Source of the DNA: Mesoaciditoga sp.
GTDB taxonomy: Bacteria > Thermotogota > Thermotogae > Mesoaciditogales > Mesoaciditogaceae
NCBI GenBank assembly: GCA_015491995.1
Contig: WGFY01000035.1
Coordinates: 1-64,000, forward strand
Direction of reading: 5' to 3'
Length of the DNA stretch: 64,000 nt
Numbering within the stretch: the first letter of the stretch is position 1; every line of letters begins with the position of its first letter. Of the stretch, positions 1 through 64,000 are shown one piece after another. Under the pieces are notes generated by a model, which saw nothing but the letters and a program-made list of their open reading frames with translations, did no database searches and was not told where the DNA came from. The position numbers and the translations under genes are program-made.

Positions 1-132
1 CAACGGATTTTTCCCAAGGGATAGTATTATAAATCCGAGAATGATCAAAGAGATTAGAATCGAAAAAATAGACATTAAAAATATTGAAAGCTTGGAAGGA
101 TCTTCTCTCCTTTTTTCTATTTTTAGTTTCAC
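1..132 (-). CDS. ABC transporter permease, BMP/nucleoside-type system (partial, N-terminus only)
   Basis: Minus-strand translation VKLKIEKRREDPSKLSIFLMSIFSILISLIILGFIILSLGKNPL runs off the window edge; its GTG overlaps the TGA of the ATPase gene; predicted TM helix. Confidence 0.65.
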   Translation of the reverse strand, partial: MKLKIEKRREDPSKLSIFLMSIFSILISLIILGFIILSLGKNPL

Positions 133-1655
133 TTTTGTTCGACTCCTTCTTTTTTAATACCTGCCATCATCAATCCTATTTCTTCAAGTCGAGACTCGTC
201 CGGTTCGCTAAATCCCATTATTTTTCCCTCGTAAATAACGGCCACTCGATCGGATAGAGTGAATATCTCTTCCAAATCTCCGGCTATCAATAAAACAGCT
301 GCCCCCTTGTCTCGCGCATCCAACAAAGTCTTGTAAACGAATTCCATCGCTCCAACGTCCAAACCTCGTGTAGGGTGAACGGCTATTATAAGTTCAGGAT
401 CAACGGACAATTCACGTGCTAAAACGATCTTCTGCATATTTCCACCAGAAAGATATTTTACGCTCAAATTCACAGAAGATGTGGAAATTTGATACTCTTT
501 TACAAGTTTTTCAGCTGATTTTTTCAAAGAAAAAGGCTTGAAAAGATAAGGGTTAAAGTCGAATTTTTTTGATCTGAATATTTTTAAGAAAAGGTTGTAG
601 TACGCTGGCAGATTACCACACAAAGCTACACTCTTTCTGTCTTGTGGAATGTAAGCCACATTTTTTTTTATCCGCTTTTTGACATCAAGTGGTTGAATTT
701 TTGAGCCATCTATTTCAACCTCTCCCGTGTATTTTCTTAAACCGTAAATCGCTTCGGCCAACTCCCTTTGACCGTTGCCTGCAACTCCTGCTATGCCAAG
801 TATTTCTCCAGTTTTTACATCAAGATCTATTCCTTGAACGGCATAAGAACCTTCATCACCTTTAGACCAAAGCTTTTTGATTTTTAGTTTTGACTTTTGG
901 GGATGTGCCGGATTTTTAGGTATTCTTAAGATAACATCACGTCCAACCATCTTTTTCGCCAACATCTTCTCATCCGCTTCATCTTTCATGATTGTGCCGG
1001 CAACTTTTCCGTGCCTCATAACGGTGATGCGATCTGATATCTCAAGAACTTCTTTAAGCTTATGACTTATAAATATCACAGACGCACCGTATTTAAGCAT
1101 CTCCCTTATGGTTTTAAAAAGATTTTCTGCTTCTTGTGGCGTAAGTATAGCCGTAGGTTCATCCAAAATCATTATCTTGGAGTTCATGTAAAGAAGTTTT
1201 AATATTTCAACGCGCTGTTGTTCCCCAGCAGACAACTGCCATATACGGCTGTTGGGGTTTACGTCAAGACCAAACTTTTCGGAAAGTGCCTTGACTCTTT
1301 TTTTTATCATATCTATTTTTGGAAAGAGTTTGAATTCATTCAGACCAAGTGCTATGTTTTCTGAAACGCTAAAAGAGGGCACCAAGCTGAAATGTTGCTG
1401 AATCATTCCTATGCCGTACTCCATTGCACGATGTGGTGAAGTTATGTCAACTTTTTCGTCGTCTATGTACATATCTCCGCTGTCTGGTTTGTATATTCCA
1501 TAGGTTATGTTCATCAAAGTCGTTTTTCCCGCACCATTTTCTCCCAAAAGCGCATGGACTTCGCCCTTAAAAAGGGCGAAGTCCACGTGATCGTTTGCCA
1601 ATACTCCTGGAAAAGTTTTAACTATGTTTGAGAGTTTTAGAACAAATTCGCTCAT
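129..1655 (-). CDS. ABC transporter ATP-binding protein with two ABC domains, simple-sugar/nucleoside (BMP-associated) type
   Basis: Walker A GENGAGKTT, signature LSAGEQQRVEI and LSGGNMQKIVLARE, Walker B ILDEPTA; start moved to internal Met MSEFVLK. Confidence 0.9.
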   Translation of the reverse strand: MSEFVLKLSNIVKTFPGVLANDHVDFALFKGEVHALLGENGAGKTTLMNITYGIYKPDSGDMYIDDEKVDITSPHRAMEYGIGMIQQHFSLVPSFSVSENIALGLNEFKLFPKIDMIKKRVKALSEKFGLDVNPNSRIWQLSAGEQQRVEILKLLYMNSKIMILDEPTAILTPQEAENLFKTIREMLKYGASVIFISHKLKEVLEISDRITVMRHGKVAGTIMKDEADEKMLAKKMVGRDVILRIPKNPAHPQKSKLKIKKLWSKGDEGSYAVQGIDLDVKTGEILGIAGVAGNGQRELAEAIYGLRKYTGEVEIDGSKIQPLDVKKRIKKNVAYIPQDRKSVALCGNLPAYYNLFLKIFRSKKFDFNPYLFKPFSLKKSAEKLVKEYQISTSSVNLSVKYLSGGNMQKIVLARELSVDPELIIAVHPTRGLDVGAMEFVYKTLLDARDKGAAVLLIAGDLEEIFTLSDRVAVIYEGKIMGFSEPDESRLEEIGLMMAGIKKEGVEQK

Positions 1656-1662
1656 ATTCTTC

Positions 1663-2736
1663 TCATTTCTTCGGTATTTTTCCAACAACTCCATCAACGA
1701 ACCACTGTACAGATAAGAGCTCACTGTCACTCATGATCTTTCCAGCAGGAACTCTAAGCTTACCATTTTGATCGTAAATTGGACCTTCAAAAACTTTAAA
1801 GTTCCCGCTTTTGATCTCATTTTCCATTGCAAAAACAAGTTTTTTAACACTTTCAGGAACGAGTTTGCTCATGGGTGCGAGTTCAACTACGCCGTCTTTC
1901 ATCCCTCCCCAATAGGATCTGGATTTCCACGTTCCATTTAGAACTCTCTTTACATCTGGGACGTAGAATTTTGACCAATTCCAGATGGGAGAAGTTAGGT
2001 AAGCGTGGGGGCCGAATTTACCCATGTTAGGTGAGTCGTATCCTATTGCGTAAACACCTTTTTCTTCGGCAGCTTCAATGGCAGCCGGAGAATCTTGATG
2101 CTGTGCTATGACATCACAACCGGAATTTATGAGACTCAGAGCGGCTTCTTTTTCCACTGGTGGATCGTACCAAGAATATGTCCATACAACGTGCACCGTT
2201 GCTCTTGGATTTACAGCCCTAACACCAAGCGTGAATGCGTCTATTCCCCTGACGACTTCAGGAATTGCGTAAGCTGCAACAAAACCTATTTTGTTACTTT
2301 TCGTCATCGCGCCTGCTATCAGACCTGAGAGAAATCTCGGTTCGTACATTTTTCCAAAATACTCTCCAAGATTTTTGGACAGTTCGTAGCCCGCACACAT
2401 CTCGTATACTACATTTGGATGTATCTTGGCAGATTGAGCTACTTGATTCATATATCCAAAACTCGTTGAGAATATAAGGTTATATCCTCTTGAAGCAAGT
2501 GTGTTTAGAACATTTAAGGAAGGGGCACCTTCAGGAACGTTTTCTATGTACTTTATCTGCACTTTATCACCAAACGCCTTTTTAAGCGCGACGACGCCAC
2601 CAACGTAGTGAGCCTGCGTCCACCCATTATCGTTGATCGGCCCAACGAAGATAAAACCGATCTTTAAAGGAGCTCCCATCGCCACAATACTCATTGATAA
2701 GAGAATAACGCTTAAAAGTAAAAGTTTAGATTTCAC
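1663..2736 (-). CDS. BMP family ABC transporter substrate-binding protein
   Basis: Signal peptide, then KIGFIFVGPINDNGWTQAHYVG, typical of the BMP/Med lipoprotein family; next to the ABC ATPase. Confidence 0.88.
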   Translation of the reverse strand: MKSKLLLLSVILLSMSIVAMGAPLKIGFIFVGPINDNGWTQAHYVGGVVALKKAFGDKVQIKYIENVPEGAPSLNVLNTLASRGYNLIFSTSFGYMNQVAQSAKIHPNVVYEMCAGYELSKNLGEYFGKMYEPRFLSGLIAGAMTKSNKIGFVAAYAIPEVVRGIDAFTLGVRAVNPRATVHVVWTYSWYDPPVEKEAALSLINSGCDVIAQHQDSPAAIEAAEEKGVYAIGYDSPNMGKFGPHAYLTSPIWNWSKFYVPDVKRVLNGTWKSRSYWGGMKDGVVELAPMSKLVPESVKKLVFAMENEIKSGNFKVFEGPIYDQNGKLRVPAGKIMSDSELLSVQWFVDGVVGKIPKK

Positions 2737-2751
2737 AAATATCCCTCCTTG

Positions 2752-3810
2752 TTATTTGGATATGGTGCCAACTACACCTTTTACAAACCAATCCATAGAA
2801 AGTAGAGATTTATCCGTTGCAATTTTTCCAGATTGAATGGCAAGTTTTCCTTTTTGATCGTAAATTGGACCTTCAAAAACATGAAACGTGTGCATTTCCA
2901 ATTCTTTTTTCATGGCATTTACAAGTTTTTTTGTTTGCACCGGAACTATATCTGTCATTGGAGCTATACCAACTACACCTGTATCCAATCCACCCCAAAA
3001 GTTAGTGGATTTCCAAGTTCCATTCATAACCGCCTTTATATCTTTTTCGTAGAAAACTCCCCAATTGAAGGTAGCCGAGGTCAGGTAATACTTTGGAGCG
3101 AATTTTTTCATATCCGTGTTGTATCCAATGGCATATACGTTATTTTGCTCGGCAGCTTGAATTGGTGCTGCAGAGTCCGTTTCGGATTTTATGACGTCAC
3201 ACCCTGCATTTATCAAAGATAACGCCGCCTCTTTTTCAGTTGGTGGATCGTACCAGCTGTTTACCCAAACAACGTGCACCGTTGCATGTGGTTTAGTCAT
3301 TCTAACTCCCAATGTGAAAGCATTTATCCCTCTAACAACTTCAGGAGTTGGAAATGCCGCCACATATCCTATTTTTTCGCTTTTTGTCATTGCGCCTGCG
3401 ATCAATCCGGTTAAAAATTCGGATTGATAAATTCTTCCAAAATAATCACCCATGTTATGAGATGTCAGGTAACCAGAGCAATTTTCGAATATGACGTTTG
3501 GAAATTGTTTGGCAACTTGCGCGGTCTGCTGCATGTAACTGAAACTCGTAGTGTATATCAGATTGTATCCGCGGTTGGCAAGTGTCTTCAACACGCCAAT
3601 GGCTTCGGAACCTTCAGGTACATTTTCAATGTAACTTACTTTGATTTGATTTCCGAAGATCTTTTTCACATATTGCCTTCCAAGATCGTGAGCGTACGTC
3701 CACCCAGCATCTCCTACGGGGCCTACATATATAAAGGCCACTTTCAGTGGTGAAGCGAAAGCAAAAACACCAATCAGCATAAGAAAAAATGGTAAAAAAA
3801 GCTTCTTCAT
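2752..3810 (-). CDS. BMP family ABC transporter substrate-binding protein (tandem paralog)
   Basis: KVAFIYVGPVGDAGWTYAHDLG; closely similar to the adjacent ORF 1663-2736. Confidence 0.88.
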   Translation of the reverse strand: MKKLFLPFFLMLIGVFAFASPLKVAFIYVGPVGDAGWTYAHDLGRQYVKKIFGNQIKVSYIENVPEGSEAIGVLKTLANRGYNLIYTTSFSYMQQTAQVAKQFPNVIFENCSGYLTSHNMGDYFGRIYQSEFLTGLIAGAMTKSEKIGYVAAFPTPEVVRGINAFTLGVRMTKPHATVHVVWVNSWYDPPTEKEAALSLINAGCDVIKSETDSAAPIQAAEQNNVYAIGYNTDMKKFAPKYYLTSATFNWGVFYEKDIKAVMNGTWKSTNFWGGLDTGVVGIAPMTDIVPVQTKKLVNAMKKELEMHTFHVFEGPIYDQKGKLAIQSGKIATDKSLLSMDWFVKGVVGTISK

Positions 3811-3934
3811 CAGGACTCCTCCTTTTAGACAAAGATGAAAGCGATATTTTAAAACTCGTTTACTATTTTACCATATTTTGAAGATATTCTTGTGATAACG
3901 TTGATGTGTTTCTTTTAATTAAACTTTTGCGAAC

Positions 3935-4447
3935 TTAACGGACACTTTGTGTTTTGAATTTTGTGACACGTGTTGCAAGTGGAAAGATCACGGCTATCTT
4001 TATGGCATCTACCCATATAAAGGGCAGCACTCCATACTTTATTGCATTTATGATACCTTTCACGTATATTGAAAGAATCAAGGCACCTGGTATGTATATG
4101 GATATCAATGCCATGAGCAGAAACACCATTCGCTTTATGCCGCTTTTCCTCCAAGCCACGGAGGCTATTATCGAAGCCGGAACGAAACCCCATAGATACC
4201 CCCCAGCTGGGCCAATCAACGTGGCTATTCCACTTGCTCCACCGGCAAAAATCGGCAACCCAATTGTTCCAAGTGTTAAGTATCCCATTGAGACTTCAAA
4301 TGATTCAGATGGATTTAAAAATGCCGCCATCAAAAAGAAGGCAAACACCTGAAGGGTTATTGGAATTGGACCGATGGGGAAGGAAATAATAGAAAGCACG
4401 GATACAAGAGCAAGCCACAACGCCATTTTGGACACATGTTTTGCCAT
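3935..4447 (-). CDS. bioY: Biotin transporter BioY
   Basis: ISFPIGPIPITLQVFAFFLMAAFL and GAGGYLWGF-like motif (GPAGGYLWGF) typical of BioY. Confidence 0.88.
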   Translation of the reverse strand: MAKHVSKMALWLALVSVLSIISFPIGPIPITLQVFAFFLMAAFLNPSESFEVSMGYLTLGTIGLPIFAGGASGIATLIGPAGGYLWGFVPASIIASVAWRKSGIKRMVFLLMALISIYIPGALILSIYVKGIINAIKYGVLPFIWVDAIKIAVIFPLATRVTKFKTQSVR

Positions 4448-4473
4448 TTGATATTCCTCCTTTAACTTCAGTT

Positions 4474-5709
4474 CTAAATTTCAATTGGCTTTTGAGAATC
4501 TCTGTGAAATTTTCTCTCACTCTCCTTTTTAAAAAGAAGAGTGTAAAAATCCGTGGCTTTTAAGTCAAATTCAAATTGTTTTTTAGCCAAAGGGATGTTC
4601 ACGTTTCTCTTTCTCAATGATTTGTTGAAATTCGACACGTTGGAAATAAGTGGTAATGAACAACGATCAGAAATTCTCCTGAGGATCTGTTTTCCTCGCT
4701 TTGTGAATCCGAGCAGGCGTAAATATTGTGGACCAAATTCGTTGGATTGCATTACAAAATCCCTTTTCACGTCGAATATCGCATATAACACTCTTCGTTT
4801 TATCCGTGTGAATGTGAAGCGTTTTGTCTTGATCTTTTTCAAGAATTCATTCATATCGTTGCTACTTTTAAGGGCATCTACCATACGCTTTGCCATTCCT
4901 TCGTTGAATCCATACAACATTTCCAATCCTTCTCTTGAAAGCATCAACGTTTTGAATCTTATGACCTCAAAGAGATCATCCATGAAAATCGGTCCACGGC
5001 CTGAGCTGATCTCTCTTTCAAGTATTTTGAGGGAAGAATTTGGAATGCCAGTCAATTCTTTATTTTCAAGTATTGCTTTTCTAAGAGCGGTAGCACTCGG
5101 GATCTCAAAAATTTTTTCTTCGTTGTAAGATGAGCCTTTACGTTTGATGGCATTAGGTGTGATTTTAGAGCTCAAACGTTTAAGAGACGCTAAATACTCC
5201 AAACCAAGAATGTTGTTAGAATACCGAATTTGATCGGTATCAATTCTTTCGTGAGAAAGCAAATCTGAAATGGTACGCCGGCGGGCATTTGGAAATGATA
5301 AGCCTTGTTTCAAATATTTTTTCAGTAGCCGCTGATACTCTTTTGGCTCTTCCACTATCAAAGAGGCTATTTTAGAAAGGGTTCGAATGTCGTTCGTTTC
5401 AGAACCAAATACGATATCCGTTACAACATTCATGGAGTTCAGCAACGCAACCGCTCCAAATGCAAATCCACTTGCATCTTGAATGGAATAAACAGTTGGG
5501 AGCTCGAAGATAGCGTCCACGCCGGCTTTCAACGCCATTTCCGCTCTTGCAAATTTGTCTATAATAGCGGGTTCGCCCCGTTGAACGAAATTTCCGCTCA
5601 TTACAGCCACTACAAAATCTGGCTTTACCAAATTCGAAGAGAATTTCAAATGGTACATGTGACCTACATGTAAAGGATTGTACTCAACTATGATACCAAG
5701 GATTTTCAC
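4474..5709 (-). CDS. tmcAL: Nucleotidyltransferase, tRNA(Met) cytidine acetate ligase-like
   Basis: N-terminal MKILGIIVEYNPLHVGHMYHL, MSGNFVQRGEPAIIDKFARAEMAL. Confidence 0.85.
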   Translation of the reverse strand: MKILGIIVEYNPLHVGHMYHLKFSSNLVKPDFVVAVMSGNFVQRGEPAIIDKFARAEMALKAGVDAIFELPTVYSIQDASGFAFGAVALLNSMNVVTDIVFGSETNDIRTLSKIASLIVEEPKEYQRLLKKYLKQGLSFPNARRRTISDLLSHERIDTDQIRYSNNILGLEYLASLKRLSSKITPNAIKRKGSSYNEEKIFEIPSATALRKAILENKELTGIPNSSLKILEREISSGRGPIFMDDLFEVIRFKTLMLSREGLEMLYGFNEGMAKRMVDALKSSNDMNEFLKKIKTKRFTFTRIKRRVLYAIFDVKRDFVMQSNEFGPQYLRLLGFTKRGKQILRRISDRCSLPLISNVSNFNKSLRKRNVNIPLAKKQFEFDLKATDFYTLLFKKESERKFHRDSQKPIEI

Positions 5710-6176
5710 CGTTTTTCACCAAATGAGATGTCCATCAAATCTAAAATTGAAAAGATCGTTATCACAACGGAAAAGCTAAAGATCATGAATCCTAAAGTTA
5801 AGAGGAAAGAGTTGGAAGCGATCTGCTGATCACCAAAGAACTCCATTCCAAGCCAATTGGCGCCATGTGTTACCATTTCAAACAATTCCAAGATCAAAGC
5901 GATCGAATTTGAGATCACCGATATCGTGGAAAAAACATAGCCAACATACTCATCTGTAAGTCTCTTCACAGTTGATAATTGGATTGCCACGCCTCCAACC
6001 GCCATTGAGATGAATATGGTGAGAACTATCCTAGAAAAATAAACGTACGTTCCAAGCAATTGATTTATGGATTGAGAAGTGGCTATGACCGTTCCAAAAG
6101 TTATTAGAAAAACTGCAGCCACAAAAAGTTCTGACTCGCCTGTAAACAAATACAGAAAGGTTTTCCAGGATTTCAC
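5706..6176 (-). CDS. Membrane protein of unknown function
   Basis: 156-aa ORF with about four hydrophobic segments; 4-nt overlap with tmcAL. Confidence 0.6.
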   Translation of the reverse strand: MKSWKTFLYLFTGESELFVAAVFLITFGTVIATSQSINQLLGTYVYFSRIVLTIFISMAVGGVAIQLSTVKRLTDEYVGYVFSTISVISNSIALILELFEMVTHGANWLGMEFFGDQQIASNSFLLTLGFMIFSFSVVITIFSILDLMDISFGEKR

Positions 6177-6189
6177 TTAAAATCTCCCT

Positions 6190-6456
6190 TCAATGAATTT
6201 CAAAATCATAATAATTCATTGGTGAAATGATCGTTACCTCAATTTCTCTAACTTGAGAAAAGCTTGGACCGGATTTCAAATATCTTTCAAGCTCGAGTAA
6301 AATTTTCTCTTCTCCTTGAGCTAAAATCGTTACCGTCCCATCAAATTCGTTTTGAACGTAGCCTTTTACTCCCAAGCTTTGTGCATGATGATAGACAAAT
6401 GATCTGAATCCCACGCCTTGAACCAAACCATGGATTTTATACACTTTTGCCACCAT
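6190..6456 (-). CDS. acyP: Acylphosphatase
   Basis: YKIHGLVQGVGFRSFVYHHAQSLGVKGYVQNEFDGTV. Confidence 0.92.
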   Translation of the reverse strand: MVAKVYKIHGLVQGVGFRSFVYHHAQSLGVKGYVQNEFDGTVTILAQGEEKILLELERYLKSGPSFSQVREIEVTIISPMNYYDFEIH

Positions 6457-6483
6457 CTTACACCATTCGCCCAACGTCAAAAA

Positions 6484-6894
6484 TCATAAAATCCACCCCA
6501 CCAAGGTACCTATCAACAGTCCAACTATAATTTCTGAAACTTTATGACCGGATAAGGTGTTGAATTTTTTCTTCGTAATTTCTTGAAGCGCTTGCGCATG
6601 CCGACCAACTTCCCGTCTTAAATGTAGAGCATCGGTGATGACGACGATTGCCAAAATAAAAGCTATGGCAAATTGAGAGCTCGAAAAACCTTCGCATCTT
6701 CCAACGGCAATTGCCAATCCTGTTACGGTCGCCGTGTGCGCACTTGGCATGCCGCCTGTTGAAGCGTAAAGAGTGAATTCCCATTTTTTGCTCTTGAAAA
6801 ATGTCAAAATCAACTTCACACTTTGTGCTGTCAACCAAGAGCCAGCAGCTGCCCAAAGGTAAATGTTTTTAAACAGATCGTATATCTCTTTCAT
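6484..6894 (-). CDS. Divergent PAP2 family (phosphatidic acid phosphatase-related) membrane protein
   Basis: ASTGGMPSAHTATVTGLA and LSGHKVSEIIVGLLIG. Confidence 0.85.
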   Translation of the reverse strand: MKEIYDLFKNIYLWAAAGSWLTAQSVKLILTFFKSKKWEFTLYASTGGMPSAHTATVTGLAIAVGRCEGFSSSQFAIAFILAIVVITDALHLRREVGRHAQALQEITKKKFNTLSGHKVSEIIVGLLIGTLVGWIL

Positions 6895-8108
6895 TTTGGA
6901 ATCCTTATTCTGCTTATCAAGTTCGTTTCCACGACAAGCTCATCATCTTTTTCTTCGACGATAACGTAATTCATCTCAACTTTTTTGTGAAAGGCGATTT
7001 GTCCGTATTTCCCGCGCGATTTTTCAACGAGTGGCCTCCATGTGCCTGTGTTGGCGTAATATCTCAATCCAGCAGGTGTGGGAATGGTGTAAAGTCCCGG
7101 CATGTGATTGTGCCCAAACAACACCATTTTCAAACAAGAGTAATCCAGCTCAGGCACTTCTTCAGAGTAACCGGCCACATCTTCAAGTTTTAGCTTCCAC
7201 TCTGGGTTCCAATAAGCGTTCAAAATTCTTTCAGCCCTTCTCTTCAGGTAGTTGGTGTCTTCTACTCTGAAGAGCATATCCATGAATTTGACTATTCTCC
7301 TACCAAAATCGAACCATCCAGATTTTTGTGTGAAAAAATCACTTAACCAATAAGTGCGCGGAAATTTCACATGGATCCACGTTTTAGCCTCTTCACTTCT
7401 GAAAGTGGCGGAAAAACTTTTCTTCCACTCATCTATGAGATCCACAGGAAGCTCGTAAATGGACATTATGTATTTTAACCAATCCATGGTATGAGAAAGC
7501 GGCCTGACGTTGTCGTAATCTCTTGCAACCTCTTCTGGCAAATTCACCAATTTTAAAAGCGGTTCGAACTGTACCATTGTCCTTCTCGTTACGTAGTCAC
7601 CTATTGGTGGTATTAAATGCCCATTGACCGTGTAAGAGAAAGAATTTGTAACGTCATATTGATTACCATGCTGAGCAAATATCCCAATACTTTCATCGTA
7701 GAAATGGGTAACTATTTGGAAATTTTGAGAATGGATCTTCTCAGTCAAAACATTTTTCAATTTTTCGTTGAGAGATATATAATAATCATGATTGCCTACC
7801 ACATATGTTATCTTGTGTTTTTTGGCAAAATTTGATAGTGCGTCAAAGAAAAGCTTATGTTTGTTGTAGATCATCTCGATTACGTCTCCATTCAGGGAGG
7901 TGCAAAGGGTGGAAAAATCAACAAGATTCAAATTTCTTACCATTTCACTTTCTAAAATTTCCAATCCATCTCCCAAAATCACCAATTCCACATTTTTTCT
8001 ACCAGCACCATCGATATCATTTAGGAGTTTTGAAAATTCCAGGTCGTAGGCAAAATCATCACTCGCCGAACCGTCTCCAACATGTAAATCACTCACAAAG
8101 AGTTTCAA
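6891..8108 (-). CDS. Metallophosphoesterase
   Basis: FVSDLHVGDG, ILGDGLE, VGNHDYY, FGHNHMPGLY motifs. Confidence 0.88.
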   Translation of the reverse strand: MKLFVSDLHVGDGSASDDFAYDLEFSKLLNDIDGAGRKNVELVILGDGLEILESEMVRNLNLVDFSTLCTSLNGDVIEMIYNKHKLFFDALSNFAKKHKITYVVGNHDYYISLNEKLKNVLTEKIHSQNFQIVTHFYDESIGIFAQHGNQYDVTNSFSYTVNGHLIPPIGDYVTRRTMVQFEPLLKLVNLPEEVARDYDNVRPLSHTMDWLKYIMSIYELPVDLIDEWKKSFSATFRSEEAKTWIHVKFPRTYWLSDFFTQKSGWFDFGRRIVKFMDMLFRVEDTNYLKRRAERILNAYWNPEWKLKLEDVAGYSEEVPELDYSCLKMVLFGHNHMPGLYTIPTPAGLRYYANTGTWRPLVEKSRGKYGQIAFHKKVEMNYVIVEEKDDELVVETNLISRIRIPK

Positions 8109-8114
8109 AAAAAA

Positions 8115-9791
8115 TCACCCTGCATATTCGGATACAACTTTTGAAATTTCTTCTTTGGCTTCATTCAAAACGAATAAGGCTTCATTTTTATCTTTGAAAT
8201 TCATCGCCATGATATAGAATTTCACTTTTGGCTCTGTACCAGATGGTCTGCCGTAAATCATAAGATTGTTACCAAATTCCCATTTCAAAACGTTTGAAGT
8301 GGGAATTCCTTCAATTCGGTCAAGATAATCGGTAACTTTTGTCAATTCACGCCCGATCAATTTGGAAGGTGGTGTATTTCTCAGTTTCTCCATGATCCTT
8401 TTTATCACTTCCATTCCCTTTTCACCCTCAAAAACGGGTGCAAGTTGCGTTTCAAAATAATATCCATGTTTTTTGTATATTTCCTCCATGGCATCTACCA
8501 ATGTCATTCCTCTTTTTTTGTATTCGGAATTCATTTCACATGTGAGCATGATCGCAGTTGCGGAATCTTTATCATACACAAAATCTCCAACATTGTAGCC
8601 ATAGCTTTCTTCATATGAGAAGATGACGCTCTTACCTTTTTTTCTCAATTCATCCGCCTTGTTGCAAATCCATTTGAATCCAGTTAAAACTTCCACCGTT
8701 GAGACGTTGAAAGTGGCTGCGATCTTTTTGAATAATTTAGATGATACTATGGACTCAATTACTACAGGATCTTGAGGCATTCCGATCTTGGCACGTTTTT
8801 GAAGAATGAAATTCAAAAGCAAACTCCCCATCTGATTGCCATCTATTCTTACGAACTCTCCATGATGATTCACCATCACTCCCATTCGATCGGCGTCAGG
8901 ATCGGATGCCACGATTATGTCAGCATCGATCTTCTTTGCGTCCTCTATGGAAAGTTTGAAAGCCTTGGGATCCTCGGGATTCGGGTATTCAACGGTTGGA
9001 AAATCTCCGTCTGGTATACCTTGTTTGCTTTGAACGTGAAGATGAAAACCATCTTTTTCCAACAGAGGTGGAACGATCTTTCCACCGGTACCGTGGAGCG
9101 GCGTGTAAACGATCTTCAAAGAAGGATCTTTGACCCCAAATGAAAGAGAAAGTGCTTTTTCAAAATAAGCTTCGTCTACTTCCTTCCCGATCATGACAAC
9201 AAGTCCCTTGTTTTTTGCCTCTTCCAGAGGCATACGCTTTATTTCTCCAAAAGATTTTATATTTTTGTACTCTGCTATGATCCCTTCATCATGAGGTGGA
9301 ACGATCTGGGCACCGTTAGACCAATACGCTTTGTAACCGTTGTATTTGGAGGGGTTATGGCTTGCGGTTATCATCACGCCTACCGTTGCCCCTAAGTGTC
9401 TAACAGCGAAAGAGAGTATGGGTGTAGGCCTGAAATCTTCAAAAAGATATGCTTTTATACCGTTAGACGCGAATATTTCTGCGGTCTCTGCGGCAAATTC
9501 ATCAGACATATGGCGAGTGTCGTAAGATATCAACGCACTTTTAGGACCTTTCACGCTTTTGTTTATGTGATTTGCGAAAGCCTGAGATGCCCTTCCAACA
9601 GTGTAAACGTTCATTCTGTTGTCTCCAAGACCTATTATGCCACGCATTCCTCCCGTACCGAATTCCAACTCTTTGTAGAATGCATCTTGAAGTTCTGTAT
9701 CATTTTCAGATCTGAGCTTTTTTTTATCTTCTTCAGAAATGCTAAGATCCGCAAGCCACCTTTTGTATCTTTCTACAGCTTCTTTTTCCAT
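8115..9791 (-). CDS. Phosphosugar mutase (phosphoglucomutase/phosphomannomutase)
   Basis: GTGGMRGIIGLGDNRMN, active site TASHNPSKYNGYK, DPDADRMG. Confidence 0.92.
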   Translation of the reverse strand: MEKEAVERYKRWLADLSISEEDKKKLRSENDTELQDAFYKELEFGTGGMRGIIGLGDNRMNVYTVGRASQAFANHINKSVKGPKSALISYDTRHMSDEFAAETAEIFASNGIKAYLFEDFRPTPILSFAVRHLGATVGVMITASHNPSKYNGYKAYWSNGAQIVPPHDEGIIAEYKNIKSFGEIKRMPLEEAKNKGLVVMIGKEVDEAYFEKALSLSFGVKDPSLKIVYTPLHGTGGKIVPPLLEKDGFHLHVQSKQGIPDGDFPTVEYPNPEDPKAFKLSIEDAKKIDADIIVASDPDADRMGVMVNHHGEFVRIDGNQMGSLLLNFILQKRAKIGMPQDPVVIESIVSSKLFKKIAATFNVSTVEVLTGFKWICNKADELRKKGKSVIFSYEESYGYNVGDFVYDKDSATAIMLTCEMNSEYKKRGMTLVDAMEEIYKKHGYYFETQLAPVFEGEKGMEVIKRIMEKLRNTPPSKLIGRELTKVTDYLDRIEGIPTSNVLKWEFGNNLMIYGRPSGTEPKVKFYIMAMNFKDKNEALFVLNEAKEEISKVVSEYAG

Positions 9792-9818
9792 GAAATCGTT
9801 CACTCCTTTCAATGTTGC

Positions 9819-9848
9819 TTGACAATTCCATCGTATATATTGTACAAT
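9819..9848 (+). promoter_or_regulatory. Candidate sigma70-type promoter for tRNA-Val (TTGACA, 18 nt, TACAAT)
   Basis: Direct match to -35/-10 consensus immediately upstream of the tRNA. Confidence 0.7.
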
Positions 9849-9861
9849 AAATCTCGCGAGC

Positions 9862-9936
9862 GGGTGTGTAGCTCAGTGGGAGAGCGCTTCCTTCACACGG
9901 AAGAGGTCGTAGGTTCAATCCCTATCATACCCACCA
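9862..9936 (+). tRNA. tRNA-Val (anticodon CAC), CCA encoded
   Basis: Acceptor GGGTGTG/CATACCC, D-arm GCTCAGTGGGAGAGC, anticodon arm CTTCC-TTCACAC-GGAAG, T-arm GGTTCAATCC, terminal ACCA. Confidence 0.95.
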
Positions 9937-9937
9937 T

Positions 9938-9963
9938 TAGGCCGTCAATTGACGGCCTTTTTA
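9938..9963 (+). terminator. Rho-independent terminator after tRNA-Val
   Basis: Inverted repeat GGCCGTCAATTGACGGCC followed by TTTTT. Confidence 0.8.
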
Positions 9964-11034
9964 AAAGATAGTTATGTAAACTTTCTTGTTCCAATTCCAA
10001 ACCGTTTTCACTATTTTTAAAGACACATATGAAACTATCAGAAATCCACTGAGATTAATCAAAAAAGAGCTTTTAACTGCAAGTTCCGGGTAAAACAAAA
10101 CCGCCACCAAAAACAAGAGTCCTTCCATAAAACCGTTGATTATGTAAATGCCAAGTGCATGTCTGCCATAGCTTCTAAGTATTGTGGATAACCTCGGGAA
10201 TACAAGGGAAAAAAGATATGAAAGTCTCATGGCTATTGGAATGGCAAAAGCACAGTAAATCAATCCTACGGGACCAAGTAAGAACGTGCCTGGAAGAGCT
10301 TTTAACGGCATGATGTAAAATTCCATGACTGTCCCAATGTAGAAGATCATCGTCATGATCTTCCAAAGGTTCGAGATCTTATTCCTCCAACGCACCCCAT
10401 TTTTCTTCACATTTTCATATGTGTACATCCCCCACACGTAAAAAAACATCCATATCAACGGATTTCTCAAGTACATCATCGGTGAAATAAAAGGCTTTTT
10501 GAAGTAAAGAGGGACGTAATAAGCTGAAGAAGAGGCTATCATGGCTATAAAAAAAGGGATCAAGAGTTTTTTTAACTGCTCGGAATTCATCTTTGAGAAC
10601 AACGGTGTCAACATGTACAAGATCAAAATGACAAATAAAAAGTAAAATTCATCAACGGCATTTCCAAGCACGTACTTTTTCATCACTTCCCAAAAGTTGA
10701 ATGGCTCTGCATTGAAGTAATGCCGCATTGTAGTACCTTCCGCGATTATGTAAAATGTAGACCATATAACGTATGGGATGAAAATCAACCTAATTCTTGA
10801 AAGAACAAATCGCTTGGCGTTTATTTTGACGCTTTTTATCGAGAAATATCCTGTTACAAAAAAGAAAATTGGCATGGCAACAACAAAAACCTTCCCCAAG
10901 GAGTAGATCAGGACGATAGTCTGGGAATCTTGAAAAGTTTCGATTTTGTAGAAAAAGGTATGGGCAAAAATGACTAAGATTATCGCAAAACCTTTAACAA
11001 CGTCAAATTCACCGGAGCTCTTGCCACCAAACAT
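9961..11034 (-). CDS. Acyltransferase 3 family membrane protein
   Basis: FDVVKGFAIILVIFAHTFF N-terminal motif and multi-TM topology. Confidence 0.82.
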   Translation of the reverse strand: MFGGKSSGEFDVVKGFAIILVIFAHTFFYKIETFQDSQTIVLIYSLGKVFVVAMPIFFFVTGYFSIKSVKINAKRFVLSRIRLIFIPYVIWSTFYIIAEGTTMRHYFNAEPFNFWEVMKKYVLGNAVDEFYFLFVILILYMLTPLFSKMNSEQLKKLLIPFFIAMIASSSAYYVPLYFKKPFISPMMYLRNPLIWMFFYVWGMYTYENVKKNGVRWRNKISNLWKIMTMIFYIGTVMEFYIMPLKALPGTFLLGPVGLIYCAFAIPIAMRLSYLFSLVFPRLSTILRSYGRHALGIYIINGFMEGLLFLVAVLFYPELAVKSSFLINLSGFLIVSYVSLKIVKTVWNWNKKVYITIF

Positions 11035-11310
11035 AAAAAACTATCCTCCTCTACACATTCTATCATACCAAATACGTCTTGTATTTACACTTTCCCAGAC
11101 TACAAGCAAACAGGGCTCTTAGACTCTGTCTTCGTTTCGCTGTGGAGGACTCCACCATCCAACTTGTTCCACGTCATAACATGGATTTTGGATTTTAAAG
11201 TTGGGCTGGTATGAATTGATTATAACATCATATGCAACTATGAGAAATTCACATGAAGAAGGGGGTATTGAAAAAATAAAAGTTCAGTGGTATGATATTA
11301 ATTGTCCTAA

Positions 11311-11322
11311 GGTAATGTTACC
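11311..11322 (+). promoter_or_regulatory. Candidate operator palindrome upstream of the maltose-type ABC operon
   Basis: GGTAA-TG-TTACC just downstream of a TATGAT -10-like element (11291-11296). Confidence 0.4.
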
Positions 11323-11354
11323 ATAAATTTATGTGTTTGAAAGGGGGAATTTTT

Positions 11355-12542
11355 GTGAAACGCTCAGTGTTGTTGAGTATGCTTATAGTTGGGATGTTGG
11401 TCCTTACGGCTTTCGCAGCTACACCAGGGGTGCTGACGATATGGACTTCTGAAGCACAAGCCCAGATTCTCACGCAACTTGGTAATCAGTTCCAATCGAT
11501 TTACGGCGTGCCGGTTAAAGTTGTCCAGATGAATTTTGGTAATATAAGATCGAAATTTGTCACAGCCGCATCTGCAAGCGAAGGCCCTGACATAATAGTT
11601 GGCGCAAATGACTGGATAGGAGAATTCGTTGCTGATGGTCTTCTCACACCAATCACTTTTCTGACTTCCCAGGAGAAAAAAGAATTCGTGCCGGTTTCAC
11701 TTCAAGCTTTCTCTTATGGAGGAAATCTTTACTCGATACCTTATGGCATAGATGTTCTTGCTCTTATTTACAACAAAGATTACGTAACTGATCCTCCAAA
11801 AACTGCAGACGAACTTTTCAAAATGGCACAAGAAATGACCTCTGGCGGTTTCTACGGATTCGCTTACGATGCTGCATCTGATCCTTATTTTTCGGCTCCA
11901 TTTGTATTTGGATTCGGTGGCTACGTCTTCGGAATGGGTAAAAATGGAACTCTCAATCCAAAAGATGTTGGTCTTGATACGCCAGGAGCCATAAAAGGTG
12001 CTGAGTACATTCAATCTTATTTCAAGGCTGGTCTAATGCCTCAAGGAATAGACTACAACGGCGCCATGAACCTTTTTGAAGAAGGAAAATCAGCGATGAT
12101 GATCAACGGCGAATGGGCGGTACCAGATATTCAGAAGGCTGGAATAGATTTCGGCGTTGCCCCGATACCAAATGGCAAACCGTTCGTTGGTGTTCAAGGG
12201 TTCATGATCAGCTCAAAATCACCCAACCAGATTCAAGCCATGGAATTCCTTTCTAATTATATAAATACGAAGAATATCATGTACAAGATATGGCAAGCTG
12301 ATCCAAGAGTTCCGGCCAGATACGACGTTCAAAAGCTGGCAGAATCTCACGCCACATGGCTTGCTGGTTTTACAAAGGCTCTAAAAAACACGACGCCTAT
12401 GCCGAACATTCCTCAAATGGCTTCCGTGTGGAATGCATGGGGAAACGCTCTCACTCTTATAACCAGTTTAAAACAATCTCCAGCAGGCGCTCTTAAAACC
12501 GCCGTTACGCAAATTGAACAGGCTATTGCAAAGTCAAAGTAA
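11355..12542 (+). CDS. malE: Maltose/maltodextrin-type ABC transporter substrate-binding protein
   Basis: Signal peptide; LTIWTSEAQAQILTQLGNQF, GPDIIVGANDWIGEFVADGLL, AMMINGEWAVPDI; RBS-linked GTG start. Confidence 0.88.
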   Translation: MKRSVLLSMLIVGMLVLTAFAATPGVLTIWTSEAQAQILTQLGNQFQSIYGVPVKVVQMNFGNIRSKFVTAASASEGPDIIVGANDWIGEFVADGLLTPITFLTSQEKKEFVPVSLQAFSYGGNLYSIPYGIDVLALIYNKDYVTDPPKTADELFKMAQEMTSGGFYGFAYDAASDPYFSAPFVFGFGGYVFGMGKNGTLNPKDVGLDTPGAIKGAEYIQSYFKAGLMPQGIDYNGAMNLFEEGKSAMMINGEWAVPDIQKAGIDFGVAPIPNGKPFVGVQGFMISSKSPNQIQAMEFLSNYINTKNIMYKIWQADPRVPARYDVQKLAESHATWLAGFTKALKNTTPMPNIPQMASVWNAWGNALTLITSLKQSPAGALKTAVTQIEQAIAKSK

Positions 12543-12606
12543 GACCAAAATGTAAAAACTTGTAAGGCGGGGAGAATCCCGCCTTGCTTTTTGGAGGCGA
12601 TAATTT

Positions 12607-14316
12607 TTGAGTATTCGTAAAACTGTTATGTGGCTTATTTTAGCATTTGTTGATGCGCTTATGGCATGGTCTGTGATCGTTCTCATCGTTGATAAATCGT
12701 ATGGATTAGCGGCCGTGGTCGTAATGCTTCTTATTTTCATGGATTATGCGCTTATCAACCCTAAAGGATATCCTTACAGATACATGATCATGGGTGTTCT
12801 GATTTTGGGTGTTTTGACAGTTTATCCAATTTATTACACTTTTGAAATCGCTTTTACCAACTACGCTACAGGCTATTTGTGGAGTAAAAATCAAGCGATA
12901 GAGCTGCTGTTGAGTAAAGTTGTCATAAAACCAAATGCCGAATTTTTCGATTATTCTATTTACTCTCATTACAACAATTACAATCCAACTGATGAATTCG
13001 TGATTTTGCTGAGAGACAAAAAGGGCTCTTTGTACATTTCAACTCAACCCGTTGAAAGTGGAAATACCTACATAAGCCAATTTAGAAAATTAATTGATGG
13101 GGCAGTTTCGATAAATTCGGTGAATTACAAAGTTGAGAGATCCTTAAAAGATCCATCACATGTAATAGCGATATCCGTTAACGGCAAGTCGTATGGATAC
13201 TTCTACAGCCCAGTTGATCACAAAACGCTTCCAAATCTGAGATTTTTCAACACACATTATGCTTCCACATTGGGAAATACCGAATTCATAAATCCACAGA
13301 TTGGAACTTTGTTTTTCACAACGCGATATGGCTTTTCAAAGATAGTGACGGCTCAACACGAATATTCCATCGAGATCCGAAATGTTGTTGAAGATGGGAA
13401 GTCCGTTATGAAGCCTATTTTAATAGATACTTTAACAAATCGCCCAGTTTTGGAGCATGATTCAGCCTTTTGGAATGTAGACCCGAAAAGTGAGAAGGAA
13501 ACGAAGATCATAGGTTATTACAAATTCATTGGGTTTGGGAACTTCAAAGAGCTTCTTAGCGATCCACAGATCACCAAGCCTTTTTTTAGTGTTTTTATCT
13601 GGACTTTTGAGTGGGCTGCTTTGAGTGTTTTACTTAGTTTTACCGTTGGACTTCTACTTGCGATAATTTTGAACAACAAGGAAATGCGATTTCGATATAT
13701 ATACAGAACTCTCTTGATAATCCCATGGGCCATCCCGGCTTTCATAACGATCATAATGTGGAGGACTGGCTTTTTCAACGTGAGCTATGGAGTTATAAAC
13801 AGGATATTCCTTCAACAATGGCTACACCTTCCACCGATAAATTGGCTTGGAGATCCGTTCTGGGCAAAAGTTGCGCTTCTTACCGTGAATACATGGTTGG
13901 GGTTTCCCTACATGATGGTGATATCATTGGGAGCACTTCAATCCATTCCAAATGAGCTTTATGAGGCAGCCTCAATAGACGGTTCTTCAAGATGGAACTC
14001 TTTTAAAAAGATAACCTTTCCGCTCTTGATGGTACCGCTTGCGCCTTTGCTTGTGGCATCTTTTGCCTTCAATTTTAACAATTTCAACGTCATTTTTCTC
14101 TTAACAGCCGGTGGCCCACCAATTCCAAATGCCATAACCCCCGCTGGTGCCACGGATATACTTCTGAGTTACACGTATAAACTCGCATTTCAAGGGGCAA
14201 GTGGGAGAAACTACGGCTTAGCCGCTGCGGTTTCCATTTTGATATTCGTTATAATAGCATCGATAAGCGCTGTGAATTTCAAACTTTCCGGTTCTTTTGA
14301 AGAGGTGAATCGGTGA
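12607..14316 (+). CDS. malF: Maltose-type ABC transporter permease (MalF), with large periplasmic insertion
   Basis: C-terminal permease domain with EAASIDGSSRWNSFKKITFPLL (EAA loop); about 200-aa soluble segment after early TM helices. Confidence 0.88.
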   Translation: MSIRKTVMWLILAFVDALMAWSVIVLIVDKSYGLAAVVVMLLIFMDYALINPKGYPYRYMIMGVLILGVLTVYPIYYTFEIAFTNYATGYLWSKNQAIELLLSKVVIKPNAEFFDYSIYSHYNNYNPTDEFVILLRDKKGSLYISTQPVESGNTYISQFRKLIDGAVSINSVNYKVERSLKDPSHVIAISVNGKSYGYFYSPVDHKTLPNLRFFNTHYASTLGNTEFINPQIGTLFFTTRYGFSKIVTAQHEYSIEIRNVVEDGKSVMKPILIDTLTNRPVLEHDSAFWNVDPKSEKETKIIGYYKFIGFGNFKELLSDPQITKPFFSVFIWTFEWAALSVLLSFTVGLLLAIILNNKEMRFRYIYRTLLIIPWAIPAFITIIMWRTGFFNVSYGVINRIFLQQWLHLPPINWLGDPFWAKVALLTVNTWLGFPYMMVISLGALQSIPNELYEAASIDGSSRWNSFKKITFPLLMVPLAPLLVASFAFNFNNFNVIFLLTAGGPPIPNAITPAGATDILLSYTYKLAFQGASGRNYGLAAAVSILIFVIIASISAVNFKLSGSFEEVNR

Positions 14317-17105
14317 TGAAGCGAATGCATCCGGTAAGGCATTTAACAGTCATTGCAATGTTAATAGTCGTCCTGTTTCCGTTGCTATGGATGTTTACAA
14401 CGTCCATTAGAAGGGACAATGCGGCGTTTAGCCCTGAGCTCTTTTCAAATCAAATCACATGGCAAAATTACAAAGATCTGCTTTTTCCCAAGAAAAATCT
14501 GCCGGCACTTTACAACGAGATCGTGAACGCTGTCAATATTGGTGAATCTTATAAAAACATGACCAAAGATCAAATCCTTGCACTCACGAGTTCCGATTAC
14601 TCACTTTTTAACGATTATTTCAATCAAACGAACGACCTCGTTAAAAACATGAACTCCAATGCGAAGTGGATCTCAAAGAATTACCTTCCAAAGGCGAAGG
14701 CGTCCGCTTTTGAAAATGCAAAGGCTTTAAGCGTACAGGATATTTCATACTTAGCCACAATAGACAATTTGCTTTCTAAAAGGCTCAAAACATTGCCACA
14801 TGATTACGTTGTTGCCGGATTAAAAGAAAGTTTGCAAGAAGCGGAGAGCAACCCGAATTACCATGTTTTTGAACTTTTGAATCCATATTTCCCAAATTTG
14901 GAGAACTCTTACAATTCATTTTTGTCTTCTATGAAGAACACTTCTCCAAAGGTTAACGATATCACAAAAAAAATCAAAACACTTTTAGAAAATGTGAAAA
15001 TTCCGGCTGCCTTGAGCCTCATAAAGGCTTATGAAGACACTTTCAAGATGCTTTCAAACGGATCTTTCAGGTATTCAAAGTGGTTTGCACCTATTTACTT
15101 AAGGGGCATAAATTTGAACACGATAAAACTTTCGAGGATTCTTCCAAAGAAGGCCGAGAAGCTCAGGAATTTAAAAGCAGAGGTATTTTCCGCGATAAAA
15201 GCTCTTCTTCCTTCAGAGAATTCCTACCTTGATACCATCGAAGCCGCAAAATTGCATGTGAAGGGCATAAGGGACAAATTGATTGGAAGATTTCAATCTT
15301 CCCTTACGAATTTAAACAGCGCTTATTCTAAATCGGAATCCGAGCTTTCCATCTCCGTCTCGGAAACTTCAAAAAGCGAAAGTGATATGAGCGAAGACGC
15401 ATCACAGGTTTCGGTTTTTGCAAATTATATAATTCCGACTTCGAAATCCCTTGATGACATCGTTAAATTGATGAAAAATGCACTGAAGGGTTACAAAATC
15501 TCTCAAAACGATTCCGGCGCGTTTATAGATGTTTCACCGATCATAAAAAAAACTGAGAGATGGTTGAGTATATCTTCTAAGTACGCGGAGTTTTCTTCCA
15601 TTTCCGAAAATGTCAACAAGACCCTTAAAAACTTAAGATATTTGCAGGAGAATGGAAAACTCATAGCTTCCCATTCCAACTTGGACACCATTAAAAACGC
15701 CAAAGAGGCTTTGCCTTTGATCCTTTTAAAATTCGAGTCCGGCTTGGAACAATCGTTGATCATGCTTCAAAATTACGATAGCGCAGCGCAAAAGATCCTA
15801 TTAACCTCAAAAAACATATCTCGGATACGAAATGAATTAAAAAAAATATCGGTTGAGATAATTCCTTTGCAAAAAAAGGTGAACTCGATCAACTTCAGCA
15901 TATCAATGGCTTCGCTTTATTTCAAAACTCATTTAGCCCTTTTTGAAATGACCAAACTCGAAAAAAATGCAAAAAGCTACGGCGACATGAGCGTTTTTTT
16001 GGAAAAATTGAATTCTTACTACTCTAATTTAAAAAATTCCAACTTTAGATTCTTGCCAAATATTCCAAAACCTTCTAAATACGATGAGTTTTACAGCGTT
16101 CAAAATTTGCAAAATACCTTATCTCTCACATTTGAAATGGTTAAAAATATGAAAGCCACAAATGAAAAATACAGCGAATACATAAAAAAATTAAAGGCAA
16201 GAACGCCATCTTATGTTGCGCTCAAACTTCTTAACGTTCCTTTTTCTATAAGCGAATTCAACACCATTGGAAACTTTTATCAATCTCAATATGTCTCTAA
16301 AATCGCTCCAAACCTTGGAGTTATTTCAAGGCAAACAAGTGATATGATGACAAAAGGCAATCTTAAAGCCGTAAACGGAAGGCTAAATGCCATAAACAAT
16401 TCCGCCTTTAACCTTGTGCAAATTTGGAGTCATAAATACACACCACCATTTTTGAAGTGGATTTTAAACAGCATAATGGTTGCAGGTTTAGCGGCACTCT
16501 TCACGGTTTTAATTTCGGCGTTGATGGCATATCCGTTCTCGAGAATGAGATTTTTAGGTAGAAAATATGGTTTAATGGGGTTACTCCTCATTCAGATGTT
16601 TCCTACCATGATGTCAATGGTCGCGCTCTATCTGTTGTTGGACTTCATAGGGAAGTTTTTCCCTCCCTTAGGTCTTAATTCACTTGGTGGCTTGACATTT
16701 TTGTACATCGGCGGTGGAATAGCATTTGACACTTGGCTGATTAAAGGATTTTTCGACACAATTCCCACCGCTCTTGAGGAAGCTGCGATGATCGATGGCG
16801 CGACACGGTATCAAACTTTTTGGAAGGTCGTTGTACCTTTGTCAGTCCCTATTTTGTCAGTTGTCACCATATTAGCGTTCATAGGGAATTTTGGAGATTA
16901 CATATTAGCTTCGATAGTTTTAACTGACGTGAACAAGTACACCTTTGCCGTTGGTCTTCAAACGTTCAGCACAAGCGCTTATCAAACCAATTGGGGCATG
17001 CTGACGGCGTCGGCGTTTCTTGGGGCAATTCCCATGCTTATATTATTCTTAAGCCTTCAGAATTTCATAGTTGGAGGGCTTACACAAGGATCGGTGAAAG
17101 GATGA
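14313..17105 (+). CDS. malG: Maltose-type ABC transporter permease (MalG), with about 640-aa insertion
   Basis: TM1, then long hydrophilic helical insertion, then LKWILNSIMVAGLAALFTVLISALMAYPFSR and EEAAMIDGATRYQTFWKVVVPLSVP. Confidence 0.88.
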   Translation: MMKRMHPVRHLTVIAMLIVVLFPLLWMFTTSIRRDNAAFSPELFSNQITWQNYKDLLFPKKNLPALYNEIVNAVNIGESYKNMTKDQILALTSSDYSLFNDYFNQTNDLVKNMNSNAKWISKNYLPKAKASAFENAKALSVQDISYLATIDNLLSKRLKTLPHDYVVAGLKESLQEAESNPNYHVFELLNPYFPNLENSYNSFLSSMKNTSPKVNDITKKIKTLLENVKIPAALSLIKAYEDTFKMLSNGSFRYSKWFAPIYLRGINLNTIKLSRILPKKAEKLRNLKAEVFSAIKALLPSENSYLDTIEAAKLHVKGIRDKLIGRFQSSLTNLNSAYSKSESELSISVSETSKSESDMSEDASQVSVFANYIIPTSKSLDDIVKLMKNALKGYKISQNDSGAFIDVSPIIKKTERWLSISSKYAEFSSISENVNKTLKNLRYLQENGKLIASHSNLDTIKNAKEALPLILLKFESGLEQSLIMLQNYDSAAQKILLTSKNISRIRNELKKISVEIIPLQKKVNSINFSISMASLYFKTHLALFEMTKLEKNAKSYGDMSVFLEKLNSYYSNLKNSNFRFLPNIPKPSKYDEFYSVQNLQNTLSLTFEMVKNMKATNEKYSEYIKKLKARTPSYVALKLLNVPFSISEFNTIGNFYQSQYVSKIAPNLGVISRQTSDMMTKGNLKAVNGRLNAINNSAFNLVQIWSHKYTPPFLKWILNSIMVAGLAALFTVLISALMAYPFSRMRFLGRKYGLMGLLLIQMFPTMMSMVALYLLLDFIGKFFPPLGLNSLGGLTFLYIGGGIAFDTWLIKGFFDTIPTALEEAAMIDGATRYQTFWKVVVPLSVPILSVVTILAFIGNFGDYILASIVLTDVNKYTFAVGLQTFSTSAYQTNWGMLTASAFLGAIPMLILFLSLQNFIVGGLTQGSVKG

Positions 17106-18271
17106 AACCAAATTACGAACGTTCTATTTTGAATCTCATCAGCTCCATAACGGCCAAATTTGGATTGGTTCCAAAACACAAGCCGTTGGATATGCAAATT
17201 CTTGGAACCAAATTTGAAAAGGCAAATAATGTTGTTTTGCTTCTGGTGGATGCGATGGGATACAACATCGCATCTGAAATAGTCGAAAATGATGAAAGCG
17301 AATTCAAATGTTTTGGAATTCCAAAAAAATTGAGCACCATTTTCCCATCAACCACGGTAAACGTTTTGAGCACCATTGCCACTGAATCTTCTCCAATTGA
17401 ACATGGTATGCTCGGCTACATACTTTACCTCAAAGAATTCGGGACGTTGACTAACATGATAGATTTCTCTCCAATTGGGATGCCACACAATTCGTTGGTT
17501 TCTCGTGGTGCCAATCCTTCCAATTTTTTAGGAGTTCCAACGGTGTATGAACGTCTCAGAAATTACGGAGTCAATCCTCTTGTAATCACGGCAAACGCAT
17601 TTAAAGAAAGTGGACTTTCCAAAACTCTTAACCATAACGCCGCAGTTCAAGGGTATATGACTAAAATAGACATGATGACTAAATTGAGAAGGGCAGTCGA
17701 ATCTGAGAAGCACTCTTACATATACGCCTATTGGCCTATGGTTGATGCCATGGGGCATGTATACGGACCTGATTCCGAGGAATATAGAGAAGAGATCAAA
17801 GACACTCTTAGAAAATTTAAAAGAATAGTTTACAACAGACTCAAAGATTCTCTTAGAGATGAAACCATTTTCTTGGTGGTTGCAGATCATGGACAGATAC
17901 GCACTCATTGGAAAAAAGATTGGATCATCTCCCCAGAAGATGATTTCGTTTCAACACTTGAAAGCATGCCTTGTGGTGAGCCGAGGATGATGTACCTCTA
18001 CACGAGGTTTCCTCAAAAAACCATAGAAGCTGGTTTGAATTTTTTCAAGGGTAATGTCGATTTTTTTGAATCGGAAAAGATGGTAAAGGATGGAATGTTT
18101 GGACCTGGCGATCCTTATAAACGGTCTCTGTCAAGGATAGGAGATTTGCTGGCAATACCAAAATTGGATCATTCATTCACCATGAAATATCTTGGTAATG
18201 AACGACATTTAAAGGGAAAACATGGAGGAATCTCTAAGGAAGAGTTGGAGATCCCCATGTTTATCCTGTGA
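17102..18271 (+). CDS. Alkaline phosphatase / type I phosphodiesterase-nucleotide pyrophosphatase family protein
   Basis: VVLLLVDAMGYNIASE, FPSTTVNVLSTIAT, VADHGQIRTH, KGKHGG; start overlaps the malG stop (ATGA). Confidence 0.8.
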   Translation: MKPNYERSILNLISSITAKFGLVPKHKPLDMQILGTKFEKANNVVLLLVDAMGYNIASEIVENDESEFKCFGIPKKLSTIFPSTTVNVLSTIATESSPIEHGMLGYILYLKEFGTLTNMIDFSPIGMPHNSLVSRGANPSNFLGVPTVYERLRNYGVNPLVITANAFKESGLSKTLNHNAAVQGYMTKIDMMTKLRRAVESEKHSYIYAYWPMVDAMGHVYGPDSEEYREEIKDTLRKFKRIVYNRLKDSLRDETIFLVVADHGQIRTHWKKDWIISPEDDFVSTLESMPCGEPRMMYLYTRFPQKTIEAGLNFFKGNVDFFESEKMVKDGMFGPGDPYKRSLSRIGDLLAIPKLDHSFTMKYLGNERHLKGKHGGISKEELEIPMFIL

Positions 18272-18284
18272 AAAGGTGAGATTT

Positions 18285-18896
18285 ATGGATAAAATAGAAG
18301 AAGCTTATACGAGCGATATGGCTAACTCCACAAATATTTTGTGGCTTGTGGTATCCCCTTTTGTTCCATTGGTGCTTTATTACGTAATGTATAAATTGGT
18401 CTCATCCGTGGATAAGCACATCGCTCACAAAAAAGAACTGTATCTCATGTTAAAAGATAAGAATGTTCCAGAAAGTCTGAAGAGCGATTTGAAATTTTTC
18501 CCAACGGATACGATGAAATATTATTTGATTTTTTTGGTTTCTGGGATAATCACCCTTATCGTTGAGTTTGAATTTCCAATAAACATCGAGGCACTTTACA
18601 TTCCAACACCGACTTTGATCGCGTTGGGCGTAAACTTCCTTTTTCTCGTCATCCTTAGTGACGTGATTTCACAAAGATTTTACGTTCATCAACAGCTTGA
18701 AGAGGAAATAAATCGTCATGTTATAGATAAGCCAGAAGATATATCTTTTTTTAAAAAGCGAAACGGCCTTGGATTTCTTCTTCTCTCATTTGCCACCTTC
18801 GGTATTTACGTGTATTTGTACCTTTTTTTGATAACAAGGGAGTACAGGCTGCATGTTGCTGCCGATTATTTAAACGTTAAGAAGATGATCAAATGA
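18285..18896 (+). CDS. DUF4234-like membrane protein
   Basis: Multi-TM; FLLLSFATFGIYVYLYLFLITREYRLH resembles DUF4234 C-terminal motif. Confidence 0.55.
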   Translation: MDKIEEAYTSDMANSTNILWLVVSPFVPLVLYYVMYKLVSSVDKHIAHKKELYLMLKDKNVPESLKSDLKFFPTDTMKYYLIFLVSGIITLIVEFEFPINIEALYIPTPTLIALGVNFLFLVILSDVISQRFYVHQQLEEEINRHVIDKPEDISFFKKRNGLGFLLLSFATFGIYVYLYLFLITREYRLHVAADYLNVKKMIK

Positions 18897-19261
18897 TCAC
18901 CGGTCTTGGCATAGATATCGTGAAAATATCGCGCGTTGAAGAAAGATTGGCAGACCGTATTCTCTCGAAAAAAGAATGGAAGATCTGGGAGAAAAATAAA
19001 AGAAAAGACTTTCTCGCAGGTAGATTTGCTTTAAAAGAAGCCTTCTTCAAAGCAATTGGAACTGGAATGAGAAATTACAATTTAAAAGACATTTCCTTTA
19101 TTCCCAACGATCTTGGTGCAATTCACATTGAAGAAAATGACGTTATCACGTGCCTAAAAAAAGAGTACAATTTCGATCGTATACACTCAACACTTTCTCA
19201 TGACGGAGGTGTGGGAGTGGCAGTTGTGATTCTTGAAAAAGAAGAGATGCAAAATGGATAA
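18893..19261 (+). CDS. acpS: Holo-[acyl-carrier-protein] synthase
   Basis: MITGLGIDIVKISRVEERL, FLAGRFALKEAFFKAIGTG, STLSHDGGVGVAVVIL. Confidence 0.92.
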   Translation: MITGLGIDIVKISRVEERLADRILSKKEWKIWEKNKRKDFLAGRFALKEAFFKAIGTGMRNYNLKDISFIPNDLGAIHIEENDVITCLKKEYNFDRIHSTLSHDGGVGVAVVILEKEEMQNG

Positions 19262-19321
19262 GACACTGATTTTCGTTTTGCCGTTGGCAGTTTCTCTGAC
19301 TGTTTTTGAAAAAGAAAGAAG

Positions 19322-19370
19322 AGGCTAAAAAATGGCTCGAAGAAAATAAGTGATTTCTCTCGAGCCATTT
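19322..19370 (-). terminator. Rho-independent terminator downstream of gabT-like gene
   Basis: Inverted repeat AAATGGCTCGA...TCGAGCCATTT with TTTTTT on the minus strand side. Confidence 0.75.
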
Positions 19371-19388
19371 AGCGTTAATTGGTATCAA

Positions 19389-20729
19389 TTAATCCAAAAT
19401 TTCATGAAGAACTTCTTCCAACACATCCAAGCCTTCACTCAATTGTTTGTCGGTGATAACCAAAGAGTTTAGGAATCTTATCACGTTGTGATAAACTCCA
19501 GCTCTAATGAATATCACACCTTTTCTCAAAGCTTTTTGCATTATTTGTGAGACTATTTCTTCGTTGGGTTCTTTAATTTTTCTATCCTTGATGAATTCGT
19601 AGCCAACCATTGCTCCAATTCCACGCACGTCACCAATGACATCGTATTTTTCTTGAAGCTTTTTTCCACGCTCTTTTATGATTTCACCTATGTGATTGGC
19701 CCTTTCAAGCAAATTGTTTTCCTCTATGAAGTCCAAAACGGCATTTCCAGCTGCACAAGCCAAAGGATTTCCTATGAAGGTTCCTCCGATTGATGAATCA
19801 TCTGGAGAATCCATGATCTTGGCCTTACCAACCACACCAGAGAGCGGTAAACCACCGGCTATCGATTTCGCAAATGTTATCATGTCAGGCTCTATTCCGA
19901 AATGCTCAACACAGAAGATCTTACCTGTTCTTCCAATGCCAGATTGAATCTCATCAACCACAAGTAATATGTTGTTTTCGTCGCAGAACTCCCTAAGTTT
20001 CTTGAAATAAGTGTCGCGTGGTATGTTGAACCCTCCTTCGCCTTGAAGGGGTTCTATGACGATTGCACCCACATCATCTGCCGAAACCTGATAATCAAAT
20101 GTTCTTTCCAAAGCCTTGAAACATTCCAAGTTGCACGAATCTGGCTCTTTATAAAATGGGCACCTATAGCAATTTGGGTATGGAATTCTGTAAATATCAG
20201 AAGCAAAAGGAGAAAATTTTGATTTGTAAGGTTCTGGTTTGGATGTCATCGTCATTGTCAGAAGGGTTCTACCGTGGAATGCACCCTCGTAAACGATGAC
20301 AGCTTTTTTCCCCGTGTAAGCCCTCGCTATCTTCACGGCGTTTTCCACGGCTTCCGCACCGGAATTAAAAAAGATTGTCTTTTTTGGCGTGTTTCCTGGA
20401 GCTAATTTGTTTATTCTCTCAGCCAGTGTTATAAAGTTCTCGTAAGGAAAAACCGAAAAATCCGTGTGTGTAAACCTTTCAACCTGGTTCTTTATGGCTT
20501 CAACGACTTTTTCGTTGGCATGACCCACGTTAAGAACTCCAAGGCCACCAGAAAAATCTATAAACGTGTTTCCGTCGATATCCGTTACCAAAGCGCCCTC
20601 ACCGTGATCTATGATCGATGGAACGTAAATTGACAATGGTTTGGCAACGTTGTCTTCCAACTTTTTCAACAACAACTTGGACTTTGGTCCTGGAAGTTCT
20701 GTTTTCATGTTTATAAACTTTCGCATCAA
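19389..20729 (-). CDS. gabT: Class III aminotransferase, 4-aminobutyrate aminotransferase-like
   Basis: FFNSGAEAVENAVKIARAYTGKKAVIVYEGAFHGRT, VVDEIQSGIGRTGK, FAKSIAGGLPLSGVVGK. Confidence 0.88.
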   Translation of the reverse strand: MMRKFINMKTELPGPKSKLLLKKLEDNVAKPLSIYVPSIIDHGEGALVTDIDGNTFIDFSGGLGVLNVGHANEKVVEAIKNQVERFTHTDFSVFPYENFITLAERINKLAPGNTPKKTIFFNSGAEAVENAVKIARAYTGKKAVIVYEGAFHGRTLLTMTMTSKPEPYKSKFSPFASDIYRIPYPNCYRCPFYKEPDSCNLECFKALERTFDYQVSADDVGAIVIEPLQGEGGFNIPRDTYFKKLREFCDENNILLVVDEIQSGIGRTGKIFCVEHFGIEPDMITFAKSIAGGLPLSGVVGKAKIMDSPDDSSIGGTFIGNPLACAAGNAVLDFIEENNLLERANHIGEIIKERGKKLQEKYDVIGDVRGIGAMVGYEFIKDRKIKEPNEEIVSQIMQKALRKGVIFIRAGVYHNVIRFLNSLVITDKQLSEGLDVLEEVLHEILD

Positions 20730-20831
20730 TACTCCCTCCTTGCACCATGAATTTATACGAGTATATCATAAGAATGATGGCAAAATATTAAAACGAAGCG
20801 AAGACATGTAATTCGGAAGATCTTCAGATGG

Positions 20832-21237
20832 TATAATTGTAGTATGAGCCATACAATAAAACTGACATCTCTTAGGCTATCAGGAAAACTTGGAAGATAA
20901 GGATCCATGATGACCGAAGCCAGGCTAAACGCCGAGAGTGCTATTTTAGGAGCGTTAACCTTGATTCTTTACAAATCAGGATGGATAGTTGGCTTCTTCG
21001 ATCAGACCATTTTAAATTCAAGTCTCATTGGTGCCGTTGATAATGATAGAACCGTTGAAAATTCTCGCCGTGAGAATAGAAAAAGCTGCACTTTGCACAT
21101 TTCAACTATTTCACAACAAATTGTTACACTGAAAATTGAAGAGCGTCGCTTTACAGTGCGGGAAAAACGTTCGCACTGTAAAAAGCCATTTACAAAGCAT
21201 TCTGTTAAAAACTGCGAATATTCCATTCGCAGTTTTT
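20832..21237 (+). ncRNA. Candidate non-coding transcription unit with several hairpins (unassigned)
   Basis: TATAAT-type -10 at 20832-20837, hairpins at 20928-20956, 21062-21076, 21150-21182, terminator-like hairpin 21207-21237; overlapping ORF lacks protein-like composition. Confidence 0.35.
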
Positions 21238-21240
21238 CTC
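21207..21240 (+). terminator. Rho-independent terminator
   Basis: AAAAACTGCGAAT-ATTCC-ATTCGCAGTTTTT perfect 13-bp inverted repeat ending in a T run. Confidence 0.8.
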
Positions 21241-21386
21241 CCCATTCACGTTTACACAAAAGGTTACGTGCTCTTTTTTCTTTGGTGTTAAAGCTTTTTC
21301 CAATCTTTTTATGAATTTGGCACGAATTTCGCTATATAAAGTGAAAGCTTGTAAAGAACTTAAAAATCAAACAGGAGGTGTTAGAA

Positions 21387-21710
21387 ATGTCTTGGAAAGG
21401 TTGGACTTCTTTGATTCTCGGCATTTGGTTTGTAGTGGCAGCGTTTATCCCTGGTATGTTGGGAATGGGGAATCTTGTTAACGATTTGATCGTGGGCATC
21501 GTGCTTGCAATAGTCGGATTCATGATGATTCCATCAGGTTCGGCTTGGCAAGGTTGGACAATTGGTCTTGTTGGTGGTGTGTGGATGATCGTAGCGGCAT
21601 TCATACCGTCTATCGTCAACAATTATAGCTACAACATGTGGAACGATCTGATAATTGGTATCATAGTCTTGATCGTTGCACTTTTCGAAAGAACAAAAAA
21701 GAGCGCGTGA
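21387..21710 (+). CDS. SPW-repeat-like small membrane protein
   Basis: Two internal repeats WKGWTSLILGIWFVVAAFIPG and WQGWTIGLVGGVWMIVAAFIPS. Confidence 0.75.
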   Translation: MSWKGWTSLILGIWFVVAAFIPGMLGMGNLVNDLIVGIVLAIVGFMMIPSGSAWQGWTIGLVGGVWMIVAAFIPSIVNNYSYNMWNDLIIGIIVLIVALFERTKKSA

Positions 21711-21749
21711 AAAGGTGTAAATCTGAAAAGCATTTGGAATTAAAAAAAC

Positions 21750-21780
21750 GGAGGGAGAGAAAAAAATCTCTCCCTTTTTT
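21750..21780 (+). terminator. Rho-independent terminator
   Basis: GGGAGAGAAAAAAATCTCTCCC followed by TTTTTT. Confidence 0.85.
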
Positions 21781-21808
21781 CATCACTTTCCAGCATAAAC
21801 ATCGTTCT

Positions 21809-22015
21809 TTAAATTTTATTCAAGAGCGACAGTACCACCAACACCAGCGAAAAAGCAGTGCCTGCCGCTCCCATGATGACATATACCCAAAGCGTCTTTT
21901 TCCCCTCGAAGATTTTTTTTCTTTTCTTTTTGTAACCTCTCAAAAGTAGCATACTCCAAACAACGAGTACAATTGATGAAACAAAAGTAACAATGAAGAA
22001 TGTTAGAAGTGTCAT
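21809..22015 (-). CDS. Small membrane protein of unknown function
   Basis: 68 aa with two hydrophobic helices, MTLLTFFIVTFVSSIVLVVWSMLLLRGYKKKRKK... Confidence 0.5.
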   Translation of the reverse strand: MTLLTFFIVTFVSSIVLVVWSMLLLRGYKKKRKKIFEGKKTLWVYVIMGAAGTAFSLVLVVLSLLNKI

Positions 22016-22036
22016 TTGATTACCTCATCGCTTAGG

Positions 22037-22060
22037 AAAGCGCGCCGTTGGCGCGCTTTC
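22037..22060 (-). terminator. Hairpin downstream of HU gene, probable terminator
   Basis: GAAAGCGCGCC-GTT-GGCGCGCTTTC; weak T run. Confidence 0.5.
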
Positions 22061-22064
22061 AAAG

Positions 22065-22337
22065 TTATTGAACCTTATCTTTGAGAGCCTTTCCTGGACG
22101 GAATTTGGGAACTTTTCTCGCAGCGATCTTTATTTTTTTACCGGTCTGCGGGTTTCTGCCTTCCCTCGCCGCTCTCTTGGAAACCTCGAATGTTCCAAAG
22201 CCCACAAGCTGAACTTTTTCTCCATTTGAGAGAGATTCGGTGATGGCATCAGCAATGCCATCGAGAACTTCCTTGATTTCTTTCTTGTGGTATCCCGTAT
22301 TTTCAGATACCTGATCCACTAATTCTTTCTTGTTCAT
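22065..22337 (-). CDS. hup: HU family DNA-binding protein
   Basis: MNKKELVDQVSENTGYHKKEIKEVLDG...GFGTFEVSKRAAREGRNPQTGKKIKIAARKVPKFRPGK. Confidence 0.97.
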   Translation of the reverse strand: MNKKELVDQVSENTGYHKKEIKEVLDGIADAITESLSNGEKVQLVGFGTFEVSKRAAREGRNPQTGKKIKIAARKVPKFRPGKALKDKVQ

Positions 22338-22754
22338 AGAGTTTCCCCCTTTCCTCAATGAGGTAAGAATCAAAATTTGACATTACGAAAGCAACAAAGT
22401 TATTTTTTTAGGTCGGCACAACTGTTGTTGCGATTCAAAAGCATGATACTTACAGACTTTGCCACTTCTTACAGAATATACACCAAAATCGAAATCAATC
22501 AAAACGCCACGGTTAAGGGAAAGAGCGCAATTCACGTAGGAAACAAGAGAAAAATTGAGAATTCACGCTGTAATCGCATGTAAATGCCATTAATCCTTTA
22601 AAATTACTTATTTTGGCCAAATTTGGAGGTTGACTTTTTTAAAACAGAAAATAAAGCCGTTTTTATGGAATCTTGAGACCGTTTTTTTGTCTCGAACCGT
22701 ACATAATGGTATATAATTCAAGCGAAGTTGAGAAAGATACGGGAGGATTCGATC

Positions 22755-24113
22755 ATGAGAATAGTTGTTGCAGATGATAGTAGAATGTGGAGAACTATTT
22801 TGAAAGATTTCTTGATTTCAAAGGGGCATGAAGTTGAAGTCGCAAATGATGGTCTGGATGCGTATTTTAAGGTTTACGAGAACATTCCGGATGCTTTGAT
22901 ATCAGATGTTGTGATGCCTGGATTAAACGGATATCAGCTGTGTAGGATTTTAAAAAGAGATCAGGATCTTTCGGAATTACCTGTTATTTTGATGACGGCT
23001 TCTACCGACTCACTTGATAAATTTTGGAGTAAATACTCGGGTGCGGATGCTTACATCAAAAAAGACTCAAAGAACGGCCTTGAAGAGATGAACTCCATGT
23101 TGGATGAAATTCAAAGTGAAATTCATGATTTCGATAAGGTCGATTCCAAAAATGGAAAAAGTATCTTTGGAAGAACTCTTGACAAATTGCTTGTTGAAAC
23201 CACCCTTAAAGCTGAAATAAGGAAATTATCCAGTCACGTTGAAGATATGAATTATACCATGCAGAAGATGAACTTACTTTTGGAAAGCATTTTCGAAGCT
23301 GAAGCCACCGCTTTACTCACAGTCAGTGTAGACGAAATAAGCCTTTACACTTCACTCAGCGATCCCCAGGAAGTTGAGAAAACAATGCTTTCTTACTTGA
23401 GCCGCCCGTACTTTCCCACCGCTCGTTCTTACATGAACTTAGATGGATTGGAAAGTTCAAATGGATTGGAGCATATTCATGGAGTTGCTTTGTTTGATTC
23501 AAATGAACGAGGGGCCATTTCTATTTGGAGGGGCAAATCTTTTTCTACTCGTGAAAAAGAGATGCTTTCCTTGATTTGTGAAGAATTTGGTGGAATATTG
23601 AAAATTGGGTTACAATTGAATGATTATAGAAAGAACGCGTACTTCGATGAATTGACTGGTATAGCGAACTTCAGATCACTCGAAGAACACTTGCAAAAAT
23701 TGTGGGAAGATGGTAAAAACTTCTCCCTTTCCATGATGGACATAGACAACTTCAAAAAAGTTAACGACACATACGGTCACGCCGTGGGAAACGAAGTGCT
23801 CACAGGCATAGGGAGGATATTGAAAGACGTCTCAAAAAAGTTTGACATTTTTGTTGGACGCTTTGGGGGAGAGGAGTTTTTGCTCATCTCCGATAAAATG
23901 AATGCCTCTCATCTTTACAAGGTGACGGACCACGTTAGAAAAGAAGTGGAAAAATCCCACCTTTCTGAAAGCGTTCTTGACTTGGTGATAACGATAAGCG
24001 GTGGAGTATCTCAAAGATCCACCTTCAAAAGTTTTACAGAAGTGATCGAAGGGGCCGATAAGGGCCTTTACCATGCAAAAAGAAAAGGGAGGAACTTGGT
24101 GATCACCTTGTGA
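22755..24113 (+). CDS. Response regulator with C-terminal diguanylate cyclase (GGEEF)
   Basis: Receiver VVADDSRMW...ISDVVMPGLNG; GGDEF domain DELTGIANFRSLEE and GRFGGEEFLLI. Confidence 0.92.
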   Translation: MRIVVADDSRMWRTILKDFLISKGHEVEVANDGLDAYFKVYENIPDALISDVVMPGLNGYQLCRILKRDQDLSELPVILMTASTDSLDKFWSKYSGADAYIKKDSKNGLEEMNSMLDEIQSEIHDFDKVDSKNGKSIFGRTLDKLLVETTLKAEIRKLSSHVEDMNYTMQKMNLLLESIFEAEATALLTVSVDEISLYTSLSDPQEVEKTMLSYLSRPYFPTARSYMNLDGLESSNGLEHIHGVALFDSNERGAISIWRGKSFSTREKEMLSLICEEFGGILKIGLQLNDYRKNAYFDELTGIANFRSLEEHLQKLWEDGKNFSLSMMDIDNFKKVNDTYGHAVGNEVLTGIGRILKDVSKKFDIFVGRFGGEEFLLISDKMNASHLYKVTDHVRKEVEKSHLSESVLDLVITISGGVSQRSTFKSFTEVIEGADKGLYHAKRKGRNLVITL

Positions 24114-26254
24114 AAATATCTGACAAGAAAATCGCCATCATCGTCTTCGTGATTTTTGCCGTTTTAAGTGTGGTCTTTTCGTATTTCATCATGAAAATTC
24201 AAATGAAAGGGACTGAATCACTGATCCCTTCCAACGATCCTTCCGTGATTGCCATGAAGAAGATGGAACAGGAGTTCGGCAGTTCAAATCAAATAATGAT
24301 AATCTTCAAAACAAATGGCATCTTCAATTTAAAAACTTCTAAATCTTTATACGAATTGGTAGAATCTTTGAAAAAGGTGAAAGGTGTCGTGAACGTTCAA
24401 TCCATTTTCGATGCGGCAAGTGTCAAATTCACGCTTATGGGTCTAAAAAGCACTCCGTATTTCAAAAATGGCTTACCCACCCCTCAAGCTTCACAGATTT
24501 TGAAATCCAACCTGTACGTCGGTAATTTGGTGGATCCAAGTGGAAAGGTCACATCCGTGATCCTAACTGTTTCAAAAAACTCAAAAGGCATCGTCGATAA
24601 GATAAAAAAATTGCTAAACGAAAAAACTCCACATGGTCTCATGTATTACATAACCGGAGAAGATGTTGTGGATTCTGCCATGAATTCTTCCGTGATCGTA
24701 CTTGCCCTTTTCTATCCTCCACTTCTCTTTGGTCTTATGTGGCTGTTGTACTTTTTGAAGCTTGGAAACGTGATCGCAGCGGCAATTCCACCGCTTTTGG
24801 CCATACTCGCCGCCATGTGGACATATGGGATAGCCGGGATGCTGGGATTTCCTTTGAATATTCTGACATCCACCGTTGGCATATTCGTGATAGTGGTGAG
24901 TTCATCTTATGGGCTACATTTTCTAGACAGATACATGTTCAACAGGGCTACCACCGATCATCATAACGCCGTGGTCAAGACTATGAAAGAAGAAGGAGTT
25001 CCCATTGCCATGTCAGCTTTCACGACAATGGCCGGTTTTATAACATTCGTGCTTACGGGAATAAACGCCTTTAGAACTTTTGGAATTCTCGTTTCAATTG
25101 GAGTGGGTACCAGTGCACTTTTTGCAATCGTACTCATTCCGGCCATAACGAAGTTTTTCGATCTACATAAACGCGTTATACCAACTCTGAAATTCAAGTT
25201 CATCCCTTCTTCTAAATTCAACAAAATCGCGATCTCCTTGGTTCTTGTTCTAATTGTGATCTCACCCATTTTCATATCAAAAATAAACGTGAACTCAGAT
25301 GAATTTGGATACTTCAAATTCGATTCAGAGGTGAGAAGTTCTTCAAGAGTGGCAGGTAAATATTTCGGGTGGGTACTTCCCGTGTACGTTATGGTTGAAA
25401 AGAGCAAACCTTTCACCACAACGGATGTAGTTCAGTTGGAAAAACTCATTTCAAAGATAAAAAAAATCCCCGATGTTTCAGGAGTTAATTCGATAATTGA
25501 CATTTCAAAATCCTTTAACATTCCGCTTCCCATATTACAAGCTTTATCGCGTAATCCAACTTACTCTTCTTACTTTTCACAATGGTTTTCTGGAAATACG
25601 ACCAGACTGTTGGTGAAAACCCCACGCACTGATACGAACAGCGCTCGAAAGATAGATCGAGACCTTGAAGCTTTGGCAAAAAAATTTCCGCAGTACAACA
25701 TATCCATCACCTCTCCAGCCCTGACGTATGGTGCGATGAATTCTTCGATAATGAAGAATCAAATATCCACGATATTCATGGCGTTCTTTTTCATACTTGG
25801 ATTGCTGATTTTAACATTTAGAAGCTTCATACCACCTTTGATTGCAACAGTTCCCATAGTCTTAACAGTGGTCTTTAACTTCGCCTTGATGGGTGCCATG
25901 AAAGTGAATCTTGAGATATCGACGGCCATAGTTTCAAGTGTCTTGATGGGCCTTGTCATCGACTACTCGATTCACACGATAAGTAGATACAGAATGTCCA
26001 AAAACATTGACAGTACCATCGCCGAAGTTGGACCCGTCATCGTGGACAACGCGTTGGGATTGATGGCGGGCTTTGCAACTCTCGTGTTTTCGCCCTTGCT
26101 TTTGTACGTAAAACTCGGCGCTTTGCTTTCAGTTGGAATAGGCATAGGCGCCTTCTTGACACTGGTTTTTGTGATTGAACTTTTAAGAATATACGACAAG
26201 CGAAAAAAATCTGTATCTAAACACGTTTCGAAAAAACAATCCTCCAAAGGTTAA
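24110..26254 (+). CDS. RND/MMPL family transporter
   Basis: 714 aa, repeated TM blocks, GLVIDYSIHTISRYRM and VVVSSSYGLHFLDRYMF. Confidence 0.85.
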   Translation: MKISDKKIAIIVFVIFAVLSVVFSYFIMKIQMKGTESLIPSNDPSVIAMKKMEQEFGSSNQIMIIFKTNGIFNLKTSKSLYELVESLKKVKGVVNVQSIFDAASVKFTLMGLKSTPYFKNGLPTPQASQILKSNLYVGNLVDPSGKVTSVILTVSKNSKGIVDKIKKLLNEKTPHGLMYYITGEDVVDSAMNSSVIVLALFYPPLLFGLMWLLYFLKLGNVIAAAIPPLLAILAAMWTYGIAGMLGFPLNILTSTVGIFVIVVSSSYGLHFLDRYMFNRATTDHHNAVVKTMKEEGVPIAMSAFTTMAGFITFVLTGINAFRTFGILVSIGVGTSALFAIVLIPAITKFFDLHKRVIPTLKFKFIPSSKFNKIAISLVLVLIVISPIFISKINVNSDEFGYFKFDSEVRSSSRVAGKYFGWVLPVYVMVEKSKPFTTTDVVQLEKLISKIKKIPDVSGVNSIIDISKSFNIPLPILQALSRNPTYSSYFSQWFSGNTTRLLVKTPRTDTNSARKIDRDLEALAKKFPQYNISITSPALTYGAMNSSIMKNQISTIFMAFFFILGLLILTFRSFIPPLIATVPIVLTVVFNFALMGAMKVNLEISTAIVSSVLMGLVIDYSIHTISRYRMSKNIDSTIAEVGPVIVDNALGLMAGFATLVFSPLLLYVKLGALLSVGIGIGAFLTLVFVIELLRIYDKRKKSVSKHVSKKQSSKG

Positions 26255-26819
26255 AAGCGAATTGTGAGATCAAAGCATCTGTGAATCCGTAATTCATGTA
26301 TATGTATCCAGAGACGAGCGCAATGACAAACGCCATGCCGGATTCCCAAAAAGAGCGAAAAAGGCCATTTCTAAAGAAAATGAAGAAGTACGCAACAGCA
26401 CATACCAACGCCATTACGACCACGTTCAGTGGAACGTACCATGCCAAAAGTTGGTGTTCTTGGGACATCATCGAAAGGTAATGAAGTCCAAACCCTCTAA
26501 AAACGATGTTGTCCACAACTGGAAGTATCGCAAGCCAAGTAAAGGGAGAGAATTTGCTCCTTTTAAAGGGAAAATTCATACGATAAATACCGTACGCGAC
26601 AAAACCAAATAAGAACGATACGAGTAGAGGTAAAAAGACGGGCTTCCCGCTCTTGAAATCGCCATTTCCCATAATGATCAATGCAACAGTTGTTAAAATA
26701 AGGGATATAACCGATGCCCAAAAAAGAGATTCCTCGTTCTTTTTGCGCTGACCAATGAAGAGTGGCATATAAACCACAAAAGATATCGCCCCCATACTTA
26801 TAAAACCAAAGTCGTACAT
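26217..26819 (-). CDS. Multi-TM membrane protein, possibly degenerate CPBP (Abi)-like
   Basis: Multi-TM; VVDNIVFRGFGLHYL resembles the EExxxRG motif without the paired Glu; start moved to MYDFGF. Confidence 0.5.
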   Translation of the reverse strand: MYDFGFISMGAISFVVYMPLFIGQRKKNEESLFWASVISLILTTVALIIMGNGDFKSGKPVFLPLLVSFLFGFVAYGIYRMNFPFKRSKFSPFTWLAILPVVDNIVFRGFGLHYLSMMSQEHQLLAWYVPLNVVVMALVCAVAYFFIFFRNGLFRSFWESGMAFVIALVSGYIYMNYGFTDALISQFAFNLWRIVFSKRV

Positions 26820-26923
26820 ATGTTCATATTCTCCTTTCCGCTTCATTTGCTCCGTATATTTAAACACGTCGAATATAATTCGACAACTAATGATATAATT
26901 CTTTCGAAAGGAGGAGGTTGCGT

Positions 26924-28426
26924 TTGCATTACTCAAGAGTTAAAAGTGCCGTTTTGTCTGGATTGGAAGTTGTGGAAATAGAAGTGGAAGCGGATATAAA
27001 CGCAAGATCCATCACACAAGAATGGGAAATAGTTGGACTTGGAGACACGGCAGTGAAAGAAAGCAGAAAACGTGTGATGAGCGCGATAAAAAATTCCGGT
27101 TTTGACGTGCCTCATGGAAGGGTAACTGTCAACCTTGCCCCCAGCGATGTGAAAAAAGAAGGAACGCTTTTAGATCTCCCGATAGCCATAGCTATATTGA
27201 TGGCCGGTGGCAAGATAGAAAAGCGCGAGAACTGGCTTTTGATCGGTGAATTGGGACTTGATGGAAATCTAAGAAAAGTCAATGGTGCGTTGCCAATAAT
27301 GCTTGAAAAACCAAAAGATGATCGTGCTATAGTGCCTTCAGCAAACACCATGGAGTTATCACTTGTAAGAATTCCCAACCTTTACGCGGCCAACTCGCTC
27401 TTCGACTGTGTGAGACTCATGCAAGGAAATGAATTTTCGCAAATAGAACACGTTAAAATAGAATCCATGGAAAGCTATGAGGTGGATTTTTTGGAAGTAA
27501 GAGGGCAAGAACATGCCAAACGTGCCTTGGAAGTGGCAGCTGCCGGTTTTCACAACGTGATAATGAAAGGCCCTCCTGGATCTGGAAAAACCATGTTGGC
27601 AAGAAGATTTCCGACGATCATGCCATCCATGACGGAGTCGGAGATCGTAGAATCCACGAAAATATATTCAGCAGCCGGCATGTTGGATGGCTCTCCAATC
27701 ATCGAAAGACCTTTTAGAAGTCCACATCACAGTGCTTCTACCGCTTCCATAGTCGGTGGTGGCGCAAAGGCTAAACCTGGTGAAGTAACGCTTGCCCACA
27801 ACGGTGTTTTGTTCATGGATGAAATTCCGGAATTCAGAAGAGACGTTCTGGAAGCTCTCAGGCAACCACTTGAAGATGGAATGATAACCATTTCGCGTGT
27901 TAAAGAAACACACACCTACCCGGCAAGATTTCTGCTCATTGGAGCGCAGAATCCCTGTCCGTGTGGATGGCTCGGCGTGGAAGACGATGTTCACCATTGC
28001 ACGTGTTCGATGTCAGAAATAGTGCGATACAACAAGAGAATTTCGGGTCCAATCTCGGACAGGATCGACATTTTCGTCGATGTTCCAAGAGTTGACTACG
28101 ACAAATACACGTCCATGAAGGATGCGGAGTCTTCGGAAGAAATACGAAAAAGAGTGTTCAAGGCCGTTGATATACAGTTAAAACGTTCTGGAAAGCAAAA
28201 TGGCAAGCTTAGCGCCAAAGAGGTGAAGAAATACTGTAAACTTGGAGAGCGAGAAGCAGAATTCTTCAAAAATGCCGCCAAGAAGTTAGGTTTGAGTGGA
28301 AGGACGATGGAGAAAACACTAAAAGTTTCTCGAACGGTGGCAGATTTATCAGGGGAAAAAGAGATATCCATCTCTCATATGGCAGAAGCTTTGCAGTACA
28401 GGAAAAAAGAGGAGATTTTCATTTGA
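26924..28426 (+). CDS. comM: YifB/ComM family Mg-chelatase-like AAA ATPase
   Basis: VNLAPSDVKKEGTLLDLPIAIAIL, GPPGSGKTMLARRFPTIMP, FMDEIPEFRRDVLEALRQPLEDG, QNPCPCGWLG. Confidence 0.93.
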   Translation: MHYSRVKSAVLSGLEVVEIEVEADINARSITQEWEIVGLGDTAVKESRKRVMSAIKNSGFDVPHGRVTVNLAPSDVKKEGTLLDLPIAIAILMAGGKIEKRENWLLIGELGLDGNLRKVNGALPIMLEKPKDDRAIVPSANTMELSLVRIPNLYAANSLFDCVRLMQGNEFSQIEHVKIESMESYEVDFLEVRGQEHAKRALEVAAAGFHNVIMKGPPGSGKTMLARRFPTIMPSMTESEIVESTKIYSAAGMLDGSPIIERPFRSPHHSASTASIVGGGAKAKPGEVTLAHNGVLFMDEIPEFRRDVLEALRQPLEDGMITISRVKETHTYPARFLLIGAQNPCPCGWLGVEDDVHHCTCSMSEIVRYNKRISGPISDRIDIFVDVPRVDYDKYTSMKDAESSEEIRKRVFKAVDIQLKRSGKQNGKLSAKEVKKYCKLGEREAEFFKNAAKKLGLSGRTMEKTLKVSRTVADLSGEKEISISHMAEALQYRKKEEIFI

Positions 28427-30051
28427 CAGTTCTCATAATCGATGGATACGTGGATGAGCCGGCGCAATTCGGGGTCCCGCCGTACCTTTCTTCTTATGTG
28501 CGGTACACTTTTGGCATCTCTTTGATGTGTGGTTACAACACGATTTACAAAACCATAGACGAAATAAGAGAATCCGAAATGCCATTACACGATATCCTCA
28601 TAGTCATAGGTGGCGTGACCGTTCCAGGGAACTATCTTGGCGGTACGCCTATGAGTGTGGAAGAGGCAATGGAAATATCCAACAAATCAAAGGGCAAAAC
28701 GAAAGTGATCATAGGATCGATGGCCGAATATTCAATTGATAGATCTGGTGGCATATCCGCCACTGTCAGCACTTTTTCGAATTATCAATTCAAACTGTGG
28801 AAAAATTACGAAAGGGATCTTTACGAGATCTTATCTGGCGAGAAGTGGACGAATTCACGCTACGATTTGGTGCACAAGGCTTCTATCCTTGGATCTCATA
28901 TGTTGACGGAACATCCAAATTTCCCAGATCTCATGTGCGAAATGGAGTTGGGAATGGGTTGCGAAAGGCAAACTCATTGTTCGTTTTGCACGGAACCTCT
29001 GTGGGGTACATTCGTTTCTCGACCGATTGAAGATGTTATCGAAGAAGTAAAAGCCCTTTATGAAGCCGGTGCAAGGCATTTTAGACTTGGACGAATATCC
29101 AACATATTTGCGTATATGGGAAAAGATAAACCGAATCCAGATGCCATCTTGCGGCTTTATGGCGGCATTCGAACCACCGCGCCTGATCTAAAAACGCTTC
29201 ATACGGATAACGCCAATCCAGAATATATGTACTCTCATTTGAAAGACATGAAAGAGATGATCTCGATCATCACAAAATACAACACTCCTGGCGATTCGCT
29301 TTCGATGGGAGTTGAGTCTTTCGATCCCAACGTTGTACTCAAAAACAATTTGAAAATAGATTTTGAACATTTTTTAGAAGTGATCAAACTTGTGAACTCG
29401 ATAGGGGCCGAAAGAGTCGAAGGAGTGCCAAAACTTTTGCCGGGCGTGAATTTGCTGTACGGGTTGCCTGCAGAAAAAAAGACAACGTACAAGATGAATT
29501 ACGATGCGATGATGAAAATTTTGAATACAGAACTCATGATAAGACGTGTCAACGTTAGAAAGGTCATGGCCTTTCCACAAACGCCACTTTTTATCATGCT
29601 CAAGGGAAGATCCCATCATGTTGATGGAAGACTTTACAAACATTTCAAATACATTTTGAGAAGGGACTTCGATCATCCGATGCTCGAAAGGGTTTTCCCA
29701 AAAGGAACTGTATTGCATGATGTGATAATGGAAAAACGTTCTGGAAACATCTCTTATGGTCGGCAGATCGGAACGTACGCCATACTCATCGGAATTCCAA
29801 AACCCATCTCCTTACGTGCTCATGTGAACTGCATCGTGGTCGATCATGGTCAACGTTCTTTGACGGCACTTCCAGTGCCGTTGAATTTGAACACGGAGCC
29901 TTTGAGTTTGATAAAATGGATTCCGGGAATTGGAAAACACACACTTCAAAAGATCGAGGCGGAAAGGCCTTACAAAAACATGGGAGATTTCGTTGAAAGA
30001 ACCAAGGCAGAACTGCCATATTGGATTAGGGAGATGATCTTGTTCAATTGA
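28423..30051 (+). CDS. Radical SAM protein with C-terminal helix-hairpin-helix
   Basis: MGCERQTHCSFCTEPLWG cluster motif; MGVESFDPNVV; C-terminal IKWIPGIGKHTLQKIEAERPYKNMGDF. Confidence 0.83.
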   Translation: MTVLIIDGYVDEPAQFGVPPYLSSYVRYTFGISLMCGYNTIYKTIDEIRESEMPLHDILIVIGGVTVPGNYLGGTPMSVEEAMEISNKSKGKTKVIIGSMAEYSIDRSGGISATVSTFSNYQFKLWKNYERDLYEILSGEKWTNSRYDLVHKASILGSHMLTEHPNFPDLMCEMELGMGCERQTHCSFCTEPLWGTFVSRPIEDVIEEVKALYEAGARHFRLGRISNIFAYMGKDKPNPDAILRLYGGIRTTAPDLKTLHTDNANPEYMYSHLKDMKEMISIITKYNTPGDSLSMGVESFDPNVVLKNNLKIDFEHFLEVIKLVNSIGAERVEGVPKLLPGVNLLYGLPAEKKTTYKMNYDAMMKILNTELMIRRVNVRKVMAFPQTPLFIMLKGRSHHVDGRLYKHFKYILRRDFDHPMLERVFPKGTVLHDVIMEKRSGNISYGRQIGTYAILIGIPKPISLRAHVNCIVVDHGQRSLTALPVPLNLNTEPLSLIKWIPGIGKHTLQKIEAERPYKNMGDFVERTKAELPYWIREMILFN

Positions 30052-31157
30052 AAAGAATAGTCGTTTTGGGAGCCACCGGTACGATCGGCAGGATGTCTTT
30101 AAACGTTTTGAAACGCTTGAAAATGTTTGAAGTTGTTGGAATGAGTGCCAACAAAAATTTCGAGACTTTACTGAAGACGAAGAAGGATTTTCCATCTGCT
30201 TTGACGGCGCTGACAGGCATCAAAAATGAAGAAGTGAATTTTTATGGAAAAGACTCGATCGAAAAACTTCTCGAATCCACGCAACCCGATCAAGTGATAG
30301 TTGGCATTGCAGGATTTGCCGGGTTGAAATATGCCTTAAGCGCGGCGAGATATTCCAAGAGACTTTGCCTTGCCAACAAAGAATCCATTGTGGCGGGAGG
30401 AAAATTTTTCATCGAGAGTGTGAAAAAAAGTGAATGCGAAATAATACCCGTTGACAGCGAACATAACGCCGTATTTCAACTTCTCGATGGAGAAAAATCG
30501 AGAGTCGATTCGATAATTTTAACGGCATCGGGCGGAGCTGTTAGGAATGTTCCGCTGAGGGGATTGAGAGATGTTAGCCCACAAATGGTTCTCAAACATC
30601 CAATTTGGAATATGGGAGCACGTATAACAGTGGACTCTGCCACGATGTTCAACAAAGGGCTTGAAATCATGGAGGCAAGATTCCTTTTCGATTTTCCAAT
30701 TGAAAAGATAAAAGCCGTTTTGCATCCTCAAGGGAAGATCCATGCGATGATAGAGCTTGAAGATGGCACATTCAAGATGCACGCTTCCAAAGCCGATATG
30801 CGCATTCCGATATCTTATGCCCTTAATTACCCGAAAAGGATAAAGCTCTTCGACGATTTCACACCGTTTGGGAATGTAACTTTTGAAAAGCCTGATTTTA
30901 AGAGATATCCGGCCTTGAAGCTATCATACGAAGCTTTAAAAGATGGTGACGGTGCGCGTGTTGTCTACAATGCCGCAGATGAAGTGGCGGTTGATGCTTT
31001 TCTCAAAAAGCAGATAAGATTCACCGACATATACGAAATAGTTCTTAAAGTTCTCCAAAAAAAATGGCCGAAAACCTTGAAAAACTATGAAGACATAGAA
31101 GAAGTGGATAAAAAATCTCGTATTTTAGCCGAGGAGATGGTGAACACTTGTTGCTGA
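30048..31157 (+). CDS. dxr: 1-deoxy-D-xylulose 5-phosphate reductoisomerase
   Basis: VVLGATGTIGRMSLNVL, ANKESIVAGG, PVDSEHNAVFQLL, VDSATMFNKGLEIMEARFLF. Confidence 0.95.
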   Translation: MKRIVVLGATGTIGRMSLNVLKRLKMFEVVGMSANKNFETLLKTKKDFPSALTALTGIKNEEVNFYGKDSIEKLLESTQPDQVIVGIAGFAGLKYALSAARYSKRLCLANKESIVAGGKFFIESVKKSECEIIPVDSEHNAVFQLLDGEKSRVDSIILTASGGAVRNVPLRGLRDVSPQMVLKHPIWNMGARITVDSATMFNKGLEIMEARFLFDFPIEKIKAVLHPQGKIHAMIELEDGTFKMHASKADMRIPISYALNYPKRIKLFDDFTPFGNVTFEKPDFKRYPALKLSYEALKDGDGARVVYNAADEVAVDAFLKKQIRFTDIYEIVLKVLQKKWPKTLKNYEDIEEVDKKSRILAEEMVNTCC

Positions 31158-32635
31158 GCATTCTGTATTTTTTGATCATATTCGTCGGAATAGTGATGGT
31201 ACACGAGTTCGGGCACTTCATATTTGCAAAACTCTTTGGGGTATACGTCACGGAGTTCTCCGTGGGATTCGGGCCAAAGATTTTTTCCATAAAGGGTAAA
31301 GAGACTGAATACTTGATCAAATCGATTCCGTTAGGTGGCTATGTTAGAATGGCCGGTGACGATCCAACAACAGAAGAAGTGAAAGGCGTGCCTAAAGAAA
31401 GGCTGCTTTATTCAAAGGCAGCGTGGAAAAGATTTCTTATAGTCTTCGCCGGGCCTCTTTTCAGTATAATCGCCGGATACGCTTTGATGATCATCGTTTC
31501 TATCACATGGGGATTTCCCGAAACGCATGTTGACTGGGTCGTTCCAAATTCTCCTGCGGCAATTGCCGGAATTCAACCTGGAGATAGGCTGATATCGGTA
31601 AACGGGCACATCATTTTGGATCCTACGGAAGTTACTTGGTTTGTCAAAGGTCAAGATCATCTCAGTGTTGTTTACAAGCGTGGGTCAAAAAGTTTTAGAA
31701 GTTCGTTTAGCACCAAAGAAGTAGGTCCACAGTATTTTATGGTGTTAAATGGAAAAGTCAAAAAAGGCGATCACATCGTGAAGATTGAAGATCACAAATT
31801 CGGCGATGAGCTTACGAAAGGTGCGGTTATCGAGTTTTCGAGTGGTGCAACCGCGACGTTGATGGATTATCAAAAGATACCTCGTGCGAAGGAAATGGGG
31901 ATTTACATTTCCGTCTTTTCAGGTAAAATCGCTGCGGTTGATTCAACAACAGGTTTGAAAAGCGGTGATCTTATCCTGTCAATAGACGGGATGAAATGTG
32001 ATTCATCTTTCAATTTTCAGAACGCCCTCTTCGTCGCGCAAGTTGCGAAGAAGAGCGGAATCTTTGCCCTGGCAAATGAAAGTGAAGTCGTCAGCACTTA
32101 TCCATTCCATTCAAATAATGGAGTGTCAATGAAAATCAAAAGAGATGGAAAAGTGCTCGCTCTTACCTTAACCCGTAAACAATTCAACTCTTTTTTGAAC
32201 TCCGTAACAGCATATCCGGCGTATGGCAACTGGTATCCAGGACCTTGGGAAGCTGTAACTTATGGAGTGATCCGAACTAACCGGATATTCACAAAGATGC
32301 TTGCCTTCTTGGGAGGGCTATTCAAGACGAAAAACGCTTTGAATCAATTCGTTGGTCCTATCGGACTGGTGAAAATGGTTGGACAGGCATCGAGCGAGGG
32401 AATGCAAATTCTACTCACGTTGATCGCGTTTATCACCCTTAATTTGGGAATTATAAACCTCCTGCCGCTTCCGGCGTTGGATGGAGGGCATCTAATTTTT
32501 GCGTTAATAGAGATGATCACCGGTAAGCGGGTTAATCCGGAGATCGAAGGGTACATACATACAATTGGATTCTTCTTACTCATGGCATTTTTCGTGTACA
32601 TCACCTACATGGACATCATGAGATTTGGAGGTTAA
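31148..32635 (+). CDS. rseP: RseP/site-2 protease family zinc metalloprotease with PDZ domain
   Basis: MVHEFGHFIFAKLFGVYVTEFSVGFGPK, NLLPLPALDGGHLIF. Confidence 0.94.
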   Translation: MLLSILYFLIIFVGIVMVHEFGHFIFAKLFGVYVTEFSVGFGPKIFSIKGKETEYLIKSIPLGGYVRMAGDDPTTEEVKGVPKERLLYSKAAWKRFLIVFAGPLFSIIAGYALMIIVSITWGFPETHVDWVVPNSPAAIAGIQPGDRLISVNGHIILDPTEVTWFVKGQDHLSVVYKRGSKSFRSSFSTKEVGPQYFMVLNGKVKKGDHIVKIEDHKFGDELTKGAVIEFSSGATATLMDYQKIPRAKEMGIYISVFSGKIAAVDSTTGLKSGDLILSIDGMKCDSSFNFQNALFVAQVAKKSGIFALANESEVVSTYPFHSNNGVSMKIKRDGKVLALTLTRKQFNSFLNSVTAYPAYGNWYPGPWEAVTYGVIRTNRIFTKMLAFLGGLFKTKNALNQFVGPIGLVKMVGQASSEGMQILLTLIAFITLNLGIINLLPLPALDGGHLIFALIEMITGKRVNPEIEGYIHTIGFFLLMAFFVYITYMDIMRFGG

Positions 32636-32638
32636 GGT

Positions 32639-34171
32639 ATGACCGTTTTACTCCATTGGTTAAACGCTTTCACAACTTCGGTAATTCAAAGTGGTGGATA
32701 TTGGGGGATCATTTTTTCAATGGCATTGGAGAGCTTCATGGTTCCGATTCCAAGCGAGATAATTCTTCCCTTTGGTGGATATTTGGCCTCGGCTGGCAAA
32801 TTGAGCGTGTTGGGCGTCATTTTTTCTGGAGCGATCGGCGGAACCATTGGATCCGTAGGACTTTATTACGCATCGATGTTTTTTGGAAACAAATTCATCA
32901 AAAAATGGGGAAGATATTTTCTTATATCAGAGCGCCATTTGGAAATGACATCCAAGTGGTTTGATGAGTACGGAGACTTCGCCATATTCGTCACAAGGCT
33001 CTTACCAGTTGTAAGGGGACTAATTTCAATTCCTGCAGGTATTTCAAAGATGAACGTTTGGACTTTTACCCTTTACACCTTCGTTGGTACCTTCATATGG
33101 TCAACGATACTGGCATATTTTGGCTTTCAAATGGGATTGTCTAATGTTGGAATGCAAGTGATATGGGAAGTAACGTTTGCGATTGCGGGCGTTGCGGTGG
33201 CGATGTACGTTATGTTCAGACTTGCCAAAAAACATTTCAAAATTTTCTCTATCTTGGCAAGCGCTTCACTTTGGGCAACACTTGGATTTTTCGTATTTTA
33301 CGCATTGTACATCTCTTACGCACCGATCAAGGCAAACGAATTGAATTACTCGAATTGGGCGAAGATAAATCAAAGGATCAAAAACAGCCAAAATTTCACA
33401 TTCGCCGTTATTGGAGACACGTTTCGCAACCCGAAGATGCTCTACAAGGCTTCTTCAGCCACTTCGACCTTCATTTTGAGTCTTGGAAATATGTTGTATT
33501 CCGGGGACAAAGCGAAATACAGGCTCTTGGTTCATGAATTGTCGGATCTTAAAAAACCGTTTTTGACAGTTGTTGGGACAAATGAATTGAGCGATGAAGG
33601 GTATAAAAATTATTACAAGATATTCGGTGATTACAACTACGCCGTGCCCGTGGGAAACACTTATTTCGTGATGTTAAACGATGTGAATGGAAAATTGCCA
33701 CAGCGACAGATGAGTTGGCTTTCACAAGAACTCACCATATCTTCCACGTACTCACATCATGTTGTGGCCATGAACATTCCAGCTTCATGGATGAATTCAA
33801 ATGGTGCAAAATTAAGCAAAAGCGCATCTCACAAACTTGAAGAAATTCTAAAATCGCGCAAAGTCGACTTGATCTTAGCCGTTGGGGAAAGTGCAACCGT
33901 TTCTGACAATCCTGTACCTTATGCCATAGTTGGAAAAAACGCGTATCTTATCGTTAACGTCAATGAAAATAGAATTCGAGTCAAAGTGAAAAAAACTTTT
34001 GAAAACTTCCATAATGAGTTCATCCAGGCTGTTTCCGTATATCTTTACTCCATGTTAATCCTGGATTGGCCATTCGTTGGAATTTTTGGAATAGGATTGG
34101 TACTTGTTTGGTTCTTCTGGAAGCGGTATGATCTGATCGTGAAAATCAAAAAGAAAAACGTTCGGAGGTAA
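32639..34171 (+). CDS. DedA family membrane protein fused to a degenerate metallophosphoesterase-like domain
   Basis: DedA motifs ESFMVPIPSEIILPFGGYLAS and FVTRLLPVVRGLISIPAGISKM; C-terminal FAVIGDTFRN...LSLGNMLYSG...VVGTNEL, then a terminal TM helix. Confidence 0.85.
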   Translation: MTVLLHWLNAFTTSVIQSGGYWGIIFSMALESFMVPIPSEIILPFGGYLASAGKLSVLGVIFSGAIGGTIGSVGLYYASMFFGNKFIKKWGRYFLISERHLEMTSKWFDEYGDFAIFVTRLLPVVRGLISIPAGISKMNVWTFTLYTFVGTFIWSTILAYFGFQMGLSNVGMQVIWEVTFAIAGVAVAMYVMFRLAKKHFKIFSILASASLWATLGFFVFYALYISYAPIKANELNYSNWAKINQRIKNSQNFTFAVIGDTFRNPKMLYKASSATSTFILSLGNMLYSGDKAKYRLLVHELSDLKKPFLTVVGTNELSDEGYKNYYKIFGDYNYAVPVGNTYFVMLNDVNGKLPQRQMSWLSQELTISSTYSHHVVAMNIPASWMNSNGAKLSKSASHKLEEILKSRKVDLILAVGESATVSDNPVPYAIVGKNAYLIVNVNENRIRVKVKKTFENFHNEFIQAVSVYLYSMLILDWPFVGIFGIGLVLVWFFWKRYDLIVKIKKKNVRR

Positions 34172-34173
34172 AG

Positions 34174-35235
34174 ATGTCAAAGATCGTAAAAATAGGAAAG
34201 ATCAAAATTGGGGGAGGATCTCCAATTGCCGTTCAATCGATGACAAACACGGATACCAAGGATATATTCAACACCATCCAGCAGATAAAAGCCCTTGAAG
34301 AATCCGGATGTGAAATGGTAAGGCTTAGCGTATACGATGAAGAATGCACAGAGGCACTGAAAAAAATAAAAAGTGAAACGGAAGTTCCACTCGTAGCTGA
34401 TATACATTTCGATTACAAGCTGGCAGTCGCCTCGATAAACGCTGGCGTTGATAAAGTGAGAATAAACCCTGGAAACATAGGGGCAAAATGGAAAGTAGAG
34501 GAAGTGGCGAAAGCCGCCAACGATCACGAAGTTCCAATAAGAGTCGGTGCCAACATGGGATCTATAGACGAAAAGTATCTGAAGAAATTCAAGGATCGAG
34601 TTGATGCACTTGTGATGAGCGCAATGGATGAAGTTGAAGAACTAGAATCGGTTGAATTTGACAACGTAGTCGTGGCGGTGAAATCTTCTGATGCCGTTGA
34701 AACTTTGTTGGCAAACGAGAAAATCTCAAAGCTTACAGATCACCCTATTCATTTGGGGGTAACAGAGGCCGGCGTTTACGAAGATGCGGTTGTAAAGTCA
34801 GCTTTTGCGATTGGGCACCTTATATACGAAGGGATAGGGGATACCGTGAGAATTTCGATTGCAGGAGATCCCATCCGTGAGGTATCGGTCGCTTACTCAA
34901 TATTGAAAAGCGTTCACAAATTGGAGAACGCAATAGAAGTCGTGGCGTGCCCAACTTGCGCACGAACTCAGATAAACGTTGAAGAACTTGCACAAGAAGT
35001 GAAAAAAGCTCTCAAAACTGTTAAGACCAACTTGAAAGTCGCCGTTATGGGATGTTTGGTGAATGGCATTGGAGAAGCAAGAGATGCTGATATAGCCGTT
35101 TTTGGCACAAAGTCTGGGGGCGTGATATATGAAAATGGAGAGAAAATCGGTCTTGTAAAGAAAAACAAAATAGCGCAATCGTTGAAAGATATGATCGAAG
35201 GAAAATTGAAAGGAGGGAAATATGAAAATCGTTGA
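34174..35235 (+). CDS. ispG: 4-hydroxy-3-methylbut-2-en-1-yl diphosphate synthase
   Basis: PIAVQSMTNTDTKD, VRINPGNIG, ACPTCARTQIN, MGCLVNGIGEARDADIAVFG. Confidence 0.94.
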   Translation: MSKIVKIGKIKIGGGSPIAVQSMTNTDTKDIFNTIQQIKALEESGCEMVRLSVYDEECTEALKKIKSETEVPLVADIHFDYKLAVASINAGVDKVRINPGNIGAKWKVEEVAKAANDHEVPIRVGANMGSIDEKYLKKFKDRVDALVMSAMDEVEELESVEFDNVVVAVKSSDAVETLLANEKISKLTDHPIHLGVTEAGVYEDAVVKSAFAIGHLIYEGIGDTVRISIAGDPIREVSVAYSILKSVHKLENAIEVVACPTCARTQINVEELAQEVKKALKTVKTNLKVAVMGCLVNGIGEARDADIAVFGTKSGGVIYENGEKIGLVKKNKIAQSLKDMIEGKLKGGKYENR

Positions 35236-36061
35236 CAGCGTGAACGAAATGATGAAAATATCCCAAACGTACACTGGCAAGAAAGTGGGTTTTGTCCCAA
35301 CCATGGGATTCCTTCATGAAGGTCACCTTTCCCTTGTAAAACAGGCTTGTAAAGACAACGAGATAGTCGTGGTGAGTATATTCGTGAATCCAACTCAATT
35401 TGGGCCAAATGAGGATCTTGATTCTTACCCACAAGATCTTCAAAAAGATTCATCTCTTTTAAAAGCTGAAGGAGTGGACTACCTCTTTGTCCCAAAAGCG
35501 GTTGATATGTATCTTAAAGGATTTGAAACATCCATTCATATTTCTCACCTTACAGATCATCTGTGTGGCTATTACAGGCCAGCACATTTCGATGGAGTTG
35601 TCCTGATCGTGAACAAATTGTTTAACGTGGTGAAACCAAAGAAAGCGTACTTCGGACGGAAAGATGCCCAACAGTTCAGGATTTTGAGAAGAATGGTCAA
35701 AGATTTGAACATGGGCGTTGAGGTGGTTGAGATGCCCATAGTACGTGAAAAAGATGGCCTTGCCATGAGTTCGAGGAACGTTTATCTCTCTGCCGAAGAA
35801 AGGAAAAACGCTTTGGCACTTCATGAAGCGTTGACTTATGCCCTCAATCAGATCAAATCCGGAAGAATAGATGCTCATAAAATAAGGCTTGAGGCGATGA
35901 ACATCATGCGAAAGCATCCATTAATTCGAATTCAATACTTTGAAGTAGTCGATGAAAAAACACTGCAACCGGTATCAACGGTGGACTCAAAAGTCATAAT
36001 TGCCACAGCTGCTTTCGTTGGAAAAGCAAGGCTCATAGACAACGAAATAACAGAACCGTGA
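35222..36061 (+). CDS. panC: Pantothenate synthetase
   Basis: GFVPTMGFLHEGHLSLVKQA, SIFVNPTQFGPNEDLDSYP, AYFGRKDAQQFRIL, GLAMSSRNVYLS. Confidence 0.96.
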   Translation: MKIVDSVNEMMKISQTYTGKKVGFVPTMGFLHEGHLSLVKQACKDNEIVVVSIFVNPTQFGPNEDLDSYPQDLQKDSSLLKAEGVDYLFVPKAVDMYLKGFETSIHISHLTDHLCGYYRPAHFDGVVLIVNKLFNVVKPKKAYFGRKDAQQFRILRRMVKDLNMGVEVVEMPIVREKDGLAMSSRNVYLSAEERKNALALHEALTYALNQIKSGRIDAHKIRLEAMNIMRKHPLIRIQYFEVVDEKTLQPVSTVDSKVIIATAAFVGKARLIDNEITEP

Positions 36062-36510
36062 ACGGATTCGTCCAAGTTGCTCTTCTTGCCATGGCTCCGA
36101 TATCTGAGTTGAGGGGAGCCATTCCGCTGGGAATGCTCGTGTATCATTTGAACCCGTTGAATGTCGTGATCGTTTCCATAGCTTTCAACATGCTGCCCGC
36201 AATTTTCATCATACTTTTTTTCACGGCAGTTATACCTTGGGTAAAAAGAAAGTTCCCTTCCGTGGGAAGGTTCGTGGAGAAATTTTCTCAGACGCGTCAA
36301 AATAAGCACAGAAAAAAGATAGAGAAATACGGTCTTTGGGCTATCATGGCCTTTGTTGCCATACCCTTTCCCCTCACAGGAGCCTGGACAGGTTCTCTCC
36401 TAAGCGTTCTGTTTGAAATGCCACGCACCAAATCCATAATCGCCGTGGGATGCGGGATAATCATATCTGCTTTCATTGTTGCATCCTTAACGATGTTTGG
36501 GGTAAAATGA
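36058..36510 (+). CDS. Small multidrug export-like (COG2426-type) membrane protein
   Basis: MAPISELRGAIPLGMLVYHLNP, FVAIPFPLTGAWTGSLLSVLF. Confidence 0.8.
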   Translation: MNGFVQVALLAMAPISELRGAIPLGMLVYHLNPLNVVIVSIAFNMLPAIFIILFFTAVIPWVKRKFPSVGRFVEKFSQTRQNKHRKKIEKYGLWAIMAFVAIPFPLTGAWTGSLLSVLFEMPRTKSIIAVGCGIIISAFIVASLTMFGVK

Positions 36511-36543
36511 GTATATCTTTGTGAAAAGGGAGGAATTTTACGG

Positions 36544-37404
36544 ATGATAGGCGTGATTTGCGATTCCGGCACGGATCTTCCAGAAGAGATCTTGAAAGAT
36601 CCAAGGTTGAAAATGGTTCCACTGAAAGTCATCCTCGGTGACAAAGAATACAAGGATGTGTTGGAAATAGGGGAAGAAGAAGTCCTAAGCTACATGGAAG
36701 ATGATTTCCCCAAAACTTCACTTCCATCACAAAACGATGTAAAAAGTGCGATGTTGAAAATGATCGATGACGGATTTGACGAGATCGTAGGTGTGAACAT
36801 ATCAAGCGCTCTTAGTGGGACACACAACGTCTTTCGAATGGCCTCTGAAAGTGTAAAAAAAGAATTCCCCGCTGTGAAGATCGAGCTGATAGACTCTCTC
36901 AACATCTCTATAGGGTCTGGTTTTTTGGCTTACAAAGCGTTGCAGCTTATAGATGCTGGCAAAAAATTCGAAGATATGATGGAAACTTTGAAATCTTCGA
37001 TAAAAAAGTCAAAACTTTTCTACTCGATACCGACGCTAAAATTCTTGAAAGCCGGCGGAAGAATTGGAAGGGTAAGCGCCACACTCGGAGAAATACTGAA
37101 TCTTAAGCCCGTCATTTCCGTTGGTGATGATGGCATTTACTACACCGTTGCCAAGGGTCGAGGAATGCAAAGGGCCGTTGACAAGATGATCCAAGAAGCG
37201 TTGGGCTTTGCCCAGGGGAAAGAAGTGGAAGTTGTGGGCGTGTACCGTACAGGAGATGAAGAAAAAACCATGGAACTTGTAAACAAGATAATGGGAAAAG
37301 TTAAAACTCTAAAAGCTCCTAAAATACTCACAGGAAAAGTAACAGCCTCTTTGCTCGTGCATGTTGGAAGAGGACTGGTAGGATTAGGTATCTTGACAAA
37401 ATGA
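36544..37404 (+). CDS. DegV family fatty-acid-binding protein
   Basis: MIGVICDSGTDLPEE, TSLPSQNDV, ISSALSGTHNVFRMA, KFLKAGGRIGR. Confidence 0.93.
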   Translation: MIGVICDSGTDLPEEILKDPRLKMVPLKVILGDKEYKDVLEIGEEEVLSYMEDDFPKTSLPSQNDVKSAMLKMIDDGFDEIVGVNISSALSGTHNVFRMASESVKKEFPAVKIELIDSLNISIGSGFLAYKALQLIDAGKKFEDMMETLKSSIKKSKLFYSIPTLKFLKAGGRIGRVSATLGEILNLKPVISVGDDGIYYTVAKGRGMQRAVDKMIQEALGFAQGKEVEVVGVYRTGDEEKTMELVNKIMGKVKTLKAPKILTGKVTASLLVHVGRGLVGLGILTK

Positions 37405-37415
37405 AGCGTTAAGCA

Positions 37416-39191
37416 TCAGATATTCTTTTTAAGTTTCATTTCTTTTTTTTCAAGATACATCTTCTTATCGGCCACGGCGATGAATTCGTCAGAAGATGAT
37501 TGGTAGCTGTATTGCGCACAACCGTGACTTACGTTTATTTTATACGCTTTTTCACCAAACGAGTTCATCCTATCGAAAGACTCTTTCACATTTTGCCAAT
37601 TCAATTCGGCATTTGCCAATGTGCAAGCTGGAAAGATGATCAAAAATTCGTCTCCGCCCATTCGACAAACCACATCGGATTCTCTTATACTACCTTTTAT
37701 GATTTTGGCCACCGTTCTTAGAAGATCGTCTCCAATTTGATGACCGAGGGTGTCGTTTACCTGCTTTAATTCGTTCACGTCTACAAAACATATTGACAAT
37801 GGTTCACCTTTCCTGTTTGAGATCTTTATCTTTTCTTCGAGTATCGTCATGGCAATTCTTCTGTTGTAGATGGATGTAAGATCGTCGTAAGTTGCGTATA
37901 TTTTAAGCTGTTCTTCCATTTTCTTTCTTTCGTCTATTATTCTCTCTATTCCAAACAGCTTAATTGGATGCCCTTTTTCATCCCTTCCTACCACCTTTCC
38001 ATCACCTGAAATCCAAACCCATTCCCCGTTTTTTGCCTTCAATCTGTACTCCATATGATATTCGTCGTTATTTTCAAGATAATATCCCCTTAAGGTTGTT
38101 TGAATTTTTTTGATGTCTTTGGGATGGATCAATTTTCTTAAATCCTTTAAAGTTACAGGGACATCTTTATCTCCATAGCCAATCTGGAAAAAAATTTCAC
38201 CGCTTACTTTGATCTCACCGGTTTTCAAATTGTTTTCAAAAACAGAGGTATGAGAAGATTTCAAAGCCAATTCATACCTTTCTTGTAATTCTTCAATCTT
38301 TCTCTGCGTGTTTTTCAGCGTTGTAATATCAAGGGCTGATACGAGTAAAACAGGACGTTTGAAGATCATAACGCTTTCGGATCTGAGATCTATCCATTTT
38401 TCCTTTCCACTTCTCGTCACAATTTTCACATCGTACTCATCCAATGGTTTCGCACCTTTCATTCTTTCAATGCCTCTTCCATTAACCAATTCTTTGAAAT
38501 CTGGATGAACGAGATCGCGCGAATCCATTTTCAGCAGTTCGCTTGCAGAGTATTCAGTTAAATCTTCTGTCAGCTTGTTTACATAAGTGATCTTAAATCC
38601 TTTTTCAATTATCGCTATCGCAATGGGTAAGGATTCAAGGATCGTCTCAAGCTTTTTATTGCTTTCTTCCATATTCTCCTGCAAGATCTTTGTTTTAAAA
38701 GCATTAGAAGCAATTGTTTTGAAGAGCTTCATCAACTTAATCGAACATTTTTTGAAGTGCTTTTCGCTTCCTTTCAATATGTCAAGGCCTATCCCTGCCA
38801 CGTTCTTACCGTATACTTCCAAGTCAAAGATGAGAGATTCTTTCATGGATCTTACCGCACCAGAAAATTTCTTTTTTGTCTCTTCAGAATGGTAATCCAT
38901 GGTGCCTTTCACCACAAGAACTTTATTTTTAGGGAGTTTAAACTCTTTTTCATCTAATTTTAACTTTTTCAACGCATCTATATCGTGACATGTGGCATCC
39001 ACAAACCTAACTTTTCCATTCTCATAAACAAAAGCACTCCCGCAATCCGCCTCGGGAATCATTTTAATAGCTTCTCTGAACAAAATGGAGAGAAAATCAT
39101 CGGCACTTATGTCAAACGGGTTCAAATTTGCTATGAAGTTCATCAATGTGTTCATTTCTTTTGGAATTCTACACTTTTCTTCGTTTTCCAC
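37416..39191 (-). CDS. PAS-domain diguanylate cyclase (GAF-like, PAS, GGDEF)
   Basis: PAS segments ITYVNKLTEDLTEYSASELLKMD and EYRLKAKNGEWVWISGDGKVVGRDEKG; DDLTSIYNRR and CRMGGDEFLIIFP. Confidence 0.9.
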   Translation of the reverse strand: MENEEKCRIPKEMNTLMNFIANLNPFDISADDFLSILFREAIKMIPEADCGSAFVYENGKVRFVDATCHDIDALKKLKLDEKEFKLPKNKVLVVKGTMDYHSEETKKKFSGAVRSMKESLIFDLEVYGKNVAGIGLDILKGSEKHFKKCSIKLMKLFKTIASNAFKTKILQENMEESNKKLETILESLPIAIAIIEKGFKITYVNKLTEDLTEYSASELLKMDSRDLVHPDFKELVNGRGIERMKGAKPLDEYDVKIVTRSGKEKWIDLRSESVMIFKRPVLLVSALDITTLKNTQRKIEELQERYELALKSSHTSVFENNLKTGEIKVSGEIFFQIGYGDKDVPVTLKDLRKLIHPKDIKKIQTTLRGYYLENNDEYHMEYRLKAKNGEWVWISGDGKVVGRDEKGHPIKLFGIERIIDERKKMEEQLKIYATYDDLTSIYNRRIAMTILEEKIKISNRKGEPLSICFVDVNELKQVNDTLGHQIGDDLLRTVAKIIKGSIRESDVVCRMGGDEFLIIFPACTLANAELNWQNVKESFDRMNSFGEKAYKINVSHGCAQYSYQSSSDEFIAVADKKMYLEKKEMKLKKNI

Positions 39192-39345
39192 TTTTCCCCC
39201 CTTAAATCAACGCTACAAGTTGTTTCTTAAATTATCGACGATGCCTTTCAAAAGTATTATAACAAAATAATCACAAAATATTATCACTATATCGTTTTGT
39301 ATTCAACCATGAAATGGTATTATAACAGAAACGGAGGTGATTTTT

Positions 39346-40071
39346 TTGAATCCGTATTTGCTTTTCGATGCCGGAGGAACGATCATCTTTCCAAATGTCG
39401 AGTATTTATCTAATATAATGAAAGAGTACGGCATCGATGTGAGTGAAAATTACGTCCTGAAGAAGACTTGTGAAGTCGGTTATCTTGTGGACGTCCAACT
39501 TTCGAAAAGCGACGAGCTGATGTGGAGTGAGGGGTTTCTTCCAACATTTCTTGAAATGATGCTCAAAGATGTTGTGGATTCAAAAAAGATTCTCAGCTTG
39601 ATAATAGAAAAAGTTACAAGTGAAGATAAGAGAAAGAGTTTATGGACGTACACTTTTGATTGGGTAAAAGAAGCTCTTTTCGAGCTTAAAAATAAAGGGT
39701 ATAAAATGTCGGTGATCTCCAACTCAGATGGTCGAGTTGAAGGTATACTAAAAGAAGTTGGTCTAAGAGCTTTCATGGACAAAGTGTACGACTCTCACGT
39801 TGTCGGAATAACCAAGCCCGATAAAAGAATATTCACTCAAGCGCTTGATGAGTTGTCAATTTCGCCCACAGAGAGTGTTTACGTCGGAGATATGTTTCAC
39901 ATAGATGTCTTGGGTGCGAACATGGCAGGAATCCCGGCCATTCACTTAGAACCTTTTAATTTGTACGACAAATGGAAAGGATTCAGAATAGGAAGCGTAA
40001 GAGAACTTCCGGGGGTGTTGAAGAAAAATTTGAAATCAGAAGAATTTTTTCCCTTCAAAGTGAGGAGATGA
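39346..40071 (+). CDS. HAD superfamily hydrolase
   Basis: LLFDAGGTIIFPNVEYL, SVISNSDGRVEGIL, KPDKRIFTQALDEL, YVGDMFHIDVLGANMAG; TTG start behind GGAGGTG. Confidence 0.87.
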   Translation: MNPYLLFDAGGTIIFPNVEYLSNIMKEYGIDVSENYVLKKTCEVGYLVDVQLSKSDELMWSEGFLPTFLEMMLKDVVDSKKILSLIIEKVTSEDKRKSLWTYTFDWVKEALFELKNKGYKMSVISNSDGRVEGILKEVGLRAFMDKVYDSHVVGITKPDKRIFTQALDELSISPTESVYVGDMFHIDVLGANMAGIPAIHLEPFNLYDKWKGFRIGSVRELPGVLKKNLKSEEFFPFKVRR

Positions 40072-41339
40072 CGAGATTGAAAATAGCCGTTGTTGGATTT
40101 GGAGCCGCTGCGATAGGATTTGTAAGTGATATGATGGGAAAAGAACACGAAATTCACATCTTTGAAAGATCCAAGGACGTGTACAGCTCAAGCATAAGCG
40201 GAATAAGATCTGACGGAAAACTTTTCGTGTCGAGCGACATGGGTGGGGATCTTGATATCCCAACGGAGATCCAAAAAAATGTGGTGGATTATTACATCTC
40301 CAAATTAAGCGAAATGGATAAGAAAGATGTAAAAACAGGCACCTCTTTTTCGAAAGATTCACCCTTCTTCGATGCCTTTTATTCCAAAGGATTTGATCCG
40401 GTGAATTCGGACTTCTTTCATATAGGAACGGATAAACTTGCCAGCGTTCTTAAAAAGATATTAGATGAATTTAGCTCAAGCAAGAAGGTGAAATTTCACT
40501 TCGGGATTAAGGTTGACGATGTGACAGTTGAAAATGATAAAGTAAATGTCAAGGCTGATGGTTTTGAAGACACCTTTGATTACGCCGTGATCGCCGTTGG
40601 AAGAAGTGGGCACGCTCTTGTGAAACACATGATAGAAAAAAATCCAAATCTCGTGGTTTCAGACAACGTTGTGGACATGGGGATAAGGTACGAAGTTCCG
40701 AATCACGTTGTGAAAAAACTTAACGAAGAGATGTACGAATTCAAAGTTAGATTGAGGGCAAGCACAGGTTATTTGGTGAGAACATTTTGTAACAACCCAT
40801 CCGGAAAGGTCGTCCTTGAAAAATACGATGACTTCGTGACGGTCAACGGCCACTCCATTTCAAAAGCAGAAAGTCCTAACACGAATTTTGCCATTTTGTG
40901 CAGCACTTCTTTTACAGAACCGTTCAACGACCCAGTTGGATACGGCTCATACATAAGCAAACTTGGAAATATCTTGGCTGGCGGAAGAAAAGTGCTCGTT
41001 CAAACTTATAGCGATTTTGTGAAGTGTAAAAGGACCAAAAGGCTTGGGAGGGTTAAACCCACACTTTCACAAAATTCATACGTTCTTGGTGACGTGAACC
41101 TCATCTTACCAAGAAGGATAGCACTTTCCATATCGGAATTCATCCAAAAACTTGGAGAAGTCGTGCCCGGTTTGGCTTATTCTGACAATTTGATGTACGC
41201 CGTTGAGGTTAAATTCTACAGCAACAAATTAGACAACGGCCAATACGAAAATCTCAAATTCATAGGAGATTGTAGCGGACACACAAGATCGATAACTTAC
41301 GCCACCGCTCATGGCAAAATGATCGCCCAGGAGGTGTAG
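40068..41339 (+). CDS. FAD-dependent oxidoreductase (COG2509-like)
   Basis: KIAVVGFGAAAIGF nucleotide-binding motif; C-terminal FIGDCSGHTRSITYATAHGKM. Confidence 0.8.
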   Translation: MTRLKIAVVGFGAAAIGFVSDMMGKEHEIHIFERSKDVYSSSISGIRSDGKLFVSSDMGGDLDIPTEIQKNVVDYYISKLSEMDKKDVKTGTSFSKDSPFFDAFYSKGFDPVNSDFFHIGTDKLASVLKKILDEFSSSKKVKFHFGIKVDDVTVENDKVNVKADGFEDTFDYAVIAVGRSGHALVKHMIEKNPNLVVSDNVVDMGIRYEVPNHVVKKLNEEMYEFKVRLRASTGYLVRTFCNNPSGKVVLEKYDDFVTVNGHSISKAESPNTNFAILCSTSFTEPFNDPVGYGSYISKLGNILAGGRKVLVQTYSDFVKCKRTKRLGRVKPTLSQNSYVLGDVNLILPRRIALSISEFIQKLGEVVPGLAYSDNLMYAVEVKFYSNKLDNGQYENLKFIGDCSGHTRSITYATAHGKMIAQEV

Positions 41340-41342
41340 AAT

Positions 41343-42503
41343 ATAAAGGCAAAAAAAACAATTCTCCTTCTTTTACTTTTGAGTTTGGCATTCTTTGGTT
41401 TTTCTAAACAATTCAGATTTGTGGTTTTTGGGGATAACAGACCTTTTAACAATCAAGATACTCAACCTGCGGTTTTCAAGGAGATCGTTAAAAATGTTGA
41501 GTGGATCCATCCTGATTTCGTGGTGGATGTCGGGGATTTGATCTACGGCTATGGCGCAGATGCCCAGCAGGTTCGACGGGAATACACAAACTTTCTAAAG
41601 GTCATCAAAGATTTGAACATGCCCTTTTACACGATCGTTGGTAATCATGAAGTGACGAGCATGGTTGGTCAAAAAGATTATGAAACGCTTCTCAACAGAC
41701 CTCTTTACTATTCATTTAACCATGACGGCAGTCATTTTACGATACTCGATACGAACGTGAACTTTGCGGAGGGAAAATTCACGCAAGCTCAGTACGACTG
41801 GTTGGTGAAAGACCTCAAAAGCGCAACATCTGCAGAGAACATCTTCATATTCATGCACAAGCCACTTCACGAATATTTTGCTCCTGACAAAACGGCATGG
41901 AGTGATAAGATAATGGCCAAAAAGGTGGATTCGCTTATCAACGAGTTCAACTCCAAGCATCACAACATCAAGATCGTTTTCCAAGGGCATGAACATCTGT
42001 ACTGGAAAACGAAACTGAATGGCATAACGTACATGATCACAGGAGGAGCAGGAGCACCTTTGGATGAAGAACCTCAAAAGGGTGGTTTTTACCATTTCAT
42101 CATGGTCACCGTCAATGGAACTCGCGTTGAAACGCATGTTTTCCTACCCGGTTATTTCAACGTCGAATATCGTCCTCAGAACGACGGCAAATCGAACGAA
42201 GTCAGTGCGGTGATAGAAAATCGGCTTCCATCTGTTTACAACGGTCTGTACGTTAAAGGCTTGAAATTCATCATGCCCAAAGCATCATCTTATGAAGTCA
42301 AAGGGAACGTGCCATGTAAGATTTGGAAAGTGGTTCAAAACAACGACGAAACTTCAGATGTATGGGTAGAAGCAAAACTCGAATTCAACGATCTTTCCAT
42401 GAAAAGTTTGTTAAAGGCTGCCTCTTCCATATTTTCTTCAAATTCTCTTGAGAGTATATCTCGTGCGGTGTACAACGTCATAACGGTTAGTGCGAAATTT
42501 TGA
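41343..42503 (+). CDS. Secreted calcineurin-like metallophosphoesterase; apparent AUA start codon
   Basis: FVVFGDNRPFN, VDVGDLIYGYG, IVGNHEV, FMHKPLHEY, FQGHEHLYW; signal peptide (M)KAKKTILLLLLLSLAFFGFS begins at ATA 41343, 6 nt after GGAGGTG. Confidence 0.8.
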   Translation: MKAKKTILLLLLLSLAFFGFSKQFRFVVFGDNRPFNNQDTQPAVFKEIVKNVEWIHPDFVVDVGDLIYGYGADAQQVRREYTNFLKVIKDLNMPFYTIVGNHEVTSMVGQKDYETLLNRPLYYSFNHDGSHFTILDTNVNFAEGKFTQAQYDWLVKDLKSATSAENIFIFMHKPLHEYFAPDKTAWSDKIMAKKVDSLINEFNSKHHNIKIVFQGHEHLYWKTKLNGITYMITGGAGAPLDEEPQKGGFYHFIMVTVNGTRVETHVFLPGYFNVEYRPQNDGKSNEVSAVIENRLPSVYNGLYVKGLKFIMPKASSYEVKGNVPCKIWKVVQNNDETSDVWVEAKLEFNDLSMKSLLKAASSIFSSNSLESISRAVYNVITVSAKF

Positions 42504-42528
42504 TTTTCATCCATAAGGAGATGACATT

Positions 42529-43461
42529 ATGCGATTTGTGATAATTAAAGATAAAGGACGGCCCTTAGAAGATATAGAGACAAGAAGCGTTAAGGCCGTT
42601 GCAGATATCCTCGGTGATCTTGGAGAAGTGTGTGTACTTGATTTAGATCTCTTCTTGATCGAAAAGTTGAAAAAAGATGATATCATTTTCAATTTTGCGG
42701 AAGGCGAAAGGCATGACTTCATGCAAGCGAAGGTCGCGGCAATCGCGGAAACGTTCGAAATGGAGTTCATCGGCTCGCCCGCCTACACCCATTACATATG
42801 CCTCGATAAAGTGGTGACAAAGGCCCTGTTGAAAACATATGGTGTTTTAACTCCAGAAGGCGCGATTTTCGATGGAAAAGAATTCGTTGGAGATATACCA
42901 ACTCCACCGATCATGGTCAAGCCCATCGCGGAAGGCTGGGGAATAGGCATTGACTCCAGCAGCTTTTGTAAAGAGGTTGAAACGGCAAAAGAAGTGGCAA
43001 GGAAGAAATTTGAAGAACTCAACGAGGATATTATCTTGGAAAAATACATCGAAGGCACCGAATTAACCGTTGGATTGATAGGAGATTCGGATGGATTGAA
43101 AGTGCTACCACCACTTGAAATTGATTTCTCGAACTTACCTCAGGGAGTGGAAAGATATTACAGTCAAAGGGTTAAAGAAGAATACGACACCCAAACGGTT
43201 TACAAATGTCCCGCGCCTTTAAGCGATGAAGAGCTTCAAAAAGCGGAAGATGTGGCCAGAAAGACATTTGAAATTGTAAAGGGAAGAGATTTCTTAAGGG
43301 TTGATATGCGCTTGGCCGGAGAACAACTTTACGTGATAGAAGTAAATTCCATGCCAGGTTTGGACCCTGAATACAGCGATCTTCCAAAGATGTCTAAAGC
43401 CATATCTAAAAATTACAGATGGTTGATTGAGGAGATCATCCAAAGAGCTTTGAAAAAGTAG
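42529..43461 (+). CDS. D-alanine-D-alanine ligase family (ATP-grasp) protein
   Basis: PIMVKPIAEGWGIGIDSSSF, ILEKYIEGTELTVGLIG, RVDMRLAGEQLYVIEVNSMPGLDP. Confidence 0.88.
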   Translation: MRFVIIKDKGRPLEDIETRSVKAVADILGDLGEVCVLDLDLFLIEKLKKDDIIFNFAEGERHDFMQAKVAAIAETFEMEFIGSPAYTHYICLDKVVTKALLKTYGVLTPEGAIFDGKEFVGDIPTPPIMVKPIAEGWGIGIDSSSFCKEVETAKEVARKKFEELNEDIILEKYIEGTELTVGLIGDSDGLKVLPPLEIDFSNLPQGVERYYSQRVKEEYDTQTVYKCPAPLSDEELQKAEDVARKTFEIVKGRDFLRVDMRLAGEQLYVIEVNSMPGLDPEYSDLPKMSKAISKNYRWLIEEIIQRALKK

Positions 43462-43496
43462 AAAGTTGCTAAATCAAATTTGTGGAGGAGACGAAT

Positions 43497-43940
43497 ATGG
43501 AAAAGGTAAAAATTGGTATCATCATCTGCGACCGTTACAAAACGTGTGCAGGGGGGAAATGTTTAAGATCGTTGAAAAATCGTGAAGGAGCTTTTGATGT
43601 CTACAAAGGAAAGGAAGTTGAATTGGTTGGATATACAACATGTGGAGGATGTCCCGGAGGAAATATAGAGTACGTCCCCGAGGAGATGAAGAAGAATGGT
43701 GTGGATGTCATTCACCTTGCCACTGGAATGGTGGTTGGATACCCTCCGTGCCCTTACGTTGGGTATTTCAAAAAATTCATAGAGGAAAAATACGGAATAA
43801 AAGTTGTTGTTGGAACTCATCCAATACCACAAAAATACTACACAACTCACATGGCTTTAGGCACATGGAATTCGGATGAATGGAAAGAGTTGATGGCACC
43901 AACTTTGACAGGCGAAAAAACACGCTTGGAATACGATTGA
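43497..43940 (+). CDS. CGGC domain-containing protein
   Basis: CDRYKTCAGGKCLRSL, GYTTCGGCPGGNIEYV, PPCPYV. Confidence 0.85.
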   Translation: MEKVKIGIIICDRYKTCAGGKCLRSLKNREGAFDVYKGKEVELVGYTTCGGCPGGNIEYVPEEMKKNGVDVIHLATGMVVGYPPCPYVGYFKKFIEEKYGIKVVVGTHPIPQKYYTTHMALGTWNSDEWKELMAPTLTGEKTRLEYD

Positions 43941-43972
43941 AACTTCGACATTAGCGATTGGAGGCGATGAAT

Positions 43973-44965
43973 ATGGAAAAGGTGAAGATTGGCGTGCTTG
44001 GCATATCCAATCATTTCATCAAAAGAGTTCTTTTTCCTTTGAAAAAGTCCAAAAAGGTCGAAATATACGCGGTAGCCAGTAGATCTGCCGAGAAGGCAAA
44101 GGGCCTCGCCAAAAAACATGGAATAAAGAAATGGTATGGTTCTTACGAAGCGCTCCTTGACGATGAAGATATAGAAGCCGTGTACATTCCCCTTCCAAAC
44201 CATTTGCACGCTGAGTATGTAAAAAAAGCGGCAGACGCTAAGAAACACATTTTATGTGAAAAACCGATCACTTTGAAATACGAAGAAGCCAAAGAAATGG
44301 TTGAATACGCAAGAGATCGCGAAGTCCTCCTCATGGAAGCTTTCATGTACAAGTTTCATCCTCAATGGATCAGGACCAAAGAGATCGTTGATTCTCAAGA
44401 ACTCGGCAAAATTCAAACGATTCATTGTTATTTTTCTTACGACAACGAAGATCCAAACAACTTCAGAAATGTGCCTGAGTTCGGTGGAGGTGTTTTGTTG
44501 GATATAGGGGTGTACGCTGTATCGTCGGCAAGATTTTTGCTGGGTTCCGAGCCAAAACGAGTGCTGTGCTTGCTACAAAAAGATGAGAAGTTCAACGTGG
44601 ATACTTTGGTTTCTGGTATTTTGGATTTCGGGGAAAGTCGTTCTTTGTTCACCGTTGCGGGACAAGCATTCCCCAAACAAGGTGTGAGCGTTTACGGAAC
44701 GGGTGGTACCCTGTCTTTGGAGATCCCATTCAACCCGTATCCAGACGTTTCGGGGCACTTGAATGTTAGAACGTCTATTGGCCAACGAGATGTTCATATT
44801 GGATCGGTAGATCATTACCTGTTGGAATTTGAATATTTCGCGCAGGCGGTACGTGAAGGCATTTCGCTTTCATATTCAAACGAAGACACGTTATCGAATA
44901 TGAAAGTCATAGATGCACTGTTCAAATCTGCCAAAAGTGGAAAATGGGAAGAAGTGGTGAAATGA
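43973..44965 (+). CDS. Gfo/Idh/MocA family oxidoreductase
   Basis: VKIGVLGISNHF, AVYIPLPNHLHAEYVKKAADAKKHILCEKPITL, GGGVLLDIGVYAVSSARFLLG. Confidence 0.92.
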   Translation: MEKVKIGVLGISNHFIKRVLFPLKKSKKVEIYAVASRSAEKAKGLAKKHGIKKWYGSYEALLDDEDIEAVYIPLPNHLHAEYVKKAADAKKHILCEKPITLKYEEAKEMVEYARDREVLLMEAFMYKFHPQWIRTKEIVDSQELGKIQTIHCYFSYDNEDPNNFRNVPEFGGGVLLDIGVYAVSSARFLLGSEPKRVLCLLQKDEKFNVDTLVSGILDFGESRSLFTVAGQAFPKQGVSVYGTGGTLSLEIPFNPYPDVSGHLNVRTSIGQRDVHIGSVDHYLLEFEYFAQAVREGISLSYSNEDTLSNMKVIDALFKSAKSGKWEEVVK

Positions 44966-46251
44966 TGAAAAAAGCTTTATTTGTTTTAACACTCTTAGCT
45001 TTACTATCGAGCGTCTTGTTTGCATCTCAATTTACCTCTCAAATCAAAGCGGCACGTATTTTTGTGGAGTATCTCGCAAACGGTAATTTTTCTTCCGCAC
45101 AGAGTATGCTCACATCTCAAATGTACACCGCGATGCCATCTTCCAAGTTAAGTGCCATGTGGAATAGCCTTCAGGCACAGTTTGGGAAGTACGAGCAAAT
45201 AGCCAACATCGAAGCGACTAAAAGTGGAGAGTACGTTATTGCGATCGTGAGTACAAAGCTCGAAAAGGGATATTTGAACATAAAAATCGTATTTGACAAG
45301 GATCTTGAAGTCGCAGGCCTTTGGATATCCCGTGGAAGTGCACCCAAGATTTCACTTCCATCTTATGTGGATATGAGCAAATTCACAATAAAAAAAGTGG
45401 AGATTGGAAATAAATGGAAATTGCCAGCAGAATTGACGATTCCAACGGGAAAAGGACCATTTCCAGCAGTCGTTTTGGTAGCTGGTTCGGGCCCTTCTGA
45501 CATGAACGAGCGTATAGGTGCGAACGAACCTTTCAAGGACATCGCTTATGGACTCTCATCAGCGGGAATAGCGGTTTTAAGATACGACAAAAGAGCTTAC
45601 GTTTACGGCTCAAAAGTAAAACCAGTGAATGTGGAGAACGTTTATCTCAAAGACGCATCTTACGCTGTGAATTACATGATGAATGAAAAATTCGTAAGCG
45701 CGCTTTACGTCGTCGGACACAGTCTTGGTGGATATCTTGCTCCAGAGATCGTGAAAGAAAATCCAAAAGTTTCGGGAATTATCATGCTTGCGGCGCCTGC
45801 TCGACCGTTATCTGACGTGATGATAGATCAGTTGCATTACTTAAGAGGCCTGACAAACGATGCAAGTGAGAGGAGGAAAATAGACTCACTCTTAAAGGTG
45901 CTTGTATCGATTAAAGAGCACAAATTATCTGGTAGCGAGTACGTTTTAGGAGCGCCTGCAAGTTACTATTACGAACTTGAAAAATACTCGCCCGTTGACA
46001 TTCTAAAAACACTTTCTAAACCCACTTTGATCTGTAATGGAGGCAAGGATTACCAGGTCACAAAGAAGGATTTCAACATCTTCAAAGAAAATTTCAGATC
46101 GAATAAACTTTTCACTTTCAAATGGTACCCAACTCTAAGCCACATATTCACACCTGTACTTGGAACTCCGTCGCCGAGTGATTATCAAAGAGCAGAACAC
46201 GTATCGGCAGAAGTTATCCAAAATGTGGTGAAGTGGGTGAAAACTCATTGA
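44962..46251 (+). CDS. Alpha/beta hydrolase with N-terminal DUF3887-like domain, secreted
   Basis: Signal peptide; FPAVVLVAGSGPSDMNER, VVGHSLGGYLAPEIV, HIFTPV catalytic His region. Confidence 0.87.
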   Translation: MMKKALFVLTLLALLSSVLFASQFTSQIKAARIFVEYLANGNFSSAQSMLTSQMYTAMPSSKLSAMWNSLQAQFGKYEQIANIEATKSGEYVIAIVSTKLEKGYLNIKIVFDKDLEVAGLWISRGSAPKISLPSYVDMSKFTIKKVEIGNKWKLPAELTIPTGKGPFPAVVLVAGSGPSDMNERIGANEPFKDIAYGLSSAGIAVLRYDKRAYVYGSKVKPVNVENVYLKDASYAVNYMMNEKFVSALYVVGHSLGGYLAPEIVKENPKVSGIIMLAAPARPLSDVMIDQLHYLRGLTNDASERRKIDSLLKVLVSIKEHKLSGSEYVLGAPASYYYELEKYSPVDILKTLSKPTLICNGGKDYQVTKKDFNIFKENFRSNKLFTFKWYPTLSHIFTPVLGTPSPSDYQRAEHVSAEVIQNVVKWVKTH

Positions 46252-46285
46252 GATTGACTACTTTGAGTTAAGAAGGCTCACCCGA

Positions 46286-46760
46286 TCAGCGCTTTCCGCT
46301 ATATATGATTTTGGTAGCATTTAATATGGCTATTAGGGAAATTCCAACATTTGCAAATACCGCCTCCCACATCATGGCCATGCCCATCAACTCAGTGTAA
46401 GGAAAGCGCTTTTAACAGTGAGCGCAAATATTATGTTTTCCCACACGATTTTTTGTGTTTTTTTACCTATGCGAATTCCTTCAGCAACTTTTGAAGGCGC
46501 ATCTGCCATTATGACAACGTCCGCTGCTTCGACAGCCGCATCTGATCCAAGCCCCTCATGGTAATTCCAACATCTCATCGATCGCTTCTTTTGCATCTTC
46601 TTTTATGACATTCAAAATGGTTATATGGCCTATATAAAAATCGTTTGAAGCACCATGCAGAACAGCATCGCTCACATCACATGTATCGTGAGCGATCTTT
46701 TCCTTGTGTAAGAGATGATCGTTGCCCACCACAACGATATTATCATTTATTTTCCCTTGT
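46286..46760 (-). pseudogene. Decayed P1B-type heavy-metal ATPase (ZntA/CadA-like), internal deletion and frameshift
   Basis: Minus-strand fragments GKINDNIVVVGNDHLLHKEKIAHDTC...ILNVIKEDAKEAIDEMLEL, EGLGSDAAVEAADVVIMADAPSKVAEGIRIGKKTQKIVWENIIFALTVKSAFLTL and, in another frame, LMGMAMMWEAVFANVGISLIAILNATKII; the TGD/GDGINDAP region is missing. Confidence 0.85.
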
Positions 46761-46836
46761 CAAATGAGGATTTTGACGGAACATTTTACCTTTTTCTAAA
46801 CAAGACAAAAATAGTCTAAATTTAACTTCTCCTTAA

Positions 46837-46864
46837 TTGAATTGAAATAAGAAAAGGGTATTCT
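46837..46864 (+). promoter_or_regulatory. Candidate promoter of the metal island (TTGAAT, 16 nt, TATTCT)
   Basis: -35/-10-like hexamers with 16-nt spacing just upstream of the palindrome at 46872. Confidence 0.5.
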
Positions 46865-46871
46865 GTTGTTG

Positions 46872-46897
46872 TACCACCCCCTCGGGATGGGGTTATG
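46872..46897 (+). promoter_or_regulatory. Candidate CsoR-type metal-responsive operator
   Basis: TACCACCCCCTCGGGATGGGGTTA: GC-rich arms ACCCC/GGGGT near the inferred transcription start. Confidence 0.5.
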
Positions 46898-46968
46898 AAA
46901 TCCCTAAGAAAGGATAGAAGAACATCTATCATATGTTGGATAACACAAAAATTCAGGAGGTGTCAATA

Positions 46969-47352
46969 ATGGAAATGATAAAAAAGAGTGTAAGTGGGAG
47001 AGATTTTGAGAGTTTGAAAACCATTCTAAAGGATGCAATTTCAAAGGAAGGATTTTCAATTCTTTCGGAATACGATTTCAAAAAAATACTCACTTCAAAA
47101 GGTATGAAATGTGCGGGTGATGCATACGTAATAGATATGTGCAACCCGTCAAATGCTGAGAGAATACTCTCTTCTGAAATGTCGCTCGGAATCAACCTTC
47201 CTTGCAAGATAGGAATTTTTGAAGAAAAAGGCGGATATAGCGTGATCTATCCAAATCCGGTATCCATTATAAAAACTGAGGATTCTACGGTACAAAATTC
47301 CTTAAATGAGATAAGCGATGTTTTAAAAAGAATTGTCACAGCATTAGAGTGA
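46969..47352 (+). CDS. DUF302-like protein
   Basis: DFESLKTILKDAISKEGFSILSEYDF...YVIDMCNPSNAERILSSEMSLGINLPCKIGIFEEKGGYSVIYPNPVSI. Confidence 0.75.
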   Translation: MEMIKKSVSGRDFESLKTILKDAISKEGFSILSEYDFKKILTSKGMKCAGDAYVIDMCNPSNAERILSSEMSLGINLPCKIGIFEEKGGYSVIYPNPVSIIKTEDSTVQNSLNEISDVLKRIVTALE

Positions 47353-47376
47353 GTTCGCAAGAAGGGGAAAACTAAG

Positions 47377-49818
47377 ATGAAAAAAGTTATCTTGGATCTG
47401 AAAGGAATGACTTGTGCTTCTTGTGCGATAACGATCGAGAAAGCGCTGAATAAAAAATCTGAAGGTGCCAAAGCGGTTGTGAATTTTGCAGTTGAGCGGG
47501 CTGTAATTGAAGGGGATGCGATAAAACCGGATCAGTTGATAAAAATAGTTAAAAGCACTGGCTACGGCGCTTCGCTTATAAAAGTTGAAGAGGAAAATGC
47601 CGATACCAAAAAAACTTACAAGGTTAGTGGTATGACTTGCGCATCATGTGCGACGACCGTGGAGAAGACTTTGAAGAAAGTGCCTGGTGTGGAAAGCGCA
47701 TCCGTCAACATCGCCACTGAAATGGCAACCGTTGTAATAGATCCTCATATCGTTTCTGAGCGCGAAATGGCAAAAGCGGTCTCAAATTCCGGCTACGAAC
47801 TTGTTATATCTCATGAAAAGCAAACATCCCGTACAGATGATTTTTCTCAAAGAGTTAATATGGCAAAGATGAAGATGATCTGGGCATGGGTAATTACAGG
47901 GCCTCTTGCCATCATGATGATCGTCGATATGGTCGGTATGAAAATACCGTATTTCGATTGGATCAGCATAATAGTCTCATTCCCGGTGATCTTCATCATA
48001 GGGTACGCTCCTATAAGAAGTGGGCTGGTGGCAATAACTCATTGGGGAACAAACATGGACGTCTTGATTTTACTCGGAGTTACAGCATCTTTCGCAACTG
48101 GCATCTTATCTCTTGCCGGCATGAAAATAGCCGATTACTCGGCTGTTGGGGCGATGATCATGGGCTTTTTCTTGATAGGAAAATACCTCGAGACTGCGGC
48201 GAAAGGGAAAGCATCAGAAGCCATTAAAAAGCTGCTTCAGATGAGTGCAAAAAATGCGCGTATCCTTGACGATGATGGTAAAGAGATCGAGATACCAACT
48301 GAATCTCTTGCGGTTGGCGATATCATGATAGTGAAACCTTCAGAACAGATCCCAACGGATGGTGTGATATTGGATGGAGATACCACGGTTGACGAATCGA
48401 TGGCAACTGGTGAATCGATGCCAATACGGCGAACGATCGGAGATGAAGTGATCGGCTCTACCGTCAACCAATTAGGTATGATAAAAGTAAGGGTCGTACA
48501 TGTTGGAGAAGACACTTTCCTTTCTCAAGTGGTCAAACTCGTTGATGAGGCTCAAGGTACAAAAGTGCCAATACAGGCTTTCGCCGATAAAATCGTTGGC
48601 ATATTCGTACCAGTCGTGCTCCTCACCGCGGCAGCAGTTTTCCTTTTTTGGCTTCTCAACCCTTCCGCAGGTCATGGAGTAATGGTTTGGGCTTCATCTT
48701 TCCTTCCTTGGGTTGATCCAAATCTTGACGCACTTTCGGCAGCGATATTTGCAGCGGTTGCCACTCTCGTCATAGCTTGCCCATGTGCACTCGGATTGGC
48801 CACTCCAACCGCTTTAATGGTCGGTTCTGGAAAAGGAGCATCAGAGGGGATACTGATCAGATCTGGTGAAGCTTTGCAGACTGCCAAAGATGTTGATACT
48901 GTGGTTTTTGATAAAACCGGTACGATAACCAGTGGAGTTCCACATGTTACGGATATCAAAACTGAGATGAAAGAAAGCGATTTTCTCAAGATCGTCGGCT
49001 CCATAGAAAGTTATTCTGAGCATCCACTTGGTAAAGCGATCGTCAAATACGCTCAATCCAAAGGCTTGGAATTCGAAAAGGTGGAAAATCTGCTTGTTCG
49101 TCCGGGGCTTGGAATAGAAGGAAATGTGAATGGCAAAAAGATCTTTGTCACAAGTCCACGATTTGCATCTTCAAAGGGTGTTGAGATTCCTGAAGATGTC
49201 CAGAGATACGGAACGGAAGGAAAAACGGTGATAATGGCTTTTGAAGAAGGAGGAAAGTATCTTGGTATTGTGGGGCTTTCCGATACCATCAAAGAAGGCG
49301 CGCATGAGGCTATAAAAGCGCTTAAAGAGATGGGAATAAAAACCGTCATGCTCACTGGCGATAACGAATTCACTGCAAAATCCGTTGCGAAACAGATGGA
49401 GATCGACGATGTACGATACAATTTGTTACCATCGGACAAGATAAAAGAGATAAAGACACTTCAATCACAATCAAGAATCGTTGCCATGGTTGGTGATGGT
49501 ATAAACGATGCCCCATCTCTGAAGCAAGCCAACGTTGGAATAGCCATAGGGACTGGCACGGATATAGCCAAAGAGGCCAGCGATATAACTTTGGTTAAAG
49601 GAGAACTTTCAGGAGTTGTTAAAGCCATCAAGCTTTCCAAGGCGACTTTCCAAAAAATACGCCAAAATCTATTTTGGGCTTTCTTCTACAACGTAGTTGC
49701 CATACCACTTGCCGGAATTGGCCTTTTGCATCCCGTCATAGCCGAAATAGCGATGGCATCGAGTTCGGTAAATGTCGTTACAAACTCTTTGAGACTCAAA
49801 AAGCGTTCCATCGACTGA
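47377..49818 (+). CDS. copA: Copper-translocating P-type ATPase with two HMA domains
   Basis: GMTCASCAITIEK and GMTCASCATTVEK, CPC motif ACPCALGLATPTALMVGSG, DKTGTIT, GDGINDAP, YNVVAIPLAG...MASSSVNVVTNSLRL. Confidence 0.95.
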   Translation: MKKVILDLKGMTCASCAITIEKALNKKSEGAKAVVNFAVERAVIEGDAIKPDQLIKIVKSTGYGASLIKVEEENADTKKTYKVSGMTCASCATTVEKTLKKVPGVESASVNIATEMATVVIDPHIVSEREMAKAVSNSGYELVISHEKQTSRTDDFSQRVNMAKMKMIWAWVITGPLAIMMIVDMVGMKIPYFDWISIIVSFPVIFIIGYAPIRSGLVAITHWGTNMDVLILLGVTASFATGILSLAGMKIADYSAVGAMIMGFFLIGKYLETAAKGKASEAIKKLLQMSAKNARILDDDGKEIEIPTESLAVGDIMIVKPSEQIPTDGVILDGDTTVDESMATGESMPIRRTIGDEVIGSTVNQLGMIKVRVVHVGEDTFLSQVVKLVDEAQGTKVPIQAFADKIVGIFVPVVLLTAAAVFLFWLLNPSAGHGVMVWASSFLPWVDPNLDALSAAIFAAVATLVIACPCALGLATPTALMVGSGKGASEGILIRSGEALQTAKDVDTVVFDKTGTITSGVPHVTDIKTEMKESDFLKIVGSIESYSEHPLGKAIVKYAQSKGLEFEKVENLLVRPGLGIEGNVNGKKIFVTSPRFASSKGVEIPEDVQRYGTEGKTVIMAFEEGGKYLGIVGLSDTIKEGAHEAIKALKEMGIKTVMLTGDNEFTAKSVAKQMEIDDVRYNLLPSDKIKEIKTLQSQSRIVAMVGDGINDAPSLKQANVGIAIGTGTDIAKEASDITLVKGELSGVVKAIKLSKATFQKIRQNLFWAFFYNVVAIPLAGIGLLHPVIAEIAMASSSVNVVTNSLRLKKRSID

Positions 49819-49831
49819 AATGGAGGTGAAT

Positions 49832-50071
49832 ATGATGAAACTTGATCATGTAAACGAAAAGATGACGCTCAAAGAAATAATGAATATGAATTCCTCTTTG
49901 GAACCTGAACTTTTTAAATTGGGATTCAACGCGTGTTGCTCCAAAATGGAAACAGTTGAAGCTTTCGCAAAGGATAAAAATATAAATGTCAAAAAAGCCA
50001 TAGAGGTCTTAAATACGAAGATAGATGAAGTGAACATGATTTCAGAATTACTCGATGATTACGATCAGTAA
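49832..50071 (+). CDS. DUF542/DUF1858 (ScdA N-terminal)-like small protein
   Basis: MTLKEIMNMNSSLEPELFKLGFNACCSKMETVEAFAKDKNINVKKAIEVLN. Confidence 0.6.
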   Translation: MMKLDHVNEKMTLKEIMNMNSSLEPELFKLGFNACCSKMETVEAFAKDKNINVKKAIEVLNTKIDEVNMISELLDDYDQ

Positions 50072-50098
50072 GAAAACAAAAAAACAGAGGTGAGAAAA

Positions 50099-50392
50099 AT
50101 GAAAGAAATTGAAAAGATGAAAAGCACGCTTAAGTACAAAGATCCGGTATGTGGAATATGGGTAGCTCCCGAAGAAGCGAAGGCAGCCGTATCTTACATC
50201 GGAGAGAATTACTACTTTTGCTCACAAAATTGCGCGATGGAATTCAACGCCGATCCCGAAAAATATCTTTCTCATTCTTACAAAGAAGAAGGTAAGTTAC
50301 AACAACCAGATGAATCTATGAGAATGGGACATGGTATGGGAATGATGAAAAACAAAAGCGGAGGCCATCACGGCTGCTGCGGTAGGAGATGA
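50099..50392 (+). CDS. YHS domain protein with Met/His/Cys-rich tail
   Basis: YKDPVCGIWVAPEEAKAAVSYIGENYYFCSQNCAMEFNADPEKYL; tail MRMGHGMGMMKNKSGGHHGCCGRR. Confidence 0.88.
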   Translation: MKEIEKMKSTLKYKDPVCGIWVAPEEAKAAVSYIGENYYFCSQNCAMEFNADPEKYLSHSYKEEGKLQQPDESMRMGHGMGMMKNKSGGHHGCCGRR

Positions 50393-50673
50393 GTGAAATG
50401 ATGTGGTATGGTGGCCCATGGGGCTGGGGCGGAGAATGGTTTGGATTAGGAGGAATTGGTATGATGATATTAGGTTTGTTAGGATTGATACTCTTTGTCG
50501 TTGGAATAATATACATTTTCAGGTGGATCGCTTACACGCCTTGGCATGGCGAGCGACAGTATAAAAGGTATTCTGGCAGCGAAGAATCTTTGGAAATTTT
50601 AAAGAGAAGATATGCCAGCGGTGAAATAAACAGAGAAGAGTACGAAAAGATGAAAAAAGATTTAGGATTTTAG
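50389..50673 (+). CDS. SHOCT domain small membrane protein
   Basis: One TM helix, then ESLEILKRRYASGEINREEYEKMKKDLGF. Confidence 0.85.
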   Translation: MSEMMWYGGPWGWGGEWFGLGGIGMMILGLLGLILFVVGIIYIFRWIAYTPWHGERQYKRYSGSEESLEILKRRYASGEINREEYEKMKKDLGF

Positions 50674-50689
50674 AAAGTAGGTGAATATC

Positions 50690-51301
50690 ATGAGCAGAAA
50701 AGGTTTCATAGGAATTTTGATAATAGGCGCGGTTCTCATTGCCGCAGGAGTTGGAACGATGATCTTCGCTTTTGGTGGAAATGAAATGGGTCGCTTTGGG
50801 TACAACTCCAACAGTATAACGACGACGTTCAATGCCACTGAAGTTGAAAGGTTGTCTTCAATACCCTCAACCGGTGTCAAAATTGATAAAAAAACGAACA
50901 CGATCGAATTTTACGGATCAAAAGTATCGATACTGATAATTGCAAGTCCTGAAAACGGTTCCATGTATTCTTTCGGAGTGTACGGCCTTGTCAATCCAAC
51001 GATAATAGTTCCCAAAGATGCCCAAATAAGCGTTCAGCTTATCAACATGGATGATGACATGTACCACGGTATCGTGATCACAGCGGGACCTCCTCCTTAT
51101 TTCTACATGGGAACGATGATGTTCGATGGACCAGCATTTGCCAACTCTTACATACAGCCTTTGCCGCAAGAAAGAAACGGTGAATACTTTGGATCGTCTA
51201 CGACATTTACACTCTCAACATCTGGAACTTTTTACTACATTTGCCAAGTAGTAGGACATGCTTCAAAAGGAATGTACGGAAAATTCGTGGTTAAAGATTA
51301 G
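50690..51301 (+). CDS. Membrane-anchored cupredoxin (type I copper protein)
   Basis: N-terminal TM; MYHGIVI ... FYYICQVVGHASKGMYGKFVV, with His/Cys/His/Met arrangement of a type I site. Confidence 0.82.
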   Translation: MSRKGFIGILIIGAVLIAAGVGTMIFAFGGNEMGRFGYNSNSITTTFNATEVERLSSIPSTGVKIDKKTNTIEFYGSKVSILIIASPENGSMYSFGVYGLVNPTIIVPKDAQISVQLINMDDDMYHGIVITAGPPPYFYMGTMMFDGPAFANSYIQPLPQERNGEYFGSSTTFTLSTSGTFYYICQVVGHASKGMYGKFVVKD

Positions 51302-51311
51302 AGGTGAGAAG

Positions 51312-51644
51312 ATGTCAAAGGTATTGGTGATCATGTCCTCAGATGATGTGAATAAAGCCGCTGCAGGGTTTGCATGGGCGACAAATGCTTTAAAAAACAA
51401 ATGGGTCGATGATGTTGAAATCGTACTATTCGGTCCAATAGAAAAAAAGATATCAGAAGGAAATGAAATTTTGATCTCTTGGATAGAGAAACTTAGGCAG
51501 ATGCAAAAACTCCCATACGCATGCAAAGCGATAGCCCAAGAAAAAAATTTTGAAGCATCTCTAAAACTTTACGCAAAAGTTGAATACGTTGGTGAAATGA
51601 TAGCTCGATTTATAAACAACGGATACGTTCCCATGGTGTTTTAG
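51312..51644 (+). CDS. DsrE/DsrF-like family protein
   Basis: VLVIMSSDDVNKAAAGFAWATNALKNKWVDDVEIVLFGPIEKKI. Confidence 0.65.
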   Translation: MSKVLVIMSSDDVNKAAAGFAWATNALKNKWVDDVEIVLFGPIEKKISEGNEILISWIEKLRQMQKLPYACKAIAQEKNFEASLKLYAKVEYVGEMIARFINNGYVPMVF

Positions 51645-51664
51645 GACCGTTAGTGGTGGCCAAA

Positions 51665-52276
51665 ATGAAAACCTCTACCAAGTACGATGCACTTTCGAAC
51701 TTTTATGATTTAATCGAAAAACATTTTGAAAGAAAAAGCTTTTCAAAGTGGAGAAAGCTGGTTTGGAAAAATGTATTACCGACTTCCAAAGTGTTAGAAG
51801 TCGGGGTAGGAACGGGCAAAAACATACCGTATTATCCTGATAATGTTGAAGTTGTGGGAATAGATTTCAGCCAGGGAATGTTGAAGAAGGCCACTTTACG
51901 ATCGGAAAACTATCCAAGCAAGAAGATGAAGCTGATAAAAATGGATGTAACCAACATGGTCTTTCCTTAAGACAATTTCGACTTTGTAATATCTACATTT
52001 GTATTTTGCACCGTTCCCAATCCAGCTGCTGGACTTAGAGAGATAAACAGGGTCCTCAAACCAAAAGGTCAAGCCATTTTTCTTGAACATATGAGGAGCG
52101 ATAGATGGTTTTACAACCTTCCTCTCTACATGATGAATCCTGCGATCAAAACACTTGTAGGAACCAGTGTGACAAGAAAAACGAAGGAAAACATTTTGAA
52201 GGCAGGATTGCTTATTGTGAAAGAAGAAAAACTTTTTTCTGACATAGTGAGGTTGTTGATTTGCAAGAAGGGATGA
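51665..52276 (+). pseudogene. Class I SAM-dependent methyltransferase interrupted by an in-frame TAA
   Basis: VLEVGVGTGKNIPYYPDNVEVVGIDFSQGMLKKA...MVFP*DNFDFVISTFVFCTVPNPAAGLREINRVLKPKGQAIFLEHMRS; same frame continues after TAA at 51968-51970. Confidence 0.85.
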
Positions 52277-52283
52277 AAAAAAA

Positions 52284-52727
52284 GTGATCGAGGTTTTTAC
52301 ATGAAAAGAGAAGGTGGTTGAAGTCTCAAAAGATCGTGATGGCGTGGTTGTGAAAGTGGTTTTCAACGAAGAAGAAAAGAGCATCAAAGCTGAAAAATTG
52401 CTTTTGTCGGTTGGAAGAAAGGCAAGCACTTCTTCTCTATCCTTCGAAAAAGCAGCTGTGAAACTTGGCGTAAGGAAAGAGATCGTGGTTAACAACAAGA
52501 TGAAAGCCTTAGATGGGATATGGGCTGCTGGAGATGTAACGGTCGAGCCAATGCTTGAAACCGTGGCCGCAAGGGAAGGAATGATTGCGGCAAGCAACGC
52601 TCTCTCTTCTGAAAAAATCAAAATGGATTACACCGTTATTCCACGGGAAGTTTTCACAGATCCGCAGTTGGCTACGGCTCAATCTTTTAAAAGGGATATA
52701 AGCAAGATGAGCTGTTGTGTGGAATGA
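52284..52727 (+). pseudogene. Mercuric reductase / dihydrolipoamide dehydrogenase-type flavoprotein fragment
   Basis: VIEVFT*KEKVVEVSKD...LLLSVGRKASTSSLSFEKAAVKLGVRKEIVVNNKMKALDGIWAAGDVTVEPMLETVAAREGMIAASNAL...IPREVFTDPQLATA; N-terminal FAD domain and C-terminal dimerisation domain absent. Confidence 0.82.
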
Positions 52728-52755
52728 AATTGAAAATTTTAGGAGGTGATCTTGA

Positions 52756-52962
52756 ATGAAGGTTAAAATTGAAGGAATGACCTGCGATAATTGCACGAGG
52801 ACTGTCAAAAGGGTGTTTTCTGAGATTGAGGGAGTTGATGAGGTGAAGGTTGATCTTAAAGGTGGATTTGCACAGGTCAAAACTTCTTCAGAGATATCGG
52901 AGCAAGCTTTTAAAACAGCGCTTGAAGACACGGCGTACGAAGTTGTCAACATCGAAGGATGA
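52756..52962 (+). CDS. Heavy-metal-associated (HMA) domain protein, MerP/CopZ-like
   Basis: MKVKIEGMTCDNCTRTVKRVFSEIEGVDEVKVDLKGGFAQV. Confidence 0.9.
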   Translation: MKVKIEGMTCDNCTRTVKRVFSEIEGVDEVKVDLKGGFAQVKTSSEISEQAFKTALEDTAYEVVNIEG

Positions 52963-53160
52963 TATGGCTGGCGCCAAGCGCGCCGGTCTTCTTCAACCGC
53001 GAATGATGACTGTAAAAGAATTCCGAAAGGCGCTATAGCTGAGTGTGTATGCGCTTTATAGGATGTATGATATCATAAGAACGATGTATGCCCACCCATT
53101 TTCAAAGATGTTTGAAGATGGGTGTTGAGAATTTTATCATGAGAGAGGTAGGCCATTTAA

Positions 53161-53472
53161 ATGTCAGATACAAAAGTTAAAAATTCTAAAAGTGCTAAAG
53201 AGGAAATGCACAAACATACAGAGGCTTTAAGACTCTTGAAAACTGCCAGAGGCCATCTTGAGGGAATCATCAAAATGATAGAAGATGAACGATACTGCAT
53301 CGATATCTCCACTCAACTGCTCGCCGTCATCTCACTTTTAAAAAAAGCTAATACCAGCGTGATAAACAAACACATAGAAACCTGTGTCCGTGAAGCTGTT
53401 GAAACCGGAAATGTCGAAGAAAAATTGGAAGAGCTTAAAAACATAATGAAGTACGTCGAAAAAAACCGTTGA
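53161..53472 (+). CDS. csoR: CsoR/FrmR (DUF156) family metal-sensing transcriptional repressor
   Basis: RLLKTARGHLEGIIKMIEDERYCIDISTQLLAVISLLKKANTSVINKHIETCVREAV; conserved Cys/His/Cys. Confidence 0.88.
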   Translation: MSDTKVKNSKSAKEEMHKHTEALRLLKTARGHLEGIIKMIEDERYCIDISTQLLAVISLLKKANTSVINKHIETCVREAVETGNVEEKLEELKNIMKYVEKNR

Positions 53473-53594
53473 GGCGACAAAAAAACTCGTCATCGCAATC
53501 CTTCTAAAGCCACTTCAATGTAAGTCCACTACCGAATAACACTTATTTCAACTTCAAAGTTCGTTGAGTGTAGCCATTTTATGGTAAAAAGGTG

Positions 53595-53600
53595 TATAAT
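53595..53600 (+). promoter_or_regulatory. Candidate -10 element for the hydrogenase maturation operon, within the palindrome GTGTATAATACAC
   Basis: TATAAT with upstream TTGAGT-like -35 near 53564. Confidence 0.4.
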
Positions 53601-53694
53601 ACACATGAGAAAAAAATCACATTGACTATATCTTCTCTTCAAAACTGCGTTTTCTGGGATGGAGGAAATTTTCTGACATCGAGGAGGTGGAAAA

Positions 53695-53958
53695 ATGCCA
53701 ACTGAAAATAAAAATAGGCGTCTTGGAGTAATCGCGATCATCGTAAAAGATCGTGACAGTACATATGTCGAACTTAACAAAATTTTTCACGATTTTGGAA
53801 AGATAATCGTTGGAAGACTTGGAGTGCCTTACCGTGAAAGGAACATATCCGTCATGGCTTTGATAGTGGATGGAAGTACCGATGAAATAGGTGCCATGAC
53901 AGGAAAAATAGGGCAAATAAAGAACGTCAGCGTCAAAACGGCGTTTACAAATATATGA
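53695..53958 (+). CDS. TM1266-family iron-only hydrogenase system regulator
   Basis: RLGVIAIIVKDRDSTYVELNKIFHDFGKIIVGRLGVPYRERNISVMALIVDGSTDEIGAMTGKIGQIKNVSVKT; precedes hydG. Confidence 0.88.
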   Translation: MPTENKNRRLGVIAIIVKDRDSTYVELNKIFHDFGKIIVGRLGVPYRERNISVMALIVDGSTDEIGAMTGKIGQIKNVSVKTAFTNI

Positions 53959-53972
53959 AAGAGGTGAGTTAT

Positions 53973-55472
53973 ATGAGAATAGAAGAGAGTTCGTGGGTGA
54001 AAAAAGTGATCAAAGAGGAACAATACGAAAAATACATGAATGAAGGAAAAGATTTCATAAACGACGATGAAATATGGGAAAAAGTCGAGAAGAATAAAGG
54101 TTCAACCCCGGAGAAAGTAAGGGAGATCATGAAAAAATCTTTGGATATTCAGACGCTTTCTCCAGACGAAACCGCCACGCTTCTAAATGTTAAAGATCCC
54201 TCGTTATGGGAGGAGATTTACGAAACTGCCGTCAAAATCAAAAGGAAGATCTACGACAACCGTATTGTCACATTCGCTCCACTTTATTGCAGTAATTATT
54301 GCGTGAACAACTGCCTTTACTGTGGTTTCAGGCGCGATAACAACGAGGAGATCAGAAGAAAGCTAACCCTTGAGGAAGTTAAAAAAGAAACTGAAATTTT
54401 GGCTGGAAAGGTAGGACATAAAAGGCTCATAGTCGTGTATGGCGAGCATCCCACTTCTGATGCCAATTACATAGCCGACACCATTAAAGCGATATACAGC
54501 GTTAAAGTGAAAACTAAGAACGGATATGGTGATATAAGGCGCGTCAACATCAACGCAGCTCCCATGTCAATTGAAGATCTTGCCATGCTCAAAGATGTTG
54601 GAATAGGCACGTATCAGGTATTTCAAGAAACGTATCATCATGAAACTTACAAAAAGATTCATCCTTTCGGAACTTTGAAATCACATTACCAATGGAGACT
54701 TTATTCCATGCATAGGGCATTCGAAGCAAATGTCGATGATGTGGCGATAGGTGCACTTTTTGGGTTGTATGATTGGAGATTTGAAGTTATGGGACTCCTT
54801 TATCACACCATAGAACTTGAAAAGCGATTTGGCGTTGGGCCACATACGGTCTCCTTTCCAAGGCTGACGCCCGCCAAAAATGCCCCGTACAGCCAAAAAA
54901 CCCAGTACGAAGTTTCAGATGAAGATTTCAAAAAACTCGTCGCCGTGATAAGACTTTCTATTCCATACACTGGAATGATCATCACCGCACGTGAACCGGC
55001 AAGTATAAGAAGAGAGATGCTTCCGATATGCACACAAACGGATGCTTCGACTAAAATAGGAATAGGTGCTTACTCCTCTAAAAAAAGAGCACAGGACCTC
55101 GCAAAGCAGCAATTCTTCATAGGAGACGCCAGAGAACTTGACGATGTGGTAAAAGAGCTTGCCGAAATGGGATATATAACATCCTTTTGCACAGCAGGGT
55201 ACAGATGTGGTCGAACAGGAAAGAACATAATGGAACTGTTGAAGACGGGAAGAGAAGGAAATTTCTGCAAATTGAATGCCATCCTCACATTTCGTGAATG
55301 GCTTGATGATTTTGCAAGCGAGGAAACCAAAAAGGTAGGCGAAGAGCTTATTAAAAAGGAAATGGAAGAGGTTAGAGCAAGAACCCCACGAACTTTTTCT
55401 CCAAAAGTCGCTGATGAACTTACAAATTATTACGAGAGGATAAAAAATGGAGAAAGAGATCTGTATTTCTAA
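53973..55472 (+). CDS. hydG: [FeFe]-hydrogenase maturase HydG (radical SAM tyrosine lyase)
   Basis: CSNYCVNNCLYCGFRRDN, GEHPTSDANYIADTI, TASTKIGIG-like TDASTKIGIGAY, CTAGYRCGRTGKNIMELL. Confidence 0.95.
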   Translation: MRIEESSWVKKVIKEEQYEKYMNEGKDFINDDEIWEKVEKNKGSTPEKVREIMKKSLDIQTLSPDETATLLNVKDPSLWEEIYETAVKIKRKIYDNRIVTFAPLYCSNYCVNNCLYCGFRRDNNEEIRRKLTLEEVKKETEILAGKVGHKRLIVVYGEHPTSDANYIADTIKAIYSVKVKTKNGYGDIRRVNINAAPMSIEDLAMLKDVGIGTYQVFQETYHHETYKKIHPFGTLKSHYQWRLYSMHRAFEANVDDVAIGALFGLYDWRFEVMGLLYHTIELEKRFGVGPHTVSFPRLTPAKNAPYSQKTQYEVSDEDFKKLVAVIRLSIPYTGMIITAREPASIRREMLPICTQTDASTKIGIGAYSSKKRAQDLAKQQFFIGDARELDDVVKELAEMGYITSFCTAGYRCGRTGKNIMELLKTGREGNFCKLNAILTFREWLDDFASEETKKVGEELIKKEMEEVRARTPRTFSPKVADELTNYYERIKNGERDLYF

Positions 55473-55722
55473 ACTGAAACAGGTTGCAGAACTTTACAAC
55501 ATCAGAATATGGATAGCAGAGAAAATGGGAAGAAGGTGGTCTTACGTTATAGGAGCTGGCAAAGAACTTTTTTTGCCAAGCCAGATGATCACCAAGATCG
55601 GGAAATATGCCATTTTTGTTGAGGGAGATCAATTTGACAAGGAGGTGATCATCGATGATGTTCGAAAATTACTTGAATCCCAGGACCTTCAAAAAAGTAA
55701 AGGAAATGTTGGGAAGCGATGA
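55447..55722 (+). CDS. Small hypothetical protein between hydG and hydE
   Basis: 91-aa ORF with RBS GAGAGG; overlaps both neighbours; position comparable to the small ORF in the Thermotoga hyd maturation locus. Confidence 0.6.
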   Translation: MEKEICISKLKQVAELYNIRIWIAEKMGRRWSYVIGAGKELFLPSQMITKIGKYAIFVEGDQFDKEVIIDDVRKLLESQDLQKSKGNVGKR

Positions 55723-56758
55723 TATCTCTCAAACCATGAAGGTGATCTCTAAAAAAGTTCTCGCCGAGGAAACATTATCAAAGGAGGAAATCATTTACCT
55801 TTTGCAGCTTGAAGAATCACCCAATAGAAAAGCTTTATTTGATCTCGCAAATGCGGTTCGATGTGATACTTTGGGAGAAACCATCTTCATAAAGGGAGTG
55901 ATAGAATTCTCAAATTACTGCAAAAGGGAATGTGCTTATTGTGGAATACGTGCTTCGTCTAAAATAAGGCGTTACAGAATGGATCCAGAAGAAATCGTGA
56001 AAGTTGCGACAGATTCTGCCAGACATGGAATAAACACGATCATACTCCAATCAGGTGAGGATCCGTTTTACACGACGGAGATCATGAGCGATATAATAAA
56101 GAAGATAAGAGAGGCCACCAAGAAACCCATTTCGCTTTCAATTGGCGAGAGAACTCCGGAAGAGTTCAAACTGTTTAAAGAAGTTGGCGCTTCGAAATGC
56201 CTTCTGAAGCAAGAAAGCGTGAACCCTCAAATCTTCAAATCCGTTCACGGATTTGATTACGAAACGAGGATATCACTTTTAAAAATTCTAGTTTTACTCG
56301 GATACGTAACTGGTGGAGGTGATATAATTGGACTTCCAAACCAAACACTTGGCGACATCGCAGATGATATCATTTTCATGCGTGATATCGGCATCAAGAT
56401 GGTCGGTATTGGCCCATTCATCCCGACCAAAAATACCCCTCTTGAAAATCACCCAATTGGAAGCGTAGATGTGACTTTAAACGCGTATGCTTGTACGCGC
56501 CTCGCCATTCCTTCAGTCCTTTTACCATCGACAACGGCTCTTGCAACGATCGACCCTAATTTGCAATACAAGGGATTAGATGTGGGTTGTAACGTCATAA
56601 TGGTGAATTTCACCCCGGCTGAGTGCCGCCAAATTTACAATATATACGATGATAAAAGGAACGTCGAGTTCTATCAGACAACCCGTGAATTGTTGAAACG
56701 CAAGAAAAGGCTCTCCCCATCGATTTTGAAAGCACTCGAAAGGAAAGAAGTGGTATGA
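55655..56758 (+). CDS. hydE: [FeFe]-hydrogenase maturase HydE
   Basis: IEFSNYCKRECAYCGIRASSKIRRYRM, LQSGEDPFYTTEIM, GVGP-like GIGPFIPTKNTPLEN. Confidence 0.94.
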   Translation: MMFENYLNPRTFKKVKEMLGSDDISQTMKVISKKVLAEETLSKEEIIYLLQLEESPNRKALFDLANAVRCDTLGETIFIKGVIEFSNYCKRECAYCGIRASSKIRRYRMDPEEIVKVATDSARHGINTIILQSGEDPFYTTEIMSDIIKKIREATKKPISLSIGERTPEEFKLFKEVGASKCLLKQESVNPQIFKSVHGFDYETRISLLKILVLLGYVTGGGDIIGLPNQTLGDIADDIIFMRDIGIKMVGIGPFIPTKNTPLENHPIGSVDVTLNAYACTRLAIPSVLLPSTTALATIDPNLQYKGLDVGCNVIMVNFTPAECRQIYNIYDDKRNVEFYQTTRELLKRKKRLSPSILKALERKEVV

Positions 56759-57981
56759 AAACTGCCGAGGCTTACAGGAAGCATTTGATATTTCTTGGAC
56801 GAAGGAACAGTGGAAAATCTTCCCTTTTTAACGCTTTTGTTGGATCAGAAATAGCGATCGTTGCCGATCATCCTGGAACGACTACCGATCCTGTTTACAA
56901 ATCGATGGAATTGTCCCCAATAGGCCCCATCATGCTGATAGACACCGCCGGGATTGATGACGAAGGCTATCTTGGTAAACTACGGGCTTCGAAAACCAAT
57001 TCAGTCCTTTACAAAGCGGACGCTGCTTGCCTCGTCATCGATTCAGGGTGGACGGAATTTGAAGATGAAATAGTAAAAGAGCTGAAAAAGAGAGGGATTC
57101 CCTTTGTGGTGGTCATAACAAAATCAGATCTTGGTAAAAATCAAGAATTGATAGATCTTGTAAAATCCCAAAAATTCGTGTATTGTGTGGTTTCAAAGTA
57201 CGATGAAAAGTCGATTGAAGCGTTGAGAGTAACCATATCTTCTGTGATGAAAGAAGAGTACGAACCACCTTTGATCGAAGATCTCGTGGATGGCGGAGAT
57301 ATAATCGTTCTTGTCGTTCCAATAGACCTTGGGGCACCTAAAGGTAGGCTCATAGTACCTCAAATTGAGGTGATAAGAGAATGCCTTGATGCTGAAGCCA
57401 TACCGATTGTCACCAAAGAAAGAGAACTCAGATGGACTCTTGAAAGCCTCAAGAGGAAACCGAAAATGGTCGTAACAGACTCGCAAGCTGTCATGCGAGT
57501 GGTAGCAGATGTCCCATTAGACGTTCCCATGACGACATTCTCAATACTTGAGGCAAGGCACAAAGGAGATCTTTTGGAACTCGTAAGAGGATTAAGCGCC
57601 ATACCAGCTCTCAAAGATGGGGACGATGTGCTTATCGGCGAAGCCTGTACGCATAGAACGCTCGCGGATGACATAGCGAGAGTGAAGATCCCAAGATGGC
57701 TCATGAATTTCATCGGAAAGAACGTACGCTTTTCCGTTCATTCAGGAAGAGAGTATCCAGAAGAGATCGAAAAATACAAGCTGATAATTCACTGTGGTGG
57801 ATGCGTTGTAACAAGGAATATGATGTTAAGAAGAATTGAAGAGGCCAAGAAATTTGGCGTTCCAATAGTGAACTACGGAGTTATAATATCTTACTTGCAC
57901 GGAGTTTTGGGAAGGGCACTTGAGCCCTTTCCACAAGTAAAAGCTTTGTATGAGGAGATGGAAAGTGCGAAAAGAATTTGA
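56755..57981 (+). CDS. hydF: [FeFe]-hydrogenase maturation GTPase HydF
   Basis: GRRNSGKSSLFNAF, DHPGTTTDPV, DTAGIDDEG, EACTHRTLADDIARVKIPRWL, HCGGCVVTRNMMLRR. Confidence 0.94.
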   Translation: MKTAEAYRKHLIFLGRRNSGKSSLFNAFVGSEIAIVADHPGTTTDPVYKSMELSPIGPIMLIDTAGIDDEGYLGKLRASKTNSVLYKADAACLVIDSGWTEFEDEIVKELKKRGIPFVVVITKSDLGKNQELIDLVKSQKFVYCVVSKYDEKSIEALRVTISSVMKEEYEPPLIEDLVDGGDIIVLVVPIDLGAPKGRLIVPQIEVIRECLDAEAIPIVTKERELRWTLESLKRKPKMVVTDSQAVMRVVADVPLDVPMTTFSILEARHKGDLLELVRGLSAIPALKDGDDVLIGEACTHRTLADDIARVKIPRWLMNFIGKNVRFSVHSGREYPEEIEKYKLIIHCGGCVVTRNMMLRRIEEAKKFGVPIVNYGVIISYLHGVLGRALEPFPQVKALYEEMESAKRI

Positions 57982-59389
57982 TAGTTTGGGGAGTGTCGAG
58001 GTACCAAAAGAAGCCTATTACGGTGCTTTCACGGCACGGGCAATTTCAAATTTCCCTCCTTCTAAATCCATGCATCAAGAGCTTATAAGAGCAATGGCAG
58101 ATGTGAAGTGGGCGTGTGCAGAAACGAATTTGGACTTTGGCCTTTTGACATCTTCAATGGCCAAAGCCATTGAAATGTCATGCGATGAGATAAAGGATGG
58201 AAAGCTGGACAAGTGGATCGTCGTTGACCCTCTAAGTGGTGGTGCTGGTACCGCCGTGAACATGAATTTCAACGAAATCATGGCAAATCGTGCCACGGAG
58301 CTTTTAGGGGGTAAGCTGGGAGAATATCTTGTTCATCCACTTGATCATGTTAACCGTTCTCAATCCACAAACGACGTATATCCCAGCGCTGTAAAGATAG
58401 GGATGATAAGGCTACTCAGAAAGCTGGTTGATAAAGTAATCGATCTTCAAGACAGCCTTCAAAAGAAAGAAAAAGAATTTGCCGGGATGTTGAAAGTTGG
58501 AAGGACGGAGCTTCAAGATGCCGTTCCCATCACCCTTGGGCAAGAATTTGGTGCATGGGCAGAGGCGATCGCGAGGGATAGATGGAGGTTGTACAAAGTT
58601 GAGGAAAGAATTCGATTCATAAATTTGGGCGCTACTGCCATAGGCACTGGAATAAACGCACCGAAAAATTACTCCTTTAAAGTCACTCGAAAGTTATCTG
58701 AGCGGGTTGGTATTGGGCTTGTAAAGTCAGAAAACTTGATAGAGGCTACACAAAACACGGACGTTTTTGCAGAAGTTCATGGCCTCCTTAAAACTCTTGC
58801 CACAAACATCATCAAGATCTCGAATGACATGAGAATCCTTTCAAGCGGCCCACACGCTGGGATAGGGGAGATGCGTTTGAAGCCCGTTCAACCAGGTAGT
58901 TCGATAATGCCTGGAAAGGTAAACCCGGTTCTTCTTGAATACGCAATACAGCTGTCCATAAAAGTCATATCCAATGACGTGGCGATAAATTTTGCGGTTT
59001 CCTCAGGCAACCTTGAACTTAACGCATTTCTTCCACTAATTCAATGGACGCTTTACGAATCTTCTGACCTTCTCATTCAAACCGCTGATGCCCTGAAAAG
59101 ATGTGTCGAAGGCGTTGAGGGAATGGAAAGAAGATGCTTGGATAATCTTAACCGTAGCACAACGCTCGCCACTTGTTTTGTTCCAACTTTAGGGTACGAA
59201 AAAGTGGCCGAGATCGTGAAGAAAGCTGATGAAACCGGTGTAAGCGTTAAAAGTATCCTTGTTGAATATGGGATACCAAGAAAAGTTGTTGAAAGCGTAA
59301 TGGATCCCCCAAAGATGATCGCTTTAGGGTATACAGGCGGGCAATTGAAAAACAATTCAAGGACAGATCACCAAATTTCTCCACCATAA
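57965..59389 (+). CDS. aspA: Aspartate ammonia-lyase / fumarase superfamily
   Basis: FDSLGSVEVPKEAYYGAFTARAISNFP, GGAGTAVNMNFNE, RSQSTNDVYPSAVKI, GSSIMPGKVNPV. Confidence 0.9.
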   Translation: MRKEFDSLGSVEVPKEAYYGAFTARAISNFPPSKSMHQELIRAMADVKWACAETNLDFGLLTSSMAKAIEMSCDEIKDGKLDKWIVVDPLSGGAGTAVNMNFNEIMANRATELLGGKLGEYLVHPLDHVNRSQSTNDVYPSAVKIGMIRLLRKLVDKVIDLQDSLQKKEKEFAGMLKVGRTELQDAVPITLGQEFGAWAEAIARDRWRLYKVEERIRFINLGATAIGTGINAPKNYSFKVTRKLSERVGIGLVKSENLIEATQNTDVFAEVHGLLKTLATNIIKISNDMRILSSGPHAGIGEMRLKPVQPGSSIMPGKVNPVLLEYAIQLSIKVISNDVAINFAVSSGNLELNAFLPLIQWTLYESSDLLIQTADALKRCVEGVEGMERRCLDNLNRSTTLATCFVPTLGYEKVAEIVKKADETGVSVKSILVEYGIPRKVVESVMDPPKMIALGYTGGQLKNNSRTDHQISPP

Positions 59390-60424
59390 ACAATCACCAC
59401 ATGATGGGAAATTACCCCAACAATCGTACTCAGATGTTTTTATGAAATCACATCCTTCTTTCAGCCTGCAATCGGTGCAAGAAGGGAAAAGAGCGTGGTT
59501 GACCTTGAAACGAAAGTACGCAAATTCCTCTGATTTCCATATTTTGGAAATGTCCCTCTCGTTGATGTTTCCAAAGCTCACTGCCTTGATCTCTTTTTTC
59601 ATTCCATAGATGTACTCCGTGTAAGTGTGTAGAAATCTGTAGCATGGTGCAACTTCTCCGTCCCATCTTACGACAATCGCACTGTTTTGGGTGAAGTTAC
59701 AATAGCGCTCTGTTTTCAATTCAAAGTATGGTAAGTTCGCACTTACCTTTCCGGTTATCCTCCTTGAAACGTAGTTTTCCATCGACGATTTTGGTTTCAT
59801 GTAAAGTGGCAAAGACAGCTCTTTTTCGGATGTGGGTATTATGTTTGAGAGGATGAACCTTGAAGCTCCGGCGTCTATGAATTTTTGAAAGAACGTTTCT
59901 ATGTTTTGCACGTTTTTTGTCGAGAGAACGGTTTGAATGGTTACCACTGGCTTTCCAAGTTTTTCACGGGCAATCCGATCTGAAATTTTCTTAGTGAGCT
60001 TTAAGACCCAAGAATAAGAACCATGTCCAGCACTCCCTGGTTCTGCTGAAAAGATGAATTCATCCGCGGATATCGAAAAGAGAAAATCCAACATCTCGTC
60101 GTTCACAAGATATCCGTTGGATTCTACAAGTAATTTGTACCCTTGTGATTTGACGAATGTTGCCATCTCTTTAAAATGAGGATTCATCAAAGGCTCTCCT
60201 ATTCCCCCAAATATGACCTCCTTGACTTTTTTCATCTCTTTAAGCCCATCGAAAAGATTGTAAAAAGTTTTCAATTCCATCGTTCCAAATTTCTCTTTAA
60301 AAGAGTTTCTAAAACACATCTCACAGTGTAAATTGCAATTAGACGCAAGCTCGACATACACCTTCTCTACGTTATCATCTGGTTTCAATGTGAGTTGCGC
60401 ATCCTTAAGGTTGAATTTATACAT
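59357..60424 (-). CDS. Radical SAM/SPASM-like protein associated with a tungsten-containing oxidoreductase
   Basis: VYVELASNCNLHCEMCFRNSF; C-terminal CTDCRLKEGCDF...CWGNFPSCGDCLWW; operon with AOR. Confidence 0.82.
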   Translation of the reverse strand: MYKFNLKDAQLTLKPDDNVEKVYVELASNCNLHCEMCFRNSFKEKFGTMELKTFYNLFDGLKEMKKVKEVIFGGIGEPLMNPHFKEMATFVKSQGYKLLVESNGYLVNDEMLDFLFSISADEFIFSAEPGSAGHGSYSWVLKLTKKISDRIAREKLGKPVVTIQTVLSTKNVQNIETFFQKFIDAGASRFILSNIIPTSEKELSLPLYMKPKSSMENYVSRRITGKVSANLPYFELKTERYCNFTQNSAIVVRWDGEVAPCYRFLHTYTEYIYGMKKEIKAVSFGNINERDISKIWKSEEFAYFRFKVNHALFPSCTDCRLKEGCDFIKTSEYDCWGNFPSCGDCLWWRNLVICP

Positions 60425-61085
60425 TTTCAACATCTACCACATCAAGATCGTAATTCAGAAGATCCAAAAAGACGATCCTCCCGATCAGATCGTTTGCCCC
60501 ACCGCAAATGATCTTGATGACTTCCATCACTTGAATGCTTGCCGTTAAAGAGACGGTTTGAAGAAGAGTGAAAATTGCTTCATTTTTGTCTTCAAAGGAT
60601 AGGACATCGTTCAACGATCTACCATTTAGAGTTAAAACCTGTCCAAAATAACCGTTCACCCCGCCGTGAACGAATGGAATTTTTTCTTTTGCCACCAGAT
60701 TGCTGAGTAAAATTTTAGAGTTGGCGTTGTCAAAACAATCCACCACGATCTTTGAAGGCGGAAGCTTAAAATCTTCATTTACATGTTGGCACATGGAGTG
60801 AATCTTTGTTCCAAATCCTATCATTTTCAATTTCTTCTCTGCCACATCGACTTTCTTTTTTCCAACGTCTTCAACGTCATACAAGATCTGGCGGTGAATA
60901 TCCGTTTCAGATACGACATCATCATCCACGATGTAAAGTTCTCCAACGCCATTTCTAACCAAAATCTCAGAAACGTTCGTTCCCAATCCTCCAACACCGG
61001 CGACAAGCACCTTGGCATTTTTCAAGCTTTCCTGGCATTTCTTCCCGATCACGGGAATTTGCCTTTCAAAAAAATTTGCCATCAT
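60417..61085 (-). CDS. ThiF/MoeB/HesA family adenylyltransferase
   Basis: VLVAGVGGLGTNVSEILVRNGVGELYIVDDDVVSETDIHRQILY. Confidence 0.92.
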   Translation of the reverse strand: MMANFFERQIPVIGKKCQESLKNAKVLVAGVGGLGTNVSEILVRNGVGELYIVDDDVVSETDIHRQILYDVEDVGKKKVDVAEKKLKMIGFGTKIHSMCQHVNEDFKLPPSKIVVDCFDNANSKILLSNLVAKEKIPFVHGGVNGYFGQVLTLNGRSLNDVLSFEDKNEAIFTLLQTVSLTASIQVMEVIKIICGGANDLIGRIVFLDLLNYDLDVVDVENV

Positions 61086-61363
61086 CCACCCGCCGCCGGG
61101 GGAAATATCTGCACTTTATCCCCATCATGCAAGAGCGTATCAAGCGAGTTCAAATGCAAAAAATTTCTCCCATTTATCAAAATGTTCGTACCAATTATCG
61201 GAGCGGAGTCTTTAACCAATTTTTCATAGATTTTTTGGTTTACATCCACACAAAGACGGTGGAGCAATTGGTCCACCGTCAATTCGCCTTCAGCTTCGTA
61301 CTCTAATTTCTTTATATTCAGATCGAGCCTAAGTGTTGAGTAAAATTCAACGTATAACTTCAA
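61082..61363 (-). CDS. MoaD/ThiS family sulfur carrier protein
   Basis: Ubiquitin-like fold pattern, C-terminal DGDKVQIFPPAAGG ending in GG. Confidence 0.88.
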   Translation of the reverse strand: MKLYVEFYSTLRLDLNIKKLEYEAEGELTVDQLLHRLCVDVNQKIYEKLVKDSAPIIGTNILINGRNFLHLNSLDTLLHDGDKVQIFPPAAGG

Positions 61364-63159
61364 AGTCCCAACTCTTTTCTTTTTTCATCCGTTGGAATGC
61401 CATTTTCATTCCACCCTCTTACTTTGTAGTATTCCGGGATCAAAATATCCAGTCTCACAGTTGCTCCCTTTTGAGGGCCATCTGGTAGTGGGTCCTTCAA
61501 AAACCTTTTAGGTAGTGTGTCTTCCTTTGGTTCTACACCAGCTTCAAGATTGAAAATTCTCTCAAGATTCCATATCCTTTCACCGATTCTCATGACCTCT
61601 TCGGTGCTCATATCGTATCCAGTCGCGGCGTTTATAAGATCCGCATAATCGTCTGCCGCTAAAGCAAACGAAGTGAACAAGCACAATCCAGCGGAATCTA
61701 TGACACCTGTGAGATCTTGGAATATCTTTACCCATTTGGCTTTTCCTTCAAGTTTTTGAGTTTCTAATTTTTCAGGAACACCTAATATCTCTGGAGATAT
61801 CATGTAACCTCTTACATGGCATGCACCTCTGTTGGACGTTGCATATTCCAAAGCGTGGCCTTGAGCACCTCTGGGATCGTACGCCGGTATTTCTTGTTTT
61901 TTAACGCTCATAGAGAGTTCCGGATGTCCATAAGCTTCTGCAAATCTGTATGATCCTTCTGCAAGCTTATCACCCAAACCTTCCCTGTAAGCGATCGCTT
62001 TCGTGTAATAGACAATTGCTTCCGAATTTCCGAAGCGAGGTTTGGTGGCATTTCCGATCTCTTCATCTTTCAAATACCCTTTTTCGTAAAGTTCCATGGC
62101 ACATGCTATGGTGGACCCAGTGGAGATGGTGTCAAGACCGAGTTTGTTGCAGAGAAAATTCGCCTCTGTTATGGAGATCAGATCTGAAACTCCACAATCA
62201 GCGCCAAAAGCCCATCCGGTTTCATATTCTGGTCCTTCTCCTTCTTCGCCTGTTGGAAGAGTTACCATTCTTCCACAAGCTATCGGACATCCAAAACATG
62301 CTTTGTTCCTGATCAGATATCCTTTTTCAACCAAAGCCTCTCCATTCACTTCTTCGATGTATTCGTAGGTTCCCTGATTGAAATTCTTGGTCGGGTACAT
62401 ACCGTTTGCATTTATTATGCTGTCAAGGACTTTTGTGCCAAGTTTAGGAAGACCTTCACCGGTAATTCCGTTGGCTCTCAGTGTTGTGATCTTCTCTCTC
62501 ACGACTTCGGAAAATCTCCCCTTATCCGCAACCTCTGGTCTCTTGTTTCCTTTTACCACGACCGCTTTAAGCATTTTGCTTCCCATAACGGCTCCTACCC
62601 CAGTTCTCCCAGCTGCCCTGCCTTTATCGTTTATTATCGATGAGATGAGAACTAAATTTTCTCCAGCTGGACCAATGCATGAAACTCTCGCTCTATCATT
62701 TCCCACTTCTTTTAAGATGGCATCGGTTGTGAGATGGGTATCCTTCCCCCATAAATGCGAAGCGTCTTTTATCTCAACATCGCCATTCATGATGGATATA
62801 TAAACCGGTTTGTCAGCCTTTCCTTCCACTATAAGCATATCGTAGCCACAAAAATTCAACTCTGCTCCGAAGAACCCTCCAGAATTGCTGGATGCTATCG
62901 TTCCGGTCAACGGTCCTTTGGTTATAACCATATACCTTCCACCTGTTGGAGCCGTCGTTCCGGTCAACAAACCAGTTGCGAATATGAGCTTATTTTCTGG
63001 GGAAAGCGGATCGATTTTTGGTTCGATCTCACTTATCAAAATTTTAGAGGCCAAACCACGGCCACCTAAATAGAGTTTAAACAGTCCTGGATCGATGGAT
63101 TCTACCTTTGAAGTTTTTTCAGTAAGGTTTACCCTTAGAAGCTTTCCAATGAAACCCAT
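61360..63159 (-). CDS. aor: Aldehyde:ferredoxin oxidoreductase family (tungstopterin) enzyme
   Basis: KLLRVNLTEKTSKVESIDPGLFKLYLGGRGLASKIL, ACFGCPIACGRM, YDPRGAQGHALEYATSNRGACH, DSAGLCLFTSF. Confidence 0.93.
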   Translation of the reverse strand: MGFIGKLLRVNLTEKTSKVESIDPGLFKLYLGGRGLASKILISEIEPKIDPLSPENKLIFATGLLTGTTAPTGGRYMVITKGPLTGTIASSNSGGFFGAELNFCGYDMLIVEGKADKPVYISIMNGDVEIKDASHLWGKDTHLTTDAILKEVGNDRARVSCIGPAGENLVLISSIINDKGRAAGRTGVGAVMGSKMLKAVVVKGNKRPEVADKGRFSEVVREKITTLRANGITGEGLPKLGTKVLDSIINANGMYPTKNFNQGTYEYIEEVNGEALVEKGYLIRNKACFGCPIACGRMVTLPTGEEGEGPEYETGWAFGADCGVSDLISITEANFLCNKLGLDTISTGSTIACAMELYEKGYLKDEEIGNATKPRFGNSEAIVYYTKAIAYREGLGDKLAEGSYRFAEAYGHPELSMSVKKQEIPAYDPRGAQGHALEYATSNRGACHVRGYMISPEILGVPEKLETQKLEGKAKWVKIFQDLTGVIDSAGLCLFTSFALAADDYADLINAATGYDMSTEEVMRIGERIWNLERIFNLEAGVEPKEDTLPKRFLKDPLPDGPQKGATVRLDILIPEYYKVRGWNENGIPTDEKRKELGL

Positions 63160-63182
63160 ACATCTTACCCCCTTGAAAAGAA

Positions 63183-63262
63183 AGACTCTCCTTTCCAAAC
63201 ACGGGAGGTTACGTGGTTTTCCGCGTAGCCCATTGGTTAAGTTCCATAGATCCGTTGAAGAT
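63183..63262 (-). promoter_or_regulatory. Candidate Moco/Tuco riboswitch in the leader of the AOR operon
   Basis: Minus-strand RNA ...GGGCUACGCGGAAAACCACGUAACCUCCCGUGUUUGGAAAGGAGAGUC..., resembling the CCUCCCGU-N-UGGAAAGG core of the Moco RNA motif; located upstream of AOR. Confidence 0.68.
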
Positions 63263-63287
63263 CTTTAGGGACTTTAACTCGGAGGTA

Positions 63288-63293
63288 ATTATA
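63288..63293 (-). promoter_or_regulatory. -10 element (TATAAT) for the AOR operon leader
   Basis: Minus strand TATGATAAAATATAATTACC upstream of the riboswitch candidate. Confidence 0.5.
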
Positions 63294-63504
63294 TTTTATC
63301 ATATAAATCACATTGTGTGCAAAAGTAACGAATGATAGTGTACAATAAGTACTGTAAAAGTTGAAAAAGAAAAGAAGTTCCCGTATCCTATTCTTAAGAA
63401 CCACCAACTCAAAAGAATTGAGGGATACAAGAACCATGATTTATATACTTCAATACCTTGAAGATGACAAAAAAGAAGATGATATCGAATTCAAGCGCAT
63501 ACTT

Positions 63505-64000
63505 TCAGTGTCTTTTGCCGTTATCTTTGAATTTCGCCATCAATTCTTCTGGCGTGTACTTTTTCAAATCCATTAAATCGATTCCATTACCAAATGGGCA
63601 ATTTTTTATGCAAAGACCGCAATCGGTTCCGATTTTTCTCCAGAAAGAATAGCATTTTTCTTGTGTTATCTGCCAGCGGAGCTCCTCTCCTATCACTTTG
63701 CGCTTTCCTCTTGGAATGGCCTGTGTGGGACATTTTGTCGAACACATGCCACAAACATCACAAAAGCTTGCAAGGTCAACATCCATTCTTTCATCTGCTT
63801 TTAGAGGCATTTCCGTTGTAACAGCTCCGAGTCTAACCGCTGGCCCGTATTTGGAAGTGATCAGCAGCCCATTCCTTCCAATTTCACCAAGCCCGGCGTC
63901 CTTCGCAAGGGTTGGAAGAACAACCAGGTAATTCCCATCCATCTGGTTTCTCGCTGCGTAGCCTAATTCTCTTATGAAATAAGATAACTGCATACCGATT
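63505..64000 (-). CDS. 4Fe-4S protein, reductive-dehalogenase-like C-terminal region (probably truncated by window edge)
   Basis: ELGYAARNQMDGNYLVVLPTLAKDAGLGEIGRNGLLITSKYGPAVRLGAVTTEMPL; CDVCGMCSTKCPTQAIP and CGLCIKNCPFG clusters; no stop seen upstream before the edge. Confidence 0.75.
   Translation of the reverse strand, partial: IGMQLSYFIRELGYAARNQMDGNYLVVLPTLAKDAGLGEIGRNGLLITSKYGPAVRLGAVTTEMPLKADERMDVDLASFCDVCGMCSTKCPTQAIPRGKRKVIGEELRWQITQEKCYSFWRKIGTDCGLCIKNCPFGNGIDLMDLKKYTPEELMAKFKDNGKRH

Follow-up and report, generated by a model that had tools for sequence, protein, structure and literature searches.

The window, by which we mean the whole 64,000-nucleotide stretch of DNA analysed, carries a run of 11 genes on the + strand (46969-53472) that we read as an operon for Cu(I) efflux under CsoR control, extended by an accessory kit specific to the lineage, at a probability of about 0.72. 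Judged by its sequence, the core is of a known kind, the CsoR-CopZ-CopA efflux operon. The novel element of the system is a family of small di-cysteine proteins with a CC-x-K-M motif, to which we assign a putative role. The observations behind this reading are gene content, conserved neighbourhood, ligand residues, an operator-like site and YHS-SHOCT fusions in relatives, and we infer the roles of the individual accessory proteins.

Layout of the copper island

The stretch is contig 35 of a draft genome of 1.77 Mb (80 contigs, about 88% complete). It comes from a thermophilic bacterium whose family is probably Mesoaciditogaceae, a placement that we base on kinship. The gene list of the first-pass annotation was confirmed in content, order and strand by open reading frames and by Pfam and NCBIfam profiles (Table 1). 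The run begins with the DUF302 gene at 46969, or at 46933 if the longer open reading frame is taken, and its last base is 53472. From the DUF302 gene to the methyltransferase gene, neighbouring genes overlap or are separated by 10-27 bases, which suits a single operon, and we infer that the genes at 46969-53472 are co-transcribed and copper-responsive. The final gene, csoR, is separated by about 200 bases and may therefore have its own promoter. Two genes, those of the methyltransferase and the MerA-type protein, are dead in this assembly. Promoter and terminator scans of the island returned no more hits than in shuffled sequences, and an Rfam scan of it gave no match. Just upstream, on the opposite strand (46390-46596, -), lies a decayed pump gene, a 69-aa remainder of the C-terminal part of another heavy-metal P-type ATPase, which scores 52 bits on the CopA profile.

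Table 1. Features of the copper island and the main match or property of each
Feature	Position	Strand	Match or property
CsoR-operator-like G-tract pseudo-palindrome TACCACCCCCTCGGGATGGGGTTA	46872-46895	none	73 bases upstream of DUF302 start
DUF302 protein, 127 aa	46969-47352	+	PF03625, 45.3 bits (cut-off 23)
CopA, Cu(I) P1B-1 ATPase, two N-terminal HMA domains	47377-49818	+	TIGR01511
CC-x-K-M protein, 79 aa	49832-50071	+	Remote DUF1858/ScdA-N resemblance
YHS protein, Met/His/Cys-rich tail	50099-50392	+	PF04945, 60 bits
SHOCT protein	50389-50673	+	PF09851, 39.7 bits
Membrane-anchored rusticyanin-type cupredoxin	50690-51301	+	TIGR03095
DsrE-like protein, 110 aa	51312-51644	+	Weak fold match
Class I SAM-dependent methyltransferase, interrupted	51665-52276	+	One in-frame TAA, 51968-51970
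MerA-type flavoreductase remnant, doubly deleted	52314-52727	+	TIGR02053 positions 234-353 of 465
HMA carrier (CopZ-like), 68 aa	52756-52962	+	PF00403, 53.9 bits
CsoR repressor	53161-53472	+	PF02583, 86 bits

Efflux core and operator-like sites

CopA (813 aa; 544 bits to its profile, cut-off 397) carries the motifs of P1B-1 ATPases, namely CxxC in the HMA domains, CPC, YN and MxxSS; read from the sequence, these are two GMTCASC domains and CPC, YN and MASSS in the transmembrane part. No other CopA-like gene was found in the assembly at E<=1e-30. CsoR has the Cys-His-Cys ligand set for Cu(I), with the pattern Y45-C46, H71 and C75 in its sequence, and we take the spacing of C46, H71 and C75 to be that of Mycobacterium tuberculosis CsoR. 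In the CsoR tree, the repressor of the window groups with that of locus L065 (99/94). CsoR proteins of Desulfurella-type genomes come out close to those of the window's family, which suggests transfer; the deeper forks are weak. Anaerobes that are thermophilic or acid-tolerant have probably exchanged these genes horizontally, but the tree is too weak to serve as proof.

CsoR operators are G-tract pseudo-palindromes, with ATATACCCCTNAGGGGTATAT as the Streptomyces consensus (PMC3902906). The element upstream of the DUF302 gene has this form and is a putative CsoR operator. It holds the sole CCCC-N8-GGGG of the 64-kb window, where shuffling expects 0.38. Of the 32 CCCC-N2-8-GGGG sites in the Thermotogota loci retrieved, 18 lay in start windows of cluster genes, where 3.5 were expected (p 6e-10), and the density was 5.3-fold that at other ORF starts of the same loci (p 4e-4). 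Both p-values are approximate because the windows (-200 to +60 bases) were fixed after the existence of the sites had been seen. More degenerate versions (ATCCCCACCCC...GGGATGGGATA) precede the clusters of L023, L063, L119 and L120. The two CC-x-K-M genes that have no copA nearby each carry a CCCC-N2-8-GGGG site shortly before their own operon, at a distance of 18-32 bases. The site lies directly before the CC-x-K-M gene in L076 and before a methyltransferase-CC-x-K-M-SHOCT operon in L068. Many recurrent accessory and copper operons have a CsoR-operator-like site in front. GC-rich palindromes can also serve other functions, which counts against the operator reading. In the Thermotoga-type clusters (L071 and the L086-L089 equivalents), neither a nearby CsoR gene nor a G-tract site was found, and regulation therefore differs there. 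A different palindrome, TGCTACAATTAGTGTAGCA, occupies the divergent SHOCT/YHS promoter of L071 (10343-10430), which points to a different regulator for the same kit.

The CC-x-K-M protein and its association with copA

The CC-x-K-M protein did not reach any curated family in Pfam, NCBIfam or PHROGs. It had been labelled ScdA-N/DUF542-like in the first-pass annotation, which overstated a remote resemblance: no curated cut-off was passed and ScdA_N gave no match. The best Pfam match was DUF1858, at 19.7 bits against a cut-off of 32.2. For a relative of the protein, the best and sole match in 72,556 plasmids was the N-terminus of a Ric/ScdA repair protein. Membership in Ric/ScdA (DUF542) was rejected on the missing ScdA_N match and on length, as 79 aa leave no hemerythrin-like diiron domain. 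A single-sequence AlphaFold model reached a pLDDT of 58, too poor to support a fold.

Homologues of about 75-94 aa were found in 32 of 103 Thermotogota genomes, 34 in total. The neighbourhood of every one of them was fetched, and cluster genes were scored by purpose-built profiles. A copA gene lay within 5 kb of 29 of the 31 homologues that keep CC-x-K-M and of none of the three without CC; with 2-3 ATPases in a genome of ~2 Mb, we estimate chance proximity at about 2% per gene. G013 (88% complete), the only family member tested that has no CopA-like gene at E<=1e-30, lacks the CC-x-K-M gene as well. The pairing spans eight Thermotogota families, Thermotoga-type genomes included, so it is not one inherited block. 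By these counts, CopA has no accessory partner in Thermotogota as constant as the CC-x-K-M protein. Among 349 genomes of the phylum of Desulfosporosinus, a search gave two weak matches, both inside ORFs of 298-642 aa; the short form therefore looks Thermotogota-specific. It was not found in seven cupredoxin-carrying genomes, in a search run without a positive control.

Recurrence of the accessory genes

We next consider the genes that accompany the pair. Within 5 kb of the 31 CC-x-K-M genes were SHOCT genes in 24 cases, HMA carriers in 22, CsoR in 17, DUF302 in 15, YHS in 9 and cupredoxin in 3. The methyltransferase, which the first-pass annotation had listed correctly and left without a role, recurs near about 14 of the 31; two neighbours (L061 and L062) were left out of this count as apparently unrelated genes of the UbiE type. 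The order of the genes changes from genus to genus, as one would expect of a shared regulon more than of one fixed complex. Furthermore, SHOCT, YHS, DUF302 and cupredoxin genes stand with CopA and CsoR in Desulfurella/Hippea-type genomes of another phylum, in the arrangements CsoR-cupredoxin-SHOCT-YHS-CopA, SHOCT-cupredoxin-CsoR-DUF302-CopA and SHOCT-CopA-HMA-CsoR. The genomes named in that search were Hippea and a Campylobacterota MAG; the name Desulfurella is our assumption. In Desulfosporosinus sp. I2, SHOCT, DUF302, methyltransferase and cupredoxin genes lie within 2.5 kb.

The recurrence of nearly the same set beside copA in relatives and in a distant phylum indicates that the small proteins are probably real parts of copper handling. 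The co-occurrence with copA beyond close relatives thus stood up, and the rarity that the first-pass annotation had named as speaking against it was not what the neighbourhood search found. Its proposal that the accessory set deals with metal is likewise supported, by the co-occurrence with copA across families and in another phylum and by the operator-like sites before many of the operons. The 'sulfur handling' that it offered beside metal fared worse. The sole ground for it was the DsrE-like gene, and the other Thermotogota homologues of this gene were not found in the copper clusters examined.

YHS, SHOCT and cupredoxin proteins

The YHS protein has the four-ligand set of YHS/TRASH domains, one Asp and three Cys (D15/C18/C41/C45). 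The spacing is identical to that of D178/C181/C204/C208, which have been proposed as metal ligands in an adenylyl cyclase of Mycobacterium phlei whose YHS domain responds to copper (PMC4626032). On plasmids, the protein matches parts of SilP and heavy-metal ATPases, and by sequence it appears to be the detached form of an ATPase domain. The SHOCT protein consists of a Met/Trp/Gly-rich N-terminus, one transmembrane helix and a C-terminal SHOCT domain, which the positive-inside rule predicts to be cytosolic. In L022 and L065, single proteins fuse YHS, a Met/His-rich stretch and SHOCT. A SHOCT gene stands directly upstream of the cupredoxin gene in all six Thermotogota loci with both, and also in the four Desulfurella/Hippea-type loci with both, L009, L010, L115 and L119. 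Together, this adjacency, the YHS-SHOCT fusions and the occurrence of YHS within ATPases link SHOCT, YHS and the pump. SHOCT proteins are widespread and their function is mostly unassigned; the fusions offer a functional lead for them.

The cupredoxin scored 112.8 bits (E 1.6e-32) on the rusticyanin profile, under the equivalog cut-off of 146.7, and is by this measure rusticyanin-type, not a rusticyanin. H126, C185, H190 and M195 are invariant in eight cupredoxin sequences and form a type-1 C-x4-H-x4-M site, and rusticyanin structures match the protein (2cak, E 8.6e-25). By the positive-inside rule it would face outwards. Among 103 Thermotogota genomes, 6 encode it, every one from the window's family, and a tblastn search against plasmids gave no match.

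Methyltransferase, MerA-type remnant and DsrE-like protein

The stop in the methyltransferase gene falls in the context ...MVFP*DNFDF..., through which relatives read; intact 203-aa relatives occur in the same neighbourhood in L022, L023 and L065. A remote similarity to PmtA and UbiE suggests that the enzyme may act on lipids or quinones. The 'mercuric-reductase-like fragment' of the first-pass annotation is indeed MerA-type, and is in fact a remnant with two deletions. Compared with an intact 493-aa relative, it retains residues 261-381 and the last ~17, fused together, and has lost the N-terminal half along with the greater part of the C-terminal domain. The redox-active CxxxxC and the FAD domain are missing from the window's copy and present in that of L019, whose copper cluster encodes an intact 493-aa MerA-type reductase (548 bits).

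The DsrE-like protein matched nothing in Pfam, NCBIfam or PHROGs. For its single-sequence model (pLDDT 72), the best structural match was 2fb6 (E 3.4e-3), with DsrE/F folds behind it and none at E<=0.001. As none of the other Thermotogota homologues was found in the copper clusters examined, DsrE was rejected as a member of the module in Thermotogota. Only in two loci, both Desulfurella-type, was a DsrE-like gene seen near a SHOCT-CopA-HMA-CsoR cluster, at a distance of about 1-1.3 kb (L117 10949-11263, -; L118 7300-7620, +). These are the only support found for the link and are no more than suggestive; the place that the first-pass annotation gave this protein in the accessory module is doubtful.

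Proposed mechanism and alternative explanations

In the scheme that we propose, a rise in cytosolic Cu(I) would take CsoR off the G-tract operator at 46872-46895, and the operon would be expressed. The HMA carrier, the YHS protein and the CC-x-K-M protein would bind Cu(I) in the cytosol, and the SHOCT protein would be a membrane adaptor that takes the YHS metal-binding module to CopA. CopA would pump Cu(I) out, and the type-1 cupredoxin, tethered outside via its N-terminal helix, would receive or buffer the exported copper. The methyltransferase and the MerA-type reductase would belong to a wider set, broken here. YHS, CsoR, cupredoxin and CopA each keep their full set of ligands. Within this scheme, we regard it as possible, at somewhat under even odds, that the CC-x-K-M protein is the founding member of a new Cu(I) chaperone or buffer family, which would use vicinal Cys in a small helical protein. 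With the SHOCT adaptor and the YHS module, it would then form a membrane platform for copper efflux in thermophilic anaerobes.

The island might instead be a plain CopZ-CopA-CsoR operon in a recombination-prone region, where the small genes are unrelated hitch-hikers that share the regulator at most accidentally. Widely varying gene order, the decaying pieces (methyltransferase stop and MerA remnant), the lack of conservation of DsrE and the second ATPase remnant upstream all fit such a history. However, the families that recur across eight Thermotogota families and another phylum are the same ones and not a random set, the CC residues track with proximity to copA, and YHS-SHOCT fusions exist, so that we consider mere hitch-hiking unlikely. 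Slightly less probable still is a kit that mainly protects or repairs the targets of copper damage (thiols, iron-sulfur clusters and lipids) and does not move copper, with the CC-x-K-M protein as a redox or Fe-S protein and DUF302 and the methyltransferase as repair factors. In its favour, the hosts are anaerobes rich in Fe-S enzymes, and some clusters include an AhpD-like protein. The CC-x-K-M protein also has a remote likeness to DUF1858 and to the N-terminal part of Ric/ScdA, an Fe-S repair protein, and the methyltransferase is similar to PmtA and UbiE, which are enzymes of lipids and quinones. Yet the CC-x-K-M protein is far too short for the Ric/ScdA diiron domain, YHS and cupredoxin are metal binders, and no Fe-S assembly genes recur in the clusters.

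That the cluster handles mercury or silver in place of copper is very improbable. The intact MerA-type reductase of L019 (548 bits) and the similarity of YHS to SilP point that way; by contrast, the Cu(I) ligands of CsoR, the Cu-type motifs of the ATPase and the type-1 copper site of the cupredoxin speak for copper, no merT, merP or merR was recognised nearby, and MerA is broken in the window. On this last ground, mercury resistance was rejected as the primary role. MerA-like enzymes can also reduce Cu(II), as is reported for RclA (PMC7527725).

Comparison with known systems

A CsoR-regulated Cu(I) efflux operon with accessory proteins has several partial parallels. Like the CsoR-CopZ-CopA operons of Mycobacterium, Bacillus and Streptomyces, the island combines a Cu(I)-type CsoR, an HMA carrier, a P1B-1 CopA and a G-tract operator-like site; unlike them, it adds CC-x-K-M, YHS, SHOCT, DUF302, methyltransferase and cupredoxin genes and has its carrier and repressor at the far end. 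PacL1-CtpC of Mycobacterium tuberculosis offers a precedent for a small membrane protein as the organiser of a P1B ATPase (PMC9374683). There, too, a small one-helix membrane protein, proposed as adaptor or scaffold, is encoded beside the ATPase, but the window has SHOCT and not PacL, its ATPase is copper-type whereas CtpC is zinc-type, and its metal-binding tail is on YHS, separate or, in relatives, fused. The likeness seems to be one of arrangement, not homology. We take the PacL family to be DUF1490, and a Pfam scan of the window's SHOCT membrane protein found SHOCT and no DUF1490, so that it is not PacL by sequence.

A tethered cupredoxin can serve CopA, as CupA does in Streptococcus pneumoniae (PMC5646241). 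Both systems place a membrane-tethered cupredoxin beside CopA in an operon with a copper repressor, an analogy and not homology: the window's cupredoxin is rusticyanin-type with a mononuclear H-C-H-M site and is predicted to face outwards, and its repressor is CsoR, theirs CopY. The rusticyanin and AcoP genes of Acidithiobacillus are copper-induced (PMC7463520). The cupredoxin is a type-1 protein like these two, but is membrane-anchored and encoded in a CopA/CsoR cluster instead of an iron-oxidation operon. As in SilP and other YHS-bearing heavy-metal ATPases, a YHS domain with a Met/His-rich stretch would serve a soft-metal ATPase; unlike in SilP, it is free-standing in the window and SHOCT-fused in relatives.

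In the open-access full-text literature, we found no paper describing this gene combination, and to our knowledge copper handling in strictly anaerobic thermophiles has been little studied. The system is functionally coherent and wider than the first-pass annotation could show, with the unnamed CC-x-K-M family at its centre. This family has no curated entry, yet almost all the Thermotogota genomes with a CC-x-K-M gene have it next to copA, which makes the protein a testable candidate for a new copper-linked protein.

Other genes near the clusters

Several further small proteins were seen at these loci. An AhpD/carboxymuconolactone-decarboxylase-like protein, absent from the window, recurs in several Thermotogota copper clusters (L071 9769-10092, PF02627; L074 5617-5958; L079 6539-6898). 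A Cys/His-rich protein of 55-65 aa (CDICGLHY...AKQC..WC..H.GSCN) without a Pfam match is encoded next to copper genes in several members of the window's family (L061 7721-7894, L063 98-262 and L022 2765-2956). In the Desulfurella-type loci L117 (8957-9199) and L118 (3133-3375), an 81-aa protein, labelled glutaredoxin-like from its sequence, is encoded between CopA and the HMA carrier. Directly downstream of the island (53695-57981, +) are a small protein and apparent [FeFe]-hydrogenase maturation genes, which look HydG-, HydE- and HydF-like and are named here from their sequence. L075, which comes from a different Thermotogota family, has a YHS gene after a hydG/hydE-like pair.
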